A stretch of DNA of 64,000 nt. It comes from Balneolaceae bacterium. Lineage in GTDB: Bacteria; Bacteroidota; Rhodothermia; Balneolales; Balneolaceae. This document shows, piece after piece, positions 1-64,000 of this stretch. Below the pieces are notes generated by a model, which did not search any database, was not told the DNA's origin, and worked only from the letters and a program-made list of their open reading frames with translations. The stretch lies in the NCBI GenBank assembly GCA_007693745.1, contig REDA01000039.1, positions 186,001 to 250,000 of the forward strand. Reading direction: 5' to 3'. Each line of letters starts with the position of its first letter. Position 1 is the stretch's first letter. The position numbers and the translations under genes were made by a program.

Positions 1-1082
1 AGGGGCTGGTATCCTGGATATTCAGTGCAGAGAAGGTTCGGGATGTGGCATTCAGCGCCACACTGGCTTCGAGATGGGAGAGCGCCAGAACTCCGGTGGG
101 TGATCTGACCGGTGACGGGAAAATCGATTATACCCGAATCCACACGTTTTACAGAGAGTCAGCTCCCCTCTGGACATCGCAGACCGCATATGCCCAGCAC
201 TCCATCACTTTTCTCTCCGATTACACGAGTGTTCCCTATCCATGGCCTCACATGACCTCTGTGGAAGGTGCCGGCATTATCGGGGGAGGAATGGAGTTTC
301 CAATGATTACCATCATAGGAGATTACAATACGGCAGGAGCTGAACGCCTTTATGGTGTAACGGCGCACGAACTGGCACATATGTGGATCCCCATGCTGGT
401 CAGCTCCAATGAACGAAGATATTCATGGATTGATGAGGGGTACACATCATTTCATACAAATGAAGCCAACATCGATTATTTTGGTGCGGATCGTTACAAC
501 AGTAACAGTGTATTCAGCCGGTATCTGCAAATTGCGGGAACCGATTTTGAAGGGGAGATGATGAGATGGTCTGACTTTCACTATCCAGGACCCGCGTTCG
601 GGATTGCTTCCTACCCTAAACCCGCTTCGGTACTTTATGCTCTGCGCGGAGTGATCGGGGAGGAGCTTTTTATGAAGGCACATCTTGAATTTATTCAGAG
701 ATGGCTCTATAAACATCCCTATCCCTGGGATATCTTCAACACAATCGAAGATGTTACCGGGCTGGATCTGTCATGGTTCTGGAGGGCCTGGTACTATGAG
801 ACCTGGACTCTGGATCAGGCGGTAGCTGATGTCACAATAAACGGCAACCGGACTGAAATCCTGATTAAAGACCTGGGCAATGTTCCGATGCCGGTTCATC
901 TTTTGATCTCCTTTTCGGACGGTTCTGAAAAAAAAGCAGTCCTGGATGTAGAGCCCTGGCTGAATGGTCATCGCAGGCAGAAGCTTCAGATAGATAGCGG
1001 AAGCGGGGTAACAAGGGTCGAAATTGACCCTGATTATCTCTTTCCTGATATTGACAGGGATAATAATGTCTGGCAGCGATAG
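1..1082 (+). CDS. M1 family metallopeptidase, 5'-truncated by the window edge
   Basis: Zinc-dependent aminopeptidase-like protein; only the C-terminal part is in the window. The frame is open from base 3, so the true start lies upstream; a GTG at 45 is in frame but the residues before it (WIFSAEKVRDVAFSA) continue the family's fold. Counting from that GTG, HELAH at 108-112 followed 18 residues later by E131 (in WIDEGYTSF) gives the HEXXH-X18-E zinc site, and GGGMEFP at 80-86 takes the place of the GAMEN substrate motif. The protein ends with a short beta-rich tail. Relatives are usually secreted or periplasmic, but the N-terminus that would show a signal is missing. A two-component system follows on the same strand after 180 bp. 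Family assignment is firm; substrate is unknown. Confidence 0.9.
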   Translation, partial: GLVSWIFSAEKVRDVAFSATLASRWESARTPVGDLTGDGKIDYTRIHTFYRESAPLWTSQTAYAQHSITFLSDYTSVPYPWPHMTSVEGAGIIGGGMEFPMITIIGDYNTAGAERLYGVTAHELAHMWIPMLVSSNERRYSWIDEGYTSFHTNEANIDYFGADRYNSNSVFSRYLQIAGTDFEGEMMRWSDFHYPGPAFGIASYPKPASVLYALRGVIGEELFMKAHLEFIQRWLYKHPYPWDIFNTIEDVTGLDLSWFWRAWYYETWTLDQAVADVTINGNRTEILIKDLGNVPMPVHLLISFSDGSEKKAVLDVEPWLNGHRRQKLQIDSGSGVTRVEIDPDYLFPDIDRDNNVWQR

Positions 1083-1162
1083 TCCGCCATAAAAGTTTGC
1101 ATCGACGTAAAATATTGCAAATGCTGATGAAGTTAGTACTGTATAATCTATATTCAGCATTA

Positions 1163-1200
1163 GGGGGGGATTGAAAAATCAGGAGTTTTTCAAAACCCCC
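1163..1200. repeat. Short hairpin sharing its ends with the 140-bp palindromic repeat
   Basis: A near-perfect inverted repeat: GGGGG..TTGAAAAA, loop TCAGGAG, TTTTTCAA..CCCCC. The left arm (TTGAAAAATCAGGAGTTTT) matches the left end of the repeat at 20788 (TTGAAAAACCAGGAGTTTT) and the right arm matches its right end, so it looks like the two ends of that element joined with the middle deleted. It lies between the M1 peptidase and the kinase gene, 20 bp downstream of a TATAAT-like hexamer at 1142. It could act as a transcription terminator or leader hairpin. Confidence 0.6.
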
Positions 1201-1261
1201 TGTTACAGTAGCCAAAAGACTCGTTATTTTATCTCAAACGTTCTCAATAATCCATGAACAG

Positions 1262-2959
1262 ATGTCTCTGCTGAAAACAATTAAACAGAGTGATACAATA
1301 CGGTGGTTTTTTTTCGGTATCGCAATTGCAGCCGTTTTATCACTCACAGTTCTAAATATCTACTCTCTGCATGCACTCAGAGAATCTACCATCGAATCCG
1401 CAAAGGAAAACAGAAAGCTGCAGCTTGAAGAATACACCAGCAGAATCAGTTACAATTTTTACCAGCCATTTCGGGATATCAGAAATTTTGATATGGCTGA
1501 TCTCAACCGGAGCTGGCAAACTGAGAAAAGGTTTCCGCTTCATTTCAAGCAGGTGCTTGAAGATGCAATCGGAGATTCTCTCTATTCAGAAATATACTTT
1601 ATTCCTCAGCAGGAAAACGGGTGTCAGAAACCTGAATACCCCATATATAAATTTTCCACTTTTACAGGCCAGTTCAATCCCGTGTATGAACATCCCAAAT
1701 CAGTCTGTGACGGAGTTGGGATTTCCTTGTCTGGCCTCAATACAATCTCACTCGATGAATACCGGTTTAACAACCGGCTCGATTTTGATGCTCACAGATC
1801 CATGACTTCTGCTCTGATTAACCTCGAGGATAAAGATGTAGTCGGTCATATGAATTTCCAGATAAACAGGGATTATTTGCTGAACCGGATTATGAAGCCG
1901 GCTCTTGACGCGAAATTCGGAAGCCCTGAAAGTTCGGGGATGATCGTCTGGATCCGTGACTGGATGCAGGATGAAATTTTGCTGAGCAACAGTTCAGAAG
2001 TTCCTTACAACCGGGAAATTGTGGATATACGTCAGCGTTTTCCCGGCCTCATGGATAATTGGGTTTTGCACGCCTCATTTGTTGAATCACCGGCAGTCGC
2101 CGCAACACATGCCTCCTTTATCAGGAGTCTCGTTGTGCTTGGTTCAGCTGTATTTGTTCTGATAGGTGCCCTGATCTTTATTTTTATCAATGCTCAAAAA
2201 GAACGGGAGTTTGCTGAACGCCAGGCTGGCTTTTTGGCAAACGTTACCCATGAGCTGAAGACTCCGCTTGCCGTAATGCAGGCTGCCGGTGAAAACATAT
2301 CAGATGGTCGCGTAACCGATGGGAAGAGATTGAAAAGCTATGGAATACATATTTACGAAGAAGCGATCAGACTTCGAAAAATGATTGATAAATTGCTGGA
2401 TGTAGCAAAAGTTGATTCCGGTCAGACCATGGTGAACCAGGCTCCACACCATCTGAATGAGCTGGTTCTGAATTATATAAAAGACCACAACGATTTCATC
2501 ACCAACAATGGATTTCAAATCCGGATTCAATCCGATGATGCAATACCTCTTGCGATGGTTGATTCAGATCAGATTGAGACCATTTTGAATAATCTGATTG
2601 AAAACAGTATTAAATATTGCAGAACAGATAAAGAGATTTATATCAGTATCTTTAAAAAAGGAAAAACTGTGGGCTTCAAAGTTGCCGATATGGGACTGGG
2701 TATTCCAAAGAAAGCGATCAGGAACATTTTCAATAAATTCTACAGAGTGGAAAACTCCATGACCGCAAAAACGAAGGGACACGGTCTCGGTCTTTCCATT
2801 GTGAAAAATCTTGTCGAACTGAACGGCGGCAAGATAGAAGTGGAAAGCGAAGTGGGGGTTGGGTCAGAGTTCACGATTACATTCAATGCTTTAATGCAAC
2901 AGTCTTATATTGAGAAGAACAGAGACGAAGAAATTACTCAAACAAAGGAATATGCTTAA
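1262..2959 (+). CDS. Membrane sensor histidine kinase
   Basis: Two-component sensor kinase, 565 residues. Transmembrane helices lie near residues 14-36 and 287-309, enclosing a periplasmic sensor region of about 250 residues that I do not recognise. No HAMP domain is evident. The cytoplasmic part has the HisKA box with phospho-acceptor H330 (NVTHELKTPL), the N box (NNLIENSIKY, 443-452), G1 box DMGLG (476-480) and G2 box GHGLGL (507-512), so it should be an active kinase. The start ATG at 1262 is chosen because the first helix follows directly. Its last 8 bases overlap the start of the response regulator, so the pair is co-transcribed and translationally coupled. The signal is unknown. Confidence 0.95.
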   Translation: MSLLKTIKQSDTIRWFFFGIAIAAVLSLTVLNIYSLHALRESTIESAKENRKLQLEEYTSRISYNFYQPFRDIRNFDMADLNRSWQTEKRFPLHFKQVLEDAIGDSLYSEIYFIPQQENGCQKPEYPIYKFSTFTGQFNPVYEHPKSVCDGVGISLSGLNTISLDEYRFNNRLDFDAHRSMTSALINLEDKDVVGHMNFQINRDYLLNRIMKPALDAKFGSPESSGMIVWIRDWMQDEILLSNSSEVPYNREIVDIRQRFPGLMDNWVLHASFVESPAVAATHASFIRSLVVLGSAVFVLIGALIFIFINAQKEREFAERQAGFLANVTHELKTPLAVMQAAGENISDGRVTDGKRLKSYGIHIYEEAIRLRKMIDKLLDVAKVDSGQTMVNQAPHHLNELVLNYIKDHNDFITNNGFQIRIQSDDAIPLAMVDSDQIETILNNLIENSIKYCRTDKEIYISIFKKGKTVGFKVADMGLGIPKKAIRNIFNKFYRVENSMTAKTKGHGLGLSIVKNLVELNGGKIEVESEVGVGSEFTITFNALMQQSYIEKNRDEEITQTKEYA

Positions 2960-3656
2960 CAAGGAAAAAAAAATATTGATAGTTGAAGACGAACCGAGCC
3001 TTGTTTTTACTCTTCGGGATACCCTTGAAGCAGAGCACTATTCTGTATCCGTCGTATCTGATGGTTCTGAAGTTATGGCACAGATAGAACGGGAGGAGCC
3101 GGATCTCATGATTTTGGATCTGATGCTTCCCAATAAAAGCGGATATGACATTTGCAGTGAGATCAGGGAACAGAAATATACATTCCCTATCATTATGCTC
3201 ACCGCACGGGATCAGGAAATTGACAAAGTAACAGGACTCAACATCGGAGCAGACGACTACATCACGAAACCCTTCGGAGTGAAAGAGCTTCTGGCCCGTA
3301 TTAAAGCCCGTCTCAGGCGAGCCAACGCCTACTCTAAAACAGGCCCGGCAGAGATTCTGAAACTTGGCAGTGTAAAAATTGTTCTGAATGAATCAAGGGT
3401 GTACAAACCGGAGAATGTAACTGTGGAACTTTCGACAAGGGAAGTTGAAATTATCGAATATCTTCTCTCCCATGCGAACTCTCCAATCTCCAGAGATGAT
3501 CTTTTGGAGAAGGTATGGAGATATGAATACAGCACCAACACACGTACAGTAGATGTACACATTTCAAAACTCAGAGCCAAAGTAGAGATGAATCCGGACG
3601 ACCCTAAATATCTGGTCACTCTTCACGGAGTGGGATACATGCTTAAGCTCAATTAA
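2952..3656 (+). CDS. OmpR/PhoB-type response regulator
   Basis: DNA-binding response regulator, 234 residues, partner of the preceding kinase. The receiver domain holds the acidic pocket (VEDEP near residue 12), phospho-acceptor D56 in ILDLMLP, the conserved threonine in IMLTARD and the lysine in TKPFG. The C-terminal winged helix contains the family motif STNTRTVDVHISKLRAK. The frame stays open upstream to 2910, but ATG 2952 is preferred: it has AAAGGAA just upstream and starts directly before the first receiver strand (KKILIVEDEP). It overlaps the kinase stop by 8 bases. Target genes cannot be read from the sequence. Confidence 0.95.
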   Translation: MLNKEKKILIVEDEPSLVFTLRDTLEAEHYSVSVVSDGSEVMAQIEREEPDLMILDLMLPNKSGYDICSEIREQKYTFPIIMLTARDQEIDKVTGLNIGADDYITKPFGVKELLARIKARLRRANAYSKTGPAEILKLGSVKIVLNESRVYKPENVTVELSTREVEIIEYLLSHANSPISRDDLLEKVWRYEYSTNTRTVDVHISKLRAKVEMNPDDPKYLVTLHGVGYMLKLN

Positions 3657-3664
3657 AACTTTTT

Positions 3665-4207
3665 TCAGTTCTGATTAAGCTTTCTGACAAACCCAGGAAA
3701 TCCCCGGAGCTGTCCCAAAAGAAGCTTTTGAAGTGACTCATTTTTTAAACCTGAATTCATATCAAAGTTGTCGTTAACTCTCTGGATGAACATCCTTTCC
3801 GGATAGATATATGCCTTTCTGTACTTCAGAAGCTGCTCAAATTGTTCCACGGATCTGAGAGCTCCAAAATTTCCTGCAGCTTCCCCAATCAAACTGACAG
3901 GCTTGTGGCTGAACGACTGAGGGAATGGGAGGTAATCATAAAATAGTTTCAGAATTCCGGGAAAACCGCCATTATACTCCGGAATCACAAACAGATATCC
4001 GTCAGCTTCCAAAAAAGCCTGATTAAAGGAATTTACAGAATCAATCTCCTGACCATACTTTCCACCCTTCACGTCTTCAAGCGGATAATCTTCAAGAGAG
4101 AATACAGAAACAGCTGCATCCTCTTTTAACACTTCTGAGGCATATCTGCTTACTTTTTTTGCGTTTGAACCTGGTCTGTCAGTAGCTGATAAAATATGAA
4201 TTCTCAT
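3665..4207 (-). CDS. NADPH-dependent FMN reductase family protein
   Basis: Flavodoxin-fold oxidoreductase of the NADPH-dependent FMN reductase family (SsuE/ArsH/chromate reductase-like), 180 residues and cytosolic. The N-terminal strand and phosphate-binding loop (ILSATDRPGSNAKK, 5-18) and the flavin loop PEYNGGFPGILK (76-87) are the family signatures; GEAAGNFG near 110 is the second flavin contact. It is convergent with the response regulator, whose stop is only 8 bp away, and no terminator separates them. Its own upstream region is the AT-rich gene-poor patch at 4208-4587. The family reduces flavins, quinones or metal ions; the substrate here cannot be set from sequence. Confidence 0.85.
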   Translation of the reverse strand: MRIHILSATDRPGSNAKKVSRYASEVLKEDAAVSVFSLEDYPLEDVKGGKYGQEIDSVNSFNQAFLEADGYLFVIPEYNGGFPGILKLFYDYLPFPQSFSHKPVSLIGEAAGNFGALRSVEQFEQLLKYRKAYIYPERMFIQRVNDNFDMNSGLKNESLQKLLLGQLRGFPGFVRKLNQN

Positions 4208-4383
4208 GAGTAATAATCGGAATTTGATAATATTATGATGAATCGAAGTGAAAGGAAATAGTCTCAGAATTCTCTAACCCGGCCTTTCCCTGCATACTTA
4301 CGGGTTTTCTCACGCCATATATAACAGAAACAAAAGAAACTTCATTCAATAGATAACAAGCTATTTAAATATTTTTTTTAAAT

Positions 4384-4395
4384 AAAAGCGCTTTT
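4384..4395. promoter_or_regulatory. CG-centred palindrome AAAAGCGCTTTT, possible LacI-family operator
   Basis: A perfect 12-bp palindrome in an AT-rich intergenic region, 53 bp upstream of the predicted small-RNA promoter. The same core (AGCGCT) recurs at 15404-15409 and 15473-15480, and a related site, TTGGAAACGCTTTCAA, lies at 15287-15302. CG-centred palindromes of this kind are typical of LacI/GalR-family operators. No regulator gene of that family is in the window, so the assignment is inference only. Confidence 0.3.
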
Positions 4396-4448
4396 CCAAT
4401 CATTACAACTTATTAATCAATGTATTTTATGATTTTTACTTAAATTAA

Positions 4449-4480
4449 TTTGAAAATTATTAAAAAAGCTTCTATCATTG
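4449..4480 (+). promoter_or_regulatory. Predicted promoter, Bacteroidota-type (TTTG-N20-TATCATTG)
   Basis: TTTG at 4449-4452 and TATCATTG at 4473-4480 are 20 bp apart and match the Bacteroidota consensus TTTG / TAnnTTTG with one mismatch. There is no ORF downstream on this strand before the terminator at 4553, so it would drive a short non-coding transcript starting near 4487. Confidence 0.4.
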
Positions 4481-4486
4481 TCTAAG

Positions 4487-4590
4487 AAATTAATGCAGGT
4501 TATACACCAAGAACTCATGTTATGGTAGACATCGAGCAATAGCTCCAATTATGAATGCCCGGAACTGAACCTTCCGGGCATTCTTTTTTA
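4487..4590 (+). ncRNA. Candidate small RNA of about 100 nt between the FMN reductase and rarA genes
   Basis: A short + strand unit with a predicted promoter just upstream, no credible ORF, and an intrinsic terminator at its end. The stretch can fold: GTCTA (4480-4484) can pair with TAGAC (4526-4530), GAGC-AATA-GCTC forms a small hairpin near 4533-4544, and the 12-bp terminator stem follows. It runs head-on into rarA, whose stop codon overlaps the terminator's T-tract. I do not recognise an RNA family (not tmRNA, RNase P or SRP RNA). The boundaries are inferred; the terminator is the strongest part. Confidence 0.35.
4553..4590 (+). terminator. Strong intrinsic terminator, + strand
   Basis: A perfect 12-bp stem, GAATGCCCGGAA / TTCCGGGCATTC, with loop CTGAACC, followed by six T on the + strand (4584-4589). 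The other strand has no U-tract after the hairpin (ATAATTG follows), so the orientation is +. No + strand ORF lies upstream within 890 bp, which is what points to a small RNA. The hairpin could also mark the 3' end of rarA mRNA. Confidence 0.75.
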
Positions 4591-5943
4591 GTTATTTTTT
4601 TTCTTTTTAATCTCTGCAATTCGCTTTTTAAGTATTGCCTCTCTTCCTTCCGAACCGGCTTCATACCACTGCATATTGTGCAATTTTTCGGGCAGATAGC
4701 GCTGATCTACCCAGTTACCGGGAAAATCATGCGGGTACTGATAACCTTCTGAGGCATTATCGCGACCCAGATATTCTGATTCAATCTTACTGGCGGTTTT
4801 GTCTCTGAGATATGCGGGTACATCATCCACTCCGTTCTTTATTATATGTTCCTGCACTTTAAAAAGTGCCTTCGTGCTGTTACTTTTGGCGCAGAGAGCA
4901 AGAAAGATTGAGCAATGAGCCAAAAAATAGAATCCTTCCGGCATCCCGGTTTTGAGAAAAGCTTCATGAGCAGAATTGACCACGGTTATCGCATACGGAT
5001 CAGCCATACCCACATCCTCGGAAGCAAAGATCAGCATACGTCTGAAAATAAAGGCCGGATCTTCTCCCCCTTCGAGCATGGCCATCATCCAGTAGAGTGA
5101 AGCATCCACATCCGAGCCCCGCATTGACTTTATGAATGCCGATGCATAGTGATAATGTTCATCTCCCGTTCCGTCATATCTCACATTCCGCTTCTGAATC
5201 GACTGTTTTGCTACCTCGATACTTATATGAATTTCACCATTCTGATTTCTGGGAGTTGTAAGCGCCGCTACCTCCAGTGCATTCAATGCATTGCGTACAT
5301 CACCTCCGGCATACTCAGCAAGGTGCTCTTTCGCCTCAGTGGCCAGTTTGATATTGAGATATCCCAGCCCTTTTTCACTGTCAGTTAACGCATCATCCAG
5401 CACTTCAGACAGATCCTCACGGGAAAGAGAGTGAAGTTCAAATATCTGACATCGTGACAATAACGGACTCACCAGTGAATAAAAAGGGTTCTCTGTTGTG
5501 GCACCGATCAATGTCAGTATTCCGGATTCGAGATGAGGCAGCAGTGCATCCTGCTGTGATCTGTTCCAACGGTGTATTTCATCAATGAAGAGAATGGTTC
5601 CGGTTCCCGATGCTTTCTTGCGGTACTCCGCCCTGGCGACTACCGCCCGCAGCTCCTTTAACCCGTCAAGCACGGCATTAATCACCTCAAATACAGCCTC
5701 CGTCTCCTGTGAGATCACATGAGCCAGGGTTGTTTTACCGGAGCTGGGAGGACCATGCAGGATCATTGAGCCAATTACACCGCTTATAATCATCCGCTGA
5801 AGAAGTTTTCCTTCGCCAACCAGATGCGACTGACCTTTGAACTCATTCAGAGATTGAGGTCTCATCCTCGTAGCCAGTGGCTGTCGAAAATCACCACTCC
5901 TCACTTTTCCAGACTCCTTATCTTTGTTCTCAAACAGATCCAT
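4588..5943 (-). CDS. rarA: Replication-associated recombination protein A (RarA/MgsA), AAA+ ATPase
   Basis: Clamp-loader-like AAA+ ATPase of the RarA/MgsA/WRNIP1 family, acting at stalled replication forks. Of 451 residues, 1-30 form the N-terminal tail with the family motif PLATRMRPQSLNEFKGQ; Walker A is GPPSSGKTT (64-72), Walker B ILFIDEIH (117-124), sensor 1 GATTENP (147-153) and the arginine-finger region LLSRCQ (161-166). The C-terminal tetramerisation half is complete (SEDVGMADP, YPHDFPG.W). The usual GPPGTGKTT loop is GPPSSGKTT here. It is third in a minus-strand operon after the acidic unknown and the carboxylase (65-bp gap). Its last codons form the lysine-rich tail KKKKNN. Confidence 0.95.
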   Translation of the reverse strand: MDLFENKDKESGKVRSGDFRQPLATRMRPQSLNEFKGQSHLVGEGKLLQRMIISGVIGSMILHGPPSSGKTTLAHVISQETEAVFEVINAVLDGLKELRAVVARAEYRKKASGTGTILFIDEIHRWNRSQQDALLPHLESGILTLIGATTENPFYSLVSPLLSRCQIFELHSLSREDLSEVLDDALTDSEKGLGYLNIKLATEAKEHLAEYAGGDVRNALNALEVAALTTPRNQNGEIHISIEVAKQSIQKRNVRYDGTGDEHYHYASAFIKSMRGSDVDASLYWMMAMLEGGEDPAFIFRRMLIFASEDVGMADPYAITVVNSAHEAFLKTGMPEGFYFLAHCSIFLALCAKSNSTKALFKVQEHIIKNGVDDVPAYLRDKTASKIESEYLGRDNASEGYQYPHDFPGNWVDQRYLPEKLHNMQWYEAGSEGREAILKKRIAEIKKKKNN

Positions 5944-6008
5944 TCTTACCTACTTTTTCAAGAGAGTTCGTTTCGGCAGAAAGCGGCCTCAAAAATCACA
6001 ACTGCCTG

Positions 6009-7562
6009 CTATAGCGGAAGATTATCATGTTTTTTCCTCGGTATCTGTTCAGCTTTATGCTCTGTCATCTCCATGGCGTGAATGAGCCTGCTCCTGGTTT
6101 CTGAGGGAAGTATCACATCGTCAATGAACCCTCTGGCTGCCGCCCTGTAGGGATGGGCAAATTCCCTGTTGAATTTCTCCTCCAGTTCCAGCTGTTTACC
6201 ATCCGGATCCTGAGCCGCCATAATCTCTTTACGGAATATAATTTCCACGGCACCCTTGGTACCCATAACTGCAATTTCCGCAGTAGGCCATGCGATGTTG
6301 TAATCTGCGCGAATATGCTTGGAATTCATAACATCATAGGCACCACCATACGCCTTTCGGATGATAACCGTCATTTTTGGAACCGTAGCTTCGCAAAATG
6401 CATACAACAGTTTTGCCCCGTGCTTGATGATCCCTCCCCACTCCTGGTCGGTGCCCGGCAAAAATCCGGGAACATCTTCAAAAACGATGAGCGGGATGTT
6501 GAACGCATCACAAAAACGCACAAATCTGGCTCCTTTAAGCGATGCATCGATATCCAGAACCCCCGCCAGAGACAACGGCTGATTAGCAACCACACCAACC
6601 ACTTTCCCATCCAGCCGGGCAAATCCCACAACAATATTACCGGCATACAGCTCATGAACTTCATAAAATGAAGTATCATCCACCACACCTTCGATCACAT
6701 CCCTGATGTCGTATGGTTTATTTGCATTCCCAGGTACTATTGTATCCAGCTTTCCTGCTTTTTCACGATCAGGCTCACGGGAAGCCTCCAAAGGAGGCTT
6801 TTCTTCACAGTTTTGAGGGAGATAGGCCATCAGTGAGCGTATCCGACTCAGGCACACCACATCATTTTCCACTGTAAAATGTGCAACTCCTGATCTGGTG
6901 GCATGTGTATGGGCACCACCCAGTTCCTCGGATGTAACTTCCTCATGAGTCACTGTCTTTACAACATTGGGACCGGTGACAAACATGTAGCTAGTGTTGT
7001 TTACCATGTATATAAAATCTGTCAATGCCGGACTATAAACAGCACCACCGGCACAAGGGCCCATCACGGCGGAAATCTGGGGAATGACACCCGAAGCCAT
7101 TGAGTTTCTCCAGAAAACCTCAGCATAGCCGCCCAGCGAACTTACACCCTCCTGTATCCGCGCACCTCCTGAGTCATTCAGCCCGATGACGGGAACGCCG
7201 TTTTTGAGAGCCAGATCCATAATCTTACAGATCTTTTCAGCATGAGTTTCCGAAAGAGAACCTCCGAAAACAGTAAAATCCTGGCTGTAGAGATATACCG
7301 GTCTGCCATGAATCCTCGCAGAACCTGTAATGACACCATCACCCGGTATCTGCTGTTTTTCCAGTCCGAAATCATAACTCCGGTGCGTTACAAACGCATC
7401 TATTTCAACAAAACTTTTTTTATCTGCCAGTAGCTCAATCCGCTCTCTGGCGGTCAGTTTCCCCTTTTCATGCTGTTTTGTTATTCTCTCAGGCCCGCCA
7501 CCCATTCTTGATTCTTCTCTTCTCCTGAGCAGTTCTTTCTGCTTCTCGTTCATATCGGTCAT
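6009..7562 (-). CDS. pccB: Acyl-CoA carboxylase, carboxyltransferase (beta) subunit, propionyl-CoA carboxylase-like
   Basis: Biotin-dependent carboxyltransferase subunit, 517 residues, that moves CO2 from carboxybiotin to an acyl-CoA, most often propionyl-CoA (giving methylmalonyl-CoA). Both crotonase-fold halves are present. The N-half has the oxyanion loop [11 protein letters not shown] (139-149) and [16 protein letters not shown]; the C-half has [23 protein letters not shown] and [11 protein letters not shown]. Start ATG 7562 is used; a second in-frame ATG lies three codons in. The biotin carboxylase/carrier alpha subunit is not in the window. It lies 17 bp downstream of the acidic unknown and 65 bp upstream of rarA on the same strand. 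The acyl-CoA preference is inferred from similarity. Confidence 0.93.
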
Positions 7563-7579
7563 GGATTAATGATCATTAT

Positions 7580-9640
7580 TCAGGATCTGTTCTCAATAAA
7601 AAAAGTATGAAGCCGGTCTGTAAAATCAACAGCAATTTCATCATAGATATCAATTCTGTTGCGGCTGAAAATCTCTTTTTCGATATATCTTGCAGCCAGT
7701 TTCCAGTCACTGAACTCCAGAATGTCAGCAAGTGCCTGTTCATAGGCTGTTTCTGATCCGCCAAATATTTCATCTATAAATAATTCAGAAGCGTCGTTCA
7801 TCCAGTCTGAAAGACCTATAATCCGCTCCGCCGCCTCAGGCTCGTCACGGGTCAGGTCAAAAATGGGCTCGGTAATATACCCATATTCATCTGTTTCAGG
7901 CTCGTCCTTATCTGTAGCAGACAACTCTTTATCATCAATATCAAGTAAGAATGGAGGCTCCTTATCCGGATCATCCCGTTCCAGAAATGACTGCCACATC
8001 GGCAGATCATCACCCGCACCTGCATCAAAATCCTCCGGTCTTTCAGGATCCGGTTCTTCAGAATCCTGCCCTGAGCTCCCGAATGCTTCTTTATCAGCTT
8101 CTCCGGCAGTCTCCTCATCATCTTCGTAATCTTCCATTTGAAGATCTTTGTCATCAACCAATGAAAATAGATCGGGTATTCCAGATTCCCTGTCCCGGGA
8201 GGAAAGTCTCAACTCATCATAAATCGTATGAACCCCATCATCACTCCCGCTTGCAATTTCATCCTCACTCTCAGAACTGTCATCAAATACAAATTTGCTG
8301 AGCAGAATATCCTGCTCCTCATTTGTCTCTTTCAGATCAGTATCCTCACCTTCATTCTCATCTTCAATCAGATCGCTGCTGCTTTCTGTAAAAACTGACT
8401 CTTCCCAAGGTGCAGTTTCATCCTGCGGCGCTGCTTCATCCATGAATTCACTGTCCTCCTGAAAATGTGTATTCAATTCATCAGCTGTTGCGGCACTGCT
8501 ATCTGTGTCTTCATTTTGGAGGGAATCCGCTTCATCTATGGAGTCAGGAGCTGCAAAATCGTCCCGTCTCACAATGTCCACGGATTCCGGAGTCGTACTC
8601 GCATCATTATGCTCTCTATCGCTTCCTGCGCTTTCCTGGCTGATTCCTTCACTCTCGTTTATATACTCTGTCAGAGGTTCATCAGGTTCCCTCTCCGGGG
8701 TTTTTGATAGCTGATCTTCATCGATATCATCATTTTCCCGGTAGAGTGAGAGAACAGTTTCTTCACTCTCTGAAGGAGCGTCTGGTTCCATTTTATCTGC
8801 TGGGGAATCCATCTCATCCATCAATTCATGATCATCCGGTTCCGCCTCATCAGTCACAGAATTTATTTCATCCGGCTGCTCAAACAGATTTTGCTGAGGC
8901 TCACCGTAGCCCTCTACCTGAATCAGGCCGGGAGAACTGAGTATTTCAATAAAAACTCTCTCACCTACTGTTTCACCTTTATCTTCAAACACTTTTGAAT
9001 AGCTGTAAAAGCCCCGCTCTTCAAAAAAGAGCTGCACAAGACGGGTATTTACTTCAGATCCGGATAACTCGAACAGAGGCCTGATGAGTGCGAGCCAGTT
9101 TAGAGGATTGTAGCCGGCGGTCAATTTTTCATCAATCGTTCTCAGAATACGCTCTGCTTCAACCCTTGAAAGTTCACTCCTCTGCTTCTTCTCCAAATAT
9201 CTCAGTAATGCCCATGCAAGATAACTGTTAATGGTGATACGTGATGCTCTGTGAATGAGCAGATCTATTCCGGCTGAGTCATCTTCCTCAAAAAGAAAAT
9301 CGGTTATAGCCCGGCAAGGACGAATAATTAACTGAACACAATCGGTCAAAGATCTGTTGAGAATGAAATTCGATTTACCCGCTGGCAGAACAAGATACTC
9401 CTTGGCTGAATTCTTAAATTGTGACCAGTTGACCGCCATTGTTTCACCCGAAAGTTCAGCCCAGTCAGATTCAGGGATCTCAATTGAGTTACTGAATTGT
9501 ATAAAAAGCTGATTGGAAATTTGCCTCAACAGAAACGGAGGAAGATTGAGCGCCTCCAAATCATTCAGCGAATAAACGTCCTTATCTGCAGGCAACTTTT
9601 TCAGCAGGGTCTGTGTCAGGTTTTCTATACTTTTTTCCAT
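7580..9640 (-). CDS. Unknown acidic protein: two folded ends joined by a 350-residue Asp/Glu/Ser-rich linker
   Basis: I do not recognise this 686-residue protein. Residues 1-245 look like a folded, mostly helical domain (LLRQISNQLFIQFSN, INSYLAWALLRYLEKK, YNPLNWLALIRPLFEL). Residues 250-600 are low-complexity and very rich in Asp, Glu and Ser, with few aromatics, so probably disordered. Residues 602-686 form a second compact helical domain (LADILEFSDWKLAARYIEKEIF). There is no signal peptide or membrane helix, so it is cytosolic. The frame is intact throughout, with no sign of frameshift. It heads a minus-strand operon, 17 bp before the carboxyltransferase gene, with rarA after that. A large acidic linker could bind basic proteins or act as a spacer; both are speculation. 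Confidence 0.8.
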   Translation of the reverse strand: MEKSIENLTQTLLKKLPADKDVYSLNDLEALNLPPFLLRQISNQLFIQFSNSIEIPESDWAELSGETMAVNWSQFKNSAKEYLVLPAGKSNFILNRSLTDCVQLIIRPCRAITDFLFEEDDSAGIDLLIHRASRITINSYLAWALLRYLEKKQRSELSRVEAERILRTIDEKLTAGYNPLNWLALIRPLFELSGSEVNTRLVQLFFEERGFYSYSKVFEDKGETVGERVFIEILSSPGLIQVEGYGEPQQNLFEQPDEINSVTDEAEPDDHELMDEMDSPADKMEPDAPSESEETVLSLYRENDDIDEDQLSKTPEREPDEPLTEYINESEGISQESAGSDREHNDASTTPESVDIVRRDDFAAPDSIDEADSLQNEDTDSSAATADELNTHFQEDSEFMDEAAPQDETAPWEESVFTESSSDLIEDENEGEDTDLKETNEEQDILLSKFVFDDSSESEDEIASGSDDGVHTIYDELRLSSRDRESGIPDLFSLVDDKDLQMEDYEDDEETAGEADKEAFGSSGQDSEEPDPERPEDFDAGAGDDLPMWQSFLERDDPDKEPPFLLDIDDKELSATDKDEPETDEYGYITEPIFDLTRDEPEAAERIIGLSDWMNDASELFIDEIFGGSETAYEQALADILEFSDWKLAARYIEKEIFSRNRIDIYDEIAVDFTDRLHTFFIENRS

Positions 9641-9782
9641 GAAATCTGTAACAAAGAAGTCCGTTGAGATTGAATAAAATTGGCCTTGGCTCTCAATTTA
9701 TCACATTTAAAGTTTCTGAAAAAACAGAGATATTGGTCAGCCGTCCTTTTTTTTTGATCCATCAGAAGCTACCTTTACCCAT

Positions 9783-10406
9783 ATGATTGAATTAAGAGTA
9801 CATTCACTGTCAAAACAGTACGGATCCAACCGCGTTCTATCCGGAATCAGTTTTAGCAGTAATAAAAAGACGATTGGTATTGCAGGATCCAATGGCGCCG
9901 GGAAGTCCACACTTTTGCTCTGTCTTGCAGGATTGTTAAAGCCTAGCTCTGGCAGCTACGAGTGGTTCATTGACAGTGAAAACGTATCTAATTACAATTT
10001 AAATCATAAATTGGGATTTCTTGCACCCTACATTGAGTTATACGAAGAACTTACGGGTATGGAAAATCTTCAATTCCTTGCCGACGCCAGACACCTTCCG
10101 GAAGGGGCGGTTGCAGATGCCGTTGAGCTCGCTGAGGCGACTCTGTTTATTCACCAAAGCTACGGATCCCTCTCTACCGGTCAGCGCCAGCGCGTCAAAA
10201 TGGCAGCAACCCTGCTGCACGAACCTGTGGTTTTGATGCTGGATGAACCCGGCTCAAACCTTGATCAAAAAGGAACAGACACACTTGGCAGGGTGATCCA
10301 TCAGCATACAGAAAAAGGCGGATTAGTCATTCTGGCTTCCAACCAGGCAATGGAATTGAGTTTATGTGAACAGATAATTGACTTAAACAGCTACAGACGT
10401 GTATGA
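9783..10406 (+). CDS. ABC transporter ATP-binding protein (possibly CcmA-like)
   Basis: Single ABC ATPase of 207 residues. Walker A is GSNGAGKST (34-42), the Q-loop region follows LNHKLGFLAPY, the signature is LSTGQRQRVKMA and Walker B is VLMLDEPGSNLD, followed by a switch-region NQ in LASNQAM where a His is usual. No permease is next to it. The short length and the lone ATPase layout resemble the heme exporter ATPase CcmA, and ccmC-D-E-F in this window lack ccmA and ccmB, but that link is only a guess. Its stop overlaps the next gene's start by 4 bases (ATGA), so the two are coupled. It is divergent from the acidic-protein operon across 142 bp. Confidence 0.85.
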   Translation: MIELRVHSLSKQYGSNRVLSGISFSSNKKTIGIAGSNGAGKSTLLLCLAGLLKPSSGSYEWFIDSENVSNYNLNHKLGFLAPYIELYEELTGMENLQFLADARHLPEGAVADAVELAEATLFIHQSYGSLSTGQRQRVKMAATLLHEPVVLMLDEPGSNLDQKGTDTLGRVIHQHTEKGGLVILASNQAMELSLCEQIIDLNSYRRV

Positions 10407-11512
10407 CACTATTTTCAGAAAATGACCTCAGACTTGCCGAACAGCTGACCCTCCATAGTATAGAGCTTCAGGAGGGTGACAATGTGATGATCCAGCTTGT
10501 AGGTTTAAATGGAATTGGTCTTGTGAGGGCTCTGGCTAACAGACTGCGTGATCAGGGCGCCCATCCTTTTATTCGTATTGAGGATTCCGCTACCCAGCAG
10601 ATCCTGCTTGAAAAGGGAGATGGTGAATTCTGGGAAAATCAGGCTGATGCGGATCAACTCCCTTTGATGAAAAAAATGGATGCCTTCATCGGAATTCGCG
10701 CTGCTGAAAATATCTATGAATACTCCGGGGTATCCGGAAAAGCGAATGAAGACTATTCAAAATTTTTCCTCAATCCTGTTCATTTCAAACAGCGTGTTGA
10801 GCATACCCGCTGGGTTGTTCTGAGATACCCCTCACCGGCCTTTGCGATGAATGCCAGGATGTCAACGGACCGGTTCATCGATTTTTATTACAACGCGTGC
10901 CTTCTGAATTACACAAGGCTTGAAGAGGCTATGAAGCCACTCGAAAAAATGCTCAGAGAAACAGACATTATACACTTGAAAGGAGAAGGAACGGATATCC
11001 GGTTCTCAGTTAAGGGGCAAAACTGGATACCCTGTTTCGGAAAACGGAATATCCCGGATGGTGAGCTTTTTTCTTCACCATTGATCGATTCCGTGAATGG
11101 TGAGATTACCTATGCACCCTCAGTTTATCAGGGAAAACCCTTCGAATTTGTAAAACTTCGAGTCAAAGATGGGATTGTCACAGAGTTTGACTCCTCCAAT
11201 AATGATGCACTTAATGAGATTCTGGAAACCGACGACGGGGCAAAACGATTTGGTGAATTTAGTTTTGGATTGAATCCGGTAATTGAATCTCCGATGTACG
11301 ATATCCTTTTTGATGAGAAGATATACGGATCCAACCACCTGACATTAGGCAAGGACTACGCCATTGCAGCCAACGGCAACAGTAGTAATATTCACTGGGA
11401 TCTGGTCTGTATCGGTGCGGATGTCCTGCTGGATGGTGAATTAGTGCGTAAGGGTCGTCTTTTCATCAAAGAAGAATTAAAAGGTTTGAACCCTGATTCA
11501 CTTTTGCTTTAA
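10403..11512 (+). CDS. M29 family aminopeptidase
   Basis: Cytosolic metal-dependent aminopeptidase of the M29 (AmpS/AmpT, aminopeptidase II) family, 369 residues, close to the normal length. The metal ligands fall in the expected order: glutamate in NIPDGELFSSP, glutamate in GEFSFGLNP, histidine in GSNHLTLG and the H-x-D of NIHWDLVC. The N-terminal dimerisation domain (ELQEGDNVMIQ, LVRALANRLRDQGAHPF) is also present. The start overlaps the preceding ABC ATPase stop (ATGA). It is convergent with clpB, 27 bp away, without an obvious terminator. Confidence 0.9.
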   Translation: MTLFSENDLRLAEQLTLHSIELQEGDNVMIQLVGLNGIGLVRALANRLRDQGAHPFIRIEDSATQQILLEKGDGEFWENQADADQLPLMKKMDAFIGIRAAENIYEYSGVSGKANEDYSKFFLNPVHFKQRVEHTRWVVLRYPSPAFAMNARMSTDRFIDFYYNACLLNYTRLEEAMKPLEKMLRETDIIHLKGEGTDIRFSVKGQNWIPCFGKRNIPDGELFSSPLIDSVNGEITYAPSVYQGKPFEFVKLRVKDGIVTEFDSSNNDALNEILETDDGAKRFGEFSFGLNPVIESPMYDILFDEKIYGSNHLTLGKDYAIAANGNSSNIHWDLVCIGADVLLDGELVRKGRLFIKEELKGLNPDSLLL

Positions 11513-11539
11513 ACGATCCATTTTATAACTCCAGCCGCG

Positions 11540-14179
11540 TTACTCTTCTGCCCAGGCACCGGCATCGCTGTAAACTTCTGCAAACTGCAGGGAGTCTCCA
11601 TCTTTGCTGATGGTCGCCTCATATTCTATTCCCGATGATTCCTCTACCCTCATGATCATCTGTTTGGCCAGCTGATTCACGATCTGTGTCTGAATGACCC
11701 GTTTTAAAGGACGAGCCCCGTAGACCGGATCATAACCGCGAACTGCAAGCCAGTCTTTTACTTTATCTGAGACAATGAGCCTGATTTTATTTTTGGCAAG
11801 CAGTTTATCCAGCCGTTTAAGCTGGATATCCACGATCATACGGATATGATTCTGATCGAGAGGATGAAAGATGACCACATCATCAATTCTGTTTAAAAAC
11901 TCCGGTCGAATCGCTCTTTTAAGCTGTTCCAGTAACTGATTCTGCAGGGATCGATAGGTTGAATCGTCCATCGCTCCTCCGCTTTTTTCAATCTGCTCAG
12001 AGATCAGATGAGACCCGATGTTGCTGGTCATGATAACAATAGTATTGGTAAAATTTACCGTCACACCTTTATTGTCGGTGAGCCTGCCATCGTCAAGCAG
12101 CTGAAGCAGGATATTAAATGCATCCGGATGTGCTTTTTCAATCTCATCCAGCAGAATTACAGAATATGGCTTCCTTCGCACAGCCTCCGTCAGCTGCCCC
12201 CCCTCCTCATAACCAACATATCCCGGAGGTGCACCAATTAATCGGCTTACAGAGTGCTTTTCCATGTATTCACTCATATCAATGCGAATCATGGCATTTT
12301 CATCATTAAAGAGAAAATCGGCAAGAGTGCGTGCAAGTTCAGTTTTCCCCACCCCTGTGGAACCAAGAAACATAAAAGAACCAATTGGCCTGTTTTCATC
12401 CTGTAAGCCTGCCCTGGCCCTTCTTACTGCATTTGACACGGATTCAATGGCCTGATTCTGTCCGATCACACGATTGTGAAGAACCTCTTCCAATAGCAGC
12501 AGTTTTTCTCGTTCGCTCGAGAGCATCTTGCTCACCGGAATCCCGGTCCATCGTGAAACAATATCTGCAATCTCATCTGCTTCCACCTGTTCTTTCAGCA
12601 AAGACCGCTCTTGCTGAATTTCACTCAACTCATTTTTTGTCTTTTCGAGTTCTTTTTCGAGCTCAACTATGGTACCGTAGCGTAATTCGGCAACCTTCTC
12701 ATACATGCCTTCTCTCTCTGCTTTATCCGACTGATTTCTGGCGGTTTCTATGGCCTGTTTCATTTCCCTCGTTTTCTGTATCAGCCCTTTTTCAAGATCC
12801 CATTGCGCCTGCATCGACTTTCGCCTTTCATTCAGATCGGCAAGTTCCTTTTCATTGGATTTCAGTTTAGCGTCTTCCTTTTCTCTTTTCAGCGCTTCAC
12901 GTTCGATCTCCAGTTGTCTGATCTGACGCTCAATACTGTCGAGTTCTTCAGGCATGGAATCGATCTGAAGCCGAAGCCTCGATGCGGCTTCATCTATCAA
13001 ATCGATCGCTTTATCCGGTAAAAACCTGTCTGAGATATAACGGTGTGAGAGTTCAGCAGCCGCTACGATAGCCGAATCAGTAATTCTGACGCCATGATGA
13101 AGCTCATATCTCTCCTGTAAGCCCCGCAAAATTGAAACTGTGTCCTCAACAGTCGGCTCTCCGACAAAAACTGTCTGTAACCGGCGCTCTAAGGCCTTGT
13201 CTTTTTCAATGTATTTTCTGTACTCGGTTAATGTGGTCGCACCAATGGCATGCATCTCTCCTCTTGCAAGAGATGGTTTTAATATATTAGCTGCATCCAT
13301 CGAACCTTCACTTGCCCCCGCACCCACAAGAGTATGGATTTCGTCGATAAAGAGTATCAGCTGCCCATCTGAATCAGTGACCTCTTTTACAACAGCTTTC
13401 AACCTCTCCTCAAACTCCCCTCTGAATTTGGTGCCGGCAAGCAATGAACCCATATCAAGTGCGACTACCTGTTTGGATTTTAATCCTTCCGGTACATCTC
13501 CGCGAACAATCCTCAATGCCAACCCCTCAGCGATGGCTGTCTTTCCGACACCCGGTTCACCGATCAATACCGGATTATTCTTTGTACGTCTCGACAATAT
13601 CTGCATTACACGGCGAATCTCCTGATCCCGGCCTATCACAGGATCGAGTTTATTTCTTTCAGCGAGCTCATTCAGATTTTTTGCATATTTTTTCAACGCT
13701 TCATATCTGCTCTCTGCATTTGGATCGTCCACTTTCTGAGACCCTCTCACCTCTTTTAACACTTGTAATATACCCTTCTTTGTCACCCCTTCATCTTTCA
13801 GAAACCCCCCGGCATCAGCCCCTGACAAGAGAAGCGCAATGAGTATGTGCTCTGAACTGATGTACTCATCCCCGAGCTGGTCCGCTTCCTTCTGTGCTTT
13901 ATCAAACAGCTCCTTGGACTGATTTGAAAGATATTGCCCGGATACTGATGCCCCTTTTACAACAGGAAATCTGGAGATAGACTGATCCAGTTTTTCTATT
14001 AAACCTCCTACATTCACACCAATCTTCTTGAGAATGTTTACTGTTACATTCTCACTGTCACTGAGTAAAGCTTTCAAAACATGCGCAGGCTCAACAGCCT
14101 GATGATTGTCATTCTGTGCAATTTCAATCGCTTTTTGAACAGCCTCCTGTGCTTTAATGGTATATTTATTGAAATTCAT
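11540..14179 (-). CDS. clpB: ATP-dependent disaggregase ClpB
   Basis: Hexameric Hsp100 disaggregase that works with the DnaK system to rescue aggregated protein after heat stress. Full length at 879 residues: two Clp N-terminal repeats (1-145), NBD1 with Walker [10 protein letters not shown] (207-215) and Walker B ILFIDEIH, the coiled-coil middle domain (about 405-530, very rich in Glu/Lys/Arg), which separates ClpB from ClpA/ClpC, then NBD2 with Walker [10 protein letters not shown] (606-614) and [10 protein letters not shown]. The start is supported by a good ribosome-binding site, GAGGAAAG, 3 bases before the ATG. Other chaperone and protease genes on the same strand follow upstream (cbpA, htrA, hsp20). 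No CIRCE-type inverted repeat is visible upstream. Confidence 0.98.
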
Positions 14180-14530
14180 GCCTTTCCTCTTTTAAGTTCT
14201 GTAGTGCAATTCGTAAGCAGTCTCAGGTTTATGTGTATATCTTGTCCAATACATCAGAATCCCGGATGAAAGTATGTCTCATGCAGAAACCGGCTCAATT
14301 CTCCTGGTAATGAAGATCAAATCACTGCATAATAGAGCAGTCACCAAGGCCATCTATAAAACAATAATTTGATAAGCTCTGTTCACCTTATAACTTTCAC
14401 GGTTTAGATGAAACTTGGCTAAAATTATTCCTTTATTCAGTTATATGCCGTAATTACAGAGTAAGGAAGCATCAGATAGTCAAAAGCATGTCAGACGGGC
14501 AAAGGTGACAGGTAACATGACATATTGGAT
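14180..14530. other. Intergenic stretch upstream of clpB
   Basis: About 350 bp without a supported gene between the clpB start and the terminator at 14531. It should hold the clpB promoter; I cannot identify a clear promoter or heat-shock operator. No ORF here has family features. Confidence 0.5.
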
Positions 14531-14574
14531 AAAAAAATCCGGTTGAATCTCACATATAGTGGAATCAACCGGAT
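14531..14574 (-). terminator. Intrinsic terminator for the small secreted protein gene
   Basis: Read on the minus strand: stem ATCCGGTTGA / TCAACCGGAT (10 bp) followed by seven T (bases 14531-14537 are A on the + strand). It lies 89 bp beyond the stop of the minus-strand gene at 14663 and separates it from clpB. Confidence 0.75.
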
Positions 14575-14662
14575 CAGATTGGGTGGGTTTCAGTTTTATT
14601 TTTTAAAACTGCTCCATAGATTTGCACATGTCCAAATCAGATGAATCGGACAGGTAATGGAT

Positions 14663-15133
14663 TTAATAGTAGGTTGATGTGAATTGCTCATTCTGGATCT
14701 TATCCTGTAAATAGAAGAAGATTCCGTTTTGATGCCTGTAATCCAGTATGGACAACAGTTGTTCAGGTGCATCAAACTCACCCGGATTCCTGTAATAGGC
14801 CAAAGCCAGAAATGCTCTGTAGCGAAGTGAGTGGGTCGCACCTTCCAATGCTACTGAATAGAGCTTTTCCGTAACTGTCTCTGAATTAAACTCCGGATAG
14901 GCAATTTTAAAATTCAGGGCGTTATAAATTGAAGCTTCAACCACTCCTTTTACTTCTGAATCGAGTCCGCTGATCAGCCCCGCTTCAAAACGATTAAAGA
15001 GTACGTCAGTAGTTGCTTGCTGTGTAACTACTGTTGAGTCGCTGCCTGTCAGATGAAGTGCAGAGACCTCTTCTGAAATTGCACCTGCAGTAAACAGGAT
15101 GACTATTGTGGTTACAAAGTATATAGCTTTCAT
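14663..15133 (-). CDS. Small secreted protein of unknown function
   Basis: 156 residues with an N-terminal signal peptide (about 1-20, MKAIYFVTTIVILFTAGAIS). The mature part begins with a Thr/Ser-rich stretch and then has helix pairs such as VVEASIYNALNFKI, VTEKLYSVALEGATHSLRYRAFLALAYYRN and QLLSILDYRHQNG, which hint at a short helical-repeat fold. I do not recognise a family. It has its own terminator (14531-14574) and a long upstream region carrying CG-centred palindromes, so it may be separately regulated. Being flanked by clpB and a DnaJ-like gene suggests, but does not show, a stress role. Confidence 0.75.
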   Translation of the reverse strand: MKAIYFVTTIVILFTAGAISEEVSALHLTGSDSTVVTQQATTDVLFNRFEAGLISGLDSEVKGVVEASIYNALNFKIAYPEFNSETVTEKLYSVALEGATHSLRYRAFLALAYYRNPGEFDAPEQLLSILDYRHQNGIFFYLQDKIQNEQFTSTYY

Positions 15134-15286
15134 TGTATCTGTGTTTGTTTTTTTTGATTTGTAGTAACTGATGCTTTATCAGTACAAACACAAGTTAAGC
15201 CCTCCCCTCGCTGTCTATCAAGTTATCATCAATTAATTTTTCCACAATCATCAATGATAATAGTGCCAATTTTTCACATATTTTAA

Positions 15287-15302
15287 TTGGAAACGCTTTC
15301 AA
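15287..15302. promoter_or_regulatory. LacI/CRE-like operator TTGGAAACGCTTTCAA
   Basis: A near-palindromic 16-bp site that fits the general LacI/GalR-type pattern WTGNAANCGNWNNCWW, 154 bp upstream of the secreted protein start. Two further AGCGCT-centred sites lie within 190 bp. No cognate regulator is seen in the window. Confidence 0.35.
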
Positions 15303-15827
15303 TAATGATTCATTAACATTTACGTAACATTCCCAGATTGATCATATTTTTTTACACTGATTTACTTATTAAAAAAGCGGTTTTTTTTTAACTAAATGAT
15401 GGTAGCGCTTTTTATAAAAAGAACCGGACTCATGACAAAGATTCATTCCATTAGTTAAAAAAAAGACACAAAAAGCGCTTCTCAGGCTGATTTATCAATG
15501 AGAAATCATTGAATGACATGAAAAAATATGGGGTTTTTGAGAGCGAAATGAATTGACTATGTCGCTATCCCAAATGCGATGAAGATTCAAGGGTTGGCCC
15601 ATCCATCCAAACCGACGCAAATACAAGGGATCTGCTACAGTATGGGATACAACCGTTCTCTTGCAAGTGATGAAAGGTGATATACTGCTATTTCGCCGGT
15701 CACATAATGGCCAATTGCCCTATTCAAAAGAAATTTTCTCACCTGTGGTAGTAAATAACAGCAGAGTCGATAAAAAGATCGAACTGATCATATTTTCCGG
15801 TTTAATTTGTTTTGATTTCCATCGAAA

Positions 15828-15846
15828 TAAAAATCTCCCGGGAGAT
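15828..15846 (-). terminator. Weak terminator candidate downstream of the DnaJ-like gene
   Basis: On the minus strand, the palindrome ATCTCCCGGGAGAT is followed by TTTTATTT, 39 bp beyond the DnaJ-like stop codon. The loop is tight, so efficiency is doubtful. Confidence 0.35.
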
Positions 15847-15884
15847 ATATGTGGGGAATCCTGATAAAAAAATTCCGGATATCC

Positions 15885-16862
15885 TCATTTCAAATCGCGC
15901 TCATAGGCAAGCTTCCTGAAAAGTTCTTTCTCTTTGGCATTTAACGTCCCGGGCAGTTCAATTTCTCCTTTTAGGAAATAATCCCCCCTGTTTTCCGGAT
16001 TTTCCAATTCGGGCAGCCCTCGACCGGCAAGCCGGAACACCTTTCCGTTGGGTGTTTCCGGGGGAATATTTAGTTTAATTTTCCCTTGTAACGTTTGTGC
16101 CGTTACTTGCCCGCCAAGCACCGCTTTGTAGAGATCCAGCGGGAAAGTTTGATGAATATTCAGCCCTTTACGTTCAACCCCCTCCGGCTCTGTAATTCTG
16201 ATTTTCAAATAGAGATCACCTTTCGATATATCACCCTCTCCCTTTCCTTTCAGCTTCAGGCGCTTCCCATCTTCAATTCCGGCCGGTATCTTGATTTTGA
16301 CCCTTTCGCCGTTCACCCTTAACTGTTTTTCGGTGCCTTCAAAGAGATCTTTCAAATCAACAGATATCTCCGCTTCACTATCTCTTGGAGTCTTCGATTT
16401 TCGGGTCGCCGTTCGGTGTTGCCGGGTTTGCTGCTGGCTGCCCGAGAATGGATCAGCCCCTCCAAACAGGGTTTCAAAAAAACTCGAAAACGGGCTCCCA
16501 CCGCTTCTCCCCTGCTGCGAACCCGGGGCTCCGCCAAACATGTCATCCATGTTGATATGGACCCGCTGACCCTGCCCGCCTTGACGTGCATACTGTCCCC
16601 AGTTGAAGTCATCTGCCCCGGCTCCGGCCTGCTCATATCGTTTCCAGTCGGATCCGACCTTGTCGTACAACTTCCGCTTCTCCGGATCTTTTAACACTTC
16701 ATACGCTTCGCCGATCTCCTTAAACTTTTTTTCAGCACGCTTGTTTCCCGGGTTTTTATCCGGATGAAATTTTGCCGCCTGCTTTCTGTACTTCTTCCGG
16801 ATCTCCTCCTGTGAAGCATCGCGGGCTACTCCTAAAGTTTGATAATAATCCTTGTATTCCAT
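15885..16862 (-). CDS. CbpA-type DnaJ co-chaperone (no zinc finger)
   Basis: Hsp40 co-chaperone that stimulates DnaK. The start is set at 16862 ([12 protein letters not shown]), where J-domains begin; an in-frame ATG 12 codons upstream would add an unlikely leader. The 325 residues comprise a J-domain with the HPD triad (KFHPDKNPG), a Gly/Phe-rich region ([20 protein letters not shown]) and two beta-barrel substrate domains. The four CXXCXGXG zinc motifs of true DnaJ are absent, so this is the CbpA class. HtrA lies upstream and clpB downstream on the same strand. The ribosome-binding stretch AAAAAGG lies unusually close to this ATG, which leaves the start slightly uncertain. Confidence 0.9.
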
Positions 16863-16967
16863 CCTTTTTTTCAAAAAAATAAGCAAATGGCATGCCATCG
16901 GCTATTTAATTGCGATTTTGGCAGGGATATAAGATTGCCAGCACCAAAATCAATTCACGCTGATTCC

Positions 16968-17005
16968 AAAAAAAAAGCCCCTGCGGATTTCACCGCAGAG
17001 GCTTT
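16968..17005 (-). terminator. Intrinsic terminator of htrA
   Basis: On the minus strand, a stem of about 12 bp (AAGCCtCTGCGG with CCGCAGgGGCTT, loop TGAAAT) is followed by nine T (16968-16976). It starts 29 bp after the htrA stop, so htrA and the DnaJ-like gene are separate transcription units. Confidence 0.85.
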
Positions 17006-17033
17006 CAACCTTAACCATAACCACATGGTATAT

Positions 17034-18530
17034 CTATAACTCAATTGCAATAAAAACGTTCCTTCCCTGCCGGTTTACTCTAAGCAGTGCTGCATCGGCC
17101 TCACTGCTGATGAGTGAACCGACTGTTACAAAAAACTGTTCCGAACTGCTTATGCTTACATCGGCAACCTGAGAGATTACATCGAACTGTCTTAGGCCTT
17201 GCCTGTATGCCCGGCTTGTCTGATTGATTGACGTAACAACTACTCCGGAAACAGTATCACCCAGATTTAACTGCCTGCGTACTGAATCTGTCAGATTTTC
17301 AACATCAAAACCCAGTGCTTCCCGAATCTCTTCAGTATCTCGCTGGCTCGGTGCGTATGTACCTGCCATTGTTCCCGTATCGAGTTCACCTAACGTTACC
17401 GGGAGTGTAGTTCGTTCCCCATCTCTGAAGATTTCCAGCTCTACTACCGTTCCGGGCGACATATTCCCGACTTCCACCCTGAAATCAGTCCAGTTTCTTA
17501 CTTCCGATCCATTGAGCCTCAGAATTACATCCCCTTCTCTGATACCGGCATCCGCTGCCGGGCCCTCCGGTACCACATCACCTACCAGAAACCCACGGGC
17601 GCGTTCAAGTCCCAGTACCCTGGCCATGGTTCGATCCACTTCACCTCCAAAATTAATTCCTAAAAATCCTCTTGCAACCCGACCGTCCGTAATCAGTGCT
17701 TCCATTACATTTCTGACCATGTTTACCGGTATCGCAAATCCGATTCCCTGATTTCCGCCACTTCTGCTTGCGATTGCAGTATTGATACCAATCAGCTCAC
17801 CGTCCAGATTGATCAGTGCACCCCCGGAATTACCCGGATTAATCGCTGCATCCGTCTGTATGTAGTTTTCATACATATTCAATCCCAGGGTTGAGCGCCC
17901 GCTTGCACTCACAATTCCTTTGGAAACCGTGTGAGCAAATTGCTGATCCAGAGGGCTTCCGATCGCCAGTACCATTTCACCCACTCTGATGTCGTCACTG
18001 TTGCCCATCGGTACTGCACTCAATGATGAGGAAGAGACCTTCAGAACAGCGATATCACTTGCAGGATCTGTACCCACAATCTCGGCATCCAGCTCATCGC
18101 CGTCAAATAGTATTACCCTGATCTCATCTGCATTATCAATGACATGGTTATTTGTAATGATATATCCGTCGGCCGACACAATGACGCCGGAGCCCAGTCC
18201 GCTTCTCTGAAATTCGCGTTCCCGGTTAAACCTTGGATCATCAAAAAACAACCCAAAGGGCGATTGCTGCCGCACCCTGACCGTCTGTGTGGTTGTGATC
18301 GTCACAACCGTGGGATTTGTTCGCTCAGCAATACTGACAATCGCGTTATTGAAATCCCTGAGAGTTCGTATGGGTACATCATCAGATGAAGTTACCGATG
18401 TATTATATTCCGGGAGTTCAAAATTGGTTGTCTGGCTGCTTTGTGAGGTCTGATCTGCGGCATAATAGACCCCAAAAAAGAAAGAGAGTGCCGCAAAAAC
18501 AATTGCTATTCCAATTTTAATTTTGTCCAT
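17034..18530 (-). CDS. htrA: HtrA/Deg family periplasmic serine protease
   Basis: Envelope quality-control protease/chaperone, 498 residues. A hydrophobic N-terminus (5-24) serves as signal peptide or membrane anchor. The catalytic triad is H129 (TNNHV), D159 (ASDIAVLK) and S235 in NPGNSGGAL, all intact. Two PDZ domains follow, the first around 285-375 (ADAGIREGDVILRLNG) and the second around 410-495 (GLRQFDVISQVADV), giving the DegP/DegQ layout. It has its own terminator and lies between hsp20 and the DnaJ-like gene, all on the minus strand. Confidence 0.96.
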   Translation of the reverse strand: MDKIKIGIAIVFAALSFFFGVYYAADQTSQSSQTTNFELPEYNTSVTSSDDVPIRTLRDFNNAIVSIAERTNPTVVTITTTQTVRVRQQSPFGLFFDDPRFNREREFQRSGLGSGVIVSADGYIITNNHVIDNADEIRVILFDGDELDAEIVGTDPASDIAVLKVSSSSLSAVPMGNSDDIRVGEMVLAIGSPLDQQFAHTVSKGIVSASGRSTLGLNMYENYIQTDAAINPGNSGGALINLDGELIGINTAIASRSGGNQGIGFAIPVNMVRNVMEALITDGRVARGFLGINFGGEVDRTMARVLGLERARGFLVGDVVPEGPAADAGIREGDVILRLNGSEVRNWTDFRVEVGNMSPGTVVELEIFRDGERTTLPVTLGELDTGTMAGTYAPSQRDTEEIREALGFDVENLTDSVRRQLNLGDTVSGVVVTSINQTSRAYRQGLRQFDVISQVADVSISSSEQFFVTVGSLISSEADAALLRVNRQGRNVFIAIEL

Positions 18531-18601
18531 AGATAAAATGACATGAATTTGTGATTCCCATTTACAGATCTCCGAACCCCACAGAACAACCGGATCTCCT
18601 C

Positions 18602-18639
18602 AAAAAAATGCCGGAGACGCATGTCAATGCAGCTCCGGC
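18602..18639 (-). terminator. Intrinsic terminator of the Hsp20 gene
   Basis: On the minus strand, stem GCCGGAG / CTCCGGC with an inner GCAT/ATGC extension is followed by A and seven T (18602-18608). It begins about 43 bp after the Hsp20 stop. Confidence 0.85.
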
Positions 18640-18682
18640 GCTAACTAACCTGCTCTCTTTAGGGGACTAAGAAGAACAGCTC

Positions 18683-19111
18683 TTACTTAATTTTAATCTG
18701 CTTTTTCATCATCTGTTCACTCTTATCAACGGTGATACTTAGTATTCCATTGTTGTAATTTGCAGAAATTGTTTCTGTATCTACATTTTCCGGCAATGTG
18801 AACGAACGGCTGAACCTTCCATAAGATGACTCTACCCTATGAAACGTCTTGCCTTCTTCTTTATTTTCAAACCTTCTTTCACCGCTTACTGTCAGTGTAT
18901 TTCTTTCAACGTTGAGTTCGATATCTTTCTTGTCCAATCCCGGAACTTCAACATCAATAAGATATTGTTTATCCGTTTCTGAGATATCAATGTTGGGTGC
19001 AAAGAATTCATTTCGGCTGGTTACAGCATCATTAAAAAATTCATCCATGATATCTGAAAACCTTTTTCCAAAAAGATCTGTGCCTGGTTGTCTGTATTTA
19101 ATAAGTGTCAT
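18683..19111 (-). CDS. Small heat shock protein, Hsp20/alpha-crystallin family
   Basis: ATP-independent holdase of 142 residues. The alpha-crystallin domain spans about 38-130 (APNIDISETDKQYLIDVEVPG, LTVSGERR, NGILSITVDK), and the C-terminal tail carries the I-x-I motif as IKIK that docks dimers into oligomers. A clear ribosome-binding site, GAGGA, lies 8 bases before the ATG. It has its own terminator and belongs to the chaperone/protease block from clpB to here. A 10-bp palindrome (AGAGGCCTCT, about 19179-19188) lies upstream; I cannot say whether it is an operator. Confidence 0.96.
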   Translation of the reverse strand: MTLIKYRQPGTDLFGKRFSDIMDEFFNDAVTSRNEFFAPNIDISETDKQYLIDVEVPGLDKKDIELNVERNTLTVSGERRFENKEEGKTFHRVESSYGRFSRSFTLPENVDTETISANYNNGILSITVDKSEQMMKKQIKIK

Positions 19112-19309
19112 TGTCTTGTCCTCATTTGGTTACTGTTGACATTACGTTTACACTTTTACCATGCAATCCTGATGCCAAGAGGCCTCTGTTGCAAAAAAGC
19201 TGACAAGGTTGTAAAACTGCCTGCACTTATTTCACAATGAGTTAACGCAGACCGACCCTTTGACATTGTTCAAAAGACACACTGTCGCCTTACCCTGAAA
19301 AAATGTCTC

Positions 19310-20713
19310 TCAGATCTGGTTTTTTGCCCGGTTCCATTCTTTTGCGACCAGAAAAGACATCTCAAGACTCTGCTCATAGTTGAGACGCGGATCGCAGTAG
19401 GTCTCATAATTTATACCCAAGCCCTCTTCATTCAGGCCGTTTGCCCCTCCCACACACTCGGTTACATTATCACCGGTAAGCTCCAGATGTACCCCTCCGA
19501 GATAGGATCCCTCTGACCTGTGTACAGCAAAGGTCTCCCGGATCTCCTGAAGAATGTCATCAAACCTTCGGGTTTTAAAATTATTCCCGGTTGCATACGT
19601 GTTGCCATGCATAGGATCACAGCTCCATACCACCGGATGTCCGCTTCTTCTTACTCTGTTGATATATTTCGACAACTCAGTTGCAACGTTTGCATGACCC
19701 ATCCGGGTAATCAGTACAATTTTTCCGGCCTCATGTGACGGATTAATCCGATCCAGAATATCAATCAGAGCATCCGGACTGAAAGGCGGACCGACTTTAA
19801 TCCCTATGGGATTTTCTATTCCGCGAAGATATTCAATATGCGCACCGTCAAGTTGTTGTGTGCGATTCCCCAGCCAAACCATGTGCCCGCTCAGATTAAA
19901 CCACCCCTCTTTACGAGGAACGGTTCGTGTTTGTGCCGATTCATAAAACAGGTTAAGTGCTTCATGAGAGGTATAAAAATCTACCTTGTGAGTTGTATTT
20001 AGTTTGTTGGGAATAATGGCGTCCATAAATTTTATCGCCTTCTTGATGGTATTAACCATCTGTTCATATTCCTCGTAGAACTCATTATTCTGCATAAAGT
20101 CAAGCTCCCACTGACCCGGATGCTGTAAGTCGGCAAATCCCTCATCAGAAAGAGCCCTTAGAAAATTCAGTGAAAGAGCCGCTTTCTGATAGGCAGTCAC
20201 AAGCCTTTGGGGGTCAGGAACCCTGGCGTCTCTGTTCGGGAGATAACTGTTGATCAGATCGCCACGGTAGCTCATCATCTGCTCACCATTCACCTCTTCA
20301 TAATTCTGAGATCTCGGCTTGGCATATTGCCCGGCTACTCTCCCAACCCTGATGATCGGAATGCCCATCTCATGAATCAGAATAAAACTCATCTGAAGCA
20401 TCACCTTGAGCATGTTCACCAGTTTGACAGAATTGCACGAGTCAAAAGTTTCCGCACAATCTCCGCCCTGAATCAGAAAAGCTTTCCCCATAGACGCCTG
20501 AGCGAGCTTTTCTTTTAAAGCTTCGATTTCCCAGGATGTGATCAGTGGCGGCAGGCTTTTCAGTTCATAATAGGCTCTGCGCAACTCTTCCGTATCAGGA
20601 TATTCCGGAAGCTGTGCAATATCAAACTGATTCCACGACAAAGGATGCCATCTCCCATCACTTTTTGCTTCCGGCTGAACGATCTGATTGGTGGGTTTTA
20701 AAATTGAACTCAT
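19310..20713 (-). CDS. Class II 3-deoxy-7-phosphoheptulonate (DAHP) synthase
   Basis: First enzyme of the shikimate pathway, joining phosphoenolpyruvate and erythrose 4-phosphate to give DAHP. The 467 residues match the type II (plant/mycobacterial) class rather than the AroFGH type: WHPLSWNQFDIAQLPEYPD near the N-terminus, the metal-binding Cys in IQGGDCAETF, RVGRVAGQYAKPRS, GHMVWLGNRTQQLDGAH, KVGPPFSPD, and the histidine in WSCDPMHGNTY. No other aro gene lies next to it. The window gives no hint of feedback regulation, and no terminator is obvious. Confidence 0.96.
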   Translation of the reverse strand: MSSILKPTNQIVQPEAKSDGRWHPLSWNQFDIAQLPEYPDTEELRRAYYELKSLPPLITSWEIEALKEKLAQASMGKAFLIQGGDCAETFDSCNSVKLVNMLKVMLQMSFILIHEMGIPIIRVGRVAGQYAKPRSQNYEEVNGEQMMSYRGDLINSYLPNRDARVPDPQRLVTAYQKAALSLNFLRALSDEGFADLQHPGQWELDFMQNNEFYEEYEQMVNTIKKAIKFMDAIIPNKLNTTHKVDFYTSHEALNLFYESAQTRTVPRKEGWFNLSGHMVWLGNRTQQLDGAHIEYLRGIENPIGIKVGPPFSPDALIDILDRINPSHEAGKIVLITRMGHANVATELSKYINRVRRSGHPVVWSCDPMHGNTYATGNNFKTRRFDDILQEIRETFAVHRSEGSYLGGVHLELTGDNVTECVGGANGLNEEGLGINYETYCDPRLNYEQSLEMSFLVAKEWNRAKNQI

Positions 20714-20787
20714 GCGGTTTTTCTGATGTTAAACTCAAAATAAGCCTTCAATATAAGGATCATTTGGATATTTGACACTTACATGAA

Positions 20788-20927
20788 GGGGGCTTTGAAA
20801 AACCAGGAGTTTTGCACAAGATCAAGGCGGAAGCAACTTTAAAACCGCAGCGTATTTACCATACGTGAGGATTTTAAAGTTTCGACAACGAAGATATTGG
20901 GCAAAAGAACAGTTTTTCAAAGTCTCC
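20788..20927. repeat. 140-bp imperfect palindromic repeat, copy 1 (best preserved)
   Basis: Ends are inverted: GGGGGCTTTGAAAAAC at the left and GTTTTTCAAAGTCTCC at the right. Nested inverted segments follow inwards (AACTTTAAAACC against GGATTTTAAAGTT), ending in a central CGTAT-TTACC-ATACG hairpin, so the whole element can fold into one long stem. It encodes no protein. CATGAAG occurs on both sides (20782-20788 and 20927-20933), which may be a target duplication of about 5 bp. A related copy lies at 32409-32551 and an end-only copy at 1163-1200. The layout fits a MITE- or REP-like mobile or structural repeat. Confidence 0.75.
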
Positions 20928-21195
20928 ATGAAGCAGCTGTGCAAACCGGGATTTTAATCAGGCACGGCGATTCACTGAGTTCAGGCTTTCGTATTTTGAA
21001 ACCGGATGAGTTTACCAGAGCCCGGGCACCCGGGCAACGACAACATACCTGTTTTGCAATATTACGCTGATTCTCACTCTTTACCCGGCAATCCAGCTTT
21101 TTAAACACGATGCCGCAATCGTTTGAGTTATTTTACTTCTACACTGTGTCTCAGAGCTTTTGTATCTTAATCACTTAATCAATTTTCCAACTTCC

Positions 21196-24033
21196 TTGTC
21201 AGACAACATCATTATTCGCGGTGCCAGAGAGCACAATTTAAAAAATATCGATATCGATATACCGAGAGAGAAACTGGTTGTCTTCACAGGTCTGTCCGGT
21301 TCCGGTAAATCCTCCCTCGCTTTTGATACGATCTACGCAGAAGGACAGCGCCGGTTTCTGGAATCACTTTCCGCCTATGCCAGACAGTTTCTCGGCATGA
21401 TGGAACGGCCGGACGTGGATTTTATCGACGGTCTCTCTCCGGTAATCTCCATTGATCAGAAAACAACCAATCGTAATCCAAGATCAACGGTTGGGACAGT
21501 GACAGAGATTTACGATTTCCTGCGACTCCTTTTTGCCCGGATTGGAACTCCCTACTCCCATCTCACAGGCAATAAGATGGAGAAGCAAACCTCTGACCAG
21601 ATTGTATCTGCAATTCTGAGTCTGCCGGAGGGAACCAAGGCTTACTGCCTGGCTCCGGTTGTGAGAGGACGAAAGGGGCACTACCGTGAACTCTTTGAGC
21701 AAATTCAGAAACAGGGGTATATCCGGGCACGGGTGAATGGTGAAATGATCGATCTTGAAGGTGAAATCAAGCTGGACCGATACAAAACCCACAACATCGA
21801 GGTTGTGGTCGACCGCTTTGTCATCTCACCCAAAAGTGAAAAAAGAGTTTCAGAAAGTGTTCGGCTGGCTCTCGAAATGGCAGATGGCAATCTGATCCTT
21901 GGAATACAGAACGGCTCTGAAATCAACGACCGCATCTACTCAAAAAATCTCTACGATCTGGAAAGCGGACTCTCCTACGAGGATCCGGCACCCAATCTCT
22001 TCTCATTTAATTCGCCCTACGGAGCCTGTAAAAGCTGTAATGGTCTGGGATACCGTTATGATGTAAGCCGTGATCTTGTAATTCAAAATCCTGAATTATC
22101 AATCGGTGAGGGAGCCGTACGTTTTTTAGGTCAGCCAAGAGACATCTTCCTCTTTAAATTACTGAAAGCTGCACTTGAAACCACCGCCACCGGTTTTGAC
22201 ACTCCTGTTTCACAGTTTCCCGAAGAAGCCATTACCCTGCTTTTTGAAGGGGGAGGAACTCAGAAATTCAATGTCAGCTACGATTTCAAAAACAACAATG
22301 TTACATACAAACATACATTCTCCGGACTCCGAACCATTATTCGCGAACAGTATGAAGAGAGTAAATCAGCCAAACAGCGAGACAAGGCCAAAGCTTATCT
22401 GGCAAAAGTCACCTGTCCATCATGTCACGGGGGAAGATTAAAAAAAGAAGCTCTATCCTATAAAATTGATGGGTATTCGATTCAAAACCTGGTAGAACAG
22501 GATCTGCAAACGCTCAGGAAAACAGTCGGTAATCTTAAACTGTCGGAAAGGCAGAGAAAAATCGGGCAGCAGGTTCTGAAGGAAGTGATCGACCGGATTG
22601 ATTTTCTGCTGAATGTAGGCCTTGGATATCTTTCTTTAAACCGGGAAGCACAAACCCTGAGCGGCGGGGAAGCACAGCGCATCCGGCTTGCAACTCAGAT
22701 CGGCACACAACTGGTCGGGGTTCTCTATGTTCTGGATGAACCCAGTATCGGTCTGCACCAGCGCGATAACATCAAACTGATTAAATCTCTGGAAACACTT
22801 CGCGATCTCGGTAACAGTGTGATCGTTGTGGAACACGACAGAGAAACTATCGAACATGCCGATTTTGTAGTGGACCTTGGACCCGGTGCCGGCACCGAGG
22901 GAGGCGAAATCGTTACCAAAGGAAAACCTGAGGAACTAAGCAGAAATTCCATGACCACCCGGTTTCTCAGAGATGAGGAAGAGATTCCCAGTCCGGAGAA
23001 ACGGAGAAACGGTTCGGGGAAAAAACTTGAACTCACCGGCGCTTCCGGGCACAACCTGAAAACTGTCAGTCTCACCATTCCCCTCGGTAAATTTATCGCT
23101 GTAACAGGTGTCAGCGGAAGCGGTAAGAGCTCCCTCATCAATCAAACCCTGACTCCAATTCTTTCGAACAGATTTTACCATTCCAAGGAAGTTCCTCTCC
23201 CTTACCAATCCATCAATGGTCTTGAACATGTAGATAAGGTCATTTCCATAGATCAGAGCCCCATCGGACGCACTCCGCGATCAAACCCCGGCACCTACAC
23301 GAAAGTGTTTGATCAGATCCGAAATCTGTTCGCAGATCTTCCGGAGGCAAAAATCAGAGGGTATGATCAGGGCCGATTCTCATTCAATGTAAAAGGAGGC
23401 CGGTGTGAGAACTGTCAGGGAGACGGAGTTCGTAAAATTGAGATGAACTTCCTGCCGGATGTCTATGTGAAATGTGAAACCTGCAATGGAAAACGATATA
23501 ACCGTGAAACACTCGAAATTCATTACAAGGGGAAAACCATTTCCGATGTGTTGAACATGGCTGTCAGTGATTGTGAAACTTTCTTCGATTCTGTACCCGG
23601 CATCAAAAGAAAACTGAATACACTCAACTCCGTTGGTCTGGGGTACCTCACACTGGGGCAATCCAGCACAACCCTCAGCGGAGGAGAAGCACAACGAATC
23701 AAGCTTTCCAGGGAACTTGCAAAGATCGGAACCGGCGACACCATTTATATTATGGATGAACCCACCACAGGACTCCATTTTCAGGATGTGAAAATGCTAG
23801 TGGAGGTGATACAGAAACTTGTTGACAAAGGAAATACGGTTATTGTCATTGAGCATAATCTGGACCTGATTCAGGCAGCAGACTGGGTAATCGACCTGGG
23901 ACCCGATGGCGGGGAAAAAGGAGGGGAAATTATTGCTGAGGGAACTCCTGAAGAGATCACCTGCGTAAAAAAAAGCTACACCGGTCAGTTTTTGAAAAAG
24001 GATTTCGACAGAAAATTGTCTGTGCACAAATAG
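21196..24033 (+). CDS. uvrA: Excinuclease ABC subunit A
   Basis: DNA damage sensor of nucleotide excision repair. Two ABC ATPase halves: Walker A GLSGSGKSS near residues 32-40 and GVSGSGKSS in the second half, each with an LSGGEAQRI signature and a D-box. Zinc-finger cysteines are present (CKSCNGLGYR, CPSCHGGR, CENCQGDG, CETCNGKRY). The frame is open from 21160, but homologues start right before IIIRGAREHNLKN, so TTG 21196 (945 residues) is preferred; no ATG is available in the region, and no clear ribosome-binding site supports either TTG. A secreted unknown and secD follow on the same strand. Confidence 0.95.
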   Translation: MSDNIIIRGAREHNLKNIDIDIPREKLVVFTGLSGSGKSSLAFDTIYAEGQRRFLESLSAYARQFLGMMERPDVDFIDGLSPVISIDQKTTNRNPRSTVGTVTEIYDFLRLLFARIGTPYSHLTGNKMEKQTSDQIVSAILSLPEGTKAYCLAPVVRGRKGHYRELFEQIQKQGYIRARVNGEMIDLEGEIKLDRYKTHNIEVVVDRFVISPKSEKRVSESVRLALEMADGNLILGIQNGSEINDRIYSKNLYDLESGLSYEDPAPNLFSFNSPYGACKSCNGLGYRYDVSRDLVIQNPELSIGEGAVRFLGQPRDIFLFKLLKAALETTATGFDTPVSQFPEEAITLLFEGGGTQKFNVSYDFKNNNVTYKHTFSGLRTIIREQYEESKSAKQRDKAKAYLAKVTCPSCHGGRLKKEALSYKIDGYSIQNLVEQDLQTLRKTVGNLKLSERQRKIGQQVLKEVIDRIDFLLNVGLGYLSLNREAQTLSGGEAQRIRLATQIGTQLVGVLYVLDEPSIGLHQRDNIKLIKSLETLRDLGNSVIVVEHDRETIEHADFVVDLGPGAGTEGGEIVTKGKPEELSRNSMTTRFLRDEEEIPSPEKRRNGSGKKLELTGASGHNLKTVSLTIPLGKFIAVTGVSGSGKSSLINQTLTPILSNRFYHSKEVPLPYQSINGLEHVDKVISIDQSPIGRTPRSNPGTYTKVFDQIRNLFADLPEAKIRGYDQGRFSFNVKGGRCENCQGDGVRKIEMNFLPDVYVKCETCNGKRYNRETLEIHYKGKTISDVLNMAVSDCETFFDSVPGIKRKLNTLNSVGLGYLTLGQSSTTLSGGEAQRIKLSRELAKIGTGDTIYIMDEPTTGLHFQDVKMLVEVIQKLVDKGNTVIVIEHNLDLIQAADWVIDLGPDGGEKGGEIIAEGTPEEITCVKKSYTGQFLKKDFDRKLSVHK

Positions 24034-24074
24034 CACTTGTCAACAGATCATAAACTGACTATTTTTGATCTCTT

Positions 24075-24632
24075 ATGAAAAAAAGGGTTTTACATACCGG
24101 AAGGCACCTGATTATCTCACTGTTGCTGACAGGATTTTTGGCGCATATCATGATGCCACTCTCCAGCCATGCCAAAAAAACAGCGTTTACCCAATGGCTG
24201 GATCAGAATCTCGTTGCTTCCGGAGATGAAAATGAGATCAGGCTTCGTAATACAATCCGGCAACTTCCGGGGCAATCCGATACATTTAATGCACTTATCA
24301 CAGAAGCCTCGAAGCTGGTAAGTAACTACCGCAATGAGTTTAAGATCAATTTCTCATTTGAGGAAAACCATGAAGATCTGATACTCACTAACTGGCTTAT
24401 CGGCCAGTGGAATGCGTTTCAACATCATCAGTCCGATAAGCAGGCGGTCCTGACCGATTTGAGTACTCTGCTTCATAAGTGGTCATTACAGCAAAATAAC
24501 TTCGTATTCAGTGCTTTCCCAACGGGCAGTATGACTACCGGTCTTGTCCCGAAACTTTCTCTCATTCATACGATTTACTCTTCACTCATACTGAAACCAC
24601 TCATTGGTGGTGTGAGTATCAATGCACCCTGA
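24075..24632 (+). CDS. Secreted protein of unknown function
   Basis: 185 residues with a signal peptide ending near residue 33 (LLLTGFLAHIMMPLSSHA). The mature part is mixed helical (LRNTIRQLPGQSDTFNALITEASKLVSNYRNEF, LTNWLIGQWNAFQHHQ) with a short hydrophobic C-terminal segment (TIYSSLILKPLIGGV). I recognise no family or motif. It follows uvrA by 41 bp and precedes secD by 111 bp on the same strand, so it may be co-transcribed with either. Confidence that it is a gene rests on the signal peptide, an intact frame and spacing. Confidence 0.7.
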   Translation: MKKRVLHTGRHLIISLLLTGFLAHIMMPLSSHAKKTAFTQWLDQNLVASGDENEIRLRNTIRQLPGQSDTFNALITEASKLVSNYRNEFKINFSFEENHEDLILTNWLIGQWNAFQHHQSDKQAVLTDLSTLLHKWSLQQNNFVFSAFPTGSMTTGLVPKLSLIHTIYSSLILKPLIGGVSINAP

Positions 24633-24743
24633 TTCCTTCCTCTCTCCGGCTGATCTCCGGTAAATAAGGCCTGAATCCCCTCAGCCTGCATTTTTTTATC
24701 ATTCTTTAAGAAATAAGACTATCAATTCATTACCCTAATTCAC

Positions 24744-26573
24744 ATGAAAAAACAAAATAACGGATTTAAAATAGGTACAATCCTCCTTTTTCTGGGGCTC
24801 ACCCTGTACTATCTCTTTCCAACGATTCAGTGGAATCTGGAACAGAGACATATGAACAGCATGACTGAAACAGAACGTGTTCTGTATGAGGCTGAGAACT
24901 TTGCAAAACTCTCGAATCTCCGGGAGAGATCCCTTTCTCTCGGGCTGGATCTTCAGGGAGGTATGTATGTGACCCTGGAAGTGGGCACCCCGCAGCTTGT
25001 GCTGGAACTGGCGGGGGATTTTGCCGACAGTTTTCTCGAAGATGTGCTGAATACTGCAAGGGAAACCTCACTTGAACAGCGCACAGATTTCATTGACGAA
25101 TTTGTTAATGAGTTTGAACGCCGCGATCCGGACGCCATGCTGAGCCGCTATTACCGATCCGATGGTGGTAACATTACACGAAGATCCACCAACGCCGAAA
25201 TCAGCTCTTTCCTTAAATCCCAGAGAACGGGTGCCGTTGAAAGAGCCATCGAAATTATCCGCTCCAGGATCGACAGGTTTGGCGTTACGGAACCCTCTAT
25301 CATCCAGCAGGGTGACAGCCGTATCGTTGTCGAACTTCCGGGAGTGGATGATGAGGAGCGTGTAAGGGATCTGTTAAGGGGTACAGCCAGGCTTGAATTC
25401 AGGCTTACTCCGGAAGTAGATGAGATCCGGGCGGCAAAGCAGCGGGTTGCCAACTATTTCAGTAACCTTGCCGAAGAAGATACCGGCGAGGCTGCAGACA
25501 GTGAAAACGGTGCTCCTGTTCGCAATCTGCTCGAAATTTTTGACCTGCGCGGATCCAACGACTTTTCATTCGGGTATTCCGCAGCCCGGGACACTTCTGA
25601 CGTAAACAGACTTTTAAGCAAGCCTGAAGTTCAGGAACTCATTCCCCGTAACATATCCCTTCTCTGGAGTGCCAGACCCTTTGCGGCAGACAGCGGAATC
25701 GATCTTTATGAGATCATCGCTGTTCGCAGCCAGATAGAACTTACAGGAGATGTGATCTCGGAAGCCAGAGTCGCATTTGACCCAACAACCAACGTGCCGG
25801 AAGTATCCATGACAATGGACTCTGAGGGTGCACGACGATGGGCTCGTATCACCGGCGCCAATATTGGCCGGCCGGTTGCCATTGTACTGGATGGATTTGT
25901 TTACTCCTATCCCACCGTTCGTTCACAAATCAATAACGGCCGATCCTCCATTTCCGGACTCGGAGGACTCAGAGAAGCAGAAGATCTTGTAAACATACTG
26001 ATGTCGGGTGCGTTGCCGGCTCCGCTGGAAATTATTGAGGAACGAACCGTCGGTGCCTCACTGGGTGAAGCATCTATCCGGGCCGGTCTCTACTCTGTCA
26101 TGTTCGGCCTCACCATTGTTGCTTTTTTTATGATCGCTTACTACAGGGTGGGCGGAGCCATAGCCGATCTTGCCCTCTTGCTCAATATCATTTTTATACT
26201 GGGTATTCTTGCAGGCTTTCAGGCCACTCTCACGCTGCCAGGCATCGCGGGTATTGTGCTGACAATAGGCATGGCTGTGGATGCCAACGTACTGATTTTT
26301 GACAGGATACGTGAAGAGATGCGGGGCGGAAAAACGCTCAGGGCTGCAATAGATAACGGTTATTCCAATGCAATGAGCGCCATCATTGATGCCAACGTAA
26401 CCACATTTTTCGTCGCCGTAATTCTTTACAGTTTTGGAGTGGGTCCCATCAAAGGGTTCGCGGTTACACTTATGGCCGGTATCGTGGCCTCACTCTTCAG
26501 TGCAATCGTCATAACCAGAGTTGTAGTGGATTATCTCACCCGTGAAAAAACAGCAGTTGTCAGTTTTGGATAA
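24744..26573 (+). CDS. secD: Protein translocase subunit SecD
   Basis: Inner-membrane Sec accessory protein that uses the proton gradient to help pull proteins out on the periplasmic side. At 609 residues it has one N-terminal helix (9-27), a large periplasmic P1 domain opening with LGLDLQGGMYVTLEV, and five C-terminal helices with the conserved GMAVDANVLIFDRIREEM. A P1 insertion of about 60 residues (EEDTGEAADSENGAPVRNL...) looks lineage-specific. secF follows by 36 bp and a STAS protein after that; the three appear to be one operon. Confidence 0.97.
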   Translation: MKKQNNGFKIGTILLFLGLTLYYLFPTIQWNLEQRHMNSMTETERVLYEAENFAKLSNLRERSLSLGLDLQGGMYVTLEVGTPQLVLELAGDFADSFLEDVLNTARETSLEQRTDFIDEFVNEFERRDPDAMLSRYYRSDGGNITRRSTNAEISSFLKSQRTGAVERAIEIIRSRIDRFGVTEPSIIQQGDSRIVVELPGVDDEERVRDLLRGTARLEFRLTPEVDEIRAAKQRVANYFSNLAEEDTGEAADSENGAPVRNLLEIFDLRGSNDFSFGYSAARDTSDVNRLLSKPEVQELIPRNISLLWSARPFAADSGIDLYEIIAVRSQIELTGDVISEARVAFDPTTNVPEVSMTMDSEGARRWARITGANIGRPVAIVLDGFVYSYPTVRSQINNGRSSISGLGGLREAEDLVNILMSGALPAPLEIIEERTVGASLGEASIRAGLYSVMFGLTIVAFFMIAYYRVGGAIADLALLLNIIFILGILAGFQATLTLPGIAGIVLTIGMAVDANVLIFDRIREEMRGGKTLRAAIDNGYSNAMSAIIDANVTTFFVAVILYSFGVGPIKGFAVTLMAGIVASLFSAIVITRVVVDYLTREKTAVVSFG

Positions 26574-26609
26574 ACAATTTATTAATTCATTTAAATACAG
26601 GTATCTATT

Positions 26610-27527
26610 ATGAGATGGTTTGAATCTCCAAATTTTGATTTCATCAAAGCACAAAAAATTGCCTACATCTTCTCAGGCACTATGGTGGTAGTCTCAATCA
26701 TAGCCATCCTTACGATGGGCTTAAACTACGGGATTGACTTTCGCGGCGGACAGGAGTTTGTCTTCGAATTCCAGCAACCGGTCGATGTAGTGGAAATGCG
26801 CTCTGAACTCGCAGAGCCTCTCGGTACAATTCCGGAAATTAAACTCTTCGGTTCCAACAGGGAAATCCTCCTGAGAGTTGACACGGAAGAAGACATCACA
26901 ACCATGCGTGAATTACTGATTACCAGTTTTGGAACCCTTTATCCGGGTAACAGTGTCACGGTTCAGAAAACCGACCTGGTCGGACCCCGTTTTGCGGAAG
27001 ATCTCCGAAGAGGAGCGCTCTACTCCATCATTTTCGCCATGGCCGTCGTCTTCATCTATATATTCATCCGCTTCAAGGGATGGTACTTCTCAGCAGGTGC
27101 AATCGCAGCTCTTGCTCATGATGTGCTGATCGTACTGGGTATCTTTACCATTATGGGTGAATTTGCTCCCTTTGATGTAAGTATAAACCAGGCCCTTATT
27201 GCTGCTTTTCTTACCATTGTCGGGTATTCACTGAATGATACGGTGGTGGTATTCGACCGGATCAGGGAGAATTCAATTATCTATAAGACAATGAATTTTA
27301 AGGATATGATCAACAAAAGCCTGAACGATACCCTCAGCCGAACTGTAGTCACTTCCGTGACAACCTTGTTTGTGGTAAGCGTCCTGTTTATCTTTGGAGG
27401 TGAGGTATTAAAAGGCTTTGCATTTGCTCTTGTAATTGGAGTTATTTTAGGAACCTACAGCTCGCTGTTCGTTGCAAGTTCCATTGTTGTTGAACTTCAG
27501 AAAAGAGCTGTAAAAGTAAAAAATTAA
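26610..27527 (+). CDS. secF: Protein translocase subunit SecF
   Basis: Partner of SecD in the inner membrane, 305 residues and six helices. Key motifs are GIDFRGGQEF after the first helix and the membrane motif SLNDTVVVFDRIRENS near residues 209-224. In this lineage SecD and SecF are separate genes, unlike the fused SecDF of many Bacteroidia. It lies 36 bp after secD and 27 bp before the STAS gene. Confidence 0.97.
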   Translation: MRWFESPNFDFIKAQKIAYIFSGTMVVVSIIAILTMGLNYGIDFRGGQEFVFEFQQPVDVVEMRSELAEPLGTIPEIKLFGSNREILLRVDTEEDITTMRELLITSFGTLYPGNSVTVQKTDLVGPRFAEDLRRGALYSIIFAMAVVFIYIFIRFKGWYFSAGAIAALAHDVLIVLGIFTIMGEFAPFDVSINQALIAAFLTIVGYSLNDTVVVFDRIRENSIIYKTMNFKDMINKSLNDTLSRTVVTSVTTLFVVSVLFIFGGEVLKGFAFALVIGVILGTYSSLFVASSIVVELQKRAVKVKN

Positions 27528-27554
27528 ACTGTCCATTAATCCACAGGTACTGTC

Positions 27555-27899
27555 ATGAGTTTTAATCTTTCAGAACGCTACAACTGCGTCATCATCGAAT
27601 TAAAGGGAAATGTTATGGGGGGACCAGATACTTCCGCTTTAAACAATAAACTACATGAGCTGATTGATGCTGAAAAAACCAATGTTGTTGTCGATCTCTC
27701 CAGAGTAAAATTCATGAACTCTTCCGGTTTGGGAATGATGATCGGAGCTTTGACCACCATGCGAAAAGCAGGTGGTGATCTGCGTATTGCAAATGCTACG
27801 GACAAAATTGAAAGCCTGCTTATCGTAACGAAACTGATCACTGTTTTTAAACATTTCAAATCGGTTGATGAAGCTGTGGATTCATACAAGGAAGATTAA
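27555..27899 (+). CDS. STAS-domain protein, anti-sigma factor antagonist-like
   Basis: 114 residues forming a single STAS domain of the SpoIIAA/RsbV type. The phosphorylatable serine lies in FMNSSGLGMM (S56/S57), in the position where an RsbW-type kinase acts; the usual DSSG is NSSG here. It follows secF by 27 bp and ends before a strong terminator, so it is the last gene of the secD-secF unit. No RsbW-type kinase, PP2C phosphatase or sigma factor is in the window, so its partner is unknown. It might alternatively be a plain scaffold STAS protein. Confidence 0.88.
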   Translation: MSFNLSERYNCVIIELKGNVMGGPDTSALNNKLHELIDAEKTNVVVDLSRVKFMNSSGLGMMIGALTTMRKAGGDLRIANATDKIESLLIVTKLITVFKHFKSVDEAVDSYKED

Positions 27900-27964
27900 T
27901 TTACATTTATAGTTCACTGTCTGGTGCAGATCACGCTGCAGCAGAGTTCTTTCATTTATAACCC

Positions 27965-27993
27965 GGAGGTGTACTATACACCTCCTTTTTTTT
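27965..27993 (+). terminator. Intrinsic terminator after the STAS gene, abutting purA
   Basis: Perfect 9-bp stem GGAGGTGTA / TACACCTCC with a 3-base loop and eight T (27986-27993). The purA start codon lies only 7 bases after the T-tract, so either purA is read through or its own transcript starts inside or after the hairpin. Confidence 0.85.
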
Positions 27994-28000
27994 GAAAATT

Positions 28001-29275
28001 ATGGCTGTACGAATTGTGATCGGTGCCCAGTGGGGCGATGAGGGAAAAGGCAAGGTGGTGGATATTCTCAGTGCAGAATCGGACTATGTAGTCCGGTATC
28101 AGGGTGGCGCAAACGCAGGGCATACTCTAAAATTTGATGACACGACCATCGTTCTACACCTGATTCCGTCAGGAATGTTCAATGGCGACTCAAACTGCGT
28201 GATCGGAAACGGAGTGGTTGTGGATCCAATTTCACTTGTGGATGAGATTGAAGAAGTTGAAAAACTGAATGTAAACTTAAAAAACCGGCTCTATATCAGC
28301 AGCTCTGCACATCTGATACTCTCCTATCACAAAGTGCTCGACAAATTAAAGGAGGAGCGACGCGGGAGTGATGCTATCGGCACTACCGGCCGCGGAATCG
28401 GTCCGGCCTACGTCAGTAAAGTGTCACGTGTCGGGATCCGGATGAGTGACCTTCTGAATGAAGAGCTGCTAAAGGAAAAAATTGAAAAAAATCTGCTCGA
28501 TATCAATTCGGCACTGAAAAGTGTGTACAGGGAAGAACCCCTGAGCAGCAGTACCATTATGGAAGAGCTGAAACCCGTAATAGAAAAAATTACTCCTTTT
28601 ATTTGCAATACCACCAAACTGCTGCATGATGCACTGCAGCAGGGAAAGTCGGTACTTCTCGAAGGAGCTCAGGGCAGCCTGCTGGATGTGGACCACGGGA
28701 CCTATCCCTATGTCACCTCCTCTTCGCCCACTGCAGGAGGAGCCTGTACCGGTTCCGGAATACCACCAACTGCAATTACACACGCAATGGGCATCACCAA
28801 AGCGTACTGTACCCGCGTGGGTAACGGACCGTTTCCTACCGAACTGCATGACGAAAACGGAGAATTACTACGGAAAAACGGTCAGGAGTTTGGTGCCACG
28901 ACAGGCAGGCCAAGGCGCTGCGGATGGCTCGACCTTGTCGCATTGAACTATGCAATCCGGCTCAATGGAATGAATGAAATGACCCTGACCAAGCTTGATG
29001 TACTGGACAGCTTTGAAGAGATTAAGGTCTGTACAGGCTATCGGCTCGATGGGCAGCTGACTGACGACTTCCCTCTGGACTCAGACCAGGTTCAACGGGT
29101 TATCCCGGTTTACAAATCTTTTGAGGGCTGGCAAAAGACAACCCGTGATATCAGTTCTTTTGCGGATCTGCCGGAAAAGGCCAGAGAATACATTCTCTTT
29201 CTCGAGGAGTTCACAGGAGTCAGGTTCAATATCATATCGACCGGGCCCAAACGGACCGAAACGATTCTCAGATAA
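28001..29275 (+). CDS. purA: Adenylosuccinate synthetase
   Basis: GTP-dependent enzyme joining IMP and aspartate, the first of two steps to AMP; cytosolic. The 424 residues include the N-terminal GAQWGDEGKGKVVD nucleotide loop with the catalytic Asp, GNGVVVDP, GTTGRGIGPAY, QGSLLDVDHGTYPYVTSS and GATTGRPRRCGWLD. A TTG three codons upstream lies in the terminator T-tract, so ATG 28001 is chosen. There is no Shine-Dalgarno site between the terminator and the start. A RuBisCO-like gene follows 12 bp later and a cupin 2 bp after that, so purA probably heads a three-gene operon. Confidence 0.97.
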   Translation: MAVRIVIGAQWGDEGKGKVVDILSAESDYVVRYQGGANAGHTLKFDDTTIVLHLIPSGMFNGDSNCVIGNGVVVDPISLVDEIEEVEKLNVNLKNRLYISSSAHLILSYHKVLDKLKEERRGSDAIGTTGRGIGPAYVSKVSRVGIRMSDLLNEELLKEKIEKNLLDINSALKSVYREEPLSSSTIMEELKPVIEKITPFICNTTKLLHDALQQGKSVLLEGAQGSLLDVDHGTYPYVTSSSPTAGGACTGSGIPPTAITHAMGITKAYCTRVGNGPFPTELHDENGELLRKNGQEFGATTGRPRRCGWLDLVALNYAIRLNGMNEMTLTKLDVLDSFEEIKVCTGYRLDGQLTDDFPLDSDQVQRVIPVYKSFEGWQKTTRDISSFADLPEKAREYILFLEEFTGVRFNIISTGPKRTETILR

Positions 29276-29287
29276 TTCCAAACCTGT

Positions 29288-30391
29288 ATGGATGGAGACC
29301 GGTTTACTGTTACCTACATTCTGTCGGCTGAGTCTGAAAAGGAAGTAAATAGCAGAGCCGAGAGCATCCGGGTAGAGCAGACGGTCGAAATGCCCCTCTC
29401 AGCAGTACCAGCGCCGGGGTTACACTCTTTGGGCCGTATAGAGTCGATCCGGAAAACCGAGGAGAACTGCCGCTGGCGGGTTGTAATTTCCTATCCGAAT
29501 CAGTTATCGTTCAATGATATCACTCAGGGGATCAACGTTCTTTTTGGCAATATCTCTCTGCTGCCGGGTATTCTTATCACAGATTGCAGCGACAGTTTTT
29601 TTAAACCGCTTTTCAGCGGTCCTGCTCACGGGATCAGGGGAATCAGGGAGTTACTGGATAATCCGAATGGTGGTATTAGCTGCACAGCTCTGAAACCGGT
29701 GGGTCTTTCACCTCAAGAGCTTGCCGAAAGAGCGCTGCATTTTGCCGCGTCAGGCATCGATCTTATCAAAGATGATCACGGGTTGACGAATCAGAACAGC
29801 GCGCCTTTTACTGACCGGGTCCGGCAGTGTGTGTATGCAGTGAGAGCCGGCGAACAGAAATCCGGAAAACGTACTCTTTACTTTCCCAATATTACCAGCT
29901 CCCCTGAAAAGGTACTTGAAAACGCAATATTTGCCCGGGAAAACGGTGCTGACGGCCTCCTTCTTTGTCCGCAGCTATGCGGACTTGAGCTGATCCGCAC
30001 CATTTCATCAGAAATCGGTCTGCCGGTCATGGCGCATCCGGCTTTTTCAGGATCCATGGTCATACATCCCGATCACGGTTTTACACCGGAGTTCTATTAC
30101 GGTAAACTCTGGAGAGCCCTGGGTGCAGACTGTGTAATCTACCCAAATGCAGGCGGCCGGTTCAGCTTTTCTGAGGAGACCTGTCAGCGTATTAACACTC
30201 AGCTCAGAACTCCCTTTTGCGGATTTCAGAGTTCTTTGCCGGCACCGGCGGGAGGGATTTCTCTTGAAAGTATCCCGAAACTGCTACAGCAATATGGCCC
30301 CGATACTGCCTACCTCATAGGCGGGAGCCTGTATGCGAATAATCTGGGTTTTGCAGAGGCGGCCAAACAGTTCAATCAAACTCTTCAATAA
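29288..30391 (+). CDS. RuBisCO-like protein (form IV, large-subunit fold)
   Basis: 367 residues of the RuBisCO large-subunit superfamily but not a carboxylase. By motif alignment, LKPVGLS keeps the Lys matching K175 (K136) but has Val at K177; LIKDDHG keeps K201 (K161) and D203 (D163) but has His in place of metal ligand E204. The phosphate-binding glycines remain (PAPAGGIS at 318-325, LIGGS at 343-347), as do H250 and K273 in the loop regions. Such proteins act as enolases or isomerases in methionine salvage and sugar-phosphate pathways; I cannot set the subclade. It sits 12 bp after purA and 2 bp before a cupin gene. No ribosome-binding site is evident. Confidence 0.92.
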   Translation: MDGDRFTVTYILSAESEKEVNSRAESIRVEQTVEMPLSAVPAPGLHSLGRIESIRKTEENCRWRVVISYPNQLSFNDITQGINVLFGNISLLPGILITDCSDSFFKPLFSGPAHGIRGIRELLDNPNGGISCTALKPVGLSPQELAERALHFAASGIDLIKDDHGLTNQNSAPFTDRVRQCVYAVRAGEQKSGKRTLYFPNITSSPEKVLENAIFARENGADGLLLCPQLCGLELIRTISSEIGLPVMAHPAFSGSMVIHPDHGFTPEFYYGKLWRALGADCVIYPNAGGRFSFSEETCQRINTQLRTPFCGFQSSLPAPAGGISLESIPKLLQQYGPDTAYLIGGSLYANNLGFAEAAKQFNQTLQ

Positions 30392-30393
30392 CA

Positions 30394-30846
30394 ATGAGAC
30401 CAGCTTCCAGGGTACTAAAGGCAGAAAACTACGAGTGGAAAGGTGTTGAAAAAAAGGCCTATAAAGAGAATAGCTCCCTATTCAGAGATGTCCGCAGATT
30501 TACACTTTTGGGAAATCAGATCCCTGAACTAAATTTCGAAACCCGGTACTTCGAGATCGGTCCGGGAGGGTATTCATCCCTCGAACATCACAGGCACCCG
30601 CATGCCGTTGTTGTGATCCGGGGAAGCGGAAGTGTAATTCTGGACAATGAGATCTTTTCCATATCTGCTCATGATGTGGTGTACATCGCACCGGAGACCA
30701 TCCATCAGTTTCATGCAGACAACCAGCAGCACCTTGGCTTTCTCTGTGTGGTCGATCGCTACCGGGACAAACCCGCGATTCCGGATGATGCTGAAGTGGA
30801 GTCCAGAATCACTTCAGAAAACGTTCTCAATAAAATCAAAAAATAG
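30394..30846 (+). CDS. Cupin-domain protein paired with the RuBisCO-like gene
   Basis: 150 residues forming one small cupin barrel, cytosolic. Motif 1 is GPGGYSSLEHHRHPHAVVVI (57-76) with candidate metal ligands H66, H68 and H70; motif 2 has H104 in APETIHQF. The usual motif-1 glutamate is missing, so the metal set would be all-His. It starts 2 bp after the RLP stop, so the two should be made together. In Rhodospirillum rubrum an RLP isomerase works with a cupin that releases methanethiol from 1-methylthioxylulose 5-phosphate; this pair may do the same, but the specificity is not shown by the sequence. Confidence 0.88.
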   Translation: MRPASRVLKAENYEWKGVEKKAYKENSSLFRDVRRFTLLGNQIPELNFETRYFEIGPGGYSSLEHHRHPHAVVVIRGSGSVILDNEIFSISAHDVVYIAPETIHQFHADNQQHLGFLCVVDRYRDKPAIPDDAEVESRITSENVLNKIKK

Positions 30847-30847
30847 G

Positions 30848-30880
30848 TTTGAAAAGAATCCCCTAAAGGTTTTATATTTG
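30848..30880 (+). promoter_or_regulatory. Predicted promoter of tRNA-Gly, Bacteroidota-type
   Basis: TTTG at 30848-30851 and TATATTTG at 30873-30880 with 21 bp between, a perfect match to TAnnTTTG at -7. Initiation would be near 30887, about 50 bp before the tRNA. It lies directly behind the cupin stop codon (30844-30846). Confidence 0.6.
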
Positions 30881-30936
30881 TGATCCGTTGAGATGTTAAC
30901 TGACCACAGTTAATTCTTAACCAGACATACCACCAT

Positions 30937-31008
30937 GCGGGAATAGCTCAGTGGTAGAGCACCACCTTGCCAAGGTGGGGGTCGCGAGTTCAAATCTCGT
31001 TTCCCGCT
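30937..31008 (+). tRNA. tRNA-Gly (anticodon GCC)
   Basis: A 72-nt cloverleaf: acceptor GCGGGAA / TTCCCGC, D-arm GCTC..GAGC, anticodon arm CCACC-TTGCCAA-GGTGG with anticodon GCC at 30969-30971, and T-arm GCGAG-TTCAAAT-CTCGT. The CCA end is not encoded. It is a single-gene unit with its own promoter and a terminator 32 bp downstream. Confidence 0.97.
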
Positions 31009-31039
31009 CTCTCTTAAAGCCTTTGAAAAGCAATAACTT

Positions 31040-31061
31040 AAAGCTCTTCAAGGGCTTTTTT
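31040..31061 (+). terminator. Intrinsic terminator of tRNA-Gly
   Basis: Stem AAAGCTC / GGGCTTT (7 bp with one T-G pair), loop TTCAA, followed by T (31056-31061). Confidence 0.7.
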
Positions 31062-31093
31062 GTTTATAAAAACCGCAAACGATACAGCCTCCC

Positions 31094-32359
31094 ATGGGCT
31101 TTTATATCCGCAAAGCTTTCAAGACCGGCCCCGTACGCCTCAATCTGTCCAAAGGAGGGCTGGGGCTCTCCGCGGGAATTACAGGCGCCAGAATCGGTTT
31201 GAATACCCGCGGGATCTACGTGCATGGGGGCAGGCATGGCCTCTATTACAGAAAATATTTAAAAAAGGGTACTCAAAGAGATTCCGGGCGCACACAAGGA
31301 TCTGCACCAGGCAGCGGAACTGTCTATCTGTTTCGCGATACGGGGGCTACTTTCAGCCCCATGAAACCCATAGAGATGGCTTCCGATAACCCGGTTTTTA
31401 CTCTTCCTTCTACAAACCTGTTTACGGCCGGGGCACTCATCACACCACTCTTTCTTCTTTTTTTAGCCCTGCTCTCACTTTCTAAAGGGCTCCAATGGCT
31501 TTTTGTCCCCGCACTGATTGCCTCACTCATGTGGCTCAGCTGGTTCGTTTATCAGATTTACTGGAGAAACAGGGTGCAGAAATTGCTCAGTGATGCTGAA
31601 ATCTCTGTGAAGGAGAGTGGTACTCTGCCTGATATGCTTTCTATGTACAAAAAGAAAATTCCCGAGCGGTGGAACCTTTGGTTGAGATTTCATCTGCATG
31701 CCGTGATCGGAGAAATGGCGATCCGTGAAGAAACCATTGATACCCAATCCATATTGCACAGCCTGGAAACAGACTATCCTATACCCGGGAATTCACTGGC
31801 TTCAATCCGTGTATCGATTCTCAATGCCATCCTTGAGGAAATGCTAACCGACCATCTGCTCAGTGAGCAGGAAGAACTGGCACTGAAAGGTCTTCTCAAA
31901 AGTATGAACCTGCCGAAGCCGGAAAAGCTCTCCATTACGGAAAAAATCGATTTCTATTCTCAGATACGTAACGAAATGGAGAAACCTCTGGAAAAGACAG
32001 ACCCCGACATTCCGCTTCTGCGCGGTGAATCAGCCTACGAACAGTTTGAGCAGGTGAGACGGTTAAAAGAGAAAGTCCTGAATCGTTTTCAGAGAGATCA
32101 TGTACAATACCGAGAAATCGGATATGAAATAGAATCAGAGGGGAGCCTGATCCTCACAGACAGAAGGATTCTCCTCATCGGAAGAGGAACAGACGAGTAC
32201 CGTTTCAACAGGCTGGCCGATATCACCACAGATCACGAAGCCGGTATTTTGGAGCTGACCTTCACTAACCGGAAAACTCCTGTCATACTCTCCTCACCGC
32301 AACCTCTGTTGCTTGCTGCCCGGCTGGAAAAAATTCTTGATATATTAAGAGCCTGTTGA
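31094..32359 (+). CDS. DUF4236-domain membrane protein with a PH-like C-terminal domain
   Basis: 421 residues in three parts. Residues 1-52 are the DUF4236 domain (MGFYIRKAFKTGPVRLNLSK, GGLGLSAGITGARIGLN). Two membrane helices follow at about 108-130 and 133-157. The cytosolic remainder is helical (160-330) and ends in a beta-rich segment (345-415, GSLILTDRRILLIGRGTDEYRFNRLADI) that resembles bacterial PH-like domains. The function of DUF4236 is not known. The start lies 33 bp after the tRNA terminator and the gene stands alone on the strand; downstream lies a copy of the palindromic repeat. Another PH-like protein occurs in the window at 41902. Confidence 0.88.
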   Translation: MGFYIRKAFKTGPVRLNLSKGGLGLSAGITGARIGLNTRGIYVHGGRHGLYYRKYLKKGTQRDSGRTQGSAPGSGTVYLFRDTGATFSPMKPIEMASDNPVFTLPSTNLFTAGALITPLFLLFLALLSLSKGLQWLFVPALIASLMWLSWFVYQIYWRNRVQKLLSDAEISVKESGTLPDMLSMYKKKIPERWNLWLRFHLHAVIGEMAIREETIDTQSILHSLETDYPIPGNSLASIRVSILNAILEEMLTDHLLSEQEELALKGLLKSMNLPKPEKLSITEKIDFYSQIRNEMEKPLEKTDPDIPLLRGESAYEQFEQVRRLKEKVLNRFQRDHVQYREIGYEIESEGSLILTDRRILLIGRGTDEYRFNRLADITTDHEAGILELTFTNRKTPVILSSPQPLLLAARLEKILDILRAC

Positions 32360-32408
32360 CTTGCAGACCGCTTGAATCAATACGCTGATTTTACAATCAA
32401 TCACTCAT

Positions 32409-32551
32409 GGAAGGCTTTGGAATTCCTGGGATTTTGTTTGTATTCAACTCCAGAGTTAAAACAAAATCACAGCATGGTCAGTCTGTTTGGGGATTTTATT
32501 TAACGACAAGGCAGAAGACATTGCGCAATTGAACAGCTATTCAAAGCCCCC
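32409..32551. repeat. 140-bp palindromic repeat, copy 2 (diverged)
   Basis: Matches the copy at 20788 at both ends and in part of the interior: left GGCTTTGGAATTCCTGGGAT against GGCTTTGAAAAACCAGGAGT; right GAACAGCTATTCAAAGCCCCC against GAACAGTTTTTCAAAGTCTCC; interior GGATTTTA, CGACAA, GAAGA, ATTG, GCAA in the same order. It lies between convergent genes and has no clear flanking duplication. Confidence 0.65.
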
Positions 32552-32597
32552 AATGCAATAAACCGGGTGTTAAGTGAAATTCCTTAGGAGAAAGCGG

Positions 32598-34904
32598 TCA
32601 ATTCATCCAGAACAGCACAGGGTATCCTCCGGCAACCACTCTCCACACATCCTCCCAATCCAATTCAGTCATGTTTTCCTCTGCCTGCTCGCCCGTCATT
32701 TGCGAAGTGAGAAGACCTGTCACACCTACATCTGTACCCAGTCCCACTCCAGCAGCCATGGCGGTTACCGCAGTATCCCAGTAGCTTCCGGTCAGAACCC
32801 CTGCATTCCGGCCGGCAAACCCACCCGTATCTTCGGTTCCCGTTACCGTTCCGGTTGAGTACGAACGTGAAACGCTGGCATTCTGACCGATTGTACCTGC
32901 AAAACCGCCAACACCGCTGGTTCCGGTAACACTGCCTCTGGCATAGGAGTTCTCGATCCTGCTGCCGGAGTCATCATGCCTGCCAACAAAGCCCCCGGTA
33001 CGCTCTTCACCGGTCACATCTCCATCAGCATAAGAGTACTCAATAATTCCACCCTGGCGGTTCAGCCCGGCAAAACCACCCGCTATATCACCTGCCGAGA
33101 CCATTCCGGTGGAAGAAGATTCCGTAATTGTACCTGAATTAACTCCGACGAATCCACCCGTCCTGAAACCACTGGCAGACACATTGCCACTTGAACGGCT
33201 GAGCAGAATCGTACCCTCATTTCTACCCGTTACACCACCTGTATGATCAGCGCCGCTTATCTCTGCAGCCGAAACTGCGTTTTCAATCCGGCCGGAATTT
33301 CTTCCGGTAATTCCCCCGGTATCGTTCTTTCCTGTCACGTTCCCACTTACTGTAACGTCAGAGATCTCACCCAGGTTGAGTCCGGCGACACCACCCGCGC
33401 GCTCATCCCCGGTAACGGCTGCATTTTCAATTGTTAACCTACTGACACTCCCTTCAATTACCCCAAACAAGCCTGCATAGAACGCATCCGGCCGGTTTAC
33501 TGTCAGATTCTCTATGGAAAAATTATTCCCGCTCAGCGAGCCTGTAAAGGGTTGCTCCTCCGATCCGATGGGTTCAAAACCGAGCCCCCCGTCCCAGAGA
33601 GCCGTAGCTGTGGCATCAATCGAATTCAGCAGGATATAGGATGCTTCAGGTGCACTTCGGATTTCATGTAACTGACTGAGGGTTGATATCTGATAAGGAT
33701 CTTCAGCGGTGCCTGTGCCCCCTTCAAAAAAACTAAAGAGTGCGGTAACAGTAAGGTCCTGATCCATTGTGACCGTGAGTGGATTATCGGTGCTGCTGAT
33801 ATCTCCATCCCATCTCACAAACCTCCAGCCAATATTTGGCTCAGCCGTCAGTTCAACCTCGGATTCAAAAAGATACCCATCCGGCGTCTCTTCCCCTGAA
33901 AGTAACACTACAGACACATCCCCCTGTCCTTCAACATTTGTTGAGAGAGAGTAAGCCAGTCGCTCAAACCGTGCTGTGATGGTCTTGTTGCCATTCATTG
34001 TCAGATTAAAGGGGTTGACTGTACCTGTAAAATCACCCTCCCACCGGCTGAATCTCCAGCCACTGTTGGGAGTGGCGGTTACATCAAAACTGAGATCCCG
34101 TACATAGTTTCCTTCTTCCGGACTGATGCCCCCCCCTTCCCCGGGTTCAGCGATAGTAATCAGACGGAACGTTCTCAGGAATGTAGCGGTAACACTTTTC
34201 GGCCTGTCTACAAGTATCACATCAACACTGTCAGTCGATACCAGATCTCCGCTCCACTGAGAAAATACCCAGTTTTCATCCGCTATGGCTGTCAGCTCCA
34301 CCAAACTCCCTTCTTCATAACTCGTCGTTCGCCCCGGCAGCACCCTCTCCTGCACACTTCCCTCTCCGATCGTAGTGATGGTCAGCGGGTACTCAATTCT
34401 TTTAAATACTGCCTCAACGGCAGTCTCTCCTTCAATAAGAAGTTCAATATCAGGATCATCTCCTTCAGCATCCCCATTCCAGCCAAAGAATTCCCAGCCT
34501 TCAGCAGGAACAGCCTTAAGCATCACCAGAGTGCCATGGCTGTACTCTGTCGTTCTCTGAGCGATCACCTCTTCCAATACCTCACCTTCACCTGTCACTG
34601 TTACCGTTAAGGGATAATCACGCTTAATAAAGATGGCTGCAATCTCCTTGTCAGAATCCATCGTTAAGCTAACCGGATTGACAGACCCCCCGAGGTCACC
34701 TTCCCACCGGCTGAAAATCCAGTGCTGATTGGCAGTGGCTGACACTTCAAGGGATCTTCCTTCTTCAAAAATACCTGATTCAGGTGTCACCTTCCCCGCT
34801 TCTGACGGAACCGCGGTGATAGTTATCCGATAGGTTCGGTTTTCTGATGATCCACACGAGAGAAGAAACAGTATCGGGATTATCAAAAACAGATTGAATT
34901 TCAT
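32598..34904 (-). CDS. Surface lipoprotein with InlB B-like repeats and GLUG motifs
   Basis: 768 residues. The start is set at ATG 34904 because it gives a lipoprotein signal (LIIPILFLLSC, C17); the frame runs to 35045 with a second hydrophobic, Cys-rich leader that is probably not translated. After the signal come five tandem beta units of about 75 residues (W.F.RWEGD..., ending in TA.F), of the divergent InlB B-repeat/Flg_new_2 type. Next is a linker (GGTGTAEDPYQISTLSQLHE) and about seven GLUG motifs (GGFVG.N.G.I..S...G.VTG). Such repeats occur in cell-surface or matrix proteins. It is probably outer-membrane anchored, role unknown. Confidence 0.88.
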   Translation of the reverse strand: MKFNLFLIIPILFLLSCGSSENRTYRITITAVPSEAGKVTPESGIFEEGRSLEVSATANQHWIFSRWEGDLGGSVNPVSLTMDSDKEIAAIFIKRDYPLTVTVTGEGEVLEEVIAQRTTEYSHGTLVMLKAVPAEGWEFFGWNGDAEGDDPDIELLIEGETAVEAVFKRIEYPLTITTIGEGSVQERVLPGRTTSYEEGSLVELTAIADENWVFSQWSGDLVSTDSVDVILVDRPKSVTATFLRTFRLITIAEPGEGGGISPEEGNYVRDLSFDVTATPNSGWRFSRWEGDFTGTVNPFNLTMNGNKTITARFERLAYSLSTNVEGQGDVSVVLLSGEETPDGYLFESEVELTAEPNIGWRFVRWDGDISSTDNPLTVTMDQDLTVTALFSFFEGGTGTAEDPYQISTLSQLHEIRSAPEASYILLNSIDATATALWDGGLGFEPIGSEEQPFTGSLSGNNFSIENLTVNRPDAFYAGLFGVIEGSVSRLTIENAAVTGDERAGGVAGLNLGEISDVTVSGNVTGKNDTGGITGRNSGRIENAVSAAEISGADHTGGVTGRNEGTILLSRSSGNVSASGFRTGGFVGVNSGTITESSSTGMVSAGDIAGGFAGLNRQGGIIEYSYADGDVTGEERTGGFVGRHDDSGSRIENSYARGSVTGTSGVGGFAGTIGQNASVSRSYSTGTVTGTEDTGGFAGRNAGVLTGSYWDTAVTAMAAGVGLGTDVGVTGLLTSQMTGEQAEENMTELDWEDVWRVVAGGYPVLFWMN

Positions 34905-35119
34905 GGTCATTGGAAGTGTTATGTACATATCTGTTTTATTAAGCTGGTCACAACACCTCTGCTGATCGCAAGAACAGCCAGTAAATGCATGTACTGCAAC
35001 CAAAGCAACTGCAACCAATTTGAACAGTATTTTGCATGAAGACACCTGCAGTCATCTGTTCACCTTTAATTTAACGATTACAGTTTTCCATAAAAAGGCT
35101 ATTTTACGCAGGAATGAAT

Positions 35120-35773
35120 ATGAAATCTGATCATCTCAACCCCCTGGCTATGGTATCTGAGTATCTGAAGCGAATTCAAAATAAACGTACTGAAAATCCT
35201 GAAACACGGCATCAGGATCATCTGGAATCACTCTCTTCATGGATCGCAGCTGAGTACAAAAAAACCGGCACCACTTCCCTAAACTTTATCTGTACACACA
35301 ATTCAAGACGAAGTCAGTTTTCTCAGGTATGGTGCCATATGGTGCAATCATGGATGGGACTCAAGGTAGCTGATGCTTTTTCCGGGGGTACTGAAGTTAC
35401 TGCCTGTAACGAGAGAACCGTAGCTGCGCTTGAACGTGCCGGGCTTGGCTCAGACAAGCAGGGTTCAGAAAATCCCCGTTACCTCATCACAGCTCCTGAA
35501 TTTGACACCGAAATCACGCTCTGGTCCAAGACCTATGATGATGACCTCAATCCGAAATCAGGCTTTGCAGCAATCATGACATGTGACCATGCGGATGAAA
35601 ACTGCCCGTTTGTCCCAGGGGCAGTCCTGAGAGTCCCTCTTACATATACCGATCCCAAGTATGCTGATGATTCCCCTGAGGAATCTTCCGCCTATGATAC
35701 AGCTTGTGAAACCATTGCAACAGACATGATAAGGCTGTTTATACTCGTGAAGGAGAAAATAAACCAGGCATAA
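35120..35773 (+). CDS. Low-molecular-weight phosphatase / arsenate reductase-like protein
   Basis: About 217 residues with the LMW-PTPase fold. The catalytic P-loop is FICTHNSRRSQFSQ, which fits CX5R (C-THNSR-R). The DP motif lies within VPLTYTDPKYAD near the C-terminus, as in bacterial ArsC-like members. ATG 35120 is chosen because AGGA lies 6 bases upstream; ATG 35114 (two codons earlier) is in frame but lies against it. A 30-residue helical N-terminal extension precedes the P-loop domain. hisI follows 34 bp later. Cannot decide between phosphatase and arsenate reductase; no ars genes are nearby. Confidence 0.85.
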   Translation: MKSDHLNPLAMVSEYLKRIQNKRTENPETRHQDHLESLSSWIAAEYKKTGTTSLNFICTHNSRRSQFSQVWCHMVQSWMGLKVADAFSGGTEVTACNERTVAALERAGLGSDKQGSENPRYLITAPEFDTEITLWSKTYDDDLNPKSGFAAIMTCDHADENCPFVPGAVLRVPLTYTDPKYADDSPEESSAYDTACETIATDMIRLFILVKEKINQA

Positions 35774-35807
35774 ATTCCATTCAAATTTAGAATCGATTTT
35801 CAATTGT

Positions 35808-36239
35808 ATGAGCAAACAAATCCATGCAGATCCTGAATCAAATGCTGAAGAGGGAAACACTCTTCAGCTTCGTTTTGACGAAGAGAGCGGCCTCATGCCG
35901 GTATCTGTGCAGGAAACTTCCGGTGGACGCATTCTAATGCTGGCGTACGTGAACAGGGATGCACTGAATCAAACCATTAAAACCGGCTTTGCTTCATTCT
36001 GGAGCCGAAGCAGAGGGGAGCTTTGGGTAAAAGGACTCACCTCAGGAAACACTCTGAAAATTGACGAGATTCTTGTGGATTGTGATCAGGATGCACTTGT
36101 GTACAGAGTGACCCCACAGGCCGGGGGTGCCTGCCACACTAAAAATCGGAATGATGAGTACAGAAGATCTTGTTTCTACAGGAAAATCGATTTAACCGAT
36201 CTGAAATTAAGCTTTAAAACGGATTATCCTGATGAATAA
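35808..36239 (+). CDS. hisI: Phosphoribosyl-AMP cyclohydrolase
   Basis: Third step of histidine synthesis: opens the adenine ring of PR-AMP to give ProFAR. The 143 residues include FWSRSRGELWVKG and the zinc site of family type (VDCDQDALVYRV, GACHT, RSCFYR), so the enzyme looks intact. It is a stand-alone HisI without a HisE domain. No other his gene lies in the window. It overlaps the following DUF2237 gene by 8 bases. Confidence 0.94.
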   Translation: MSKQIHADPESNAEEGNTLQLRFDEESGLMPVSVQETSGGRILMLAYVNRDALNQTIKTGFASFWSRSRGELWVKGLTSGNTLKIDEILVDCDQDALVYRVTPQAGGACHTKNRNDEYRRSCFYRKIDLTDLKLSFKTDYPDE

Positions 36240-36618
36240 AGAATCAAAAAATGTCTTTGGGGAACCCCTTGAGACCTGCAGCAGTGAACCCATAACCGGA
36301 TTTTACAGGAACGGATGCTGTGATTCGGGTCCGGATGACATGGGCAGACATATGGTCTGTGCGATCATGACTGATGAGTTTCTCTCATTTTCGAAGCAGA
36401 TGGGCAATGATCTCTCTACACCTGTCCCGCAATACCGTTTTCCGGGGCTTAAAGCGGGTGATCGATGGTGTCTCTGCGTACTGCGCTGGAAAGAGGCTTA
36501 TGACGCAGGCATGGCTCCAAAAGTTGTATTGCAGGCTACCAATGAACTGGCACTAAGATATGTTACCATAGAACAGCTTCTGGAACACGCCTTCATCGAT
36601 TCAGAAGAACCAAGCTGA
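36232..36618 (+). CDS. DUF2237 family protein
   Basis: 128 residues of the conserved but uncharacterised DUF2237 family, recognised from NVFGEPLETCSSEPITGFYR, NGCCDSGPDDMGRH and the central AGDRWCLCVLRWKEA stretch. Several Cys and His residues (CCDSG, WCLC, GRHMVC) could bind metal. It is cytosolic, overlaps hisI by 8 bases and is convergent with the sugar dehydrogenase gene, whose stop is 1 bp away. Function unknown. Confidence 0.9.
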   Translation: MNKESKNVFGEPLETCSSEPITGFYRNGCCDSGPDDMGRHMVCAIMTDEFLSFSKQMGNDLSTPVPQYRFPGLKAGDRWCLCVLRWKEAYDAGMAPKVVLQATNELALRYVTIEQLLEHAFIDSEEPS

Positions 36619-36619
36619 A

Positions 36620-37783
36620 TTAATCAGCTGGTTCAATCACATAGAGTCCACCCGGGTTTTCATCCGTCACCACATAGATATTTCCGTCGGGACCCTCTCT
36701 GACATCACGTATTCTTCCGATTTCAAAGGTGAGTAATTCTTCATCATGAATCACTTCACCATCCATAATCAGCAGTCTGCGAATACGCTCGGGTTGTAAT
36801 CCTCCGGCAAGCAGATTTCCCTGCCAACGCGGAAATCTATCGGATGTTACGAGTGCCAGACCCGCGGGTGCCAGCGTAGGCAGAAATTCATAGACTGGGT
36901 CAACCATACCTTCAATACTTCTTGCCACTGTGCCGTCATGAAATCGTGTCTCATCACCGTAACTCATTCCGAGACTGGCATCGGGCCAGCCGTAATTGAG
37001 TCCCTCTTCAACAAAGTTCAGTTCGTCACCACCCCTTGGTCCATGTTCAGTGGCCCATATTTCATTATTTTCCTGGTTGATAATCAACCCTTGAATATTT
37101 CTGTGACCGAAAGAAAAGATTTCATCCGCAACATCCGGATCATTCACAAAAGGATTATCCGCAGGAATGGATCCATCATCGTACATGCGCAACAATGTGC
37201 CGGCATGGTCGCTGTTATCCTGAGCTCTTGGCGGGTTCGCTCCGCGGTCCCCAATGCTTACATACATCACACCCTCGTTGTCAAAAGCAATTTTTGATCC
37301 ATAATGCCGCCCGGGTGAAGAGAACTGATTCTGGACAAAAATCTCCTCCAGATCGGTAAATTCGGTGCCATTCAGCCTTCCGCGAACAACGGCAACAGCA
37401 GTATCTCCCTCTTCATTTTCCCGGGAGTAGGTAAGGTAGATCCACCCGTTTTCTTCATAATCAGGATGAGTAACCACTTCCATCATTCCACCCTGATTCA
37501 CAGCTTTAACGGACGGTGTGCCACTGACAGGGGTTATTTCACCATTATCAACGATCACCAGACTTCCCGGCCTCTCTGTAACCAAAAATCTTCCGTCTGG
37601 AAGAAACGCGACGGCCCAGGGTCGCTCAAGACCACCTGCAATTTTTGTGACACGGATGTCCTGATACTGGGTGCGGTATTCCCTGGGGCCCCAGGTCTCT
37701 GCAGTTTCGACTGAAGGCTGCTCAGCACAAGAGATTGTCAGGAAGAGAAGGGAAACAGCGAGAAGATAAAAGAGTTTTTCCAT
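36620..37783 (-). CDS. PQQ-dependent sugar dehydrogenase-like protein (YliI/soluble GDH family)
   Basis: 387 residues with an N-terminal lipoprotein-like signal (LLAVSLLFLTISC, C19). The six-bladed propeller of the aldose sugar dehydrogenase family follows: GLERPWAVAFLPDGRFLVTER near the start, the calcium/PQQ face motifs (YLTYSRENEEGDT, HYGSKIAFDNEGVMYVSIGDRG, SFGHRNIQGL, TEHGPRGGDELN). It oxidises sugars or related alcohols using PQQ and passes electrons to an acceptor; the real substrate and acceptor are unknown. No PQQ synthesis genes are in the window. It is convergent with DUF2237 (1 bp between the stops). Confidence 0.9.
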   Translation of the reverse strand: MEKLFYLLAVSLLFLTISCAEQPSVETAETWGPREYRTQYQDIRVTKIAGGLERPWAVAFLPDGRFLVTERPGSLVIVDNGEITPVSGTPSVKAVNQGGMMEVVTHPDYEENGWIYLTYSRENEEGDTAVAVVRGRLNGTEFTDLEEIFVQNQFSSPGRHYGSKIAFDNEGVMYVSIGDRGANPPRAQDNSDHAGTLLRMYDDGSIPADNPFVNDPDVADEIFSFGHRNIQGLIINQENNEIWATEHGPRGGDELNFVEEGLNYGWPDASLGMSYGDETRFHDGTVARSIEGMVDPVYEFLPTLAPAGLALVTSDRFPRWQGNLLAGGLQPERIRRLLIMDGEVIHDEELLTFEIGRIRDVREGPDGNIYVVTDENPGGLYVIEPAD

Positions 37784-37888
37784 GTTGGTATCAGAGTATG
37801 TTTTAATTTCAGCGGGAAATTAGGGGTTAGATCTATAAAATATCGTTAAACATTGAAAAAAATGATAATAATCAAAAGTCAGTCAATC

Positions 37889-40378
37889 TCACTCCTTCAT
37901 CTTCTTCTCTCTTCTCCAATGCCTGATAATTGAGATACTAAACCCGGTCATCAACAGAAATGTACCCAGCCAGACCACCGACACAAACGGCTTTTTCTCA
38001 GCTACAACGAGTATCCAGTCCTCTTCAAAATCCTCATCCAGTCCAAAGACGGTAAGTTCGATGGAATCGGATTCAGGATGTATCGAGGTAAACAGTACAC
38101 TCATTTCCCAGGCGTCGATATCGAGTGGTGGAGAGTAGATGAAACTCCTGTCACCTTCAGTATATACTGCAAAAAGTGGTTCTATCTCATACGCAGAACC
38201 TGAAGGCGTATGTTCAACACGAATCAGCGAACGAATTCCGATCTGAGTGTTTTCCGGCACAGCTTCTTCACCGGCCGGCCGGAAATCAATAAATGTAAAT
38301 GAAAAGGGCCCTGCAGCGATCGTCTCACCCTGTTTGATCTCAATCTTACGGATGTCATCCTCTTCTGAAGGATCGGAATCACCCATGCCAGCCGATCTCT
38401 CCCTGCTTCTTTCAAGTTCGTTATTTCTTCTTTCAACATAACGGCTGCCGGCCACATAGAGGTAAATATCACTTGTCCAGCCGGTCCGCACATGCGGATC
38501 TACAGACCATTCAATATTATCCGGGGTTGAAGAGGTTAGCATGGGATATACGACCGGCCTCATGTAGAAAGTCTGACTTCCGTCAATTGGCACAAACCGA
38601 AGCACATAATACTGCTGACCGGGTCGCGGTGAATCGCTGAGTTCATATCCTTCATAGGTGACCATGTAGCGATTGTTGATCAACTTCGGCCGGTTCAGCT
38701 CCAGCTGAAACATGTCAACCCGCTGTGTAACCGGAAAACCTTCATCATCAAATACATCACCTGCCATAATACGCTGATTGTACCGCTCCATCTCCTGATC
38801 CAGAAGGGGTACTGTATATACGGATGAGGCGATAATACCAAGAAGCAGGGCGCCAAACCCGATATGAGTTACAGTGCCCCCGACAAGTTTTGGGTTTTTC
38901 CTGATCAAATGAAGAAGAACTGTGCCATTACCGAAAACTGCAAACCAGGCAGTAAAAATATAAACCATATAGTAGAGATTGGTCACATCTCCCAGGATAA
39001 TACTCAATACTGAAGCAACGGAAGTAAACAGAAGCGGCCAGACCAGAACTCCGGCGAGTGACTCCCAGGTGTGCTTTTGCCAGAAAAGATACTGCCCGAT
39101 CACTGTCGCGATTGCCATAACCATGGCAATCGGCATACTCCAGACGTTATAAAACTGAATATCAGGAGGTGTTGGATTGTCCACAAAAAATCTTCCGATG
39201 ATTGGAGAGCTTGTTCCGATAATGATGACAAATCCCAAAATGAAAAGAAGTATTGCACCCGTAAAGGTCATGAACTCTTTACTCAAAAAATCAGACTCCT
39301 TCTCAGGACTCGGAAGCTCCTTGTAGCGATAGAGATAAAAACCTACACCCATAATGGTCATCACCAGAATAAACGTGAGCAGCTGACCGTAGAGTCCCAA
39401 ATCCACAAAACTGTGCACTGACTGATCTGCAAGCACACCCGAGCGGGTAAGAAACGTCTGATAGATGATTGCACAATAGGACAGGATAGCAAAAAAGAGA
39501 GCTGCTTTGTGGGCGCGCCGGCTTTTCCTTTGGATAATCATCGCATGAATACCGGCAGTTCCCAGCAGCCATGGCACCAGAGAAGCATTCTCAACCGGAT
39601 CCCATGCCCAGTAGCCACCAAATGAGAGGGTTTCATATGCCCAGTATCCGCCAAGAAATATTGCTGTCAGAAGTGACAGGTTTGCCGAAAGGGTCCATGG
39701 CAGAGCAGGCCGTATCCATTCATTGTACCGTTTCGTCCAGAGTGATGCGATCGCAAAGGCAAAGGGTACGGTCATCATGGCAAAACCAACAAAGATGATC
39801 GGCGGATGGATCATCATCCAGGGACTTTTCAATAAGTCGTTCAGCCCTGTCCCGTCAGCCGGTACAAAACCCGGATTGGCAAGGATAAAAGGGGCATTGG
39901 GCATTTCATCGGCAATGGTACGGAATGGGGATGCACCAATCTGAGTCACATTTAAATCCCAACCCACAACCATAGAGAGCAGAAAAAACTGAGTCAGAGA
40001 CATTACAAACATGACAGGTGCTTTATAAGGATCTCGGGTCCAGCGGATCAGGCCAAGCCCAACAATGAAGGAACAGAAAATCCAGAGCATAAAACTACCC
40101 TCCTGCCCCCCGTAAAAAGCTGAGAAGAGATACCGGGTCTCAAGGTCGAGGCTGGTATAGTTCCAGACGTAATAATACTGAAACTGATGCGTCATGATCA
40201 GCCAGATGAGTGCCCCGGAGGAAGCAGTAAGCAACAACCCTTTAGTCAACCAAAGCCAGTTGGATATTTTCTCCAGCTTCCAGTTATCCTTCGCAGAGGA
40301 TAAAGCATAAGCGATCATTGCGGCAAGTGAAGCAACAAATGCGCCGCTTAGAAACAGATTCCCTAAAGTCGCTATCAT
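37889..40378 (-). CDS. ccmF: Cytochrome c maturation heme lyase subunit CcmF
   Basis: Large inner-membrane heme lyase subunit, 829 residues with many helices in the first 520 and a long periplasmic domain (about 530-795) before a final helix. The heme-handling WWD motif is clear: GGYWAWDPVENASLVPWL, near residue 240. It joins heme delivered by CcmE to apocytochrome c thiols. It is the last gene of the ccmC-D-E-F operon, 6 bp after ccmE. No ccmG or ccmH follows, although these often accompany ccmF. Confidence 0.95.
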   Translation of the reverse strand: MIATLGNLFLSGAFVASLAAMIAYALSSAKDNWKLEKISNWLWLTKGLLLTASSGALIWLIMTHQFQYYYVWNYTSLDLETRYLFSAFYGGQEGSFMLWIFCSFIVGLGLIRWTRDPYKAPVMFVMSLTQFFLLSMVVGWDLNVTQIGASPFRTIADEMPNAPFILANPGFVPADGTGLNDLLKSPWMMIHPPIIFVGFAMMTVPFAFAIASLWTKRYNEWIRPALPWTLSANLSLLTAIFLGGYWAYETLSFGGYWAWDPVENASLVPWLLGTAGIHAMIIQRKSRRAHKAALFFAILSYCAIIYQTFLTRSGVLADQSVHSFVDLGLYGQLLTFILVMTIMGVGFYLYRYKELPSPEKESDFLSKEFMTFTGAILLFILGFVIIIGTSSPIIGRFFVDNPTPPDIQFYNVWSMPIAMVMAIATVIGQYLFWQKHTWESLAGVLVWPLLFTSVASVLSIILGDVTNLYYMVYIFTAWFAVFGNGTVLLHLIRKNPKLVGGTVTHIGFGALLLGIIASSVYTVPLLDQEMERYNQRIMAGDVFDDEGFPVTQRVDMFQLELNRPKLINNRYMVTYEGYELSDSPRPGQQYYVLRFVPIDGSQTFYMRPVVYPMLTSSTPDNIEWSVDPHVRTGWTSDIYLYVAGSRYVERRNNELERSRERSAGMGDSDPSEEDDIRKIEIKQGETIAAGPFSFTFIDFRPAGEEAVPENTQIGIRSLIRVEHTPSGSAYEIEPLFAVYTEGDRSFIYSPPLDIDAWEMSVLFTSIHPESDSIELTVFGLDEDFEEDWILVVAEKKPFVSVVWLGTFLLMTGFSISIIRHWRREKKMKE

Positions 40379-40384
40379 ATTCTT

Positions 40385-40780
40385 TTAACTCTCCTCAGCA
40401 TTGACAAATTCCAGTTGAGAAGGATCATTATACTTGGACGGGCACTTCATCAGCATTTCATTTGCATGAAATACATTATTTCGCATCTCACCTACAACCA
40501 CAAGCTGCGTTGCCTGTTCAAAATTGTTAGGCTTCGGCCTTGGATACACAACGCGACGCACATTTCCATCCTGATCTTTCATATGGAATGTAAACTGGAG
40601 TGTTTCGCGCGAGAAGCCATGAGCCTGAGTATTATCCCAGGTTCCTATTACATGCGATATCTGTCTTCCGTCAGCCTCTTCAAAGTTTACATACGTGCTG
40701 ATACTGTTACCAAAATTGTACATGAGCAGTGAGGTAAACCCCACAATTGCTATGATTCCAAAGATAAGTTTAGGCTTCAT
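40385..40780 (-). CDS. ccmE: Heme chaperone CcmE, cysteine (CXXXY) type
   Basis: Periplasmic heme chaperone, 131 residues, anchored by an N-terminal helix (4-22) and followed by an OB-fold barrel. The heme site is MLMKCPSKYNDP (109-120): C113 takes the place of the usual histidine in HXXXY, giving CXXXY with Y117. That variant occurs in the System I* group (Desulfovibrio and archaea). Its start overlaps ccmD by 11 bases and it lies 6 bp before ccmF. Confidence 0.94.
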   Translation of the reverse strand: MKPKLIFGIIAIVGFTSLLMYNFGNSISTYVNFEEADGRQISHVIGTWDNTQAHGFSRETLQFTFHMKDQDGNVRRVVYPRPKPNNFEQATQLVVVGEMRNNVFHANEMLMKCPSKYNDPSQLEFVNAEES

Positions 40781-41015
40781 TTTCAGTTTCTTTTATTGAT
40801 TCCTCAAGTTTAGATACTTTTTTATCTACTCTGATGATAAACCAAAGCAGCACAAACCAGATGATAAGACTCACCCCAAGCACCACAAAAATCAGATCAT
40901 TGGATGACATCCATTTCATCAGAAAAGAAGCCTCTTCCAGCCCTGCAGTACCCTCCCATCTGTCGGCATATGCCTGGGTCAGTGTATCAACGGTTGTCGG
41001 TTCGGTTTCGTGCAT
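40770..41015 (-). CDS. CcmD-like small membrane protein
   Basis: 81 residues with one membrane helix (about 40-62, DLIFVVLGVSLIIWFVLLWF) followed by a charged coiled tail (RVDKKVSKLEESIKETENEA), the CcmD layout, but with a longer N-terminal section than usual. CcmD holds CcmE to the CcmABC heme release complex. Called mainly from its place between ccmC (11 bp away) and ccmE (11-base overlap). Confidence 0.75.
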   Translation of the reverse strand: MHETEPTTVDTLTQAYADRWEGTAGLEEASFLMKWMSSNDLIFVVLGVSLIIWFVLLWFIIRVDKKVSKLEESIKETENEA

Positions 41016-41026
41016 AAAGTGCGTGC

Positions 41027-41686
41027 TTAAATATTGGATGCAGTTTTCAGTTCCAGCTGTTTATACCTCTTCAGGATATCCATCAACCAGAATGCCAGTC
41101 CGATAAATCCAAGTACTGCAGGATAAAAAATCAGCCTCAGCTCCGGAGCAGTGATGTCACTGAAAGCCGGATTTCCATCAGCACCGGGGTGAAGGCTTGG
41201 AAGCTGCCTTGGAATAATATACAAGAGAAACGGGATCGTGGTGACACCAAACACATTATAAACAGCAGAAATCTTCGCCCTCTTTTCCCTGTCGTTAAAT
41301 GCACTCCTCAAAACAAAATAGGCAACAAAAATCAACATAGCCAGGGCAGAAAGGTTCATTCGGGGTTCGGAGAATGTCCACCAGGTGCCCCACGTAAATT
41401 TTGCCCAAAGTGACCCGGTAAGCAGGCCGCAGATTCCGAACAGCAGCCCAACCATTGTGGCTGTCTCCGCCTTTAGATCCCAGCTCAGATGTTCATCATT
41501 GAGATAGCGTACACTAAAATAAAAAGCCATGGCAAACGCCACCATCATTGTAAACCACATGGGTACATGCAGAAACAGATTTCTGGCTGTCTCTTCAAGA
41601 ATTGGTATTTGTGGAATACGAATGAGAAAACCGGCTGAAATCACCAGTGTCATCCAGACCGCAACTATGTACTTCCAGGTCTTCAA
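41027..41686 (-). CDS. ccmC: Heme exporter/handling protein CcmC
   Basis: 219 residues, six predicted membrane helices. It presents heme to CcmE. The two external histidines expected to hold heme are present (H40 in LFLHVPMWF, H166 in LPSLHPG). The tryptophan-rich loop is WGTWWTFSEPR (99-109), in which the usual WWxWDxR has Phe and Ser-Glu where Trp and Asp are expected. It is first in the ccmC-D-E-F operon; ccmA and ccmB are absent here. The gene is divergent from the PH/SHOCT gene across 215 bp. Confidence 0.92.
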   Translation of the reverse strand: MKTWKYIVAVWMTLVISAGFLIRIPQIPILEETARNLFLHVPMWFTMMVAFAMAFYFSVRYLNDEHLSWDLKAETATMVGLLFGICGLLTGSLWAKFTWGTWWTFSEPRMNLSALAMLIFVAYFVLRSAFNDREKRAKISAVYNVFGVTTIPFLLYIIPRQLPSLHPGADGNPAFSDITAPELRLIFYPAVLGFIGLAFWLMDILKRYKQLELKTASNI

Positions 41687-41901
41687 CGTTCTTATTGAGG
41701 GCTTTTAGGGTTTCAAATCGGACAGGAATATACACAAAAGAGAAGTTATTTTTATGAACATTATATGAAAAACAAGCTCTTTGCAGAACTCAGAATCTAT
41801 CAACACATTTCATCACCCTTGATTCACAGCGAAATCAGTCTGGCAACAAATCGCCCTATTTCGATTTATGAATACCGGTTTTCACTTTTTATCTTACAGG
41901 T

Positions 41902-42420
41902 ATGAGTCATAAGACAATCACCATCGAACCCGAATACAGATTTTATTTCTGGTGGTTTTTTTTTGGTTTCTTCCTGGTTCCCGTGTTTGGCATTGGATTG
42001 ATTCTGTTTTGGATTGGGTATCGGAAAAAAGCTGAATTTCATTATGAAATTTCAGACCGGGCGATCACAGTTCGAAATTCAAGCGTCGAAAAACATCTGA
42101 CACTTGCTCACATAACCGATTCTAAAGTCAGGCAGCGATGGATTGACAGGAAGTTGGGAACGGGCACAATAATCCTCTTTTCCGATGAGGATTCTCTGGA
42201 ACTTACAGGTATTGAGAACCCTGAAACCATTTCGGGGCTGATCCTGAAAGCCGCAGCCGCTGAAAGAGACCGTCTGCGCCCAAAACCCAGGCCGAAAGAA
42301 GTTGTACCGGTGCATCCGCCCGGGACACTTGATAAGCTGGATTACCTTACCGGACTCTGGCAGCAGGGTCTTCTTTCTGATGAAGATTATCAGAAGGAAC
42401 GAAAACACTTCGGGAACTGA
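41902..42420 (+). CDS. Membrane PH-domain protein with SHOCT-like C-terminus
   Basis: 172 residues. An N-terminal hydrophobic hairpin spans about 15-40 (FWWFFFGFFLVPVFGIGLILFWIG). A bacterial PH-like domain follows (EFHYEISDRAITVRNS, LTLAHITDSKVRQRWIDRKLGTGTI). The C-terminal LDYLTGLWQQGLLSDEDYQKE matches the short SHOCT motif that often mediates oligomer contacts. No function is known. The next gene follows after 70 bp, most of it a hexamer repeat. Confidence 0.8.
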   Translation: MSHKTITIEPEYRFYFWWFFFGFFLVPVFGIGLILFWIGYRKKAEFHYEISDRAITVRNSSVEKHLTLAHITDSKVRQRWIDRKLGTGTIILFSDEDSLELTGIENPETISGLILKAAAAERDRLRPKPRPKEVVPVHPPGTLDKLDYLTGLWQQGLLSDEDYQKERKHFGN

Positions 42421-42451
42421 AGAAACAGATCACATTCAGTGACAAAAACAA

Positions 42452-42490
42452 CTCAACCTAAACCTTAACCTCAACCTCAACCTAAACCTC
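42452..42490 (+). repeat. Hexanucleotide tandem repeat CTNAAC x6, abutting a start codon
   Basis: Six units of CTNAAC (N = C, A, T, C, C, A) plus CTC run without interruption up to the ATG at 42491. The stretch contains no G, so it is unstructured and has no Shine-Dalgarno site. Changes in copy number would keep any frame but alter leader length. Confidence 0.9.
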
Positions 42491-43294
42491 ATGCGTTACA
42501 TAATCTGTCTTATCCTTTTTATCGGCAACACTTCCCACGTTTTTTCTCAAACTGAAGAAAACACACTCTATCTCAAAGTCGATTATTTTTTCAGTTCATC
42601 TGAGCGGATCGGAGATTATCTGAAGGTAGAACAGGAACTCTGGAAACCGGTCCATCAGGAAAGAGTAAACCGCGGTATTATTCTGGGATGGGGGTTTTAC
42701 TCTCTTTTCGCAGGAGAGCCCAATGCACCCTATAACTACATTGCTGTGAACGTCTTTGATGATTTCGATAAAATCGACTATTTCGGTTTGGGTGATATCG
42801 TGGCTGAAATCTACCCTGAAAAAGATCTCGGATTGTTTTATCAGCAGACACGAGAGACTAGAGAAGTGGTGCGAACTGAGATCTGGAGGGTGGATAAAAC
42901 TCTTTACAAAGAGAGTGGACAGCTTCCGATTGGTAATTACATCACGAAAAATTTCTTTGATGCCCGCGGTGGAAGCGGTGAACATATGGAGATGGAAACA
43001 GGCTTCTGGGCCGGTATCCACAAGGCGAGAATTGACATGGAACTGATACATGGCTGGGCCATGTATTCGCTTTATTACCCCTCCGGAACGGCTGCGCACT
43101 ATACCTACAGTACGGTTGATTTTTATGAACGGCTTGGAGATCTGACAGCTGGCGCAGGTATCGAACTGGCCCGTGTGGCTTATCCCGGACAAGCAGATGA
43201 ACTGCTCAATGAAAACTTTCAGAGAACAGCCGAATCGAGATCACTATTTAAAACAGAGATCTGGAAACTGCTCGATTCTGTCGGATATAAGTAA
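42491..43294 (+). CDS. Secreted protein built of two tandem homologous domains
   Basis: 267 residues with a signal peptide (1-20, ending HVFSQ). The mature protein is an internal duplication: residues 26-139 and 148-261 align along their length, e.g. LGWGFYSLFAGE / HGWAMYSLYYPS, VFDDFDKI / DFYERLGD and RTEIWRVDKTLY / KTEIWKLLDSVGY. Each half of about 114 residues could be a ferredoxin-like alpha+beta barrel, so the pair would mimic a dimer; that is inference. No catalytic residues are recognisable. The start sits right behind a CTNAAC repeat. It is followed by a 207-bp gap. Confidence 0.82.
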   Translation: MRYIICLILFIGNTSHVFSQTEENTLYLKVDYFFSSSERIGDYLKVEQELWKPVHQERVNRGIILGWGFYSLFAGEPNAPYNYIAVNVFDDFDKIDYFGLGDIVAEIYPEKDLGLFYQQTRETREVVRTEIWRVDKTLYKESGQLPIGNYITKNFFDARGGSGEHMEMETGFWAGIHKARIDMELIHGWAMYSLYYPSGTAAHYTYSTVDFYERLGDLTAGAGIELARVAYPGQADELLNENFQRTAESRSLFKTEIWKLLDSVGYK

Positions 43295-43501
43295 GGGTTT
43301 CACTATTATTTGACTTCTTATGTCTGTTTCGGGAACTCTTTTTGACCATTAGAAATATCGGGCTGTCTCTATATTTATTGTACAGCGAATCTGAACGTAT
43401 CATATATCACTTCAGACTGGGATCCACTACGGGCTAACAGATGGTTTTTAAACGCATGAAGTACTTTGAATCGAAAATCTTATCCAACACCTACATCTAT
43501 T

Positions 43502-44746
43502 ATGAAGACTCTTAAACTGGGATTTATCGGTGCCGGCTTTATTGCCCGTTTTCAGGCAGTTGCCATGAAGCAGGTTCGTCATTGTGAACTCACTGCCATT
43601 TTTAATCATACAGGAGCTGAAGAGCTCGCTGATTACGCCAGAAGCAACCGGCTGGGAGAACCTGTGATTTACAACACCGTTGCAGAAATGTGTAACCATT
43701 GTGATGCAATCGCCCTCTTCTCTCCAAATTATACCCGTATCTCAATAATGGAGGAAATTACTGAAGCTGTTATAGCCGGAGCCCCGCTAAAAGGGGTTAT
43801 CTGTGAGAAACCGCTCGGAAGAACGGTTGAGGAAGCTGAAAAGATGGTACAACTGGCGGATAAAGCCGGTCTTCTGACCTCCTATTTTGAAAACCAGCTT
43901 CACATGAATTCCATCAACAATGCCCTCCATCAGCTTCGGCCTCAGCAGGAGGCCATGGGTAATTTCACCCTCGCAAGGAGTACAGAGGAGCACTCCGGTC
44001 CGCACAACGGCTGGTTCTGGGATCCGACACAGCAGGGTGGGGGAGTTCTCTCGGACATGGGATGTCACAGTATTGCCATTGGAAGACATATCCTGACCCC
44101 TGCCGGTAAATCACCAACTTTTCTCGAACCCGTTTCCATGCAGTGCGATACGGCTCTGCTGAAATGGGGACAACCCAAATTCCGAAAAGTACTGATGGAT
44201 AAGTATGGGGTAGATTATACCAAAACACCTGCAGAGGATTTTGCTACCGGTATCGCAACATTCCGTAACCCGGAAACAGGGCAGCATGTGAAAGCCCAGT
44301 TTACTGACTCCTGGATGTATGACAAACAGGGTCTTCGTCTCTGGATGGACGCGCTCGGACCGGGTTATGCAATGGAGGTAAACACCCTGATTTCTCCACT
44401 GGAAATATTTGTGGGCGATGAAGCAGCTGAAAGTGTGGCCGATGCGGAAACAGCACTGGAGAAATCCACAGCCTCCAGAGGGCTTCTTGCCGTGCATCCG
44501 AATGAAGCAGATCTGTATGGATATACAACAGAGATTCAGGATGCGGTTGACAGTTTTCTGCAGGGCAGGAACGCCATGCTCGATTTCCGTTACGGAGCTG
44601 AAATCACCTGGCTGGTTCAGGCCGCCTATTTGGCCGCCGAGCGCAAGGTAACCCTCGACCTGACTGACCCGGCTGTCCGGGAAGAACTAAAGGGCTACCG
44701 TTCTCTGATTTCACAGGGAAGAGGAGCGGAAATTCTCTACCCCTGA
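43502..44746 (+). CDS. Gfo/Idh/MocA family oxidoreductase
   Basis: NAD(P)-dependent sugar or cyclitol dehydrogenase-like protein, 414 residues from ATG 43502 (MKTLKLGFIGAGFIA); the open frame starts 12 codons earlier. The Rossmann motif is GFIGAGFIARF, the catalytic lysine sits in CEKPLG, and the second-domain motif is GGGVLSDMGCHSI with the conserved Asp and His. No signal peptide, so cytosolic. The substrate cannot be set. It stands alone, ending at a bidirectional terminator shared with the convergent amidohydrolase gene. Confidence 0.9.
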   Translation: MKTLKLGFIGAGFIARFQAVAMKQVRHCELTAIFNHTGAEELADYARSNRLGEPVIYNTVAEMCNHCDAIALFSPNYTRISIMEEITEAVIAGAPLKGVICEKPLGRTVEEAEKMVQLADKAGLLTSYFENQLHMNSINNALHQLRPQQEAMGNFTLARSTEEHSGPHNGWFWDPTQQGGGVLSDMGCHSIAIGRHILTPAGKSPTFLEPVSMQCDTALLKWGQPKFRKVLMDKYGVDYTKTPAEDFATGIATFRNPETGQHVKAQFTDSWMYDKQGLRLWMDALGPGYAMEVNTLISPLEIFVGDEAAESVADAETALEKSTASRGLLAVHPNEADLYGYTTEIQDAVDSFLQGRNAMLDFRYGAEITWLVQAAYLAAERKVTLDLTDPAVREELKGYRSLISQGRGAEILYP

Positions 44747-44774
44747 AGCCTCACTGCTTTTCCAACCTGAAATA

Positions 44775-44808
44775 AAACCTGTCTCCGGCAAGTAGAGGCA
44801 GGTTTTTT
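44775..44808. terminator. Bidirectional terminator between convergent genes
   Basis: Stem AAACCTGtCTC / GAGgCAGGTTT with one mismatch and a 9-base loop, with T-runs on both strands (T6 at 44803-44808 on +; TTTTATTT on -). It serves the oxidoreductase and the amidohydrolase; the latter's stop codon overlaps its edge. Confidence 0.75.
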
Positions 44809-46183
44809 ACGGATTCAATATCTCCTGAATCTCCTCAAGCATCTCATCCAGATCAGTACGGCTAAGATAGATTCCCTGAATTATTACCCCTTCGATATAA
44901 CTATTGAATGGTATGCTCTCAAGCGGATTTTCACTCAGCAGCAGTAAGTCTGACCGAAATCCGGGGGCTATCTTTCCTGTTGTCTCCTCTTCCCCAAGAT
45001 ATACCCCTACGTTTACTGTTCCGGTCTTTATGGCCTCCCAGGGTGTGAGCCCCGCTTCGGTAAGCAGTGCCAGTTCCCTGTGTACTGAAAAACCCGGGGG
45101 ATTGAAAATCTGAGGTGCATCAGCACCAAGCAGGAGCCCTGCACCAGCCTGATGCAGGGCATAGGTCATCTCCTTTCTGAGGTTCAGAAAATCACGCGCC
45201 AGATCCGGATTGTACGCCTCGCCGTTTCGTATCAGATTCACATAGTTTGACCAGCCAACTTTCGTCTGTTCAGCGATATACTCCATCCCAGGCCAGTTCA
45301 TCATATCTGCAATTGAATAATCCGGATTGAACACATTCTCAAGGAGTGTGTTGGTAGGAACATTCCAGACGCCCGCAGCCCTTGTCATCTCAGCTGCAAT
45401 CGTCATACGTGATCTTTCTGCATAGGGTGTCAGATCATAGCCAAAGAAGATAATCGGTGGATCTTCACGTTCTGCAGCCTCCCCGGCAAGAAATTCCATA
45501 TACCGATCGAGGTGATCAATGGTGCCCTTTCCGCTGGCGAGGGTGCGTTCCAGCCCAACCCCAATAGAAATATGCCCCGAAAATTCGATGCCGATCCTGT
45601 TTGCTTCCTCTGTAGCTGCTTCAAAGTTTTCGAGTGTGATCCCGGGGTGAAATTTCAGCAGATCATAGCCTGCAGCTGCCTGTTCCCGAACCATCTGCCT
45701 GGTGGTTGCCGGATCCGTAGCACTGTTGCCATTAAAGGAGGGGCCCGAAGTGAAAATTCTCGGACTCATGATTTCACCTTCCCGGGCCATTTCCCTCATT
45801 TCAAGATGCAGTGGATCTCCAAGCATTCCGCGAATCGTGGTAACACCCTGGGACAAATAGAGTCCCAGCGTAGCCTTGACTCTCTCGGTTCCCTGTGATG
45901 CAGGCGGTATGTGGGCATGCATTTCGGCCAGGCCAGGCATCACATACCACTCCCCGCTGATCACTTTTGCGCCCTCGGGAACGTCCGCATTTGCATCGTC
46001 GCCTACCCAAATGATAATCCCGTCTTCAATGATGAGGGTCTGCCCGCTGACAATACCCTGGTTCTCCATTGTCAGAAGATGGACACCCCTGATCACAATT
46101 GAATCTGCATATAACAGGTGAACCGACGAGGTGAATAGAAGCAGTGCAGAAGTAAAAAAAACGGATATCAGTCTTGAATTCAT
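44807..46183 (-). CDS. Secreted amidohydrolase-superfamily metal hydrolase
   Basis: 458 residues with a signal peptide (1-26, LLLFTSSVHLLYADS). The amidohydrolase metal site is complete: H89-x-H91 in EMHAHI, bridging lysine K177 in LLKFHPG, H204 in SGHISIG, H224 in IDHLDRY and D355 in LLLGADAP. The N- and C-terminal beta-sandwich typical of imidazolonepropionase/prolidase-like members is present (GIIIWVGD, GKIAPGFRSDLLLL). It probably acts in the periplasm on peptides or ring amides, but the substrate is unknown. Confidence 0.92.
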   Translation of the reverse strand: MNSRLISVFFTSALLLFTSSVHLLYADSIVIRGVHLLTMENQGIVSGQTLIIEDGIIIWVGDDANADVPEGAKVISGEWYVMPGLAEMHAHIPPASQGTERVKATLGLYLSQGVTTIRGMLGDPLHLEMREMAREGEIMSPRIFTSGPSFNGNSATDPATTRQMVREQAAAGYDLLKFHPGITLENFEAATEEANRIGIEFSGHISIGVGLERTLASGKGTIDHLDRYMEFLAGEAAEREDPPIIFFGYDLTPYAERSRMTIAAEMTRAAGVWNVPTNTLLENVFNPDYSIADMMNWPGMEYIAEQTKVGWSNYVNLIRNGEAYNPDLARDFLNLRKEMTYALHQAGAGLLLGADAPQIFNPPGFSVHRELALLTEAGLTPWEAIKTGTVNVGVYLGEEETTGKIAPGFRSDLLLLSENPLESIPFNSYIEGVIIQGIYLSRTDLDEMLEEIQEILNP

Positions 46184-46291
46184 GATCAGTCACCTTTGAA
46201 TTTTCTGTTGTAAACACCCACCAACTTCTTCCTTAAAAAAAAGAAAATCTGTTCTGAAAAAAGTACTCAACGAGATTCAATGAAAAAAGAA

Positions 46292-47464
46292 CTACTCATT
46301 TTTTTCTGATTCCCCGGATGAGCGATTTAAAATCGGTAATTTAATAGTCTCTGCTGCTTTTTCCCCTGCCTCTCTGATCTTTCTGGCAAGAGCACTGCGC
46401 TGTTCACTTTTCTCCCCTTCGATACGCCCCAACAGATACCCATAGTGATTCAGTGAGTCCACTTCATCAAATATTACTTTCAAAATTGCACCGATAGGGA
46501 TAAAAAGGATCATCCCCACCAGTCCCCAGATCTGAGCTCCTACAAACAGAAAAAGCAGTGTCACCAAAGCATTCATGCTCACCTGACTCCCTACAATCGT
46601 AGGGGTAAAAAGATTACTCTCGAAAAGCTGAATAACATAAAATCCCAGCATGATGATAAGCGGATAGATCAGCGAGTCCATCGTGATCAGGGAATAGAGA
46701 ATGGGTAAAATGGATCCCATGATAGGACCTATAAACGGAATGACATTCAGCATTGCCGCAAAAACACCGAAAAAGATAGCGTGTTCCACCCCTATAATCA
46801 GCAACATGGTTGAATTCAGGATAGCAAGGATCAGAATCACCATTAAAATACCCGTTATATACTTCTGTACGAGTGTTTTTACCCTGTTTAAAATATTCTG
46901 AATCTTTTTCAGGTTGCCCTCTTCTCCCCTTCCAAACGCCTGAAGCGCAAAATTTTTCAGGAGATCACGGAATAAAAGGATCAGATACATAAACACCGGA
47001 ACCAAAAAAACCGAGGTAATTGTGGAAGCGGCTCCGGTAAGTCCGCGGGTCAAAGCCGATGCATTGTCACGTACATAATCAAAAAAAGCGGAGGCGAGTC
47101 TGTCCACATTAACATCGCCTTCAACCGCAAACCAGGTACTCAGAAAGGAGTTCATGGAATCCAAAAGGTCATCCAGGCGCTGGGCGAACATATCCAGATC
47201 CTGGGCAAAGGAAATCACCTGGCGATAGAAGAAAAACCCGATGATCACAATAAATAAAATCGCCAGCAAAATAGCTGCCAGAGAAGAAAGAAACCGGGGT
47301 ATCCTGAACTTTTCTAGCCAGCCGCTGAATGGGGATAGCAGTATGGCAAAGAAAAGGGCGAACAGAAGCGGCACCAAAATCGCTTTGGCAACCACCATGA
47401 GATAGACGGTCAGTAGAAGTGCCGCAAGTGCGAATGTATATTTTACATACCACTTTTCTGCCAT
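46292..47464 (-). CDS. AI-2E family transporter
   Basis: Integral membrane protein, 390 residues, of the AI-2E/PerM-YdiK family with about eight helices in the usual spread: N-terminal pair (12-45), helix at 65-85, and a C-terminal set with the family motif NVIPFIGPIMGSILPILYSL. A charged cytosolic tail follows. ATG 47464 is the start; the frame also opens at a TTG two codons earlier that overlaps the serA stop. It follows serA by 2 bp and is last in the purF-engB-serA unit. Family members move varied solutes, so signal transport is not implied. Confidence 0.9.
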   Translation of the reverse strand: MAEKWYVKYTFALAALLLTVYLMVVAKAILVPLLFALFFAILLSPFSGWLEKFRIPRFLSSLAAILLAILFIVIIGFFFYRQVISFAQDLDMFAQRLDDLLDSMNSFLSTWFAVEGDVNVDRLASAFFDYVRDNASALTRGLTGAASTITSVFLVPVFMYLILLFRDLLKNFALQAFGRGEEGNLKKIQNILNRVKTLVQKYITGILMVILILAILNSTMLLIIGVEHAIFFGVFAAMLNVIPFIGPIMGSILPILYSLITMDSLIYPLIIMLGFYVIQLFESNLFTPTIVGSQVSMNALVTLLFLFVGAQIWGLVGMILFIPIGAILKVIFDEVDSLNHYGYLLGRIEGEKSEQRSALARKIREAGEKAAETIKLPILNRSSGESEKNE

Positions 47465-47466
47465 GA

Positions 47467-49056
47467 TCAACTCAACGAAATATATTTGACACCATGAACA
47501 CCTTCGATTCCCTGTATCTGTTTCACTTCATCCGAAGTCAGCTTCTTGTCAATAACCACGGCTGTGATGGCATTGGAACCCTTGCCTTCCCGACCCAGGC
47601 TCAGCGCACCGATGTTGATATTCTGTGATGCCAGTTTACCGGCTACAGCAGCAAGCATACCTGGCTTGTCGATGTTCTGATACATCAGAATATCCCCCTC
47701 AAGACGGAGCTCAATACCAAATCCGTCAATTTCAACGATGCGGTAATCGCCCGGACCGAACACGGCTGCTGAAATCTGTTTATACTGGGAAGCATCACCG
47801 ATTTTCACTGTAATCAGATCCTGATAGTTTTTATCGTCACTCTTTTTGGTCTCACTGATACTGAAGCCCCGCTCAATCGCATAATGCCGTGCATTGATCA
47901 GATTCACGGAATCGTCCACATACTGTGTAAGCATTCCCTTGAGAATAGCATCACTCAGAACCTCGGAATAGCCTGTGCAGATTCCGGTATATTCAAATGA
48001 GAATGAAGTCGAGTTGACCGGCATGATCTGACCGGATACCCGGCCGAGTTTCTCCGCAAGTTCGACATATGGCTGAACCTCGTCATTGGTTAGCAGAGAA
48101 ATCGATTTTCCATTAATACTTCCTTTATATCCCTTGTTTTCGAGTGCATCAGAGATCTGATGCGCAATCTGAACAGCCACTTTTTCCTGTGCCTCATCTG
48201 TGGACGCACCGAGGTGGGGTGTACAGATAATGGATGGATGACGAAGCATTTGGTAAAGTTCCTCTGTTGGCGGTTCCGTCGTATAAACATCCAGTGCGGC
48301 AGAAGCAACCACACCCCGTTCGATCAGCGGAATCAGATCCTCTTCCCTGAAGATACCTCCCCGGGCACAGTTGACCAAACGAACCCCCGGCTTCAGCAGA
48401 GCTGCATTTTCAAGTGATATCAGATTGCGTGTCTTTTCGGTAAGGGGTGTGTGAACTGTAATAAAATCCGCCTCCCCCAGAAGCCCCTTCAATTCCCTGA
48501 GCTCAGCACCGATACGTTTTGCCTGCTCCTGTGTCGTAAACGGATCGTAGGCGATAATTTCCATGCCGAATGCTTTCATACGGGACGCTACTTCCGAACC
48601 GATTTTTCCTAATCCGACGATACCGAGCACCTTCCCGTGCACCTCCGTTCCCATAAATTTTTTCCGGTCCCATCCACCCGACTTTACTCTGCCCACAGCC
48701 TCCGGAATATTCCTTGCAAGAGACAGAATCAGCCCACATGTATGCTCCGCTGTAGAGATCGTATTCCCATCCGGGGTATTCATCACCAGTACCCCCTGAC
48801 GCGTAGCGGCATCAATATCTATATTATCCACACCGACTCCGGCCCTGCCAATCACTTTCAGGTCTCCGGCATGCCGGATCAGTTCTTCGTCAAATGTTGT
48901 GGCACTCCGCACAACAACCGCCTGATAATTTGCGAGAATTGTTTTCAGCTCATTCAGGCTCAGCTTCTCAGGCTGGTCAGCAATTATTCCCCTGCTTTCA
49001 AAAATATCAGCACAAACAGAATCCACATTATCCAGTAAGAGAACTTTAAAAGGCAT
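47467..49056 (-). CDS. serA: D-3-phosphoglycerate dehydrogenase
   Basis: First committed enzyme of serine synthesis. At 529 residues it is the long form: catalytic/NAD domain with VIGRAGVGVDNIDIDAA, the Rossmann loop GIVGLGKIGSEVA, catalytic Arg in NCARGGI and His in TPHLGAST, then the intervening ASB domain and a C-terminal ACT domain (DIEGVHGVKYISLS end, KPGMLAAVAGKLA). The ACT domain suggests serine feedback. It lies 48 bp after engB and 2 bp before the AI-2E gene. Confidence 0.97.
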   Translation of the reverse strand: MPFKVLLLDNVDSVCADIFESRGIIADQPEKLSLNELKTILANYQAVVVRSATTFDEELIRHAGDLKVIGRAGVGVDNIDIDAATRQGVLVMNTPDGNTISTAEHTCGLILSLARNIPEAVGRVKSGGWDRKKFMGTEVHGKVLGIVGLGKIGSEVASRMKAFGMEIIAYDPFTTQEQAKRIGAELRELKGLLGEADFITVHTPLTEKTRNLISLENAALLKPGVRLVNCARGGIFREEDLIPLIERGVVASAALDVYTTEPPTEELYQMLRHPSIICTPHLGASTDEAQEKVAVQIAHQISDALENKGYKGSINGKSISLLTNDEVQPYVELAEKLGRVSGQIMPVNSTSFSFEYTGICTGYSEVLSDAILKGMLTQYVDDSVNLINARHYAIERGFSISETKKSDDKNYQDLITVKIGDASQYKQISAAVFGPGDYRIVEIDGFGIELRLEGDILMYQNIDKPGMLAAVAGKLASQNINIGALSLGREGKGSNAITAVVIDKKLTSDEVKQIQGIEGVHGVKYISLS

Positions 49057-49104
49057 AGTCTTGAAACGGTCTTTATTATTTCAGATTCATGTTCTGATTC
49101 GTCA

Positions 49105-49695
49105 TCAGGACAAGTAAAAATCAGTGATTAGTAGTTGCAGATCTTCGATGCCCGATCCGCTGTCAGCTGAACAGCTTACAAGAGGTACATCGATATTCAT
49201 CTCTTTCAGCGTCTTTCTGACAATACTTTTCGACTGTCCAAGTTTATTGGCAGACAATTTGTCCGATTTGGTCATCAGCACTGCAAACGGTTTTTCATTC
49301 GATGCCATCCAGTAAAAAAATTCTTCATCAAGAGATGTCGGAGGATGCCGTGAATCGATCAGATGAAAGATCAGTCTGAGGGAATTTCTGTTGAGCAGAT
49401 AGTTCTGGATATCTCTGCCCCAGCGATCACGTTCTTTCTTCGGAACCCTTGCAAACCCGAATCCCGGCAAATCCACAAAATAACAGATCCCGTCTATTTC
49501 GTAGTAATTCATCTGCTGGGTCTTTCCGGGGGTATTACTGGTTTTAGCAAGCTTTTTCTTGTTTGTAATCCTGTTGATCAAAGATGACTTGCCAACATTG
49601 GATCGTCCGGCAAAACAGAACTCGGGATGTGATTCCGGCGGACACTCTTTAAGCGAGGGCGCTGAGGTGATAAATCTGGCTGTCTGGAATTCCAT
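49105..49695 (-). CDS. engB: Ribosome biogenesis GTPase EngB/YihA (YsxC)
   Basis: Small GTPase needed for large-subunit assembly, 196 residues. G1 GRSNVGKSS (30-38), G2 region NTPGKTQQ, G3 DLPGFG, G4 TKSD and the G5 SCSA stretch are all intact. Its ATG overlaps the purF stop by one base (TGATG), so the two are translationally coupled. Confidence 0.97.
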   Translation of the reverse strand: MEFQTARFITSAPSLKECPPESHPEFCFAGRSNVGKSSLINRITNKKKLAKTSNTPGKTQQMNYYEIDGICYFVDLPGFGFARVPKKERDRWGRDIQNYLLNRNSLRLIFHLIDSRHPPTSLDEEFFYWMASNEKPFAVLMTKSDKLSANKLGQSKSIVRKTLKEMNIDVPLVSCSADSGSGIEDLQLLITDFYLS

Positions 49696-51197
49696 CAGAC
49701 GATTTCGTTTTCTTCCTTCTCAACGCCAAAGTGCACGGGAACCGGATACTCCCCGGTAAAGCAGGCCGTACAGTATGAATGAGGCGAACTGTTCGCCTCC
49801 CTCACTGCATTCACGAGCCCGGAGGAGGAGAGATAGCGTACACTATCCACACCGATCTCCTTCGCTATTTCGTCGAGATTGCTGTTGAACCGATTGGCAA
49901 TAAGCTCTTCTGTGCTTGGAAAATCCATCCCGTAGAAACAGGGATGCGTAATGGGCGGCGAACTCACCAGAAAATGAATCTCCAGCGGATTGGCTTCCCG
50001 AATCATATCCACCAGATAGCGCGAGGTTGTTCCCCGAACAATGGAATCATCCACAATGATTACCGACCGCCCTTCAATAACTCCTCTTACAATATTAAAC
50101 TTTGTGCGCACTTTCTGATCTCTGGACTTCTGGCCCGGAGAGATAAAGGTTCTGCCCACATAATGATTTCGGATCAGACCAATATCATATTTGCAGTCAA
50201 AACCGGCCTTGTTGCTCTCATGAACATATCCAATCGCCGCTGTATTGCTTGAGTCGGGCACAGAAATCACGATAGGGCGCTTATCGTGATCAGGGTATTG
50301 AATTACCTGATCCAGCGGGTGCTCCTTGGCAAGTTCTTTTCCGAGATTACGGCGTATTTTATCAACATTTTCACCAAAAATACGGCTGTCAGGGCGCGAA
50401 AAATAGACATATTCGAAGATGCACTGACTGGTCTCAGAGCCGGCTTTTCTCTCCATAAAGAAAGATTCCGGCTCTCCTCCCTCAACGGCCTTTTTGTCGA
50501 TAACTATCACTTCGCCAGGCTCCACATCCCGGATATATTCTGCATTGATAATATCAAAAGCACATGTCTCACTGGCAACCGTATATGCGCCATCTATCCG
50601 CCCCAGCGCCAGTGGCCTGAACCCGTTCGGATCCCGAACCGCAATAAGCTTGTCATCCGTCAGAATCACAAGACAGTATGCACCTTCAATCATGGAGAGT
50701 GCTTCAAGCACCTGGTCGATCTGATTCTCCTTGCGACTGTGCGATATCAAATGCAAAATCAGCTCTGTATCAGATGTACTTTGAAACAGAACTCCCTCAT
50801 CCCTGAAGCGCTCACGCAGCAGACGTGCATTGGATAAATTTCCATTATGCCCGATAGCCAGATTCCCGTGACGGTAGTGAACACGAAAAGGCTGAATATT
50901 TGCAGGATTTCGGGAAGAACCCGAGGTAGAATAGCGGTTATGGCCAATAGCCATCTTTCCTTTCAGATCCTTCTTGATGATATCAGGATCCTCGAATACC
51001 GACAGGACCAAACCAAAATCCCTGTGCATCGGCATGATGTACCGCCCCTTTTTCTCATCATAATAACTGGTCACAATCCCGGCCGATTCCTGCCCCCTGT
51101 GCTGCAGTGCATGAAGTCCATAGTAAGTTAGAAGTGCAGCCTCCGGGTGGTTAAACACCCCGAAAATTCCACAGTAGTCTCTGGGCTTGTCTGACAT
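49695..51197 (-). CDS. purF: Amidophosphoribosyltransferase
   Basis: First committed step of purine synthesis: PRPP plus glutamine gives phosphoribosylamine. The 500 residues start with an eight-residue propeptide before nucleophile C9 (DYCGIFGVF), which must be removed. The glutaminase half has HRGQESAG and the class II Ntn fold; the phosphoribosyltransferase half has the PRPP loop VIIVDDSIVRGTTS. No cluster of iron-sulfur cysteines is evident before the PRT part. It heads the purF-engB-serA-AI-2E run. purA lies elsewhere in the window (28 kb). Confidence 0.97.
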   Translation of the reverse strand: MSDKPRDYCGIFGVFNHPEAALLTYYGLHALQHRGQESAGIVTSYYDEKKGRYIMPMHRDFGLVLSVFEDPDIIKKDLKGKMAIGHNRYSTSGSSRNPANIQPFRVHYRHGNLAIGHNGNLSNARLLRERFRDEGVLFQSTSDTELILHLISHSRKENQIDQVLEALSMIEGAYCLVILTDDKLIAVRDPNGFRPLALGRIDGAYTVASETCAFDIINAEYIRDVEPGEVIVIDKKAVEGGEPESFFMERKAGSETSQCIFEYVYFSRPDSRIFGENVDKIRRNLGKELAKEHPLDQVIQYPDHDKRPIVISVPDSSNTAAIGYVHESNKAGFDCKYDIGLIRNHYVGRTFISPGQKSRDQKVRTKFNIVRGVIEGRSVIIVDDSIVRGTTSRYLVDMIREANPLEIHFLVSSPPITHPCFYGMDFPSTEELIANRFNSNLDEIAKEIGVDSVRYLSSSGLVNAVREANSSPHSYCTACFTGEYPVPVHFGVEKEENEIV

Positions 51198-51331
51198 AGT
51201 TTATGTTTGCCTGAATGTAAGGCTTAAAGATAGGAAATCAAGCTCAAACTATCAGTCTGCATATTTCTTTTTTTCAGAAGCAGAACTCTGAATTTACAGT
51301 AATGTTTTACACATTTGTGTATTTTGTAAAA

Positions 51332-51793
51332 ATGGAAAAAAGAATTGTAATAAAAATCCTCTCCCTTATCTTCCGATTCCTTCTTGGGGGTCTTCTGGTT
51401 TTTGCAGGTGTACTCAAAGTGATCGATAATACTACTCTTTTTGAAGCTGTTGCCTACATTACCTGGATTCCGGTCGGCCTGAAATCTCTTGTAATTGACT
51501 TTCTGCCCTGGATAGAAATAGTAGCCGGATCTCTCCTGATACTGCATCTGTTTGACAAACTGGTGATCCCTGTGAACGGACTCATCTATCTGAGTTTTTT
51601 TCTTTTCACCATCTGGGGACTTAGCAGCGGCATTGAAATGGATTGCGGTTGCTTCGGCGAGCTTGACAAAGGCTCTTTTCTGGGCTCACTTCTTGGCAGT
51701 GAAATCAGCTGGCAGATGATGATTCGCAACGCAATCTTTACACTGATGGCCGGATTTGTTTACTGGCACTCACAGATCTACAACAGATCCTGA
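51332..51793 (+). CDS. MauE/DoxX-like membrane protein
   Basis: 153 residues with four membrane helices; family features are the opening RFLLGGLLVFAGVLKV and a DCGCFGE cysteine pair near residue 105, as in MauE-like proteins that may support thiol chemistry. ATG 51332 (MEKRIVIKI) is preferred to 51302, which would add ten aromatic residues; no ribosome-binding site settles this. It is divergent from purF, with 134 bp between the starts. The redox partner is not in the window. Confidence 0.8.
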   Translation: MEKRIVIKILSLIFRFLLGGLLVFAGVLKVIDNTTLFEAVAYITWIPVGLKSLVIDFLPWIEIVAGSLLILHLFDKLVIPVNGLIYLSFFLFTIWGLSSGIEMDCGCFGELDKGSFLGSLLGSEISWQMMIRNAIFTLMAGFVYWHSQIYNRS

Positions 51794-51811
51794 CCACAGG
51801 AATCAGCATGA

Positions 51812-52960
51812 TCACTTATCGATCATCCATCGGTATGTCCGATGCGTTTTATGATGATAGCATCCCAGTGCTTCAAGGCTTCTCTGCATCAGCCAGTTCT
51901 TTTCACTCACCCAGGCTCCCTCAAGATATTCGAGCTGCGGGGCGGCTTTCCGGGTCATTTCGATCCCCCTGACAAAAGTCAGGGCTTCCAGTCCGAGTTT
52001 TCGGTATTTTGGCACGGTACCAAACACAATCGTCCGTAAATGCCGGGCTCTTTTTTTGAACCGAAGCATTTTTGGCAGATGCCACCAGTTCAGATTACCA
52101 CCCGTTTCTGCCGATATTTCATTCAGATCCGGAATACAGACGATGAAAGAGGCCGGCTCTCCATTCACATAAGCGATCAGTACACTCTCAGGAATCATGA
52201 TGCGCTTCAGCTTTGACATCATCTCCTTAACCGTTTCGCGGGTTAGCTCCGTAAATTCCCGCTCTCTCTCTGCGATATCCTGAGCTCTCCAGGCTTCGTT
52301 GTAAATCATGCGGATTGCCTCCGCATCTTCTTCAAGGTTTCTCATGTTTACAGGTCTCAGTGTAACATCCGGCCGGCGCTCTATCCTGTCGGTAATTTTA
52401 ACAAGCCGTTCAGGCAGAGGCATCTCAAATTCCCGTTTGTAACTCCATTGGTCATCCAGCTTTTCGGCACCGGTCTTTTCGAGTAGAGTTTTGTAATACG
52501 GAGGATGATAAAACATTCCGTAAACCGGTGGTTCATCATAGTTTTCAACAAGTAAACCCCAGTAGTTATCATTTTCACCAAAATTAATGGGTCCCCGAAA
52601 CGCCTTGTATCCTCTCTTGGCGTGCCACTCGCTCACGAAATCAATCACGGCTGCCGCGGCGGCTTCACTGTTTACCATTTCCAAAAAGCCCATACCCCCC
52701 ATTTTGGGGTTAAATACGGCATCTTTACGGGAGTGATTCATCACTGCAAAGCGTGCTGCGACATCTTTCCCATCCATCATAATGTATCGTTCGCACTCAC
52801 CATGCCGGTAAAACGGGTTCTTCTCCGGGTCAAATATCTGCTCTATTTCGAAACGAAAAGGCGGGCACCACATCGGATACTCCTTGTACAATTCAAATGG
52901 AAACGTGTGAAAAGTATTCACTTCATTTTTATCCGTAACCTTTATAAAATTAAATGCCAT
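51812..52960 (-). CDS. GNAT-type acetyltransferase-like protein
   Basis: 382 residues, cytosolic. It resembles the YghO-type group of large GNAT proteins: FELYKEYPMWCPPFRFEIEQIFD near the start, GPINFGENDNYWGLLVENYDEPP, and the C-terminal FGTVPKYRKLGLEALTF region, where a Q/RxxGxG/A acetyl-CoA loop would lie (here RKLGLE). It stands alone, convergent with the MauE-like gene 18 bp away. Acceptor unknown; the acetyl-CoA loop is weak, so catalytic activity is not certain. Confidence 0.8.
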   Translation of the reverse strand: MAFNFIKVTDKNEVNTFHTFPFELYKEYPMWCPPFRFEIEQIFDPEKNPFYRHGECERYIMMDGKDVAARFAVMNHSRKDAVFNPKMGGMGFLEMVNSEAAAAAVIDFVSEWHAKRGYKAFRGPINFGENDNYWGLLVENYDEPPVYGMFYHPPYYKTLLEKTGAEKLDDQWSYKREFEMPLPERLVKITDRIERRPDVTLRPVNMRNLEEDAEAIRMIYNEAWRAQDIAEREREFTELTRETVKEMMSKLKRIMIPESVLIAYVNGEPASFIVCIPDLNEISAETGGNLNWWHLPKMLRFKKRARHLRTIVFGTVPKYRKLGLEALTFVRGIEMTRKAAPQLEYLEGAWVSEKNWLMQRSLEALGCYHHKTHRTYRWMIDK

Positions 52961-53215
52961 TTCGAATCAGTAATGTTTAATGCCAATTTGATGTAAATTT
53001 CTGCTTTCCGTCTTCTGAATTCCTAAAAGTTGCGGAAACAATCCATTTAACAGGAAAGGAAGCAATTCAACCTATACCTTTGCATACGTCCACTGAATTT
53101 TTCACTGAATATCGTTTCAGGAAACAGCAATATCATACAGGCAGATCTCTTGCGACTATTTGGAAAAATTACCGTAAACTACAATTAAATTACTGCAAAG
53201 GCAGAACAGAGCAAA

Positions 53216-53647
53216 TTGAATTTTTTTTATCCCATAACTGCAACCCTGAAGAGAAAGACCTGGATAGCCGGATTGCTATCGGTATCTGCCCTTCTCTCGT
53301 TTGTTCTTCTTTTGAATTCTGAACCTGTTCCTGTCCATCATCTGACAACCGCGGCGGAGCTCGATTCACTGATCAGGGATTCCTTTATCGAATTCAATAT
53401 CTCCCCGCTTAGCATCCAGCACAGATCTGTCGGGGTTGACTCCCTGTTTTCCAGAGTTGTCTTCACCGCAAGGGTTCCTGATTCTTTTTCAAAGACAACA
53501 TTTCATCTGCATCTTAACGCCAAACTAAGGCCATATAGTCTGAATACACATGGTCTTGTCACCTTTCCTGAACAGAATCTGCGCATACACCTGCTCCTTG
53601 ATGATAAGGTGGTTCGAACGATCGATTTGTTAAATGCCGTGGATTAA
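53216..53647 (+). CDS. Putative membrane-anchored or secreted protein, unknown
   Basis: 143 residues from a TTG start; no ATG occurs in frame before the hydrophobic segment and the frame is closed at 53186, so TTG is the best choice. One N-terminal helix (about 17-34, IAGLLSVSALLSFVLLL) is followed by a soluble beta-rich part (FSRVVFTARVPDSFSKTTFHLHLNAKL, LRIHLLLDDKVVRTIDLL). I recognise no family. A lipase-like gene follows after 69 bp on the same strand. The unusual start leaves some doubt that it is a gene. Confidence 0.55.
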   Translation: MNFFYPITATLKRKTWIAGLLSVSALLSFVLLLNSEPVPVHHLTTAAELDSLIRDSFIEFNISPLSIQHRSVGVDSLFSRVVFTARVPDSFSKTTFHLHLNAKLRPYSLNTHGLVTFPEQNLRIHLLLDDKVVRTIDLLNAVD

Positions 53648-53716
53648 TAATCTTGAATGATGAATTTCAATTGTATCAGAGCCTTACAAGTCTGTATTTA
53701 AAATCTGAGGTATCTC

Positions 53717-54574
53717 ATGAAATGGATCGAATTTAAATCCTATCTGAAGAAGCTTGAACTTTCTCAATTCCCTCAGCCTGAAATCGTGCAGCTGAACTAT
53801 CCGGTTTTACTTTGTCACGGATACGGCGGTTTTTCGATGCTTATCAGTCCGTCTCCTATTCACAAGGCCTGCATGAGATTACGGGAACACGGGGTTGCGG
53901 CATTCGCACCCAATATCGTTCCCTATGCAACCATTGATATCCGTGCGGAGCAATGGGTTGAGATTATCTGGACTCTGATGAAACAGTATTCATTTGAGAA
54001 AATAAATGTAGTTGCTCACAGCATGGCCGGACTGGATATGCGATATGCAATAAACCATCTGGATCTGGTTGAGAAAGTAGCCTCCCTCACCACCATCGCA
54101 ACACCCCACAGAGGCACCAGTCTCGCCGAACTGGTTTTGACCGCCCCAGAAGCGATTCGTGAGAAGCTGGGCGATCTGGCCGACTGGTTCGGAGAAAGTA
54201 TCTATCCGCATCAGAAAAGCGATGCGGTGGCAGCGGTAGAACAACTTACAAGAGAATATGTAACCAAGGTCTTCAATCCTGAAAACCCCGATATCGGAAA
54301 AATTCCCTATTTCTCATATAGCGCTGCAGTAGGTAAAGGAACCCCTCATCCCCTGAATCCGATATACCGTCTTCAAAATCAGCTGATTTACCAGCAAGAG
54401 GGTCCAAATGACGCCTTTGTGACCGCCGAAAGTGCTGTTTGGGGAACACATCTTGATACCTTGCCGATCAGTCATCTCGAACAGATCGACATTCAGGTAA
54501 GCCGGGAGAGAAGACCTCTGGTAAATGAATTCTGGCTGAGTCTGATTTTGAATCTAAAAAAAGAAGGGCTGTAA
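53717..54574 (+). CDS. Alpha/beta hydrolase, lipase-like
   Basis: 285 residues with a lipase-class alpha/beta fold. The oxyanion motif is LLCHGYGGF (32-40), the nucleophile S102 is in VVAHSMAGLD, an aspartate D232 in GPNDAFVTAES and a histidine H253 in ISHLEQID. The nucleophile elbow is AHSMAG, with Ala for both Gly of GXSXG. No signal peptide is seen, so it may be cytosolic. It resembles triacylglycerol lipase family proteins (the Asp and His layout), but substrate and location are unproven. It follows the TTG-initiated unknown by 69 bp and is convergent with surE (8 bp). Confidence 0.82.
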   Translation: MKWIEFKSYLKKLELSQFPQPEIVQLNYPVLLCHGYGGFSMLISPSPIHKACMRLREHGVAAFAPNIVPYATIDIRAEQWVEIIWTLMKQYSFEKINVVAHSMAGLDMRYAINHLDLVEKVASLTTIATPHRGTSLAELVLTAPEAIREKLGDLADWFGESIYPHQKSDAVAAVEQLTREYVTKVFNPENPDIGKIPYFSYSAAVGKGTPHPLNPIYRLQNQLIYQQEGPNDAFVTAESAVWGTHLDTLPISHLEQIDIQVSRERRPLVNEFWLSLILNLKKEGL

Positions 54575-54582
54575 ATTTCGCT

Positions 54583-55347
54583 TTACAACTCAATGTCTTT
54601 AAGATCGTTCAGCAACGAGTAGGATGTCAGGTCATACTGAATGGGGGTAAGCGACGCAAACCCTTTCTCTATCGCTGAGATATCGTTGTTCTCATCCTGA
54701 TCCAGCAACTGAAATTTTCCAGTCATCCAGTAGTATGAACGATTGTGCGGATCTATCCGCCCCTCAAACTCCTCTATGTACCGGCTGTTTGCCTGCCTGA
54801 CCCATCGTATCCCTTTCAGCGGACCAGCCGGGGCATTCAGATTCAGGGTAACGCCTTTCGGAAGCCCGTGGTTCAGTACGTATGCAATCACTTTTCTCGC
54901 CGCTTCCTTGCAGCCGCCAAGATCCGCCTTCTCATCAAAATCCGTACAGGAAAAAGCGATGGAGGGATAACCAAGTATCGTACCCTCGGTTGCAGCACTC
55001 ACCGTCCCTGAATAGAGGATATTGATACCCGCATTACTGCCGTGATTGATTCCGCTGACCACCAGATCCGGTTTTCTTTTCAGCAGCTGGTTATGGGCCA
55101 GCTTCACGGAATCTGCAGGTGTGCCGGAAACCGCCTGTCCATTAAAACGATCATCAATCCGAAAAGCCCGGGTGCGCAAGGGGGTTTGTATGGTTATGGC
55201 GTGACCCACTGCGCTCTGCTGGCGATCGGGGGCTACAATCTCGACATCCCCGAATTCATCCGCAACTTCCGCCAGTGCCTTGATACCGGGAGAAAAGATT
55301 CCGTCATCATTACTTACTAATATTAATGGTTTTTGCAGATCAGGCAT
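54583..55347 (-). CDS. surE: 5'/3'-nucleotidase SurE
   Basis: Metal-dependent nucleotidase, 254 residues, that removes phosphate from nucleoside monophosphates; stationary-phase survival protein. The metal site is the N-terminal VSNDDGIFSPGI (12-23), with N101-like loop GINHGSNAG and SGTVSAATEG. An open 120-bp region lies upstream, which includes the 15-bp palindrome TTCTCAAATTGAGAA at 55380-55394. Confidence 0.96.
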   Translation of the reverse strand: MPDLQKPLILVSNDDGIFSPGIKALAEVADEFGDVEIVAPDRQQSAVGHAITIQTPLRTRAFRIDDRFNGQAVSGTPADSVKLAHNQLLKRKPDLVVSGINHGSNAGINILYSGTVSAATEGTILGYPSIAFSCTDFDEKADLGGCKEAARKVIAYVLNHGLPKGVTLNLNAPAGPLKGIRWVRQANSRYIEEFEGRIDPHNRSYYWMTGKFQLLDQDENNDISAIEKGFASLTPIQYDLTSYSLLNDLKDIEL

Positions 55348-55467
55348 TGGGAATTATCAATTGAATTAATATGAATGAATTCTCAAATTGAGAACAGATG
55401 AACGATTCAGCAGGGTGTTCGCCGAACTGTTTTTTGAACTGATCAGCTCAGCTCACTGATGAAAAGG

Positions 55468-56292
55468 TTAATACTGCTCTTTATCGTTTGGGAAATCACC
55501 GCTCTTCACATCCTCAATATAATGTTTAACAGCACTGCACATCTGGGAATGTAAATCTGCATATCTGCGCAGAAAACGGGGTGAGAACCCTTTATTAAGG
55601 CCAAGCATATCGTGCAGAACCAGCACCTGCCCGTCACAGTGTGGACCTGCACCTATCCCGATAGTTGGAACTGACAACTGCTTTGTCACCTTTCCGGCTA
55701 GTTCAGCAGGGATTTTCTCCAAAACAACAGAAAAGGCACCCGCCTCTTCAAGTAATTGAGCATCCCTCAGAAGGTTATCTGCCTCTTCTTCTTCTTTCGC
55801 TCTCACTTTATAGGTGCCAAACTTATAAATGCTTTGTGGTGTGAGACCCAAATGCCCCATCACAGGAATACCCGCATCCACGAGTCTCTTCACCGTGTCT
55901 GCAATAAATTTTCCGCCTTCAAGCTTCACTGCATGCGCACCTGCTTCTTTCATCATGCGGCCGGCATTGATTAAGGCTTCCTTAATTGTAACCTGATAGG
56001 ACATAAATGGCAGATCGGCAATCACAAGTGCACGTTCGGCAGCCCTGACCACACAGGATGTGTGATAGATCATATGCTCAAGTGTCATGGGTACTGTGGT
56101 TTCAAATCCGGCCATCACATTACTTGCGGAATCACCCACCAGTATCACATCAACTCCTGAAGCGTCAACGATTCCGGCCATGGTGTAATCATATGCCGTA
56201 AGCATGCTGATTTTCTCACCGGAATGTTTCATCTCCACCACCGTCTGTGTGGTGACTCTATCAGGCCGTGTGCGATTGCCCTGAGTACTCAT
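55468..56292 (-). CDS. panB: 3-methyl-2-oxobutanoate hydroxymethyltransferase
   Basis: First step of pantothenate synthesis, adding a hydroxymethyl group from methylene-THF to ketoisovalerate. The 274 residues contain the family motifs [19 protein letters not shown] and [12 protein letters not shown] (metal-binding Asp), HVGLTPQ-like GHLGLTPQ and [20 protein letters not shown]. panB starts inside the fabZ stop (ATGA, 4-base overlap), so they are coupled. No other pan gene is present. Confidence 0.97.
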
Positions 56293-56729
56293 GTTTTCTC
56301 TTTTGGGATCAGTGCTGCAGAAGCTTCAAGTTCACAAACCACCTTGCCGTCCACAGAACCTGTTCCCTTCATGGTTATAAAATTTCGTCTCATCCCTTCC
56401 AGAACAACTTCCATAATCAACTGGTCTCCGGGCACCACCTGTTTCCGGAATTTTGCATTCTTGATCCCGGTAAAAACTATCAGGTAGTCAGAGGGGTTAT
56501 CCACCTTACTGTTCATGAGCATAATGCAGCCACTCTGGGCAAGAGCCTCCAGTTGCAGTACCCCCGGCATGATCGGAGCCCCGGGAAAGTGACCGTTGAA
56601 AAATTCCTCATTCACAGTTACGTTTTTGAGCGTCAGTATCCGCTCCTCTTCAAGTTCCAAAACACGATCGACGAGTAAAAACGGATAACGGTGCGGTAAA
56701 AAGTTTTTTATTTCTTCGATTTTCATCAT
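56289..56729 (-). CDS. fabZ: 3-hydroxyacyl-ACP dehydratase FabZ
   Basis: Fatty-acid elongation dehydratase, 146 residues, hot-dog fold. The catalytic H47 is in [13 protein letters not shown] and the partner E61 in LQLEALAQ; the opening [14 protein letters not shown] is typical. In many Bacteroidia FabZ is fused to LpxC; here it is a free-standing gene. The start overlaps nothing upstream, and panB is coupled downstream. Confidence 0.96.
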
Positions 56730-56836
56730 TTCATTATTTGATATACCTGGGAGCTTGAATCATCCAGGCTCCTTTTTTCTCTATGTATAAACTGTGCGGG
56801 TTCCCGATTTAAAACCGCAACAATGGTTCAAATATA

Positions 56837-57532
56837 CTAATTCTGTTTAACCGTGCCTATATAAACGTAAGCAATTCCACCCGTTAGCTTTACTGCCCTG
56901 GTGCCGCTAAAAGAGTCAGACTCTTTCATCAGGCGTAAAAATGCCTCTCCGGCAGGAAATGCTGCACTGGTCTCCGGAAGATAGGTGTATGCCTCCCTGT
57001 TCCCGCTGATCCATCCCCCTACCGCAGGCATCACATACTTACTGTAGATTGTAAAAGGCGCTTTCATCACGCCTGTGGGCTGTCCGAACTCAAGAACAAC
57101 CACTTTCCCGTCCGGCTTTACAACCCTCGCCATTTCACGCAGGCAAACAAGGGGATCATCCACGTTTCGGATGCCAAAAGCGATGCTTGCGATGTCAAAA
57201 GAATCGTCCTCATAGGGTAAATTCATCGCATCAGCCACTTCAAATTCCACAACAAGCTCCTTTTTCTCAGCTTTATCAGGTGCATGCTCTATCATCTCCC
57301 TGCAAAAATCAGTGCCCAGCACATACCCTTCATGACCAACCGTCAACTTAAACTCAAGCGCCAGATCACCGGTTCCTGTTGCGCAATCAAGCACCCGGTG
57401 ACCTGCAGTGGCACCGCTTTCCAGTACCGTCTTCCTGCGCCAGGCATTGTGTACTCCAAACGACAGGATACTGTTGATCCGGTCGTAATCATTGGCAATC
57501 TCTGCAAACATATTTCTGACTTTTTCACTCAT
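56837..57532 (-). CDS. menG: Demethylmenaquinone methyltransferase (MenG/UbiE)
   Basis: SAM-dependent methyltransferase, 231 residues, last step of menaquinone synthesis. Family motifs: MFAEIANDYDRIN (substrate-binding start), SAM motif VLDCATGTGDLALEF, IASIAFGIRNV and VVLEFGQP. The usual G-G-TGD glycine motif is CATGTGD here, as is common. Menaquinone points to a Bacteroidota-like respiratory chain. Next genes on both sides are unrelated. Confidence 0.95.
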   Translation of the reverse strand: MSEKVRNMFAEIANDYDRINSILSFGVHNAWRRKTVLESGATAGHRVLDCATGTGDLALEFKLTVGHEGYVLGTDFCREMIEHAPDKAEKKELVVEFEVADAMNLPYEDDSFDIASIAFGIRNVDDPLVCLREMARVVKPDGKVVVLEFGQPTGVMKAPFTIYSKYVMPAVGGWISGNREAYTYLPETSAAFPAGEAFLRLMKESDSFSGTRAVKLTGGIAYVYIGTVKQN

Positions 57533-57623
57533 ATCAGGAGAATTATTAGATCATTAGACTAAAGAAGTATTCAGTTAGGAACACAAAAAGAGTAGTTGAC
57601 ATTCTCATTCTGTTTAAAAATTA

Positions 57624-58340
57624 TCACTTTTGATTTCGCTCAATCACAGCTTTCTGAACAGCTCTGTCCATCCGCTCAATGTCTGCCGGGGGCACATTCT
57701 CGTAGAGTGAATAACGGATCAGAATCATTTTTAAAACCCGGTCGTTCAGAGGTAATCTCTGAGCTGAGCTTTTCCGAGCATCTATTCGGTCCCACAATCT
57801 TCTAAGGATACTCAGTTTAAACAGGAAGAAATAGACGATCCCTACAGCAGTGGCTGCATACATTCCGTAAATACCGAGAAAGCTGAGACCGAATGCAGCA
57901 ACAATCAGCTGAAAAAAGTCGCGGTTAAAGAGCCCGAGAAGCGGAGTGAAGTAGATCACAACAAAAGCACTTTTCTGATGATACCAGATGTAATGAAACA
58001 GCAGAACAACTAGTGCGGAAATCCAGACATTGACAAAGGGAATCAATAAAAAATAGAGAAGCATGGCCAATGAATCCGTACTATCTATCCAGCTTACGGC
58101 CCGTGAAACGAGTTCCTCAAAAGAGTAGGTCTTCATTAATTCGGGCACATACTCTCTTACAGTTTCACGCGTTGCATGAAACCAGTGCCCCCCGGATGTT
58201 ACAGTTGCGTATGGGGTCTCCAGTATCTCAATATCATGTGATCGCCTTGAATTCTGCATGATGAAAGATAGTATGTGGCAGGGAATTATAACAGCTAAAA
58301 GAGCTGCTGCATCTGCACCTGACAGGCTGCTGATTTTCAT
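57624..58340 (-). CDS. Membrane protein of unknown function
   Basis: 238 residues from ATG 58340 (MKISSLSGADAAALL), preferred because it falls 7 bp after the comF stop; an earlier ATG at 58361 overlaps comF. Four or more helices: about 10-27, 92-112, 115-135 and a group at 140-190, then a cytosolic tail. The pattern (first helix, hydrophilic loop of about 60 residues, helical block) is Yip1-like, but I cannot prove the family. It appears co-transcribed with comF. Confidence 0.75.
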   Translation of the reverse strand: MKISSLSGADAAALLAVIIPCHILSFIMQNSRRSHDIEILETPYATVTSGGHWFHATRETVREYVPELMKTYSFEELVSRAVSWIDSTDSLAMLLYFLLIPFVNVWISALVVLLFHYIWYHQKSAFVVIYFTPLLGLFNRDFFQLIVAAFGLSFLGIYGMYAATAVGIVYFFLFKLSILRRLWDRIDARKSSAQRLPLNDRVLKMILIRYSLYENVPPADIERMDRAVQKAVIERNQK

Positions 58341-58347
58341 TTTCCCG

Positions 58348-59040
58348 CTATGCACGTGCAACTGCAGTCACCATTACTCTTTTGCCGGAATGAAGATGTA
58401 CGGATTCAGCCAGTTCAAACACAGTTGCCCCTGTGGTAAAAACATCATCGACGATAACTCCCCTCCTGTTGTGAAGCCTGGCACTTTCAGGAATCTGAAA
58501 TGAGTTGCGTACATTCGCTTCTCTCTGCTCCCTGCTAAGACCTGTCTGACTCCCGGTATTGCGAAGACGGATCAGAAATTCATCCTCAATGATTTCCCAT
58601 CCTGTGACAGAAGCAATTCCCTCTGCTATCACCCTGGATTGGTTATAACCTCGCTTTCTGAGCTTCGAACGATGAATCGGGACCGGTATTAACAAAGGGG
58701 CAGCTCCTCCATTCTCAGCCAGTTCTCTGAAAGCAGAGGGCATCTCCAGCGCCATCTGTACTCCAAGCTCCCGCCCTAATCTCTCCATATGATGATACTT
58801 CAGCTGATGCATCAACTCCTGAAGATAACCGCCTTTATCAAAATTCCACAAGGCAAAAAGTGACGCTACACTATTGGGAACCATCTCCTCTGAGGGGTAT
58901 TCAGACTGCTCAAACCTCTCTTCCCTGCACCAGGTACAGAGAATGGAACCTGTTGGCACCGGCGGGAACCCACAGCAGATACATACCTCAGGAAACGCAA
59001 TTTCAGATAGAGCAGAAAATATGCTTTTAACAGTTTTCAC
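58348..59040 (-). CDS. ComF family phosphoribosyltransferase-like protein
   Basis: 230 residues. The N-terminal double cysteine motif (CICCGFPP, CTWCREE) is the ComF zinc finger; the phosphoribosyltransferase fold follows, with the PRPP-type loop RRGVIVDDVFTTGAT near 190-205. ComF is needed for natural DNA uptake in many bacteria, though its biochemical role is not settled and relatives occur in non-competent species. The downstream membrane protein begins 7 bp later. Confidence 0.9.
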   Translation of the reverse strand: MKTVKSIFSALSEIAFPEVCICCGFPPVPTGSILCTWCREERFEQSEYPSEEMVPNSVASLFALWNFDKGGYLQELMHQLKYHHMERLGRELGVQMALEMPSAFRELAENGGAAPLLIPVPIHRSKLRKRGYNQSRVIAEGIASVTGWEIIEDEFLIRLRNTGSQTGLSREQREANVRNSFQIPESARLHNRRGVIVDDVFTTGATVFELAESVHLHSGKRVMVTAVARA

Positions 59041-59203
59041 AGGTAAATGAACACCATATCAGATAAAACTTACATTTTGATCCATCTTTTTTGATATTAT
59101 CTTTCATGCGGATTCCCCTGATGGATTTATCTTCACTGAATAACCTGCCGGGTTTCTGTTTCCAACTACTTGCTCCCGGGATTAAAAATAAAGATTCGAC
59201 TAT

Positions 59204-60304
59204 ATGACAACGATTGGAAAAGATCTTGAAAAAATCAGAATGGCAGTGGGGCTCACGATTGAAGATGTACACCATGCAACAAAGATTTCAGTCTCAATTC
59301 TTCTGAGCATAGAAAATGGCTCCATATTTGAGGATAAAAATATTGCCAACACCTACGTCAGAAGTTATGTCAGAAGCTACGGACGGGCTCTGAAAATTGA
59401 CGATGAACTGCTAATTAAGGCTCTCGACCAACAGGAAACAGGGAATTACAACCAGCTGCTTCTCGAAAGTTTCAAATCGGCCGGGAAAGAGAGCAGCAAG
59501 GGCACATTTACGCTGGATACACTTCAAACTGAAGAAGAGAAGCCGGAACCCGGGACCCTGGAAAAAGACAAATCTGCCGCAATGGACCGCCCCCCCACCT
59601 CTGTTCAGGGAGACAAGAAAGACAGTGACAGTGAGATCCATTCTGAGCCGGAAGCCAAAAGCTCCGTTAATGCTGCAGAGAGAACGCGGAAACGAATTGA
59701 GGAAAAGGATGTTGACTGGGCCGATATGGGGCAAAAATTCCATCCTGCAAGAAAGCGGCTGCCTGCCTGGCCCTTCCTGCTTGGAGCCCTCCTGATAGCG
59801 ATCACTGTTGCCGCTTATTTCATATTTCTGACTATTCAATCCAATCAGGCAGATGAAAGAGAAACCAATGAACTTTTGCAAACGCCTCTGCCATCAGTAC
59901 AGGATCTCTCATCTGGCAGCGAAGAGTACTCACAGGATATTGAACTCGATGATGTTCTTTATATCACCATTTATGCAGCCTACGGACAGCTGGATCCGGT
60001 GCGGGTATGGAGTGACACGAAACCAAGGCTGGATCCCTACTGGATTGAACAGGGCACGGCCATGACATTTGAATTCCAGGATTTGATCCGGATCCGGGGT
60101 CAGTATTCCAACTTCCTGGTTTTCAAAAACGGGCATCTGATAGATGAGCCAAGAGTCCACCATTTTAGTGAAAGTGAAAACGCTGTGGAAATCTCAAGAG
60201 AGCTTTTCACTCAGGACTCCCGGTGGGCCGTAACCATCCCTTTCGAACTTCCGGGTGACGTAGCATTGCCGGATACTGTAGTCAGCAGACCGGTCTTCAA
60301 CTGA
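59204..60304 (+). CDS. RodZ-like helix-turn-helix membrane protein
   Basis: 366 residues. Residues 5-62 are an HTH_25-type domain (LEKIRMAVGLTIEDVHHATKI, YVRSYVRSYGRAL). A long acidic, Lys/Ser-rich linker follows (90-185), then one membrane helix (190-211) and a periplasmic beta domain (about 245-365) of the DUF4115 type. RodZ links MreB to the cell wall machinery; FCB relatives share this layout. No mreB is in the window. ligA starts 10 bp later, so they are co-transcribed. Confidence 0.85.
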   Translation: MTTIGKDLEKIRMAVGLTIEDVHHATKISVSILLSIENGSIFEDKNIANTYVRSYVRSYGRALKIDDELLIKALDQQETGNYNQLLLESFKSAGKESSKGTFTLDTLQTEEEKPEPGTLEKDKSAAMDRPPTSVQGDKKDSDSEIHSEPEAKSSVNAAERTRKRIEEKDVDWADMGQKFHPARKRLPAWPFLLGALLIAITVAAYFIFLTIQSNQADERETNELLQTPLPSVQDLSSGSEEYSQDIELDDVLYITIYAAYGQLDPVRVWSDTKPRLDPYWIEQGTAMTFEFQDLIRIRGQYSNFLVFKNGHLIDEPRVHHFSESENAVEISRELFTQDSRWAVTIPFELPGDVALPDTVVSRPVFN

Positions 60305-60314
60305 GCTTTTCCGG

Positions 60315-62312
60315 ATGGATAAATTACGTGCTGAAAAACGTGTGAATGAACTGCGGGATCTTCTTCATCGCGCCAATGTAGCCTACTATCAGCAAGCCGC
60401 ACCATTTATCAGTGACAGGGACTTCGACATGGCTCTTGCTGAGCTGGCACAGCTTGAAGACGAGCACGATTTAAGTGATCCCGACTCCCCCACCCGCCGG
60501 GTTGGAGGCATGCCCTCCGGCGCTTTTCCTGCAGTAGAGCATCCGATTCCAATGCTCAGCCTCGATAATACCTATAATGACGATGAGCTGAAGGCATTTG
60601 ACAGGAGAGTTTCCGATATACTGGGCCACAATGACTACACCTATGCAGCAGAGCTGAAATTCGACGGCGCCTCTGTCCGGCTTCGGTATGAAGAAGCAAC
60701 CCTCACTCTTGGAGCTACCCGGGGCGACGGAAATAACGGAGATGATATTACTGCCAATATCAGAACCATCCGGGATATTCCTCTCTCTTTGAAAACAAAT
60801 AGCATGGAGGTTCTTGAGGTTCGCGGAGAAGCCTATATGGAGAAAGAGGCTTTTATCCGCCTTAATGAGCATCGGGAAGCAGAAGGACTCCAGCCCTTTG
60901 CCAATCCCAGAAACTCTACTGCCGGCTCATTAAAAATGCAGGATCCAAGAGAAGTTGCCCGGCGACCAATCCGTTTCTTCGCTTTTGATCTGCTCACAGA
61001 AACACCGGTTGCCGGACGGACTCACCGGGAAAAACTGGAAGCCCTCAGGCTTATGGGCTTTCCGGTTTGTCAGTTTACACGATTCTGCACCTCAATAGAT
61101 GATGTGCTGATTGTGATTCGCGAGTGGGAAAGCATGCGAAGGGAACTTCCCTACGACACGGATGGTGTTGTAATCAAGGTGAATGAAGAGAAATTTCATG
61201 ATGAGCTTGGAACCACATCCAAATTTCCGCGATGGGCAATCGCTTTTAAATTTGAAGCTGAACAAGCCGTCACTACACTTGAGTCTGTCACACTTCAGGT
61301 TGGAAGACTTGGCAAAATTACACCTGTTGCTGAACTAAAACCTGTACTGCTCGCAGGCACAACAGTGAAACGTGCCTCCCTTCACAATGAGGATGAGATC
61401 ATCCGGAAAGATATTCGGGCAGGCGATACCGTTATCATTGAAAAAGCCGGTGAGATTATTCCGCAGGTCGTCTCTGTAGTGAACCGGGAGAATAAAGAGA
61501 GAGGGCTCCCTTTCAAAATGCCCTCATCGTGTCCTGCCTGCGGGGAAGTACTGATCCGGCTTGAAGATGAGGCGGACTGGCGATGTATCAACCCGCAATG
61601 TCCCCCGCAAATCCGTGAAAGAATTAAGCATTTCGCATCAAGAGATGCCATGGATATTGACGGATTGGGAGAAGCTATTATCGATCTCCTCATCGAGGAG
61701 AACCTGATCAGCAATTATGCTGATCTCTACCTGCTGGAAAAAGAACAGCTGATTCCGCTGGAACGAATGGCAGAAAAAAGTGCCGAGAATCTCATACGAT
61801 CTATTGAAATGAGCAAAATGAGAACCCTGGACCGAATCCTTTTCGGACTGGGTATCCGGTTTGTTGGCAAGACTGTATCCAAAGACCTCGCCGCATCTTT
61901 TAACTCCATAGATGAGCTTATGGAAGCCAATGAGGAGTCACTGACCTGTATCAGCTCTATTGGTCCAAAAATAGCTCAATCCGTTGTTGTTCATTTCAAT
62001 AAAAAGGAAAACCGCGAGTTGATCCAGCGCCTGAAAGATGCGGGCCTCTCGTTCGAATCTGCAAAAACAGTGACTGTTTCTCAAAAACTATCCGGAATGA
62101 AGATTGTGATTACCGGCACTCTCCCTGCGATGACCAGAAATGAAGCCAGGGAAATGATTGAAAAACATGGCGGCTCTGTTACTTCGTCTGTAAGTAAACA
62201 GACCGATTTCCTGCTCGCCGGTGATTCACCGGGAAGCAAGTATGACAAAGCAGTGAAGCTCGGTGTGGAAATTCTTGATGAAAACCGTTTCAGAGAACGG
62301 ATCGGAATTTGA
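60315..62312 (+). CDS. ligA: NAD-dependent DNA ligase LigA
   Basis: Essential ligase sealing nicks with NAD. The 665 residues have the Ia/adenylation domain with K115 in ELKFDG, the NAD loop LDNTY, OB fold (VTLQVGRLGKITPVAEL), four-cysteine zinc finger (CPACGEV...CINPQC), helix-hairpin-helix repeats, and a C-terminal BRCT domain (about 592-665, GMKIVITGTLPAMTRNEARE). Length and motifs are complete. No strong terminator follows; two weak hairpins lie at 62472-62514. Confidence 0.98.
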   Translation: MDKLRAEKRVNELRDLLHRANVAYYQQAAPFISDRDFDMALAELAQLEDEHDLSDPDSPTRRVGGMPSGAFPAVEHPIPMLSLDNTYNDDELKAFDRRVSDILGHNDYTYAAELKFDGASVRLRYEEATLTLGATRGDGNNGDDITANIRTIRDIPLSLKTNSMEVLEVRGEAYMEKEAFIRLNEHREAEGLQPFANPRNSTAGSLKMQDPREVARRPIRFFAFDLLTETPVAGRTHREKLEALRLMGFPVCQFTRFCTSIDDVLIVIREWESMRRELPYDTDGVVIKVNEEKFHDELGTTSKFPRWAIAFKFEAEQAVTTLESVTLQVGRLGKITPVAELKPVLLAGTTVKRASLHNEDEIIRKDIRAGDTVIIEKAGEIIPQVVSVVNRENKERGLPFKMPSSCPACGEVLIRLEDEADWRCINPQCPPQIRERIKHFASRDAMDIDGLGEAIIDLLIEENLISNYADLYLLEKEQLIPLERMAEKSAENLIRSIEMSKMRTLDRILFGLGIRFVGKTVSKDLAASFNSIDELMEANEESLTCISSIGPKIAQSVVVHFNKKENRELIQRLKDAGLSFESAKTVTVSQKLSGMKIVITGTLPAMTRNEAREMIEKHGGSVTSSVSKQTDFLLAGDSPGSKYDKAVKLGVEILDENRFRERIGI

Positions 62313-62471
62313 AATCCGTACTCTTTCAAACTCTCATTTCATTGAAATCTCCATTTTCATCAATTCTGTTGTATCTTCGGGCTCAACTTTGATATTTACA
62401 GATACTCTCTTAACCAAATAGTAAAACCGTACAAAACCTGTTTTTTTTGGTAAATCGACTGGCCTGAATAA

Positions 62472-62514
62472 ACAAAAGTACGCTTTTGTGAATCGGTACA
62501 GGTTTCTTTACCTG
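62472..62514 (+). terminator. Two adjacent small hairpins after ligA (weak terminator candidates)
   Basis: ACAAAAG-TACG-CTTTTGT (62472-62489) and ACAGGT-TTCTTT-ACCTGT followed by TTTA (62497-62518). The second has a poor T-tract. The 282-bp gap between ligA and the next gene (62313-62594) holds these and probably the downstream promoter; no ORF is supported there. Confidence 0.35.
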
Positions 62515-62594
62515 TTTTACGGGTTTGAACGGGGTATCAGACAGTTTTGCAGTGCCTCTTGTAGTTGCTCATATCATTCATTTATCTTTATGTA

Positions 62595-64000
62595 ATGAAT
62601 ATTCTGAAAAATATCGGTCTGGGACCGAAAAAGAAAAAAGAAAGCCTCTCTGTAGTGGGTCTGAACAGGGGAAAGGAAAAGCAGGAGTCTCTTGTAAAGA
62701 GAAACCGATATCTGCGTACCCTCATCGTGACTCTTTTTCTGGCTCTGATCCTTGTTTCTTTGCCCCAATCATCTTTTCAACCGGTTGAAAGCTACACCGT
62801 AGGTGAACCCTGGCGGGCCGATGACCTTACCGCTCCATTCACGTTTTCGATAAAAAAAACAGATACTGAACTGGAACAGGAGAGAAATGAGATTCGGGAG
62901 CAGACACCCCCTATTTTTCATACAGAACCCAATGCTCTCCTGAACGCCGAAACTGAGATCGACATTATTTTCAGGGATCTTCAGCCGGTTATGGAAAGTT
63001 ATCTCCAGTGGCAGCGTTCACAGTTAACCGGATCCGCAACACAGGCAAATGATAGCCTTCGGTTTATACAGGAGAGAAACCACTCTCTGCAGACGCTCGA
63101 TGATGAATCATGGAATTTACTTCTGGAAGATTACGCACGCATCCTTCTGAACAATCAGCCCGAACACAGAACCATTATCAGTCAGGTGCGTACCCGGCTG
63201 CTTGAGACCGTACGCAATACTCTGGCCGACGGTTTAATCAATCTGGACAAATCTTCCATTGCACAGGATGAAATCACTGTGCGAAACCTTCGCCAGCAAA
63301 CGGAACGGACCGTACGCCTGAATACAACCCGTGATCTTGCTCAGGCATATGACTTTGCAAATATTCAGTTTAACAGAGCCTTTTTACCTCAAGTATCCCG
63401 AATTGCCTACCAGTTTTATTTGGAAGTTATTCGCCCCAATCTGGTCTTCAGTGAGGCTGACACCCGGGCACTGCTAAATGAAAAACTTGCAGACATCTCT
63501 ACGACACGAGGAGCTGTTGATCAGGGTGAAATCATTATCCGAAGAGGAGATATCGTTACGGATGCCACCGATATTCGCCTGCGAAGTCTCGCAGAAGCAC
63601 GTGCCCTCACTGCAACAGAACTTGAAAGATGGCTGCGGTTTTTGGGAGAATCGATGGTAATCATCATTACCATCATGATGTTTTTCTTCTACATCTATCT
63701 CTACAGAAGAAAAATATTTGATCAGATTTCCATGTTCCTGCTGGTATTTCTGATTATTGGCTTGATTATTCTGGCAAGTGCTCTCATCTATCCGATTGAG
63801 AACATTCGCAGTTTTGCGGTGCCGGTAGCCATCGCACCTATACTTTTAACTATCATATTTGATTCAAGAGTGGGGCTGATGGCCTCAATCACGCTGGCGA
63901 TCATCACCGGTATGATTCATGATTACAGTTTCGAATATCTGGTTGCAACCACAACAGCATGTAGTCTGGGTGTTTTTTCTGTACGTGATATCAAAAAAAG
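62595..64000 (+). CDS. 7TM-HD family cyclic-dinucleotide hydrolase-like protein (PgpH/YqfF), 3'-truncated
   Basis: The frame is open from ATG 62595 to the window edge (468 codons). Residues 40-60 are an N-terminal helix (LRTLIVTLFLALILVSLPQ); a large extracellular domain of about 280 residues follows (SYTVGEPWRADDLTAPFTFS, FLPQVSRIAYQFYLEVIRPN, DQGEIIIRRGDIVTDATD), then a block of membrane helices (SMVIIITIMMFFFYIYLYRR, FLLVFLIIGLIILASALIYP). This is the 7TMR-HDED/7TM-HD layout; the catalytic HD domain lies beyond the edge. Homologues hydrolyse cyclic di-AMP. A ligA gene lies 282 bp upstream. Confidence 0.88.
   Translation, partial: MNILKNIGLGPKKKKESLSVVGLNRGKEKQESLVKRNRYLRTLIVTLFLALILVSLPQSSFQPVESYTVGEPWRADDLTAPFTFSIKKTDTELEQERNEIREQTPPIFHTEPNALLNAETEIDIIFRDLQPVMESYLQWQRSQLTGSATQANDSLRFIQERNHSLQTLDDESWNLLLEDYARILLNNQPEHRTIISQVRTRLLETVRNTLADGLINLDKSSIAQDEITVRNLRQQTERTVRLNTTRDLAQAYDFANIQFNRAFLPQVSRIAYQFYLEVIRPNLVFSEADTRALLNEKLADISTTRGAVDQGEIIIRRGDIVTDATDIRLRSLAEARALTATELERWLRFLGESMVIIITIMMFFFYIYLYRRKIFDQISMFLLVFLIIGLIILASALIYPIENIRSFAVPVAIAPILLTIIFDSRVGLMASITLAIITGMIHDYSFEYLVATTTACSLGVFSVRDIKK

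Follow-up and report, generated by a model that had tools for sequence, protein, structure and literature searches.

A putative small-RNA gene of Rhodohalobacter with a near-invariant core and a predicted cre-like operator

The window (the whole stretch of 64,000 nucleotides that was analysed) contains what looks like a previously undescribed small-RNA gene of Rhodohalobacter, which is kept nearly letter for letter between species. The comparison of genomes makes it almost certain that the locus is a real noncoding sRNA gene. The explanation that best covers all the observations is an sRNA of about 105 nt under LacI/CcpA-like control, which would act in trans without Hfq, and a probability of roughly 0.6 is assigned to it. 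Within this explanation, the transcription of the locus, its regulator and all downstream steps are what we infer from the DNA.

Results

The genus of the window is Rhodohalobacter, placed by NCBI in Balneolaceae, Balneolota, and the window's own genome is referred to as G000, in which it lies on contig C83. The predicted gene is composed of the following elements:

4449-4452, + strand: -33 element TTTG, recognised by motif and in register in 24 of the 25 genus rows of the alignment
4473-4480, + strand: -7 element TATCATTG, with one mismatch to TAnnTTTG
4485-4589, + strand: predicted small RNA of about 105 nt, its start placed from the -7 box and its end from the terminator
4553-4589, + strand: intrinsic terminator, a 12-bp stem with six T, recognised by motif, with 10 of 12 pairs changed on both sides

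The Bacteroidota-type promoter (TTTG-N20-TATCATTG) and the perfect 12-bp + strand terminator with six T, from which the sequence-only reading had proposed a separate small RNA gene, were both found where that reading had placed them. The spacer between TTTG and TATCATTG amounts to 20 nt; in the excerpt of PMC9723704, the Flavobacterium consensus TAnnTTTG sits at -12 to -5. The terminator stem (4553-4583) consists of 12 perfect pairs and a 7-nt loop and is followed by the T run at 4584-4589. The combination of a perfect 12-bp stem, six T and such a promoter occurs once in the window and in none of 100 dinucleotide shuffles, with criteria that were set after the site had been seen. The fold z-score is -4.06 and none of 200 shuffles was equally stable, the stability coming mostly from the terminator. 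A loose scan of positions 2500-7000 returned 9 promoter-like sites against 7.9 expected and 1 terminator-like site against 4.7 expected. In view of these counts, a promoter or terminator motif alone proves nothing, and the weight comes from conservation. The nearest gene on the + strand, a response regulator, ends at 3656, with a - strand gene in between; its distance to the stem is 896 bp, for which the sequence-only reading had given 890 bp. Judged by motif and conservation, the locus thus has its own promoter and its own terminator in an intergenic region, as an sRNA gene should.

The conservation is concentrated in one element:

4509-4549, + strand: conserved RNA core AAGAACTCATGTTATGGTAGACATCGAGCAATAGCTCCAAT, in which the 25 genus sequences agree at 33 of 34 consecutive columns

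A DNA search found this core in 25 of the 28 genus genomes (E <= 4.1e-13). The three misses are no evidence of loss, because the 3' end of rarA is not assembled there: G001 and G012 have no rarA match, and in G016 rarA leaves the contig before its 3' end. The mean pairwise identity of the genus sequences reaches 99.3% over the 36-nt core (4516-4551), and the ungapped flanks of 35 positions are 30.8% identical on the upstream side and 35% on the downstream side; the RarA proteins are 66-72% identical to that of the window. The leader between promoter and core is variable in length and sequence, and the promoter elements stay in register across the aligned homologous loci. The covariance model R1 was built from the 25 genus sequences, which it recovers by construction. 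Its independent yield, and the outcome of the covariance search in relatives that had been suggested as a check, is the RNA in four genomes of three other Balneolaceae genera (G097, G103, G099 and G100). Two further genomes from one of those genera gave no R1 match; the 3' end of rarA lies 55 bases from the contig end in G101, and G102 has no rarA match either. A loss of the terminator in relatives that keep the end of rarA, named by the sequence-only reading as counter-evidence, was not what the genomes contained: core and terminator are conserved together in 29 genomes, namely 25 from the 28 of the genus and 4 from other genera. The conserved core, the promoter in register and the compensatory changes of the terminator support the interpretation of the locus as a separate small RNA gene.

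Besides the 29 strong R1 genomes there were 19 weak ones in one search and 20 in another (E 4e-5 to 0.1), none of which was counted; the one inspected (L063) has 15 mismatches in 30. A possible second copy in the window's own genome (contig C18, E 0.011), adjoining a lipoate-ligase-type gene, differs at 11 of 30 core positions and was dropped as a chance match. A gapped core pattern of 21 fixed bases gave 23 stretches in the GTDB genome collection, in which records very near the window may be omitted; by label these comprise 2 Rhodohalobacter species, 17 Balneolaceae, 3 Bacteroidetes and 1 Chitinophagaceae. The viral contigs searched for the core gave no match.

Within the RNA, three further elements were distinguished:

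4517-4532, + strand: hairpin 1, AUGU-UAUGGUAG-ACAU, 100% of cells paired
4534-4545, + strand: hairpin 2, GAGC-AAUA-GCUC, 99.1% of cells paired, with one mismatch (L061) and no covariation
4543-4548, + strand: CUCCAA element, common to an alternative RNA of other genera, with one A to T change in L062

One pair of hairpin 1 varies with the pairing kept (A-U in 25 sequences, G-U in 3, G-C in 1), and both core hairpins are plausible predictions. The core loop may resemble a D-loop. In the terminator helix, 98.8% of the cells pair over the 29 sequences, versus at most 43.7% when the partners are slid, and the covariation score was reached by none of 500 shuffles; the comparison demonstrates that this terminator, Rho-independent by prediction, is kept by compensatory change. 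Rfam 15 recognised one tRNA only in the whole window and nothing above the gathering threshold on the RNA, where the best model was Thr_leader (25.2 vs 55). The permissive matches to the Thr and His leaders (E 0.014 and 0.095) were rejected, being far below gathering and with a pairing that rests on the terminator.

Two short frames (MLW and MVDIEQ) begin inside the core, and the sole change within the genus (L017) is synonymous in the second of them; both points would suit a core that is a tiny coding sequence. Over the 29 rows, however, the frame ATG GTA GAC ATC GAG CAA TAG contains, apart from this one synonymous change, two non-synonymous ones (L061 and L062), and substitutions outside the genus give a different peptide (I to T, Q to K) or replace the start codon of MLW by GTG. 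The remaining third codon positions are frozen. The small-peptide reading was dropped on these frozen positions and non-synonymous changes, and a coding core is exceedingly improbable. Of the 31 loci listed, L009 alone has an ORF of at least 60 aa (72 aa) that overlaps the core, and the changes are not codon-like, which agrees with a noncoding sRNA. Since Rfam offers no match and there is no conserved reading frame, the RNA is probably encoded by a stand-alone noncoding sRNA gene.

The gene called rarA lies on the - strand and ends at 4588, and the T run therefore overlaps its stop codon. Its name fits the Pfam domain MgsA_C, and none of the NCBIfam models listed for the protein reached its cut-off. 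The usual gene order is histidine kinase, OmpR-type response regulator, FMN reductase on the opposite strand, the RNA, and rarA on the opposite strand. Most loci show synteny of the RNA with the histidine kinase and the response regulator (1262-3656 in the window); for each of these two proteins, the scores to the 25 NCBIfam models listed all stayed below the cut-off. The FMN reductase gene adjoins the RNA in 23 of 25 genus loci and in all four loci of other genera, the exceptions being L015, which is without the gene, and L017, which is cut off. Downstream of the RNA, 27 of the 29 loci continue with a gene of the opposite strand. In L057/L086, genes with KAP NTPase, Fic and HTH domains sit between the RNA and rarA, and no rarA is within reach in L060 and the longer L084. 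The KAP NTPase, Fic and HTH genes, which span L086:2952-6733 in one other genus, may represent defence or mobile cargo. The earlier description of the RNA as facing rarA is true as geometry and goes no further: the RNA is kept in L057 and L060 without an adjacent rarA, and is for that reason regarded as independent of rarA.

The position of the stem at the rarA stop codon, together with the fact that convergent genes often share terminators, could suggest that the stem merely terminates rarA or a + strand gene located upstream. On the - strand, however, the stem is followed by ATAATTGG and by no T run, on which ground the rarA terminator reading was rejected, and T run, core, promoter and operator are all conserved on the + strand. 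The retention of the RNA in L057 and L060, and the nearest + strand gene being about 900 bp upstream beyond a gene of the other strand, also count against such a terminator, the probability of which is negligible. Attenuators and riboswitches, which are cis-acting leaders of downstream genes, would likewise appear as a structured RNA followed by a terminator, and a downstream + strand gene does occur in L057 and L060 and, for the other RNA described below, in L209. The leader reading was dropped on the opposite orientation of the downstream genes; moreover, the + strand genes that follow the RNA in L057 and in L060 do not resemble one another in sequence. A leader function is accordingly very improbable.

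Upstream of the promoter, a further element was recognised:

4384-4395, no strand assigned: cre-like CG-centred palindrome AAAAGCGCTTTT, predicted from conservation and recurrence to be a LacI-family (CcpA-like) operator

A 12-bp CG-centred palindrome 53 bp upstream had been noticed as a hint at regulation. It is located as described, ending 53 bp before TTTG, and its centre precedes the inferred start by about 95 bp. The hint gains support from a near-fixed spacing and from the recurrence of the palindrome upstream of nutrient genes. Of the 29 homologous loci, 25 contain AAAAGCGCTTTT unchanged, 2 deviate from it at one position and 2 at two positions. The distance to TTTG, as measured by a script, is 50-55 bp in 26 of 29 loci; in L008, L012 and L016 the script settled on a different TTTG, and the expected copy is aligned in register. 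Nine genomes searched with the pattern WAAAAGCGCTTTT yielded 73 strand matches at 51 distinct sites (3-9 per genome), and the reversed control gave 8 matches. The neighbours of 48 of these 51 sites were examined, the other three being the sRNA loci themselves, and 10 of the 48 lie inside an ORF according to a naive caller.

Several gene families recur at these sites. Receptor genes which we take to be SusC-like are found at 9, with the boxes of L105 and L148 in or at another gene; the one member scanned has a carboxypeptidase-regulatory domain. The gene paaA occurs at 6 sites, one of them in the window's own genome, and the box abuts its ATG, so that the regulator would repress there. The ammonium transporter gene (amtB) is found at 4, with the box starting exactly 64 nt before a TTGaca-like element in 4 of 4; in the sRNA loci the box mostly starts 65 nt before TTTG. 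Other recurrent neighbours are rhodanese at 3 sites and two families of unnamed secreted proteins, one at 4 sites and the other at 3. The box sites probably form a LacI-type nutrient regulon in Rhodohalobacter, as far as their distribution indicates. The loci in which AAAAGCGCTTTT precedes SusC-like, ammonium transporter, rhodanese and paaA genes are L087-L116 and L147-L172; in G023 and G018 (L151 and L152), one box adjoins a tandem array of the 7-base unit GTCGCAG.

Two other assignments of the box were considered. Ownership by the divergent FMN reductase gene was rejected: L015 is without such a gene and still contains the box, with two mismatches, and the spacing from box to reductase varies more than that from box to sRNA promoter. 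Control by the adjacent two-component system was considered for its synteny. OmpR-type sites are direct repeats, and the perfect palindrome is unlike them.

The excerpt of PMC3463425 gives TGAAAGCGCTTTCA as the strong cre consensus of B. subtilis, with G2, C7 and G8 very conserved, and states that a cre upstream of -35 goes with activation, lev being an exception, and that a downstream cre blocks transcription. The box agrees with this consensus at 11 of 14 positions in the window and at 12 of 14 in L005 and L062, the genus box being without G2. The operator, 53 bp upstream of the -33 element, is placed upstream of -35 as in activated cre genes, and both cre placements, upstream of the promoter and at the gene start, occur among the box sites.

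LacI-type HTH proteins were present in 15 of the 17 genomes tested and in all 13 among those that carry either RNA. A single LacI orthologue, represented by L276:1864-2883 and belonging to the LacI-family regulators with a CcpA-like DNA-binding domain, is shared by 7 of 7 genomes whose LacI loci were fetched. It adjoins purC, as scanned in G000, and, as scanned in G023, a squalene/phytoene-synthase gene. Among solved structures, CcpA chains come closest to it (E 1e-39), and PurR follows at a short distance. In NCBIfam, the orthologue remained below the cut-offs of all 19 models listed, including that of ccpA (154.1 vs 442.35 bits) and that of the best, RbsR (195 of 382), and thus it does not pass as a CcpA orthologue by that cut-off. 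Therefore, the claim made here is that the regulator works like CcpA, not that it is CcpA. In G000, an exact box is located 223 bp upstream of a third LacI gene. G029 and G070 are without LacI and leave little or no room for an RNA between reductase and rarA; in G107 and G114 the RNA is absent from this interval, yet LacI proteins are present. The link between regulator, operator and RNA is good but circumstantial, and control of the RNA by a LacI/CcpA-like regulator appears reasonably probable from these genomic associations.

The 3' flanks of rarA were also taken from 18 genomes without the first RNA (type A), and the relevant stretch of nine of them was inspected. No core-like motif is contained in any of the 18 flanks. 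In four of the nine (G032, G087, G090 and G085), a box-like site and a promoter are followed by a different RNA at the same place and in the same orientation. A DNA search of 128 genomes of the order found this type B RNA in 14 genomes of the Balneolaceae genera g4, g6, g22 and g24, and 11 of its 26 predicted pairs are changed on both sides. It is convergent to rarA and at most 1.4 kb from its 3' end in 13 of 14 genomes, and 10.7 kb from it in G030. The model R3, built from the 14 sequences and recovering them by construction, revealed no further strong type B genome; weak matches (E 2.7e-4 to 9.4e-4) in G013, G063 and G071 were not counted, that in the type A genome G013 being on another contig. 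Among the 128 genomes, the 29 strong R1 genomes and the 14 R3 genomes do not overlap. Four type B loci compared with Rfam gave no convincing match, the best being a microRNA model (E 0.018).

Like the first RNA, the type B RNA faces rarA, has the same type of operator and promoter and carries CUCCAA before its terminator, and its loop GUUGGUUAGGC resembles GUUAUGGUAGAC of the type A core. Its box agrees with TGAAAGCGCTTTCA at 11 of 14 positions in L222 and 13 of 14 in L233. Unlike in the first RNA, a long covarying stem encloses the loop, and the terminator differs. With filters off, R3 scores at the place and strand of the RNA in all 10 type A loci compared, the best with E 0.003 and three with E above 0.3, along with an off-place match at E 0.01 in L057. 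The model R2 does so in all 10 type B loci compared, with E between 0.0025 and 0.74, along with a wrong-strand match at E 0.012. Much of these cross-scores is carried by CUCCAA and the terminator. With reciprocal model scores this weak, homology of the two RNAs is not claimed.

Discussion

In the preferred mechanism, a LacI-family regulator with a CcpA-like DNA-binding domain would bind the cre-like palindrome some 95 bp upstream and activate the RNA, the level of which would therefore follow the carbon or nutrient state. Activation is proposed because a cre upstream of -35 generally activates in B. subtilis, although exceptions are known. The RNA would then act in trans, without Hfq, as a noncoding arm of the LacI/CcpA-like regulon, and its loop UAUGGUAG and/or the C-rich CUCCAA may base-pair with several mRNAs. 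A search for Hfq that was positive in 5 of 14 control genomes gave no match in any of the 13 genomes tested. Classical blocking of the Shine-Dalgarno (SD) site by the RNA is unlikely, because the genes of the window hardly use such sites: GGAG is located within -20 to -4 of 1 of the 37 window ORFs of at least 200 aa, and TTGGAG in none.

The mode of action is the part of this mechanism for which an alternative has to be weighed. CsrB and 6S RNA act by binding proteins, as titrating or scaffold RNAs, and the RNA described here may bind a protein in such a way rather than pair with mRNAs. Stems and loops alike are frozen in the core, beyond the usual needs of seed pairing, SD targets are scarce and no Hfq was found, all of which favours protein binding. 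The target searches point in the same direction. With the copies of the RNA itself counted, two 11-nt antisense core probes gave, in nine genomes, 31 matches vs 54 in the reversed control and 14 vs 24. Energies of duplexes with the starts of 29 box-linked genes ranged from z -1.1 to +2.6, and those with neighbouring genes had means of -0.16 to +0.20, individual minima going down to -3.5 at rarA; searches of both kinds would miss short seeds. On the other hand, titrating RNAs usually repeat their binding site and there is one core copy per RNA; the protein reading is so far without a partner, and the two RNA families share short elements only. Protein binding is therefore rated as unlikely, and base-pairing, itself a tentative proposal, is placed slightly ahead of it.

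The RNA family is new and its kind is familiar; it does not constitute a new kind of system. The closest case by logic is RsaI of Staphylococcus aureus, described in the excerpt of PMC9266662 as a CcpA-repressed stand-alone sRNA that blocks the SD of two targets. Both are stand-alone sRNAs with a tie to the carbon state and a LacI/CcpA-type regulator, which is predicted in the present case. As described there, RsaI is repressed by CcpA, whereas the operator here is far upstream, in an activating position; moreover, RsaI blocks the SD and the window genes hardly use one, a distinction drawn from the description. Close by group is GibS of Bacteroides thetaiotaomicron, which the excerpt of PMC7366714 presents as a metabolic sRNA with a TTTG / TAnnTTTG promoter in a species with no obvious Hfq or ProQ homologue. 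Compared by this description, the two have in common the metabolic role proposed here, the Bacteroidota host and the promoter type, and the cre-like operator belongs to the Rhodohalobacter locus. Rfp18 of Flavobacterium psychrophilum, also close by group, is in the excerpt of PMC9723704 an sRNA widely conserved in its genus, with base-pairing predicted via one stem-loop. It resembles the present RNA in this wide conservation; it belongs to another group and comes from transcript mapping, whereas the Rhodohalobacter RNA is predicted from sequence. In the library searched, no paper on a Rhodohalobacter small RNA or a Balneolaceae noncoding RNA was found. The near-invariant, genus-wide core and the recognisable operator make the action of an sRNA without detectable Hfq and with few SD sites testable.

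The type B RNA extends this picture beyond the genus, as the body of the RNA differs between the two types while the control region is kept. It is conceivable, though somewhat doubtful, that a regulatory address stays fixed and its RNA is exchanged: one cre-like operator and promoter facing rarA would drive either sRNA family across Balneolaceae. The families were never found together, and apart from a GUU-UGGUUAG-like loop, CUCCAA and a terminator they have little in common. Either a single RNA would have changed past recognition around these elements, or one RNA would have displaced the other under a common switch; the result would be an Hfq-less noncoding arm of a CcpA-like regulon outside Firmicutes. 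The type B RNA thus offers a natural experiment in which an sRNA changes under fixed control. In the type B loci L207, L209, L211, L220 and L221-L234, the covarying stem is accompanied by an invariant GUUGGUUAGG loop.

Follow-up and report, generated by a model that had tools for sequence, protein, structure and literature searches.

The ccmE gene of a Balneolaceae bacterium specifies a heme chaperone in which a cysteine stands where standard System I of cytochrome c maturation has the histidine of the HXXXY heme-attachment motif, and this raises the question of which maturation pathway the protein serves. Cys-type CcmE proteins are the mark of System I*, which the 2011 review of System I (PMC3601427) describes in archaea, Desulfovibrio, other delta-proteobacteria, Chloroflexi and Firmicutes, with CPSKY as the commonest motif among them (25 of the 36 genomes examined). 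The Desulfovibrio Cys-type CcmE binds heme covalently, and in E. coli its System I* produces holocytochrome with no need of CcmG or CcmH (PMC3601427). In Methanosarcina CcmE, C120 of the CXXXY motif is required for heme attachment (PMC9084895). Bacteroidota are not named in the passages of these two sources that treat System I* and Methanosarcina Ccm, respectively. The genes discussed below lie for the most part in the window, which is the whole stretch of 64,000 nucleotides that was analysed (Table 1).

Table 1. Cytochrome c maturation genes and heme-attachment motif located in the window
Feature	Positions	Strand	Size	Description and evidence
ccmE	40385..40780	-	131 aa	periplasmic heme chaperone; one N-terminal membrane helix and OB-fold domain
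CPSKY heme-attachment motif	40430..40444	-	C113-Y117	replaces HXXXY; alignment to E. coli H130...Y134
ccmD-like gene	40770..41015	-	81 aa	small membrane protein; PF20077 (CcmD_alt) 27.5 bits, cut-off 23.5
ccmC	41027..41686	-	219 aa	heme-handling membrane protein; TTG start; PF01578
ccmA	9783..10406	+	207 aa	ATPase of the CcmAB transporter; best TIGR01189 match of the genome
ccmF	37889..40378	-	829 aa	holocytochrome c synthase subunit; PF01578 and PF16327; 6zmq match

The CcmE motif and its conservation

The translated reading frame, which reads MKPKLIFG...NEMLMKCPSKYNDPSQLEFVNAEES and ends in MLMKCPSKYNDPSQLEFVNAEES, scores 45.9 bits against Pfam PF03100 (cut-off 24.6), placing the protein in the CcmE family. 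Its AlphaFold model (mean pLDDT 88.6) has as top structure matches 8ce8_E (E. coli CcmE in the CcmABCDE complex), 2kct (CcmE of Desulfovibrio vulgaris), 1lm0 and 1sr3, and the best matches include His-type CcmE structures. The sequence-only reading had located the heme site in MKCPSKYNDP, with C113 in place of the conserved histidine and a tyrosine four residues on, and had assigned the protein to the Cys type of System I*. Both points are borne out by alignment with E. coli CcmE, in which Cys113 (motif context LMKCPSKYND) falls on His130 and Tyr117 on Tyr134. A profile search of the genome for a second CcmE, including the His-type copy that the same reading had named as a refuting find, found none, and the CPSKY protein is the sole CcmE. 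The pairing that defines standard System I, an HXXXY CcmE together with CcmH, is thus not that of this genome, which has a single CPSKY CcmE and no detected CcmH.

CcmE was found by profile search in 264 of 392 phylum genomes that are at least 90% complete, and every one of the 156 genomes read across the GTDB phylum has CPSKY in its CcmE, a count that leaves out about 108 CcmE-bearing genomes of the sample. The 156 comprise a first set of 129 genomes (142 loci, some of them from the same genome) and a second set of 27 genomes picked from those whose CcmEs score toward the lower end in the phylum. Since the proteins that score best against the Pfam model, the place to expect His-type CcmEs, also carry CPSKY, a hidden His-type class is unlikely, and the presence of the motif in 156 of 156 genomes shows that it is not there by chance. 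Named carriers include Balneolaceae, Rhodothermus, Pedobacter, Chitinophaga, Ignavibacteria, Flavobacteriales and Calditrichales, the closest named relatives being Balneolaceae metagenome-assembled genomes; the scan of named genomes had KCPSKY among its patterns and overlaps the set of 156, and so is not independent evidence of invariance. Cys113, whose loss in close relatives had been named as a refutation, is retained in every relative read. The motif is real and meaningful, a variant already known and standard in the phylum, and the earlier description of a less usual maturation route finds no support, because Cys-type CcmE is the rule here.

Cys-type CcmE with missing CcmH is accordingly no oddity of Desulfovibrio and archaea; it appears to be fixed throughout a phylum that is both large and well studied, as judged from Flavobacteriales, Pedobacter, Chitinophaga, Ignavibacteria, Rhodothermales and Balneolales. 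Easily cultured members such as Pedobacter could be used to ask how cytochrome c matures without CcmH. The view that the motif is little described for this phylum may hold, in that the literature searched, outside which the key original paper (Allen 2006) lies, contains no description of a Cys-type CcmE motif in Bacteroidetes, Flavobacteria or Salinibacter; newness to the literature is not claimed for the phylum-wide pattern.

Some genomes carry additional copies. In Rhodothermaceae bacterium bin80 a single contig bears two ccmE genes (L202 and L205), some 8 kb from each other and both with CPSKY. Additional CcmE-like reading frames occur in two genomes (L292 of G062, and G294:C1:1742707-1742913), and that of L292, at 116 aa, ends before the heme motif and is without CPSKY.

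A dispersed gene set

The genes ccmC, ccmD, ccmE and ccmF form a tight string, with a gap of 11 bp between C and D, an overlap of 11 bp between D and E, and a gap of 6 bp between E and F. The ccmD-like gene occupies an equal position in relatives. CcmC matches TIGR01191 with an E-value of 9e-21, yet falls under the curated cut-off, as CcmA and CcmF also do under those of NCBI. An apparent extension of the CcmC match upstream across a TAA codon was rejected as an alignment overrun, the reading frame from TTG spanning the normal N-terminus. The WWD-type motif of CcmC reads WGTWWTFSEPRMN, and the aspartate of the E. coli motif WGTWWVWDARLT is apparently not conserved.

That ccmC-D-E-F stand alone, as had been noted from the sequence, is correct locally, but ccmA in the same window, 30 kb from ccmE, and ccmB on the same contig, about 130 kb from ccmE by profile search, had both been missed. 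The TIGR01189 cut-off did not by itself settle the identity of CcmA (124 bits against a curated 131.6), and the CcmAs of two relatives, taken from intact ccmA-B-C-E-F strings, were therefore used as queries. Against these the candidate scores 115-119 bits, and the next ATPase 76 (among the six best candidates). A genome-wide check for ccmA, ccmB, ccmG and ccmH, which had also been proposed, thus recovers ccmA and ccmB at dispersed positions, with CcmH undetected and CcmG-like proteins below cut-off. The CcmAB transporter, CcmCD and the CcmF synthase of System I are all in the genome.

Members of the order keep ccmCDEF together with neither ccmA nor ccmB adjoining, members of Rhodothermia have ccmB-C-D-E, and some more distant members of the phylum have ccmA-B-C-E-F in a single string; these layouts indicate that the split of the ccm genes is a trait of the lineage. 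Rhodothermia strings of ccmB-C-D-E with no CcmF resembling that of the window within the DNA examined occur at L097-L100 and L196-L206.

CcmH and the proposed pathway

Established here are the gene set, the motif and its conservation, the predicted fold of CcmE, the heme ligands of CcmF and the failure to detect CcmH. The product of ccmE very probably serves as heme chaperone in a System I* pathway that is complete although its genes are dispersed. By analogy with the studied systems, from which the chemistry and the sequence of events are taken throughout, CcmC and CcmD would load heme onto CcmE with formation of a covalent bond to Cys113, probably a thioether, Tyr117 being the likely axial ligand. 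ATP hydrolysis by CcmAB would then free holo-CcmE, from which heme would pass to the WWD site of CcmF, and CcmF would join it to CXXCH apocytochromes without CcmH. DsbD and a TlpA/CcmG-like thioredoxin lipoprotein would probably hold the apocytochrome thiols in the reduced state. The genome contains two DsbD-type proteins and several CcmG/TlpA-like thioredoxin lipoproteins with CGPC. A full ccmGH set elsewhere, which had been set as a challenge to the System I* reading, was not found, the matches to CcmG being loose thioredoxin matches that all fall under the curated cut-off.

It is improbable that the pathway is instead standard System I, with a diverged or unassembled CcmH still working with CcmF and the cysteine merely a local change. 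In its favour are the draft state of the genome (95.5% complete, in 100 contigs), the chance that CcmH has diverged too far for PF03918, and the retention of CcmH by roughly a third of the bacteria that have a Cys-type CcmE (PMC3601427); the absence of CcmH is thus a common rather than a diagnostic trait of System I*, and the earlier expectation that a CXXXY CcmE goes with missing CcmH holds for this draft assembly, where CcmH is undetected, but not for such bacteria in general. Against a concealed CcmH, PF03918 finds nothing above noise in the genome, the lone match (E 0.85 over 35 positions) having been rejected, and the same search recovers CcmH in E. coli, Caulobacter, Thermus and Deinobacterium. 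Among the 392 phylum genomes only 12 have any match and 5 have one over cut-off, all outside the class, so that no class member in the sample gives a match, and no convincing CcmH was found elsewhere in the sample. The matches examined, which are part of the 12 and include over-cut-off ones, are not CcmH; they are proteins with a zinc ribbon, a membrane helix and CcmH-like half repeats.

A degenerate CcmE, or one carrying heme for something besides cytochromes c, is more improbable still, to the point of being hardly credible. The papers found contain no experiment for this phylum, but the gene sits in a tight string with ccmC, D and F, CPSKY is invariant, and the genome has CXXCH cytochromes to be matured. 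System II (CcsBA/ResBC) does not offer them another route, because the genome has only two PF01578 proteins, CcmC and CcmF, and a System II CcsA is therefore absent.

The System I* pathway proposed here resembles that of Desulfovibrio (Allen 2006, Goddard 2010, via PMC3601427) in its CPSKY-type motif in place of HXXXY, its undetected CcmH and its CcmD, and differs in belonging to another phylum and, in this order, in the dispersal of ccmA and ccmB from ccmCDEF. The Ccm of Methanosarcina acetivorans likewise has a CXXXY CcmE and no CcmH, but lacks CcmD and has CcmF split into CcmF1 and CcmF2 (PMC9084895), whereas the Balneolaceae genome has CcmD and a single long CcmF. With E. coli System I (CcmABCDEFGH) are shared the CcmA-F set, the OB fold of CcmE, the CcmF heme ligands and the WWD core; Cys113 in place of His130, the undetected CcmH and the location of the genes outside one operon are the differences.

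The enlarged CcmF

CcmF aligns with Thermus CcmF (6zmq) across the transmembrane core and keeps the WWD domain, including its aspartate, in all sequences compared. Its residues H191, H278, H322 and H505 correspond to E. coli H173, H261, H303 and H491 and are kept in all 64 sequences. The protein is enlarged relative to the CcmFs of E. coli and Thermus, the two covered by the comparison: the stretch beyond the second transmembrane heme ligand is 324 residues long, compared with 156 in E. coli, and in 62 relatives it measures 256-420. In the model, a beta-rich periplasmic domain of about 260 residues (about 540-798) precedes the last helix. The extra domain has no Pfam match, and Foldseek with the whole CcmF chain returned 6zmq as the only match with a significant E-value, which leaves the domain without recognised parentage.

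The occurrence of a larger domain where the phylum has no recognised CcmH prompts the guess that it may take over that protein's task. The broader proposal, that throughout Bacteroidota sensu lato the beta-domain replaces CcmH by docking apocytochrome c and that CcmABCDEF suffices phylum-wide, is speculative and rather doubtful.

Distant members of the phylum also have a CcmH-like domain outside a known CcmH gene: at L055 (1195-2016), L056 (1234-1995) and L058 (1081-2022), an N-terminal zinc ribbon and a membrane helix are combined with two CcmH-like half repeats (CGSCG...CxC).
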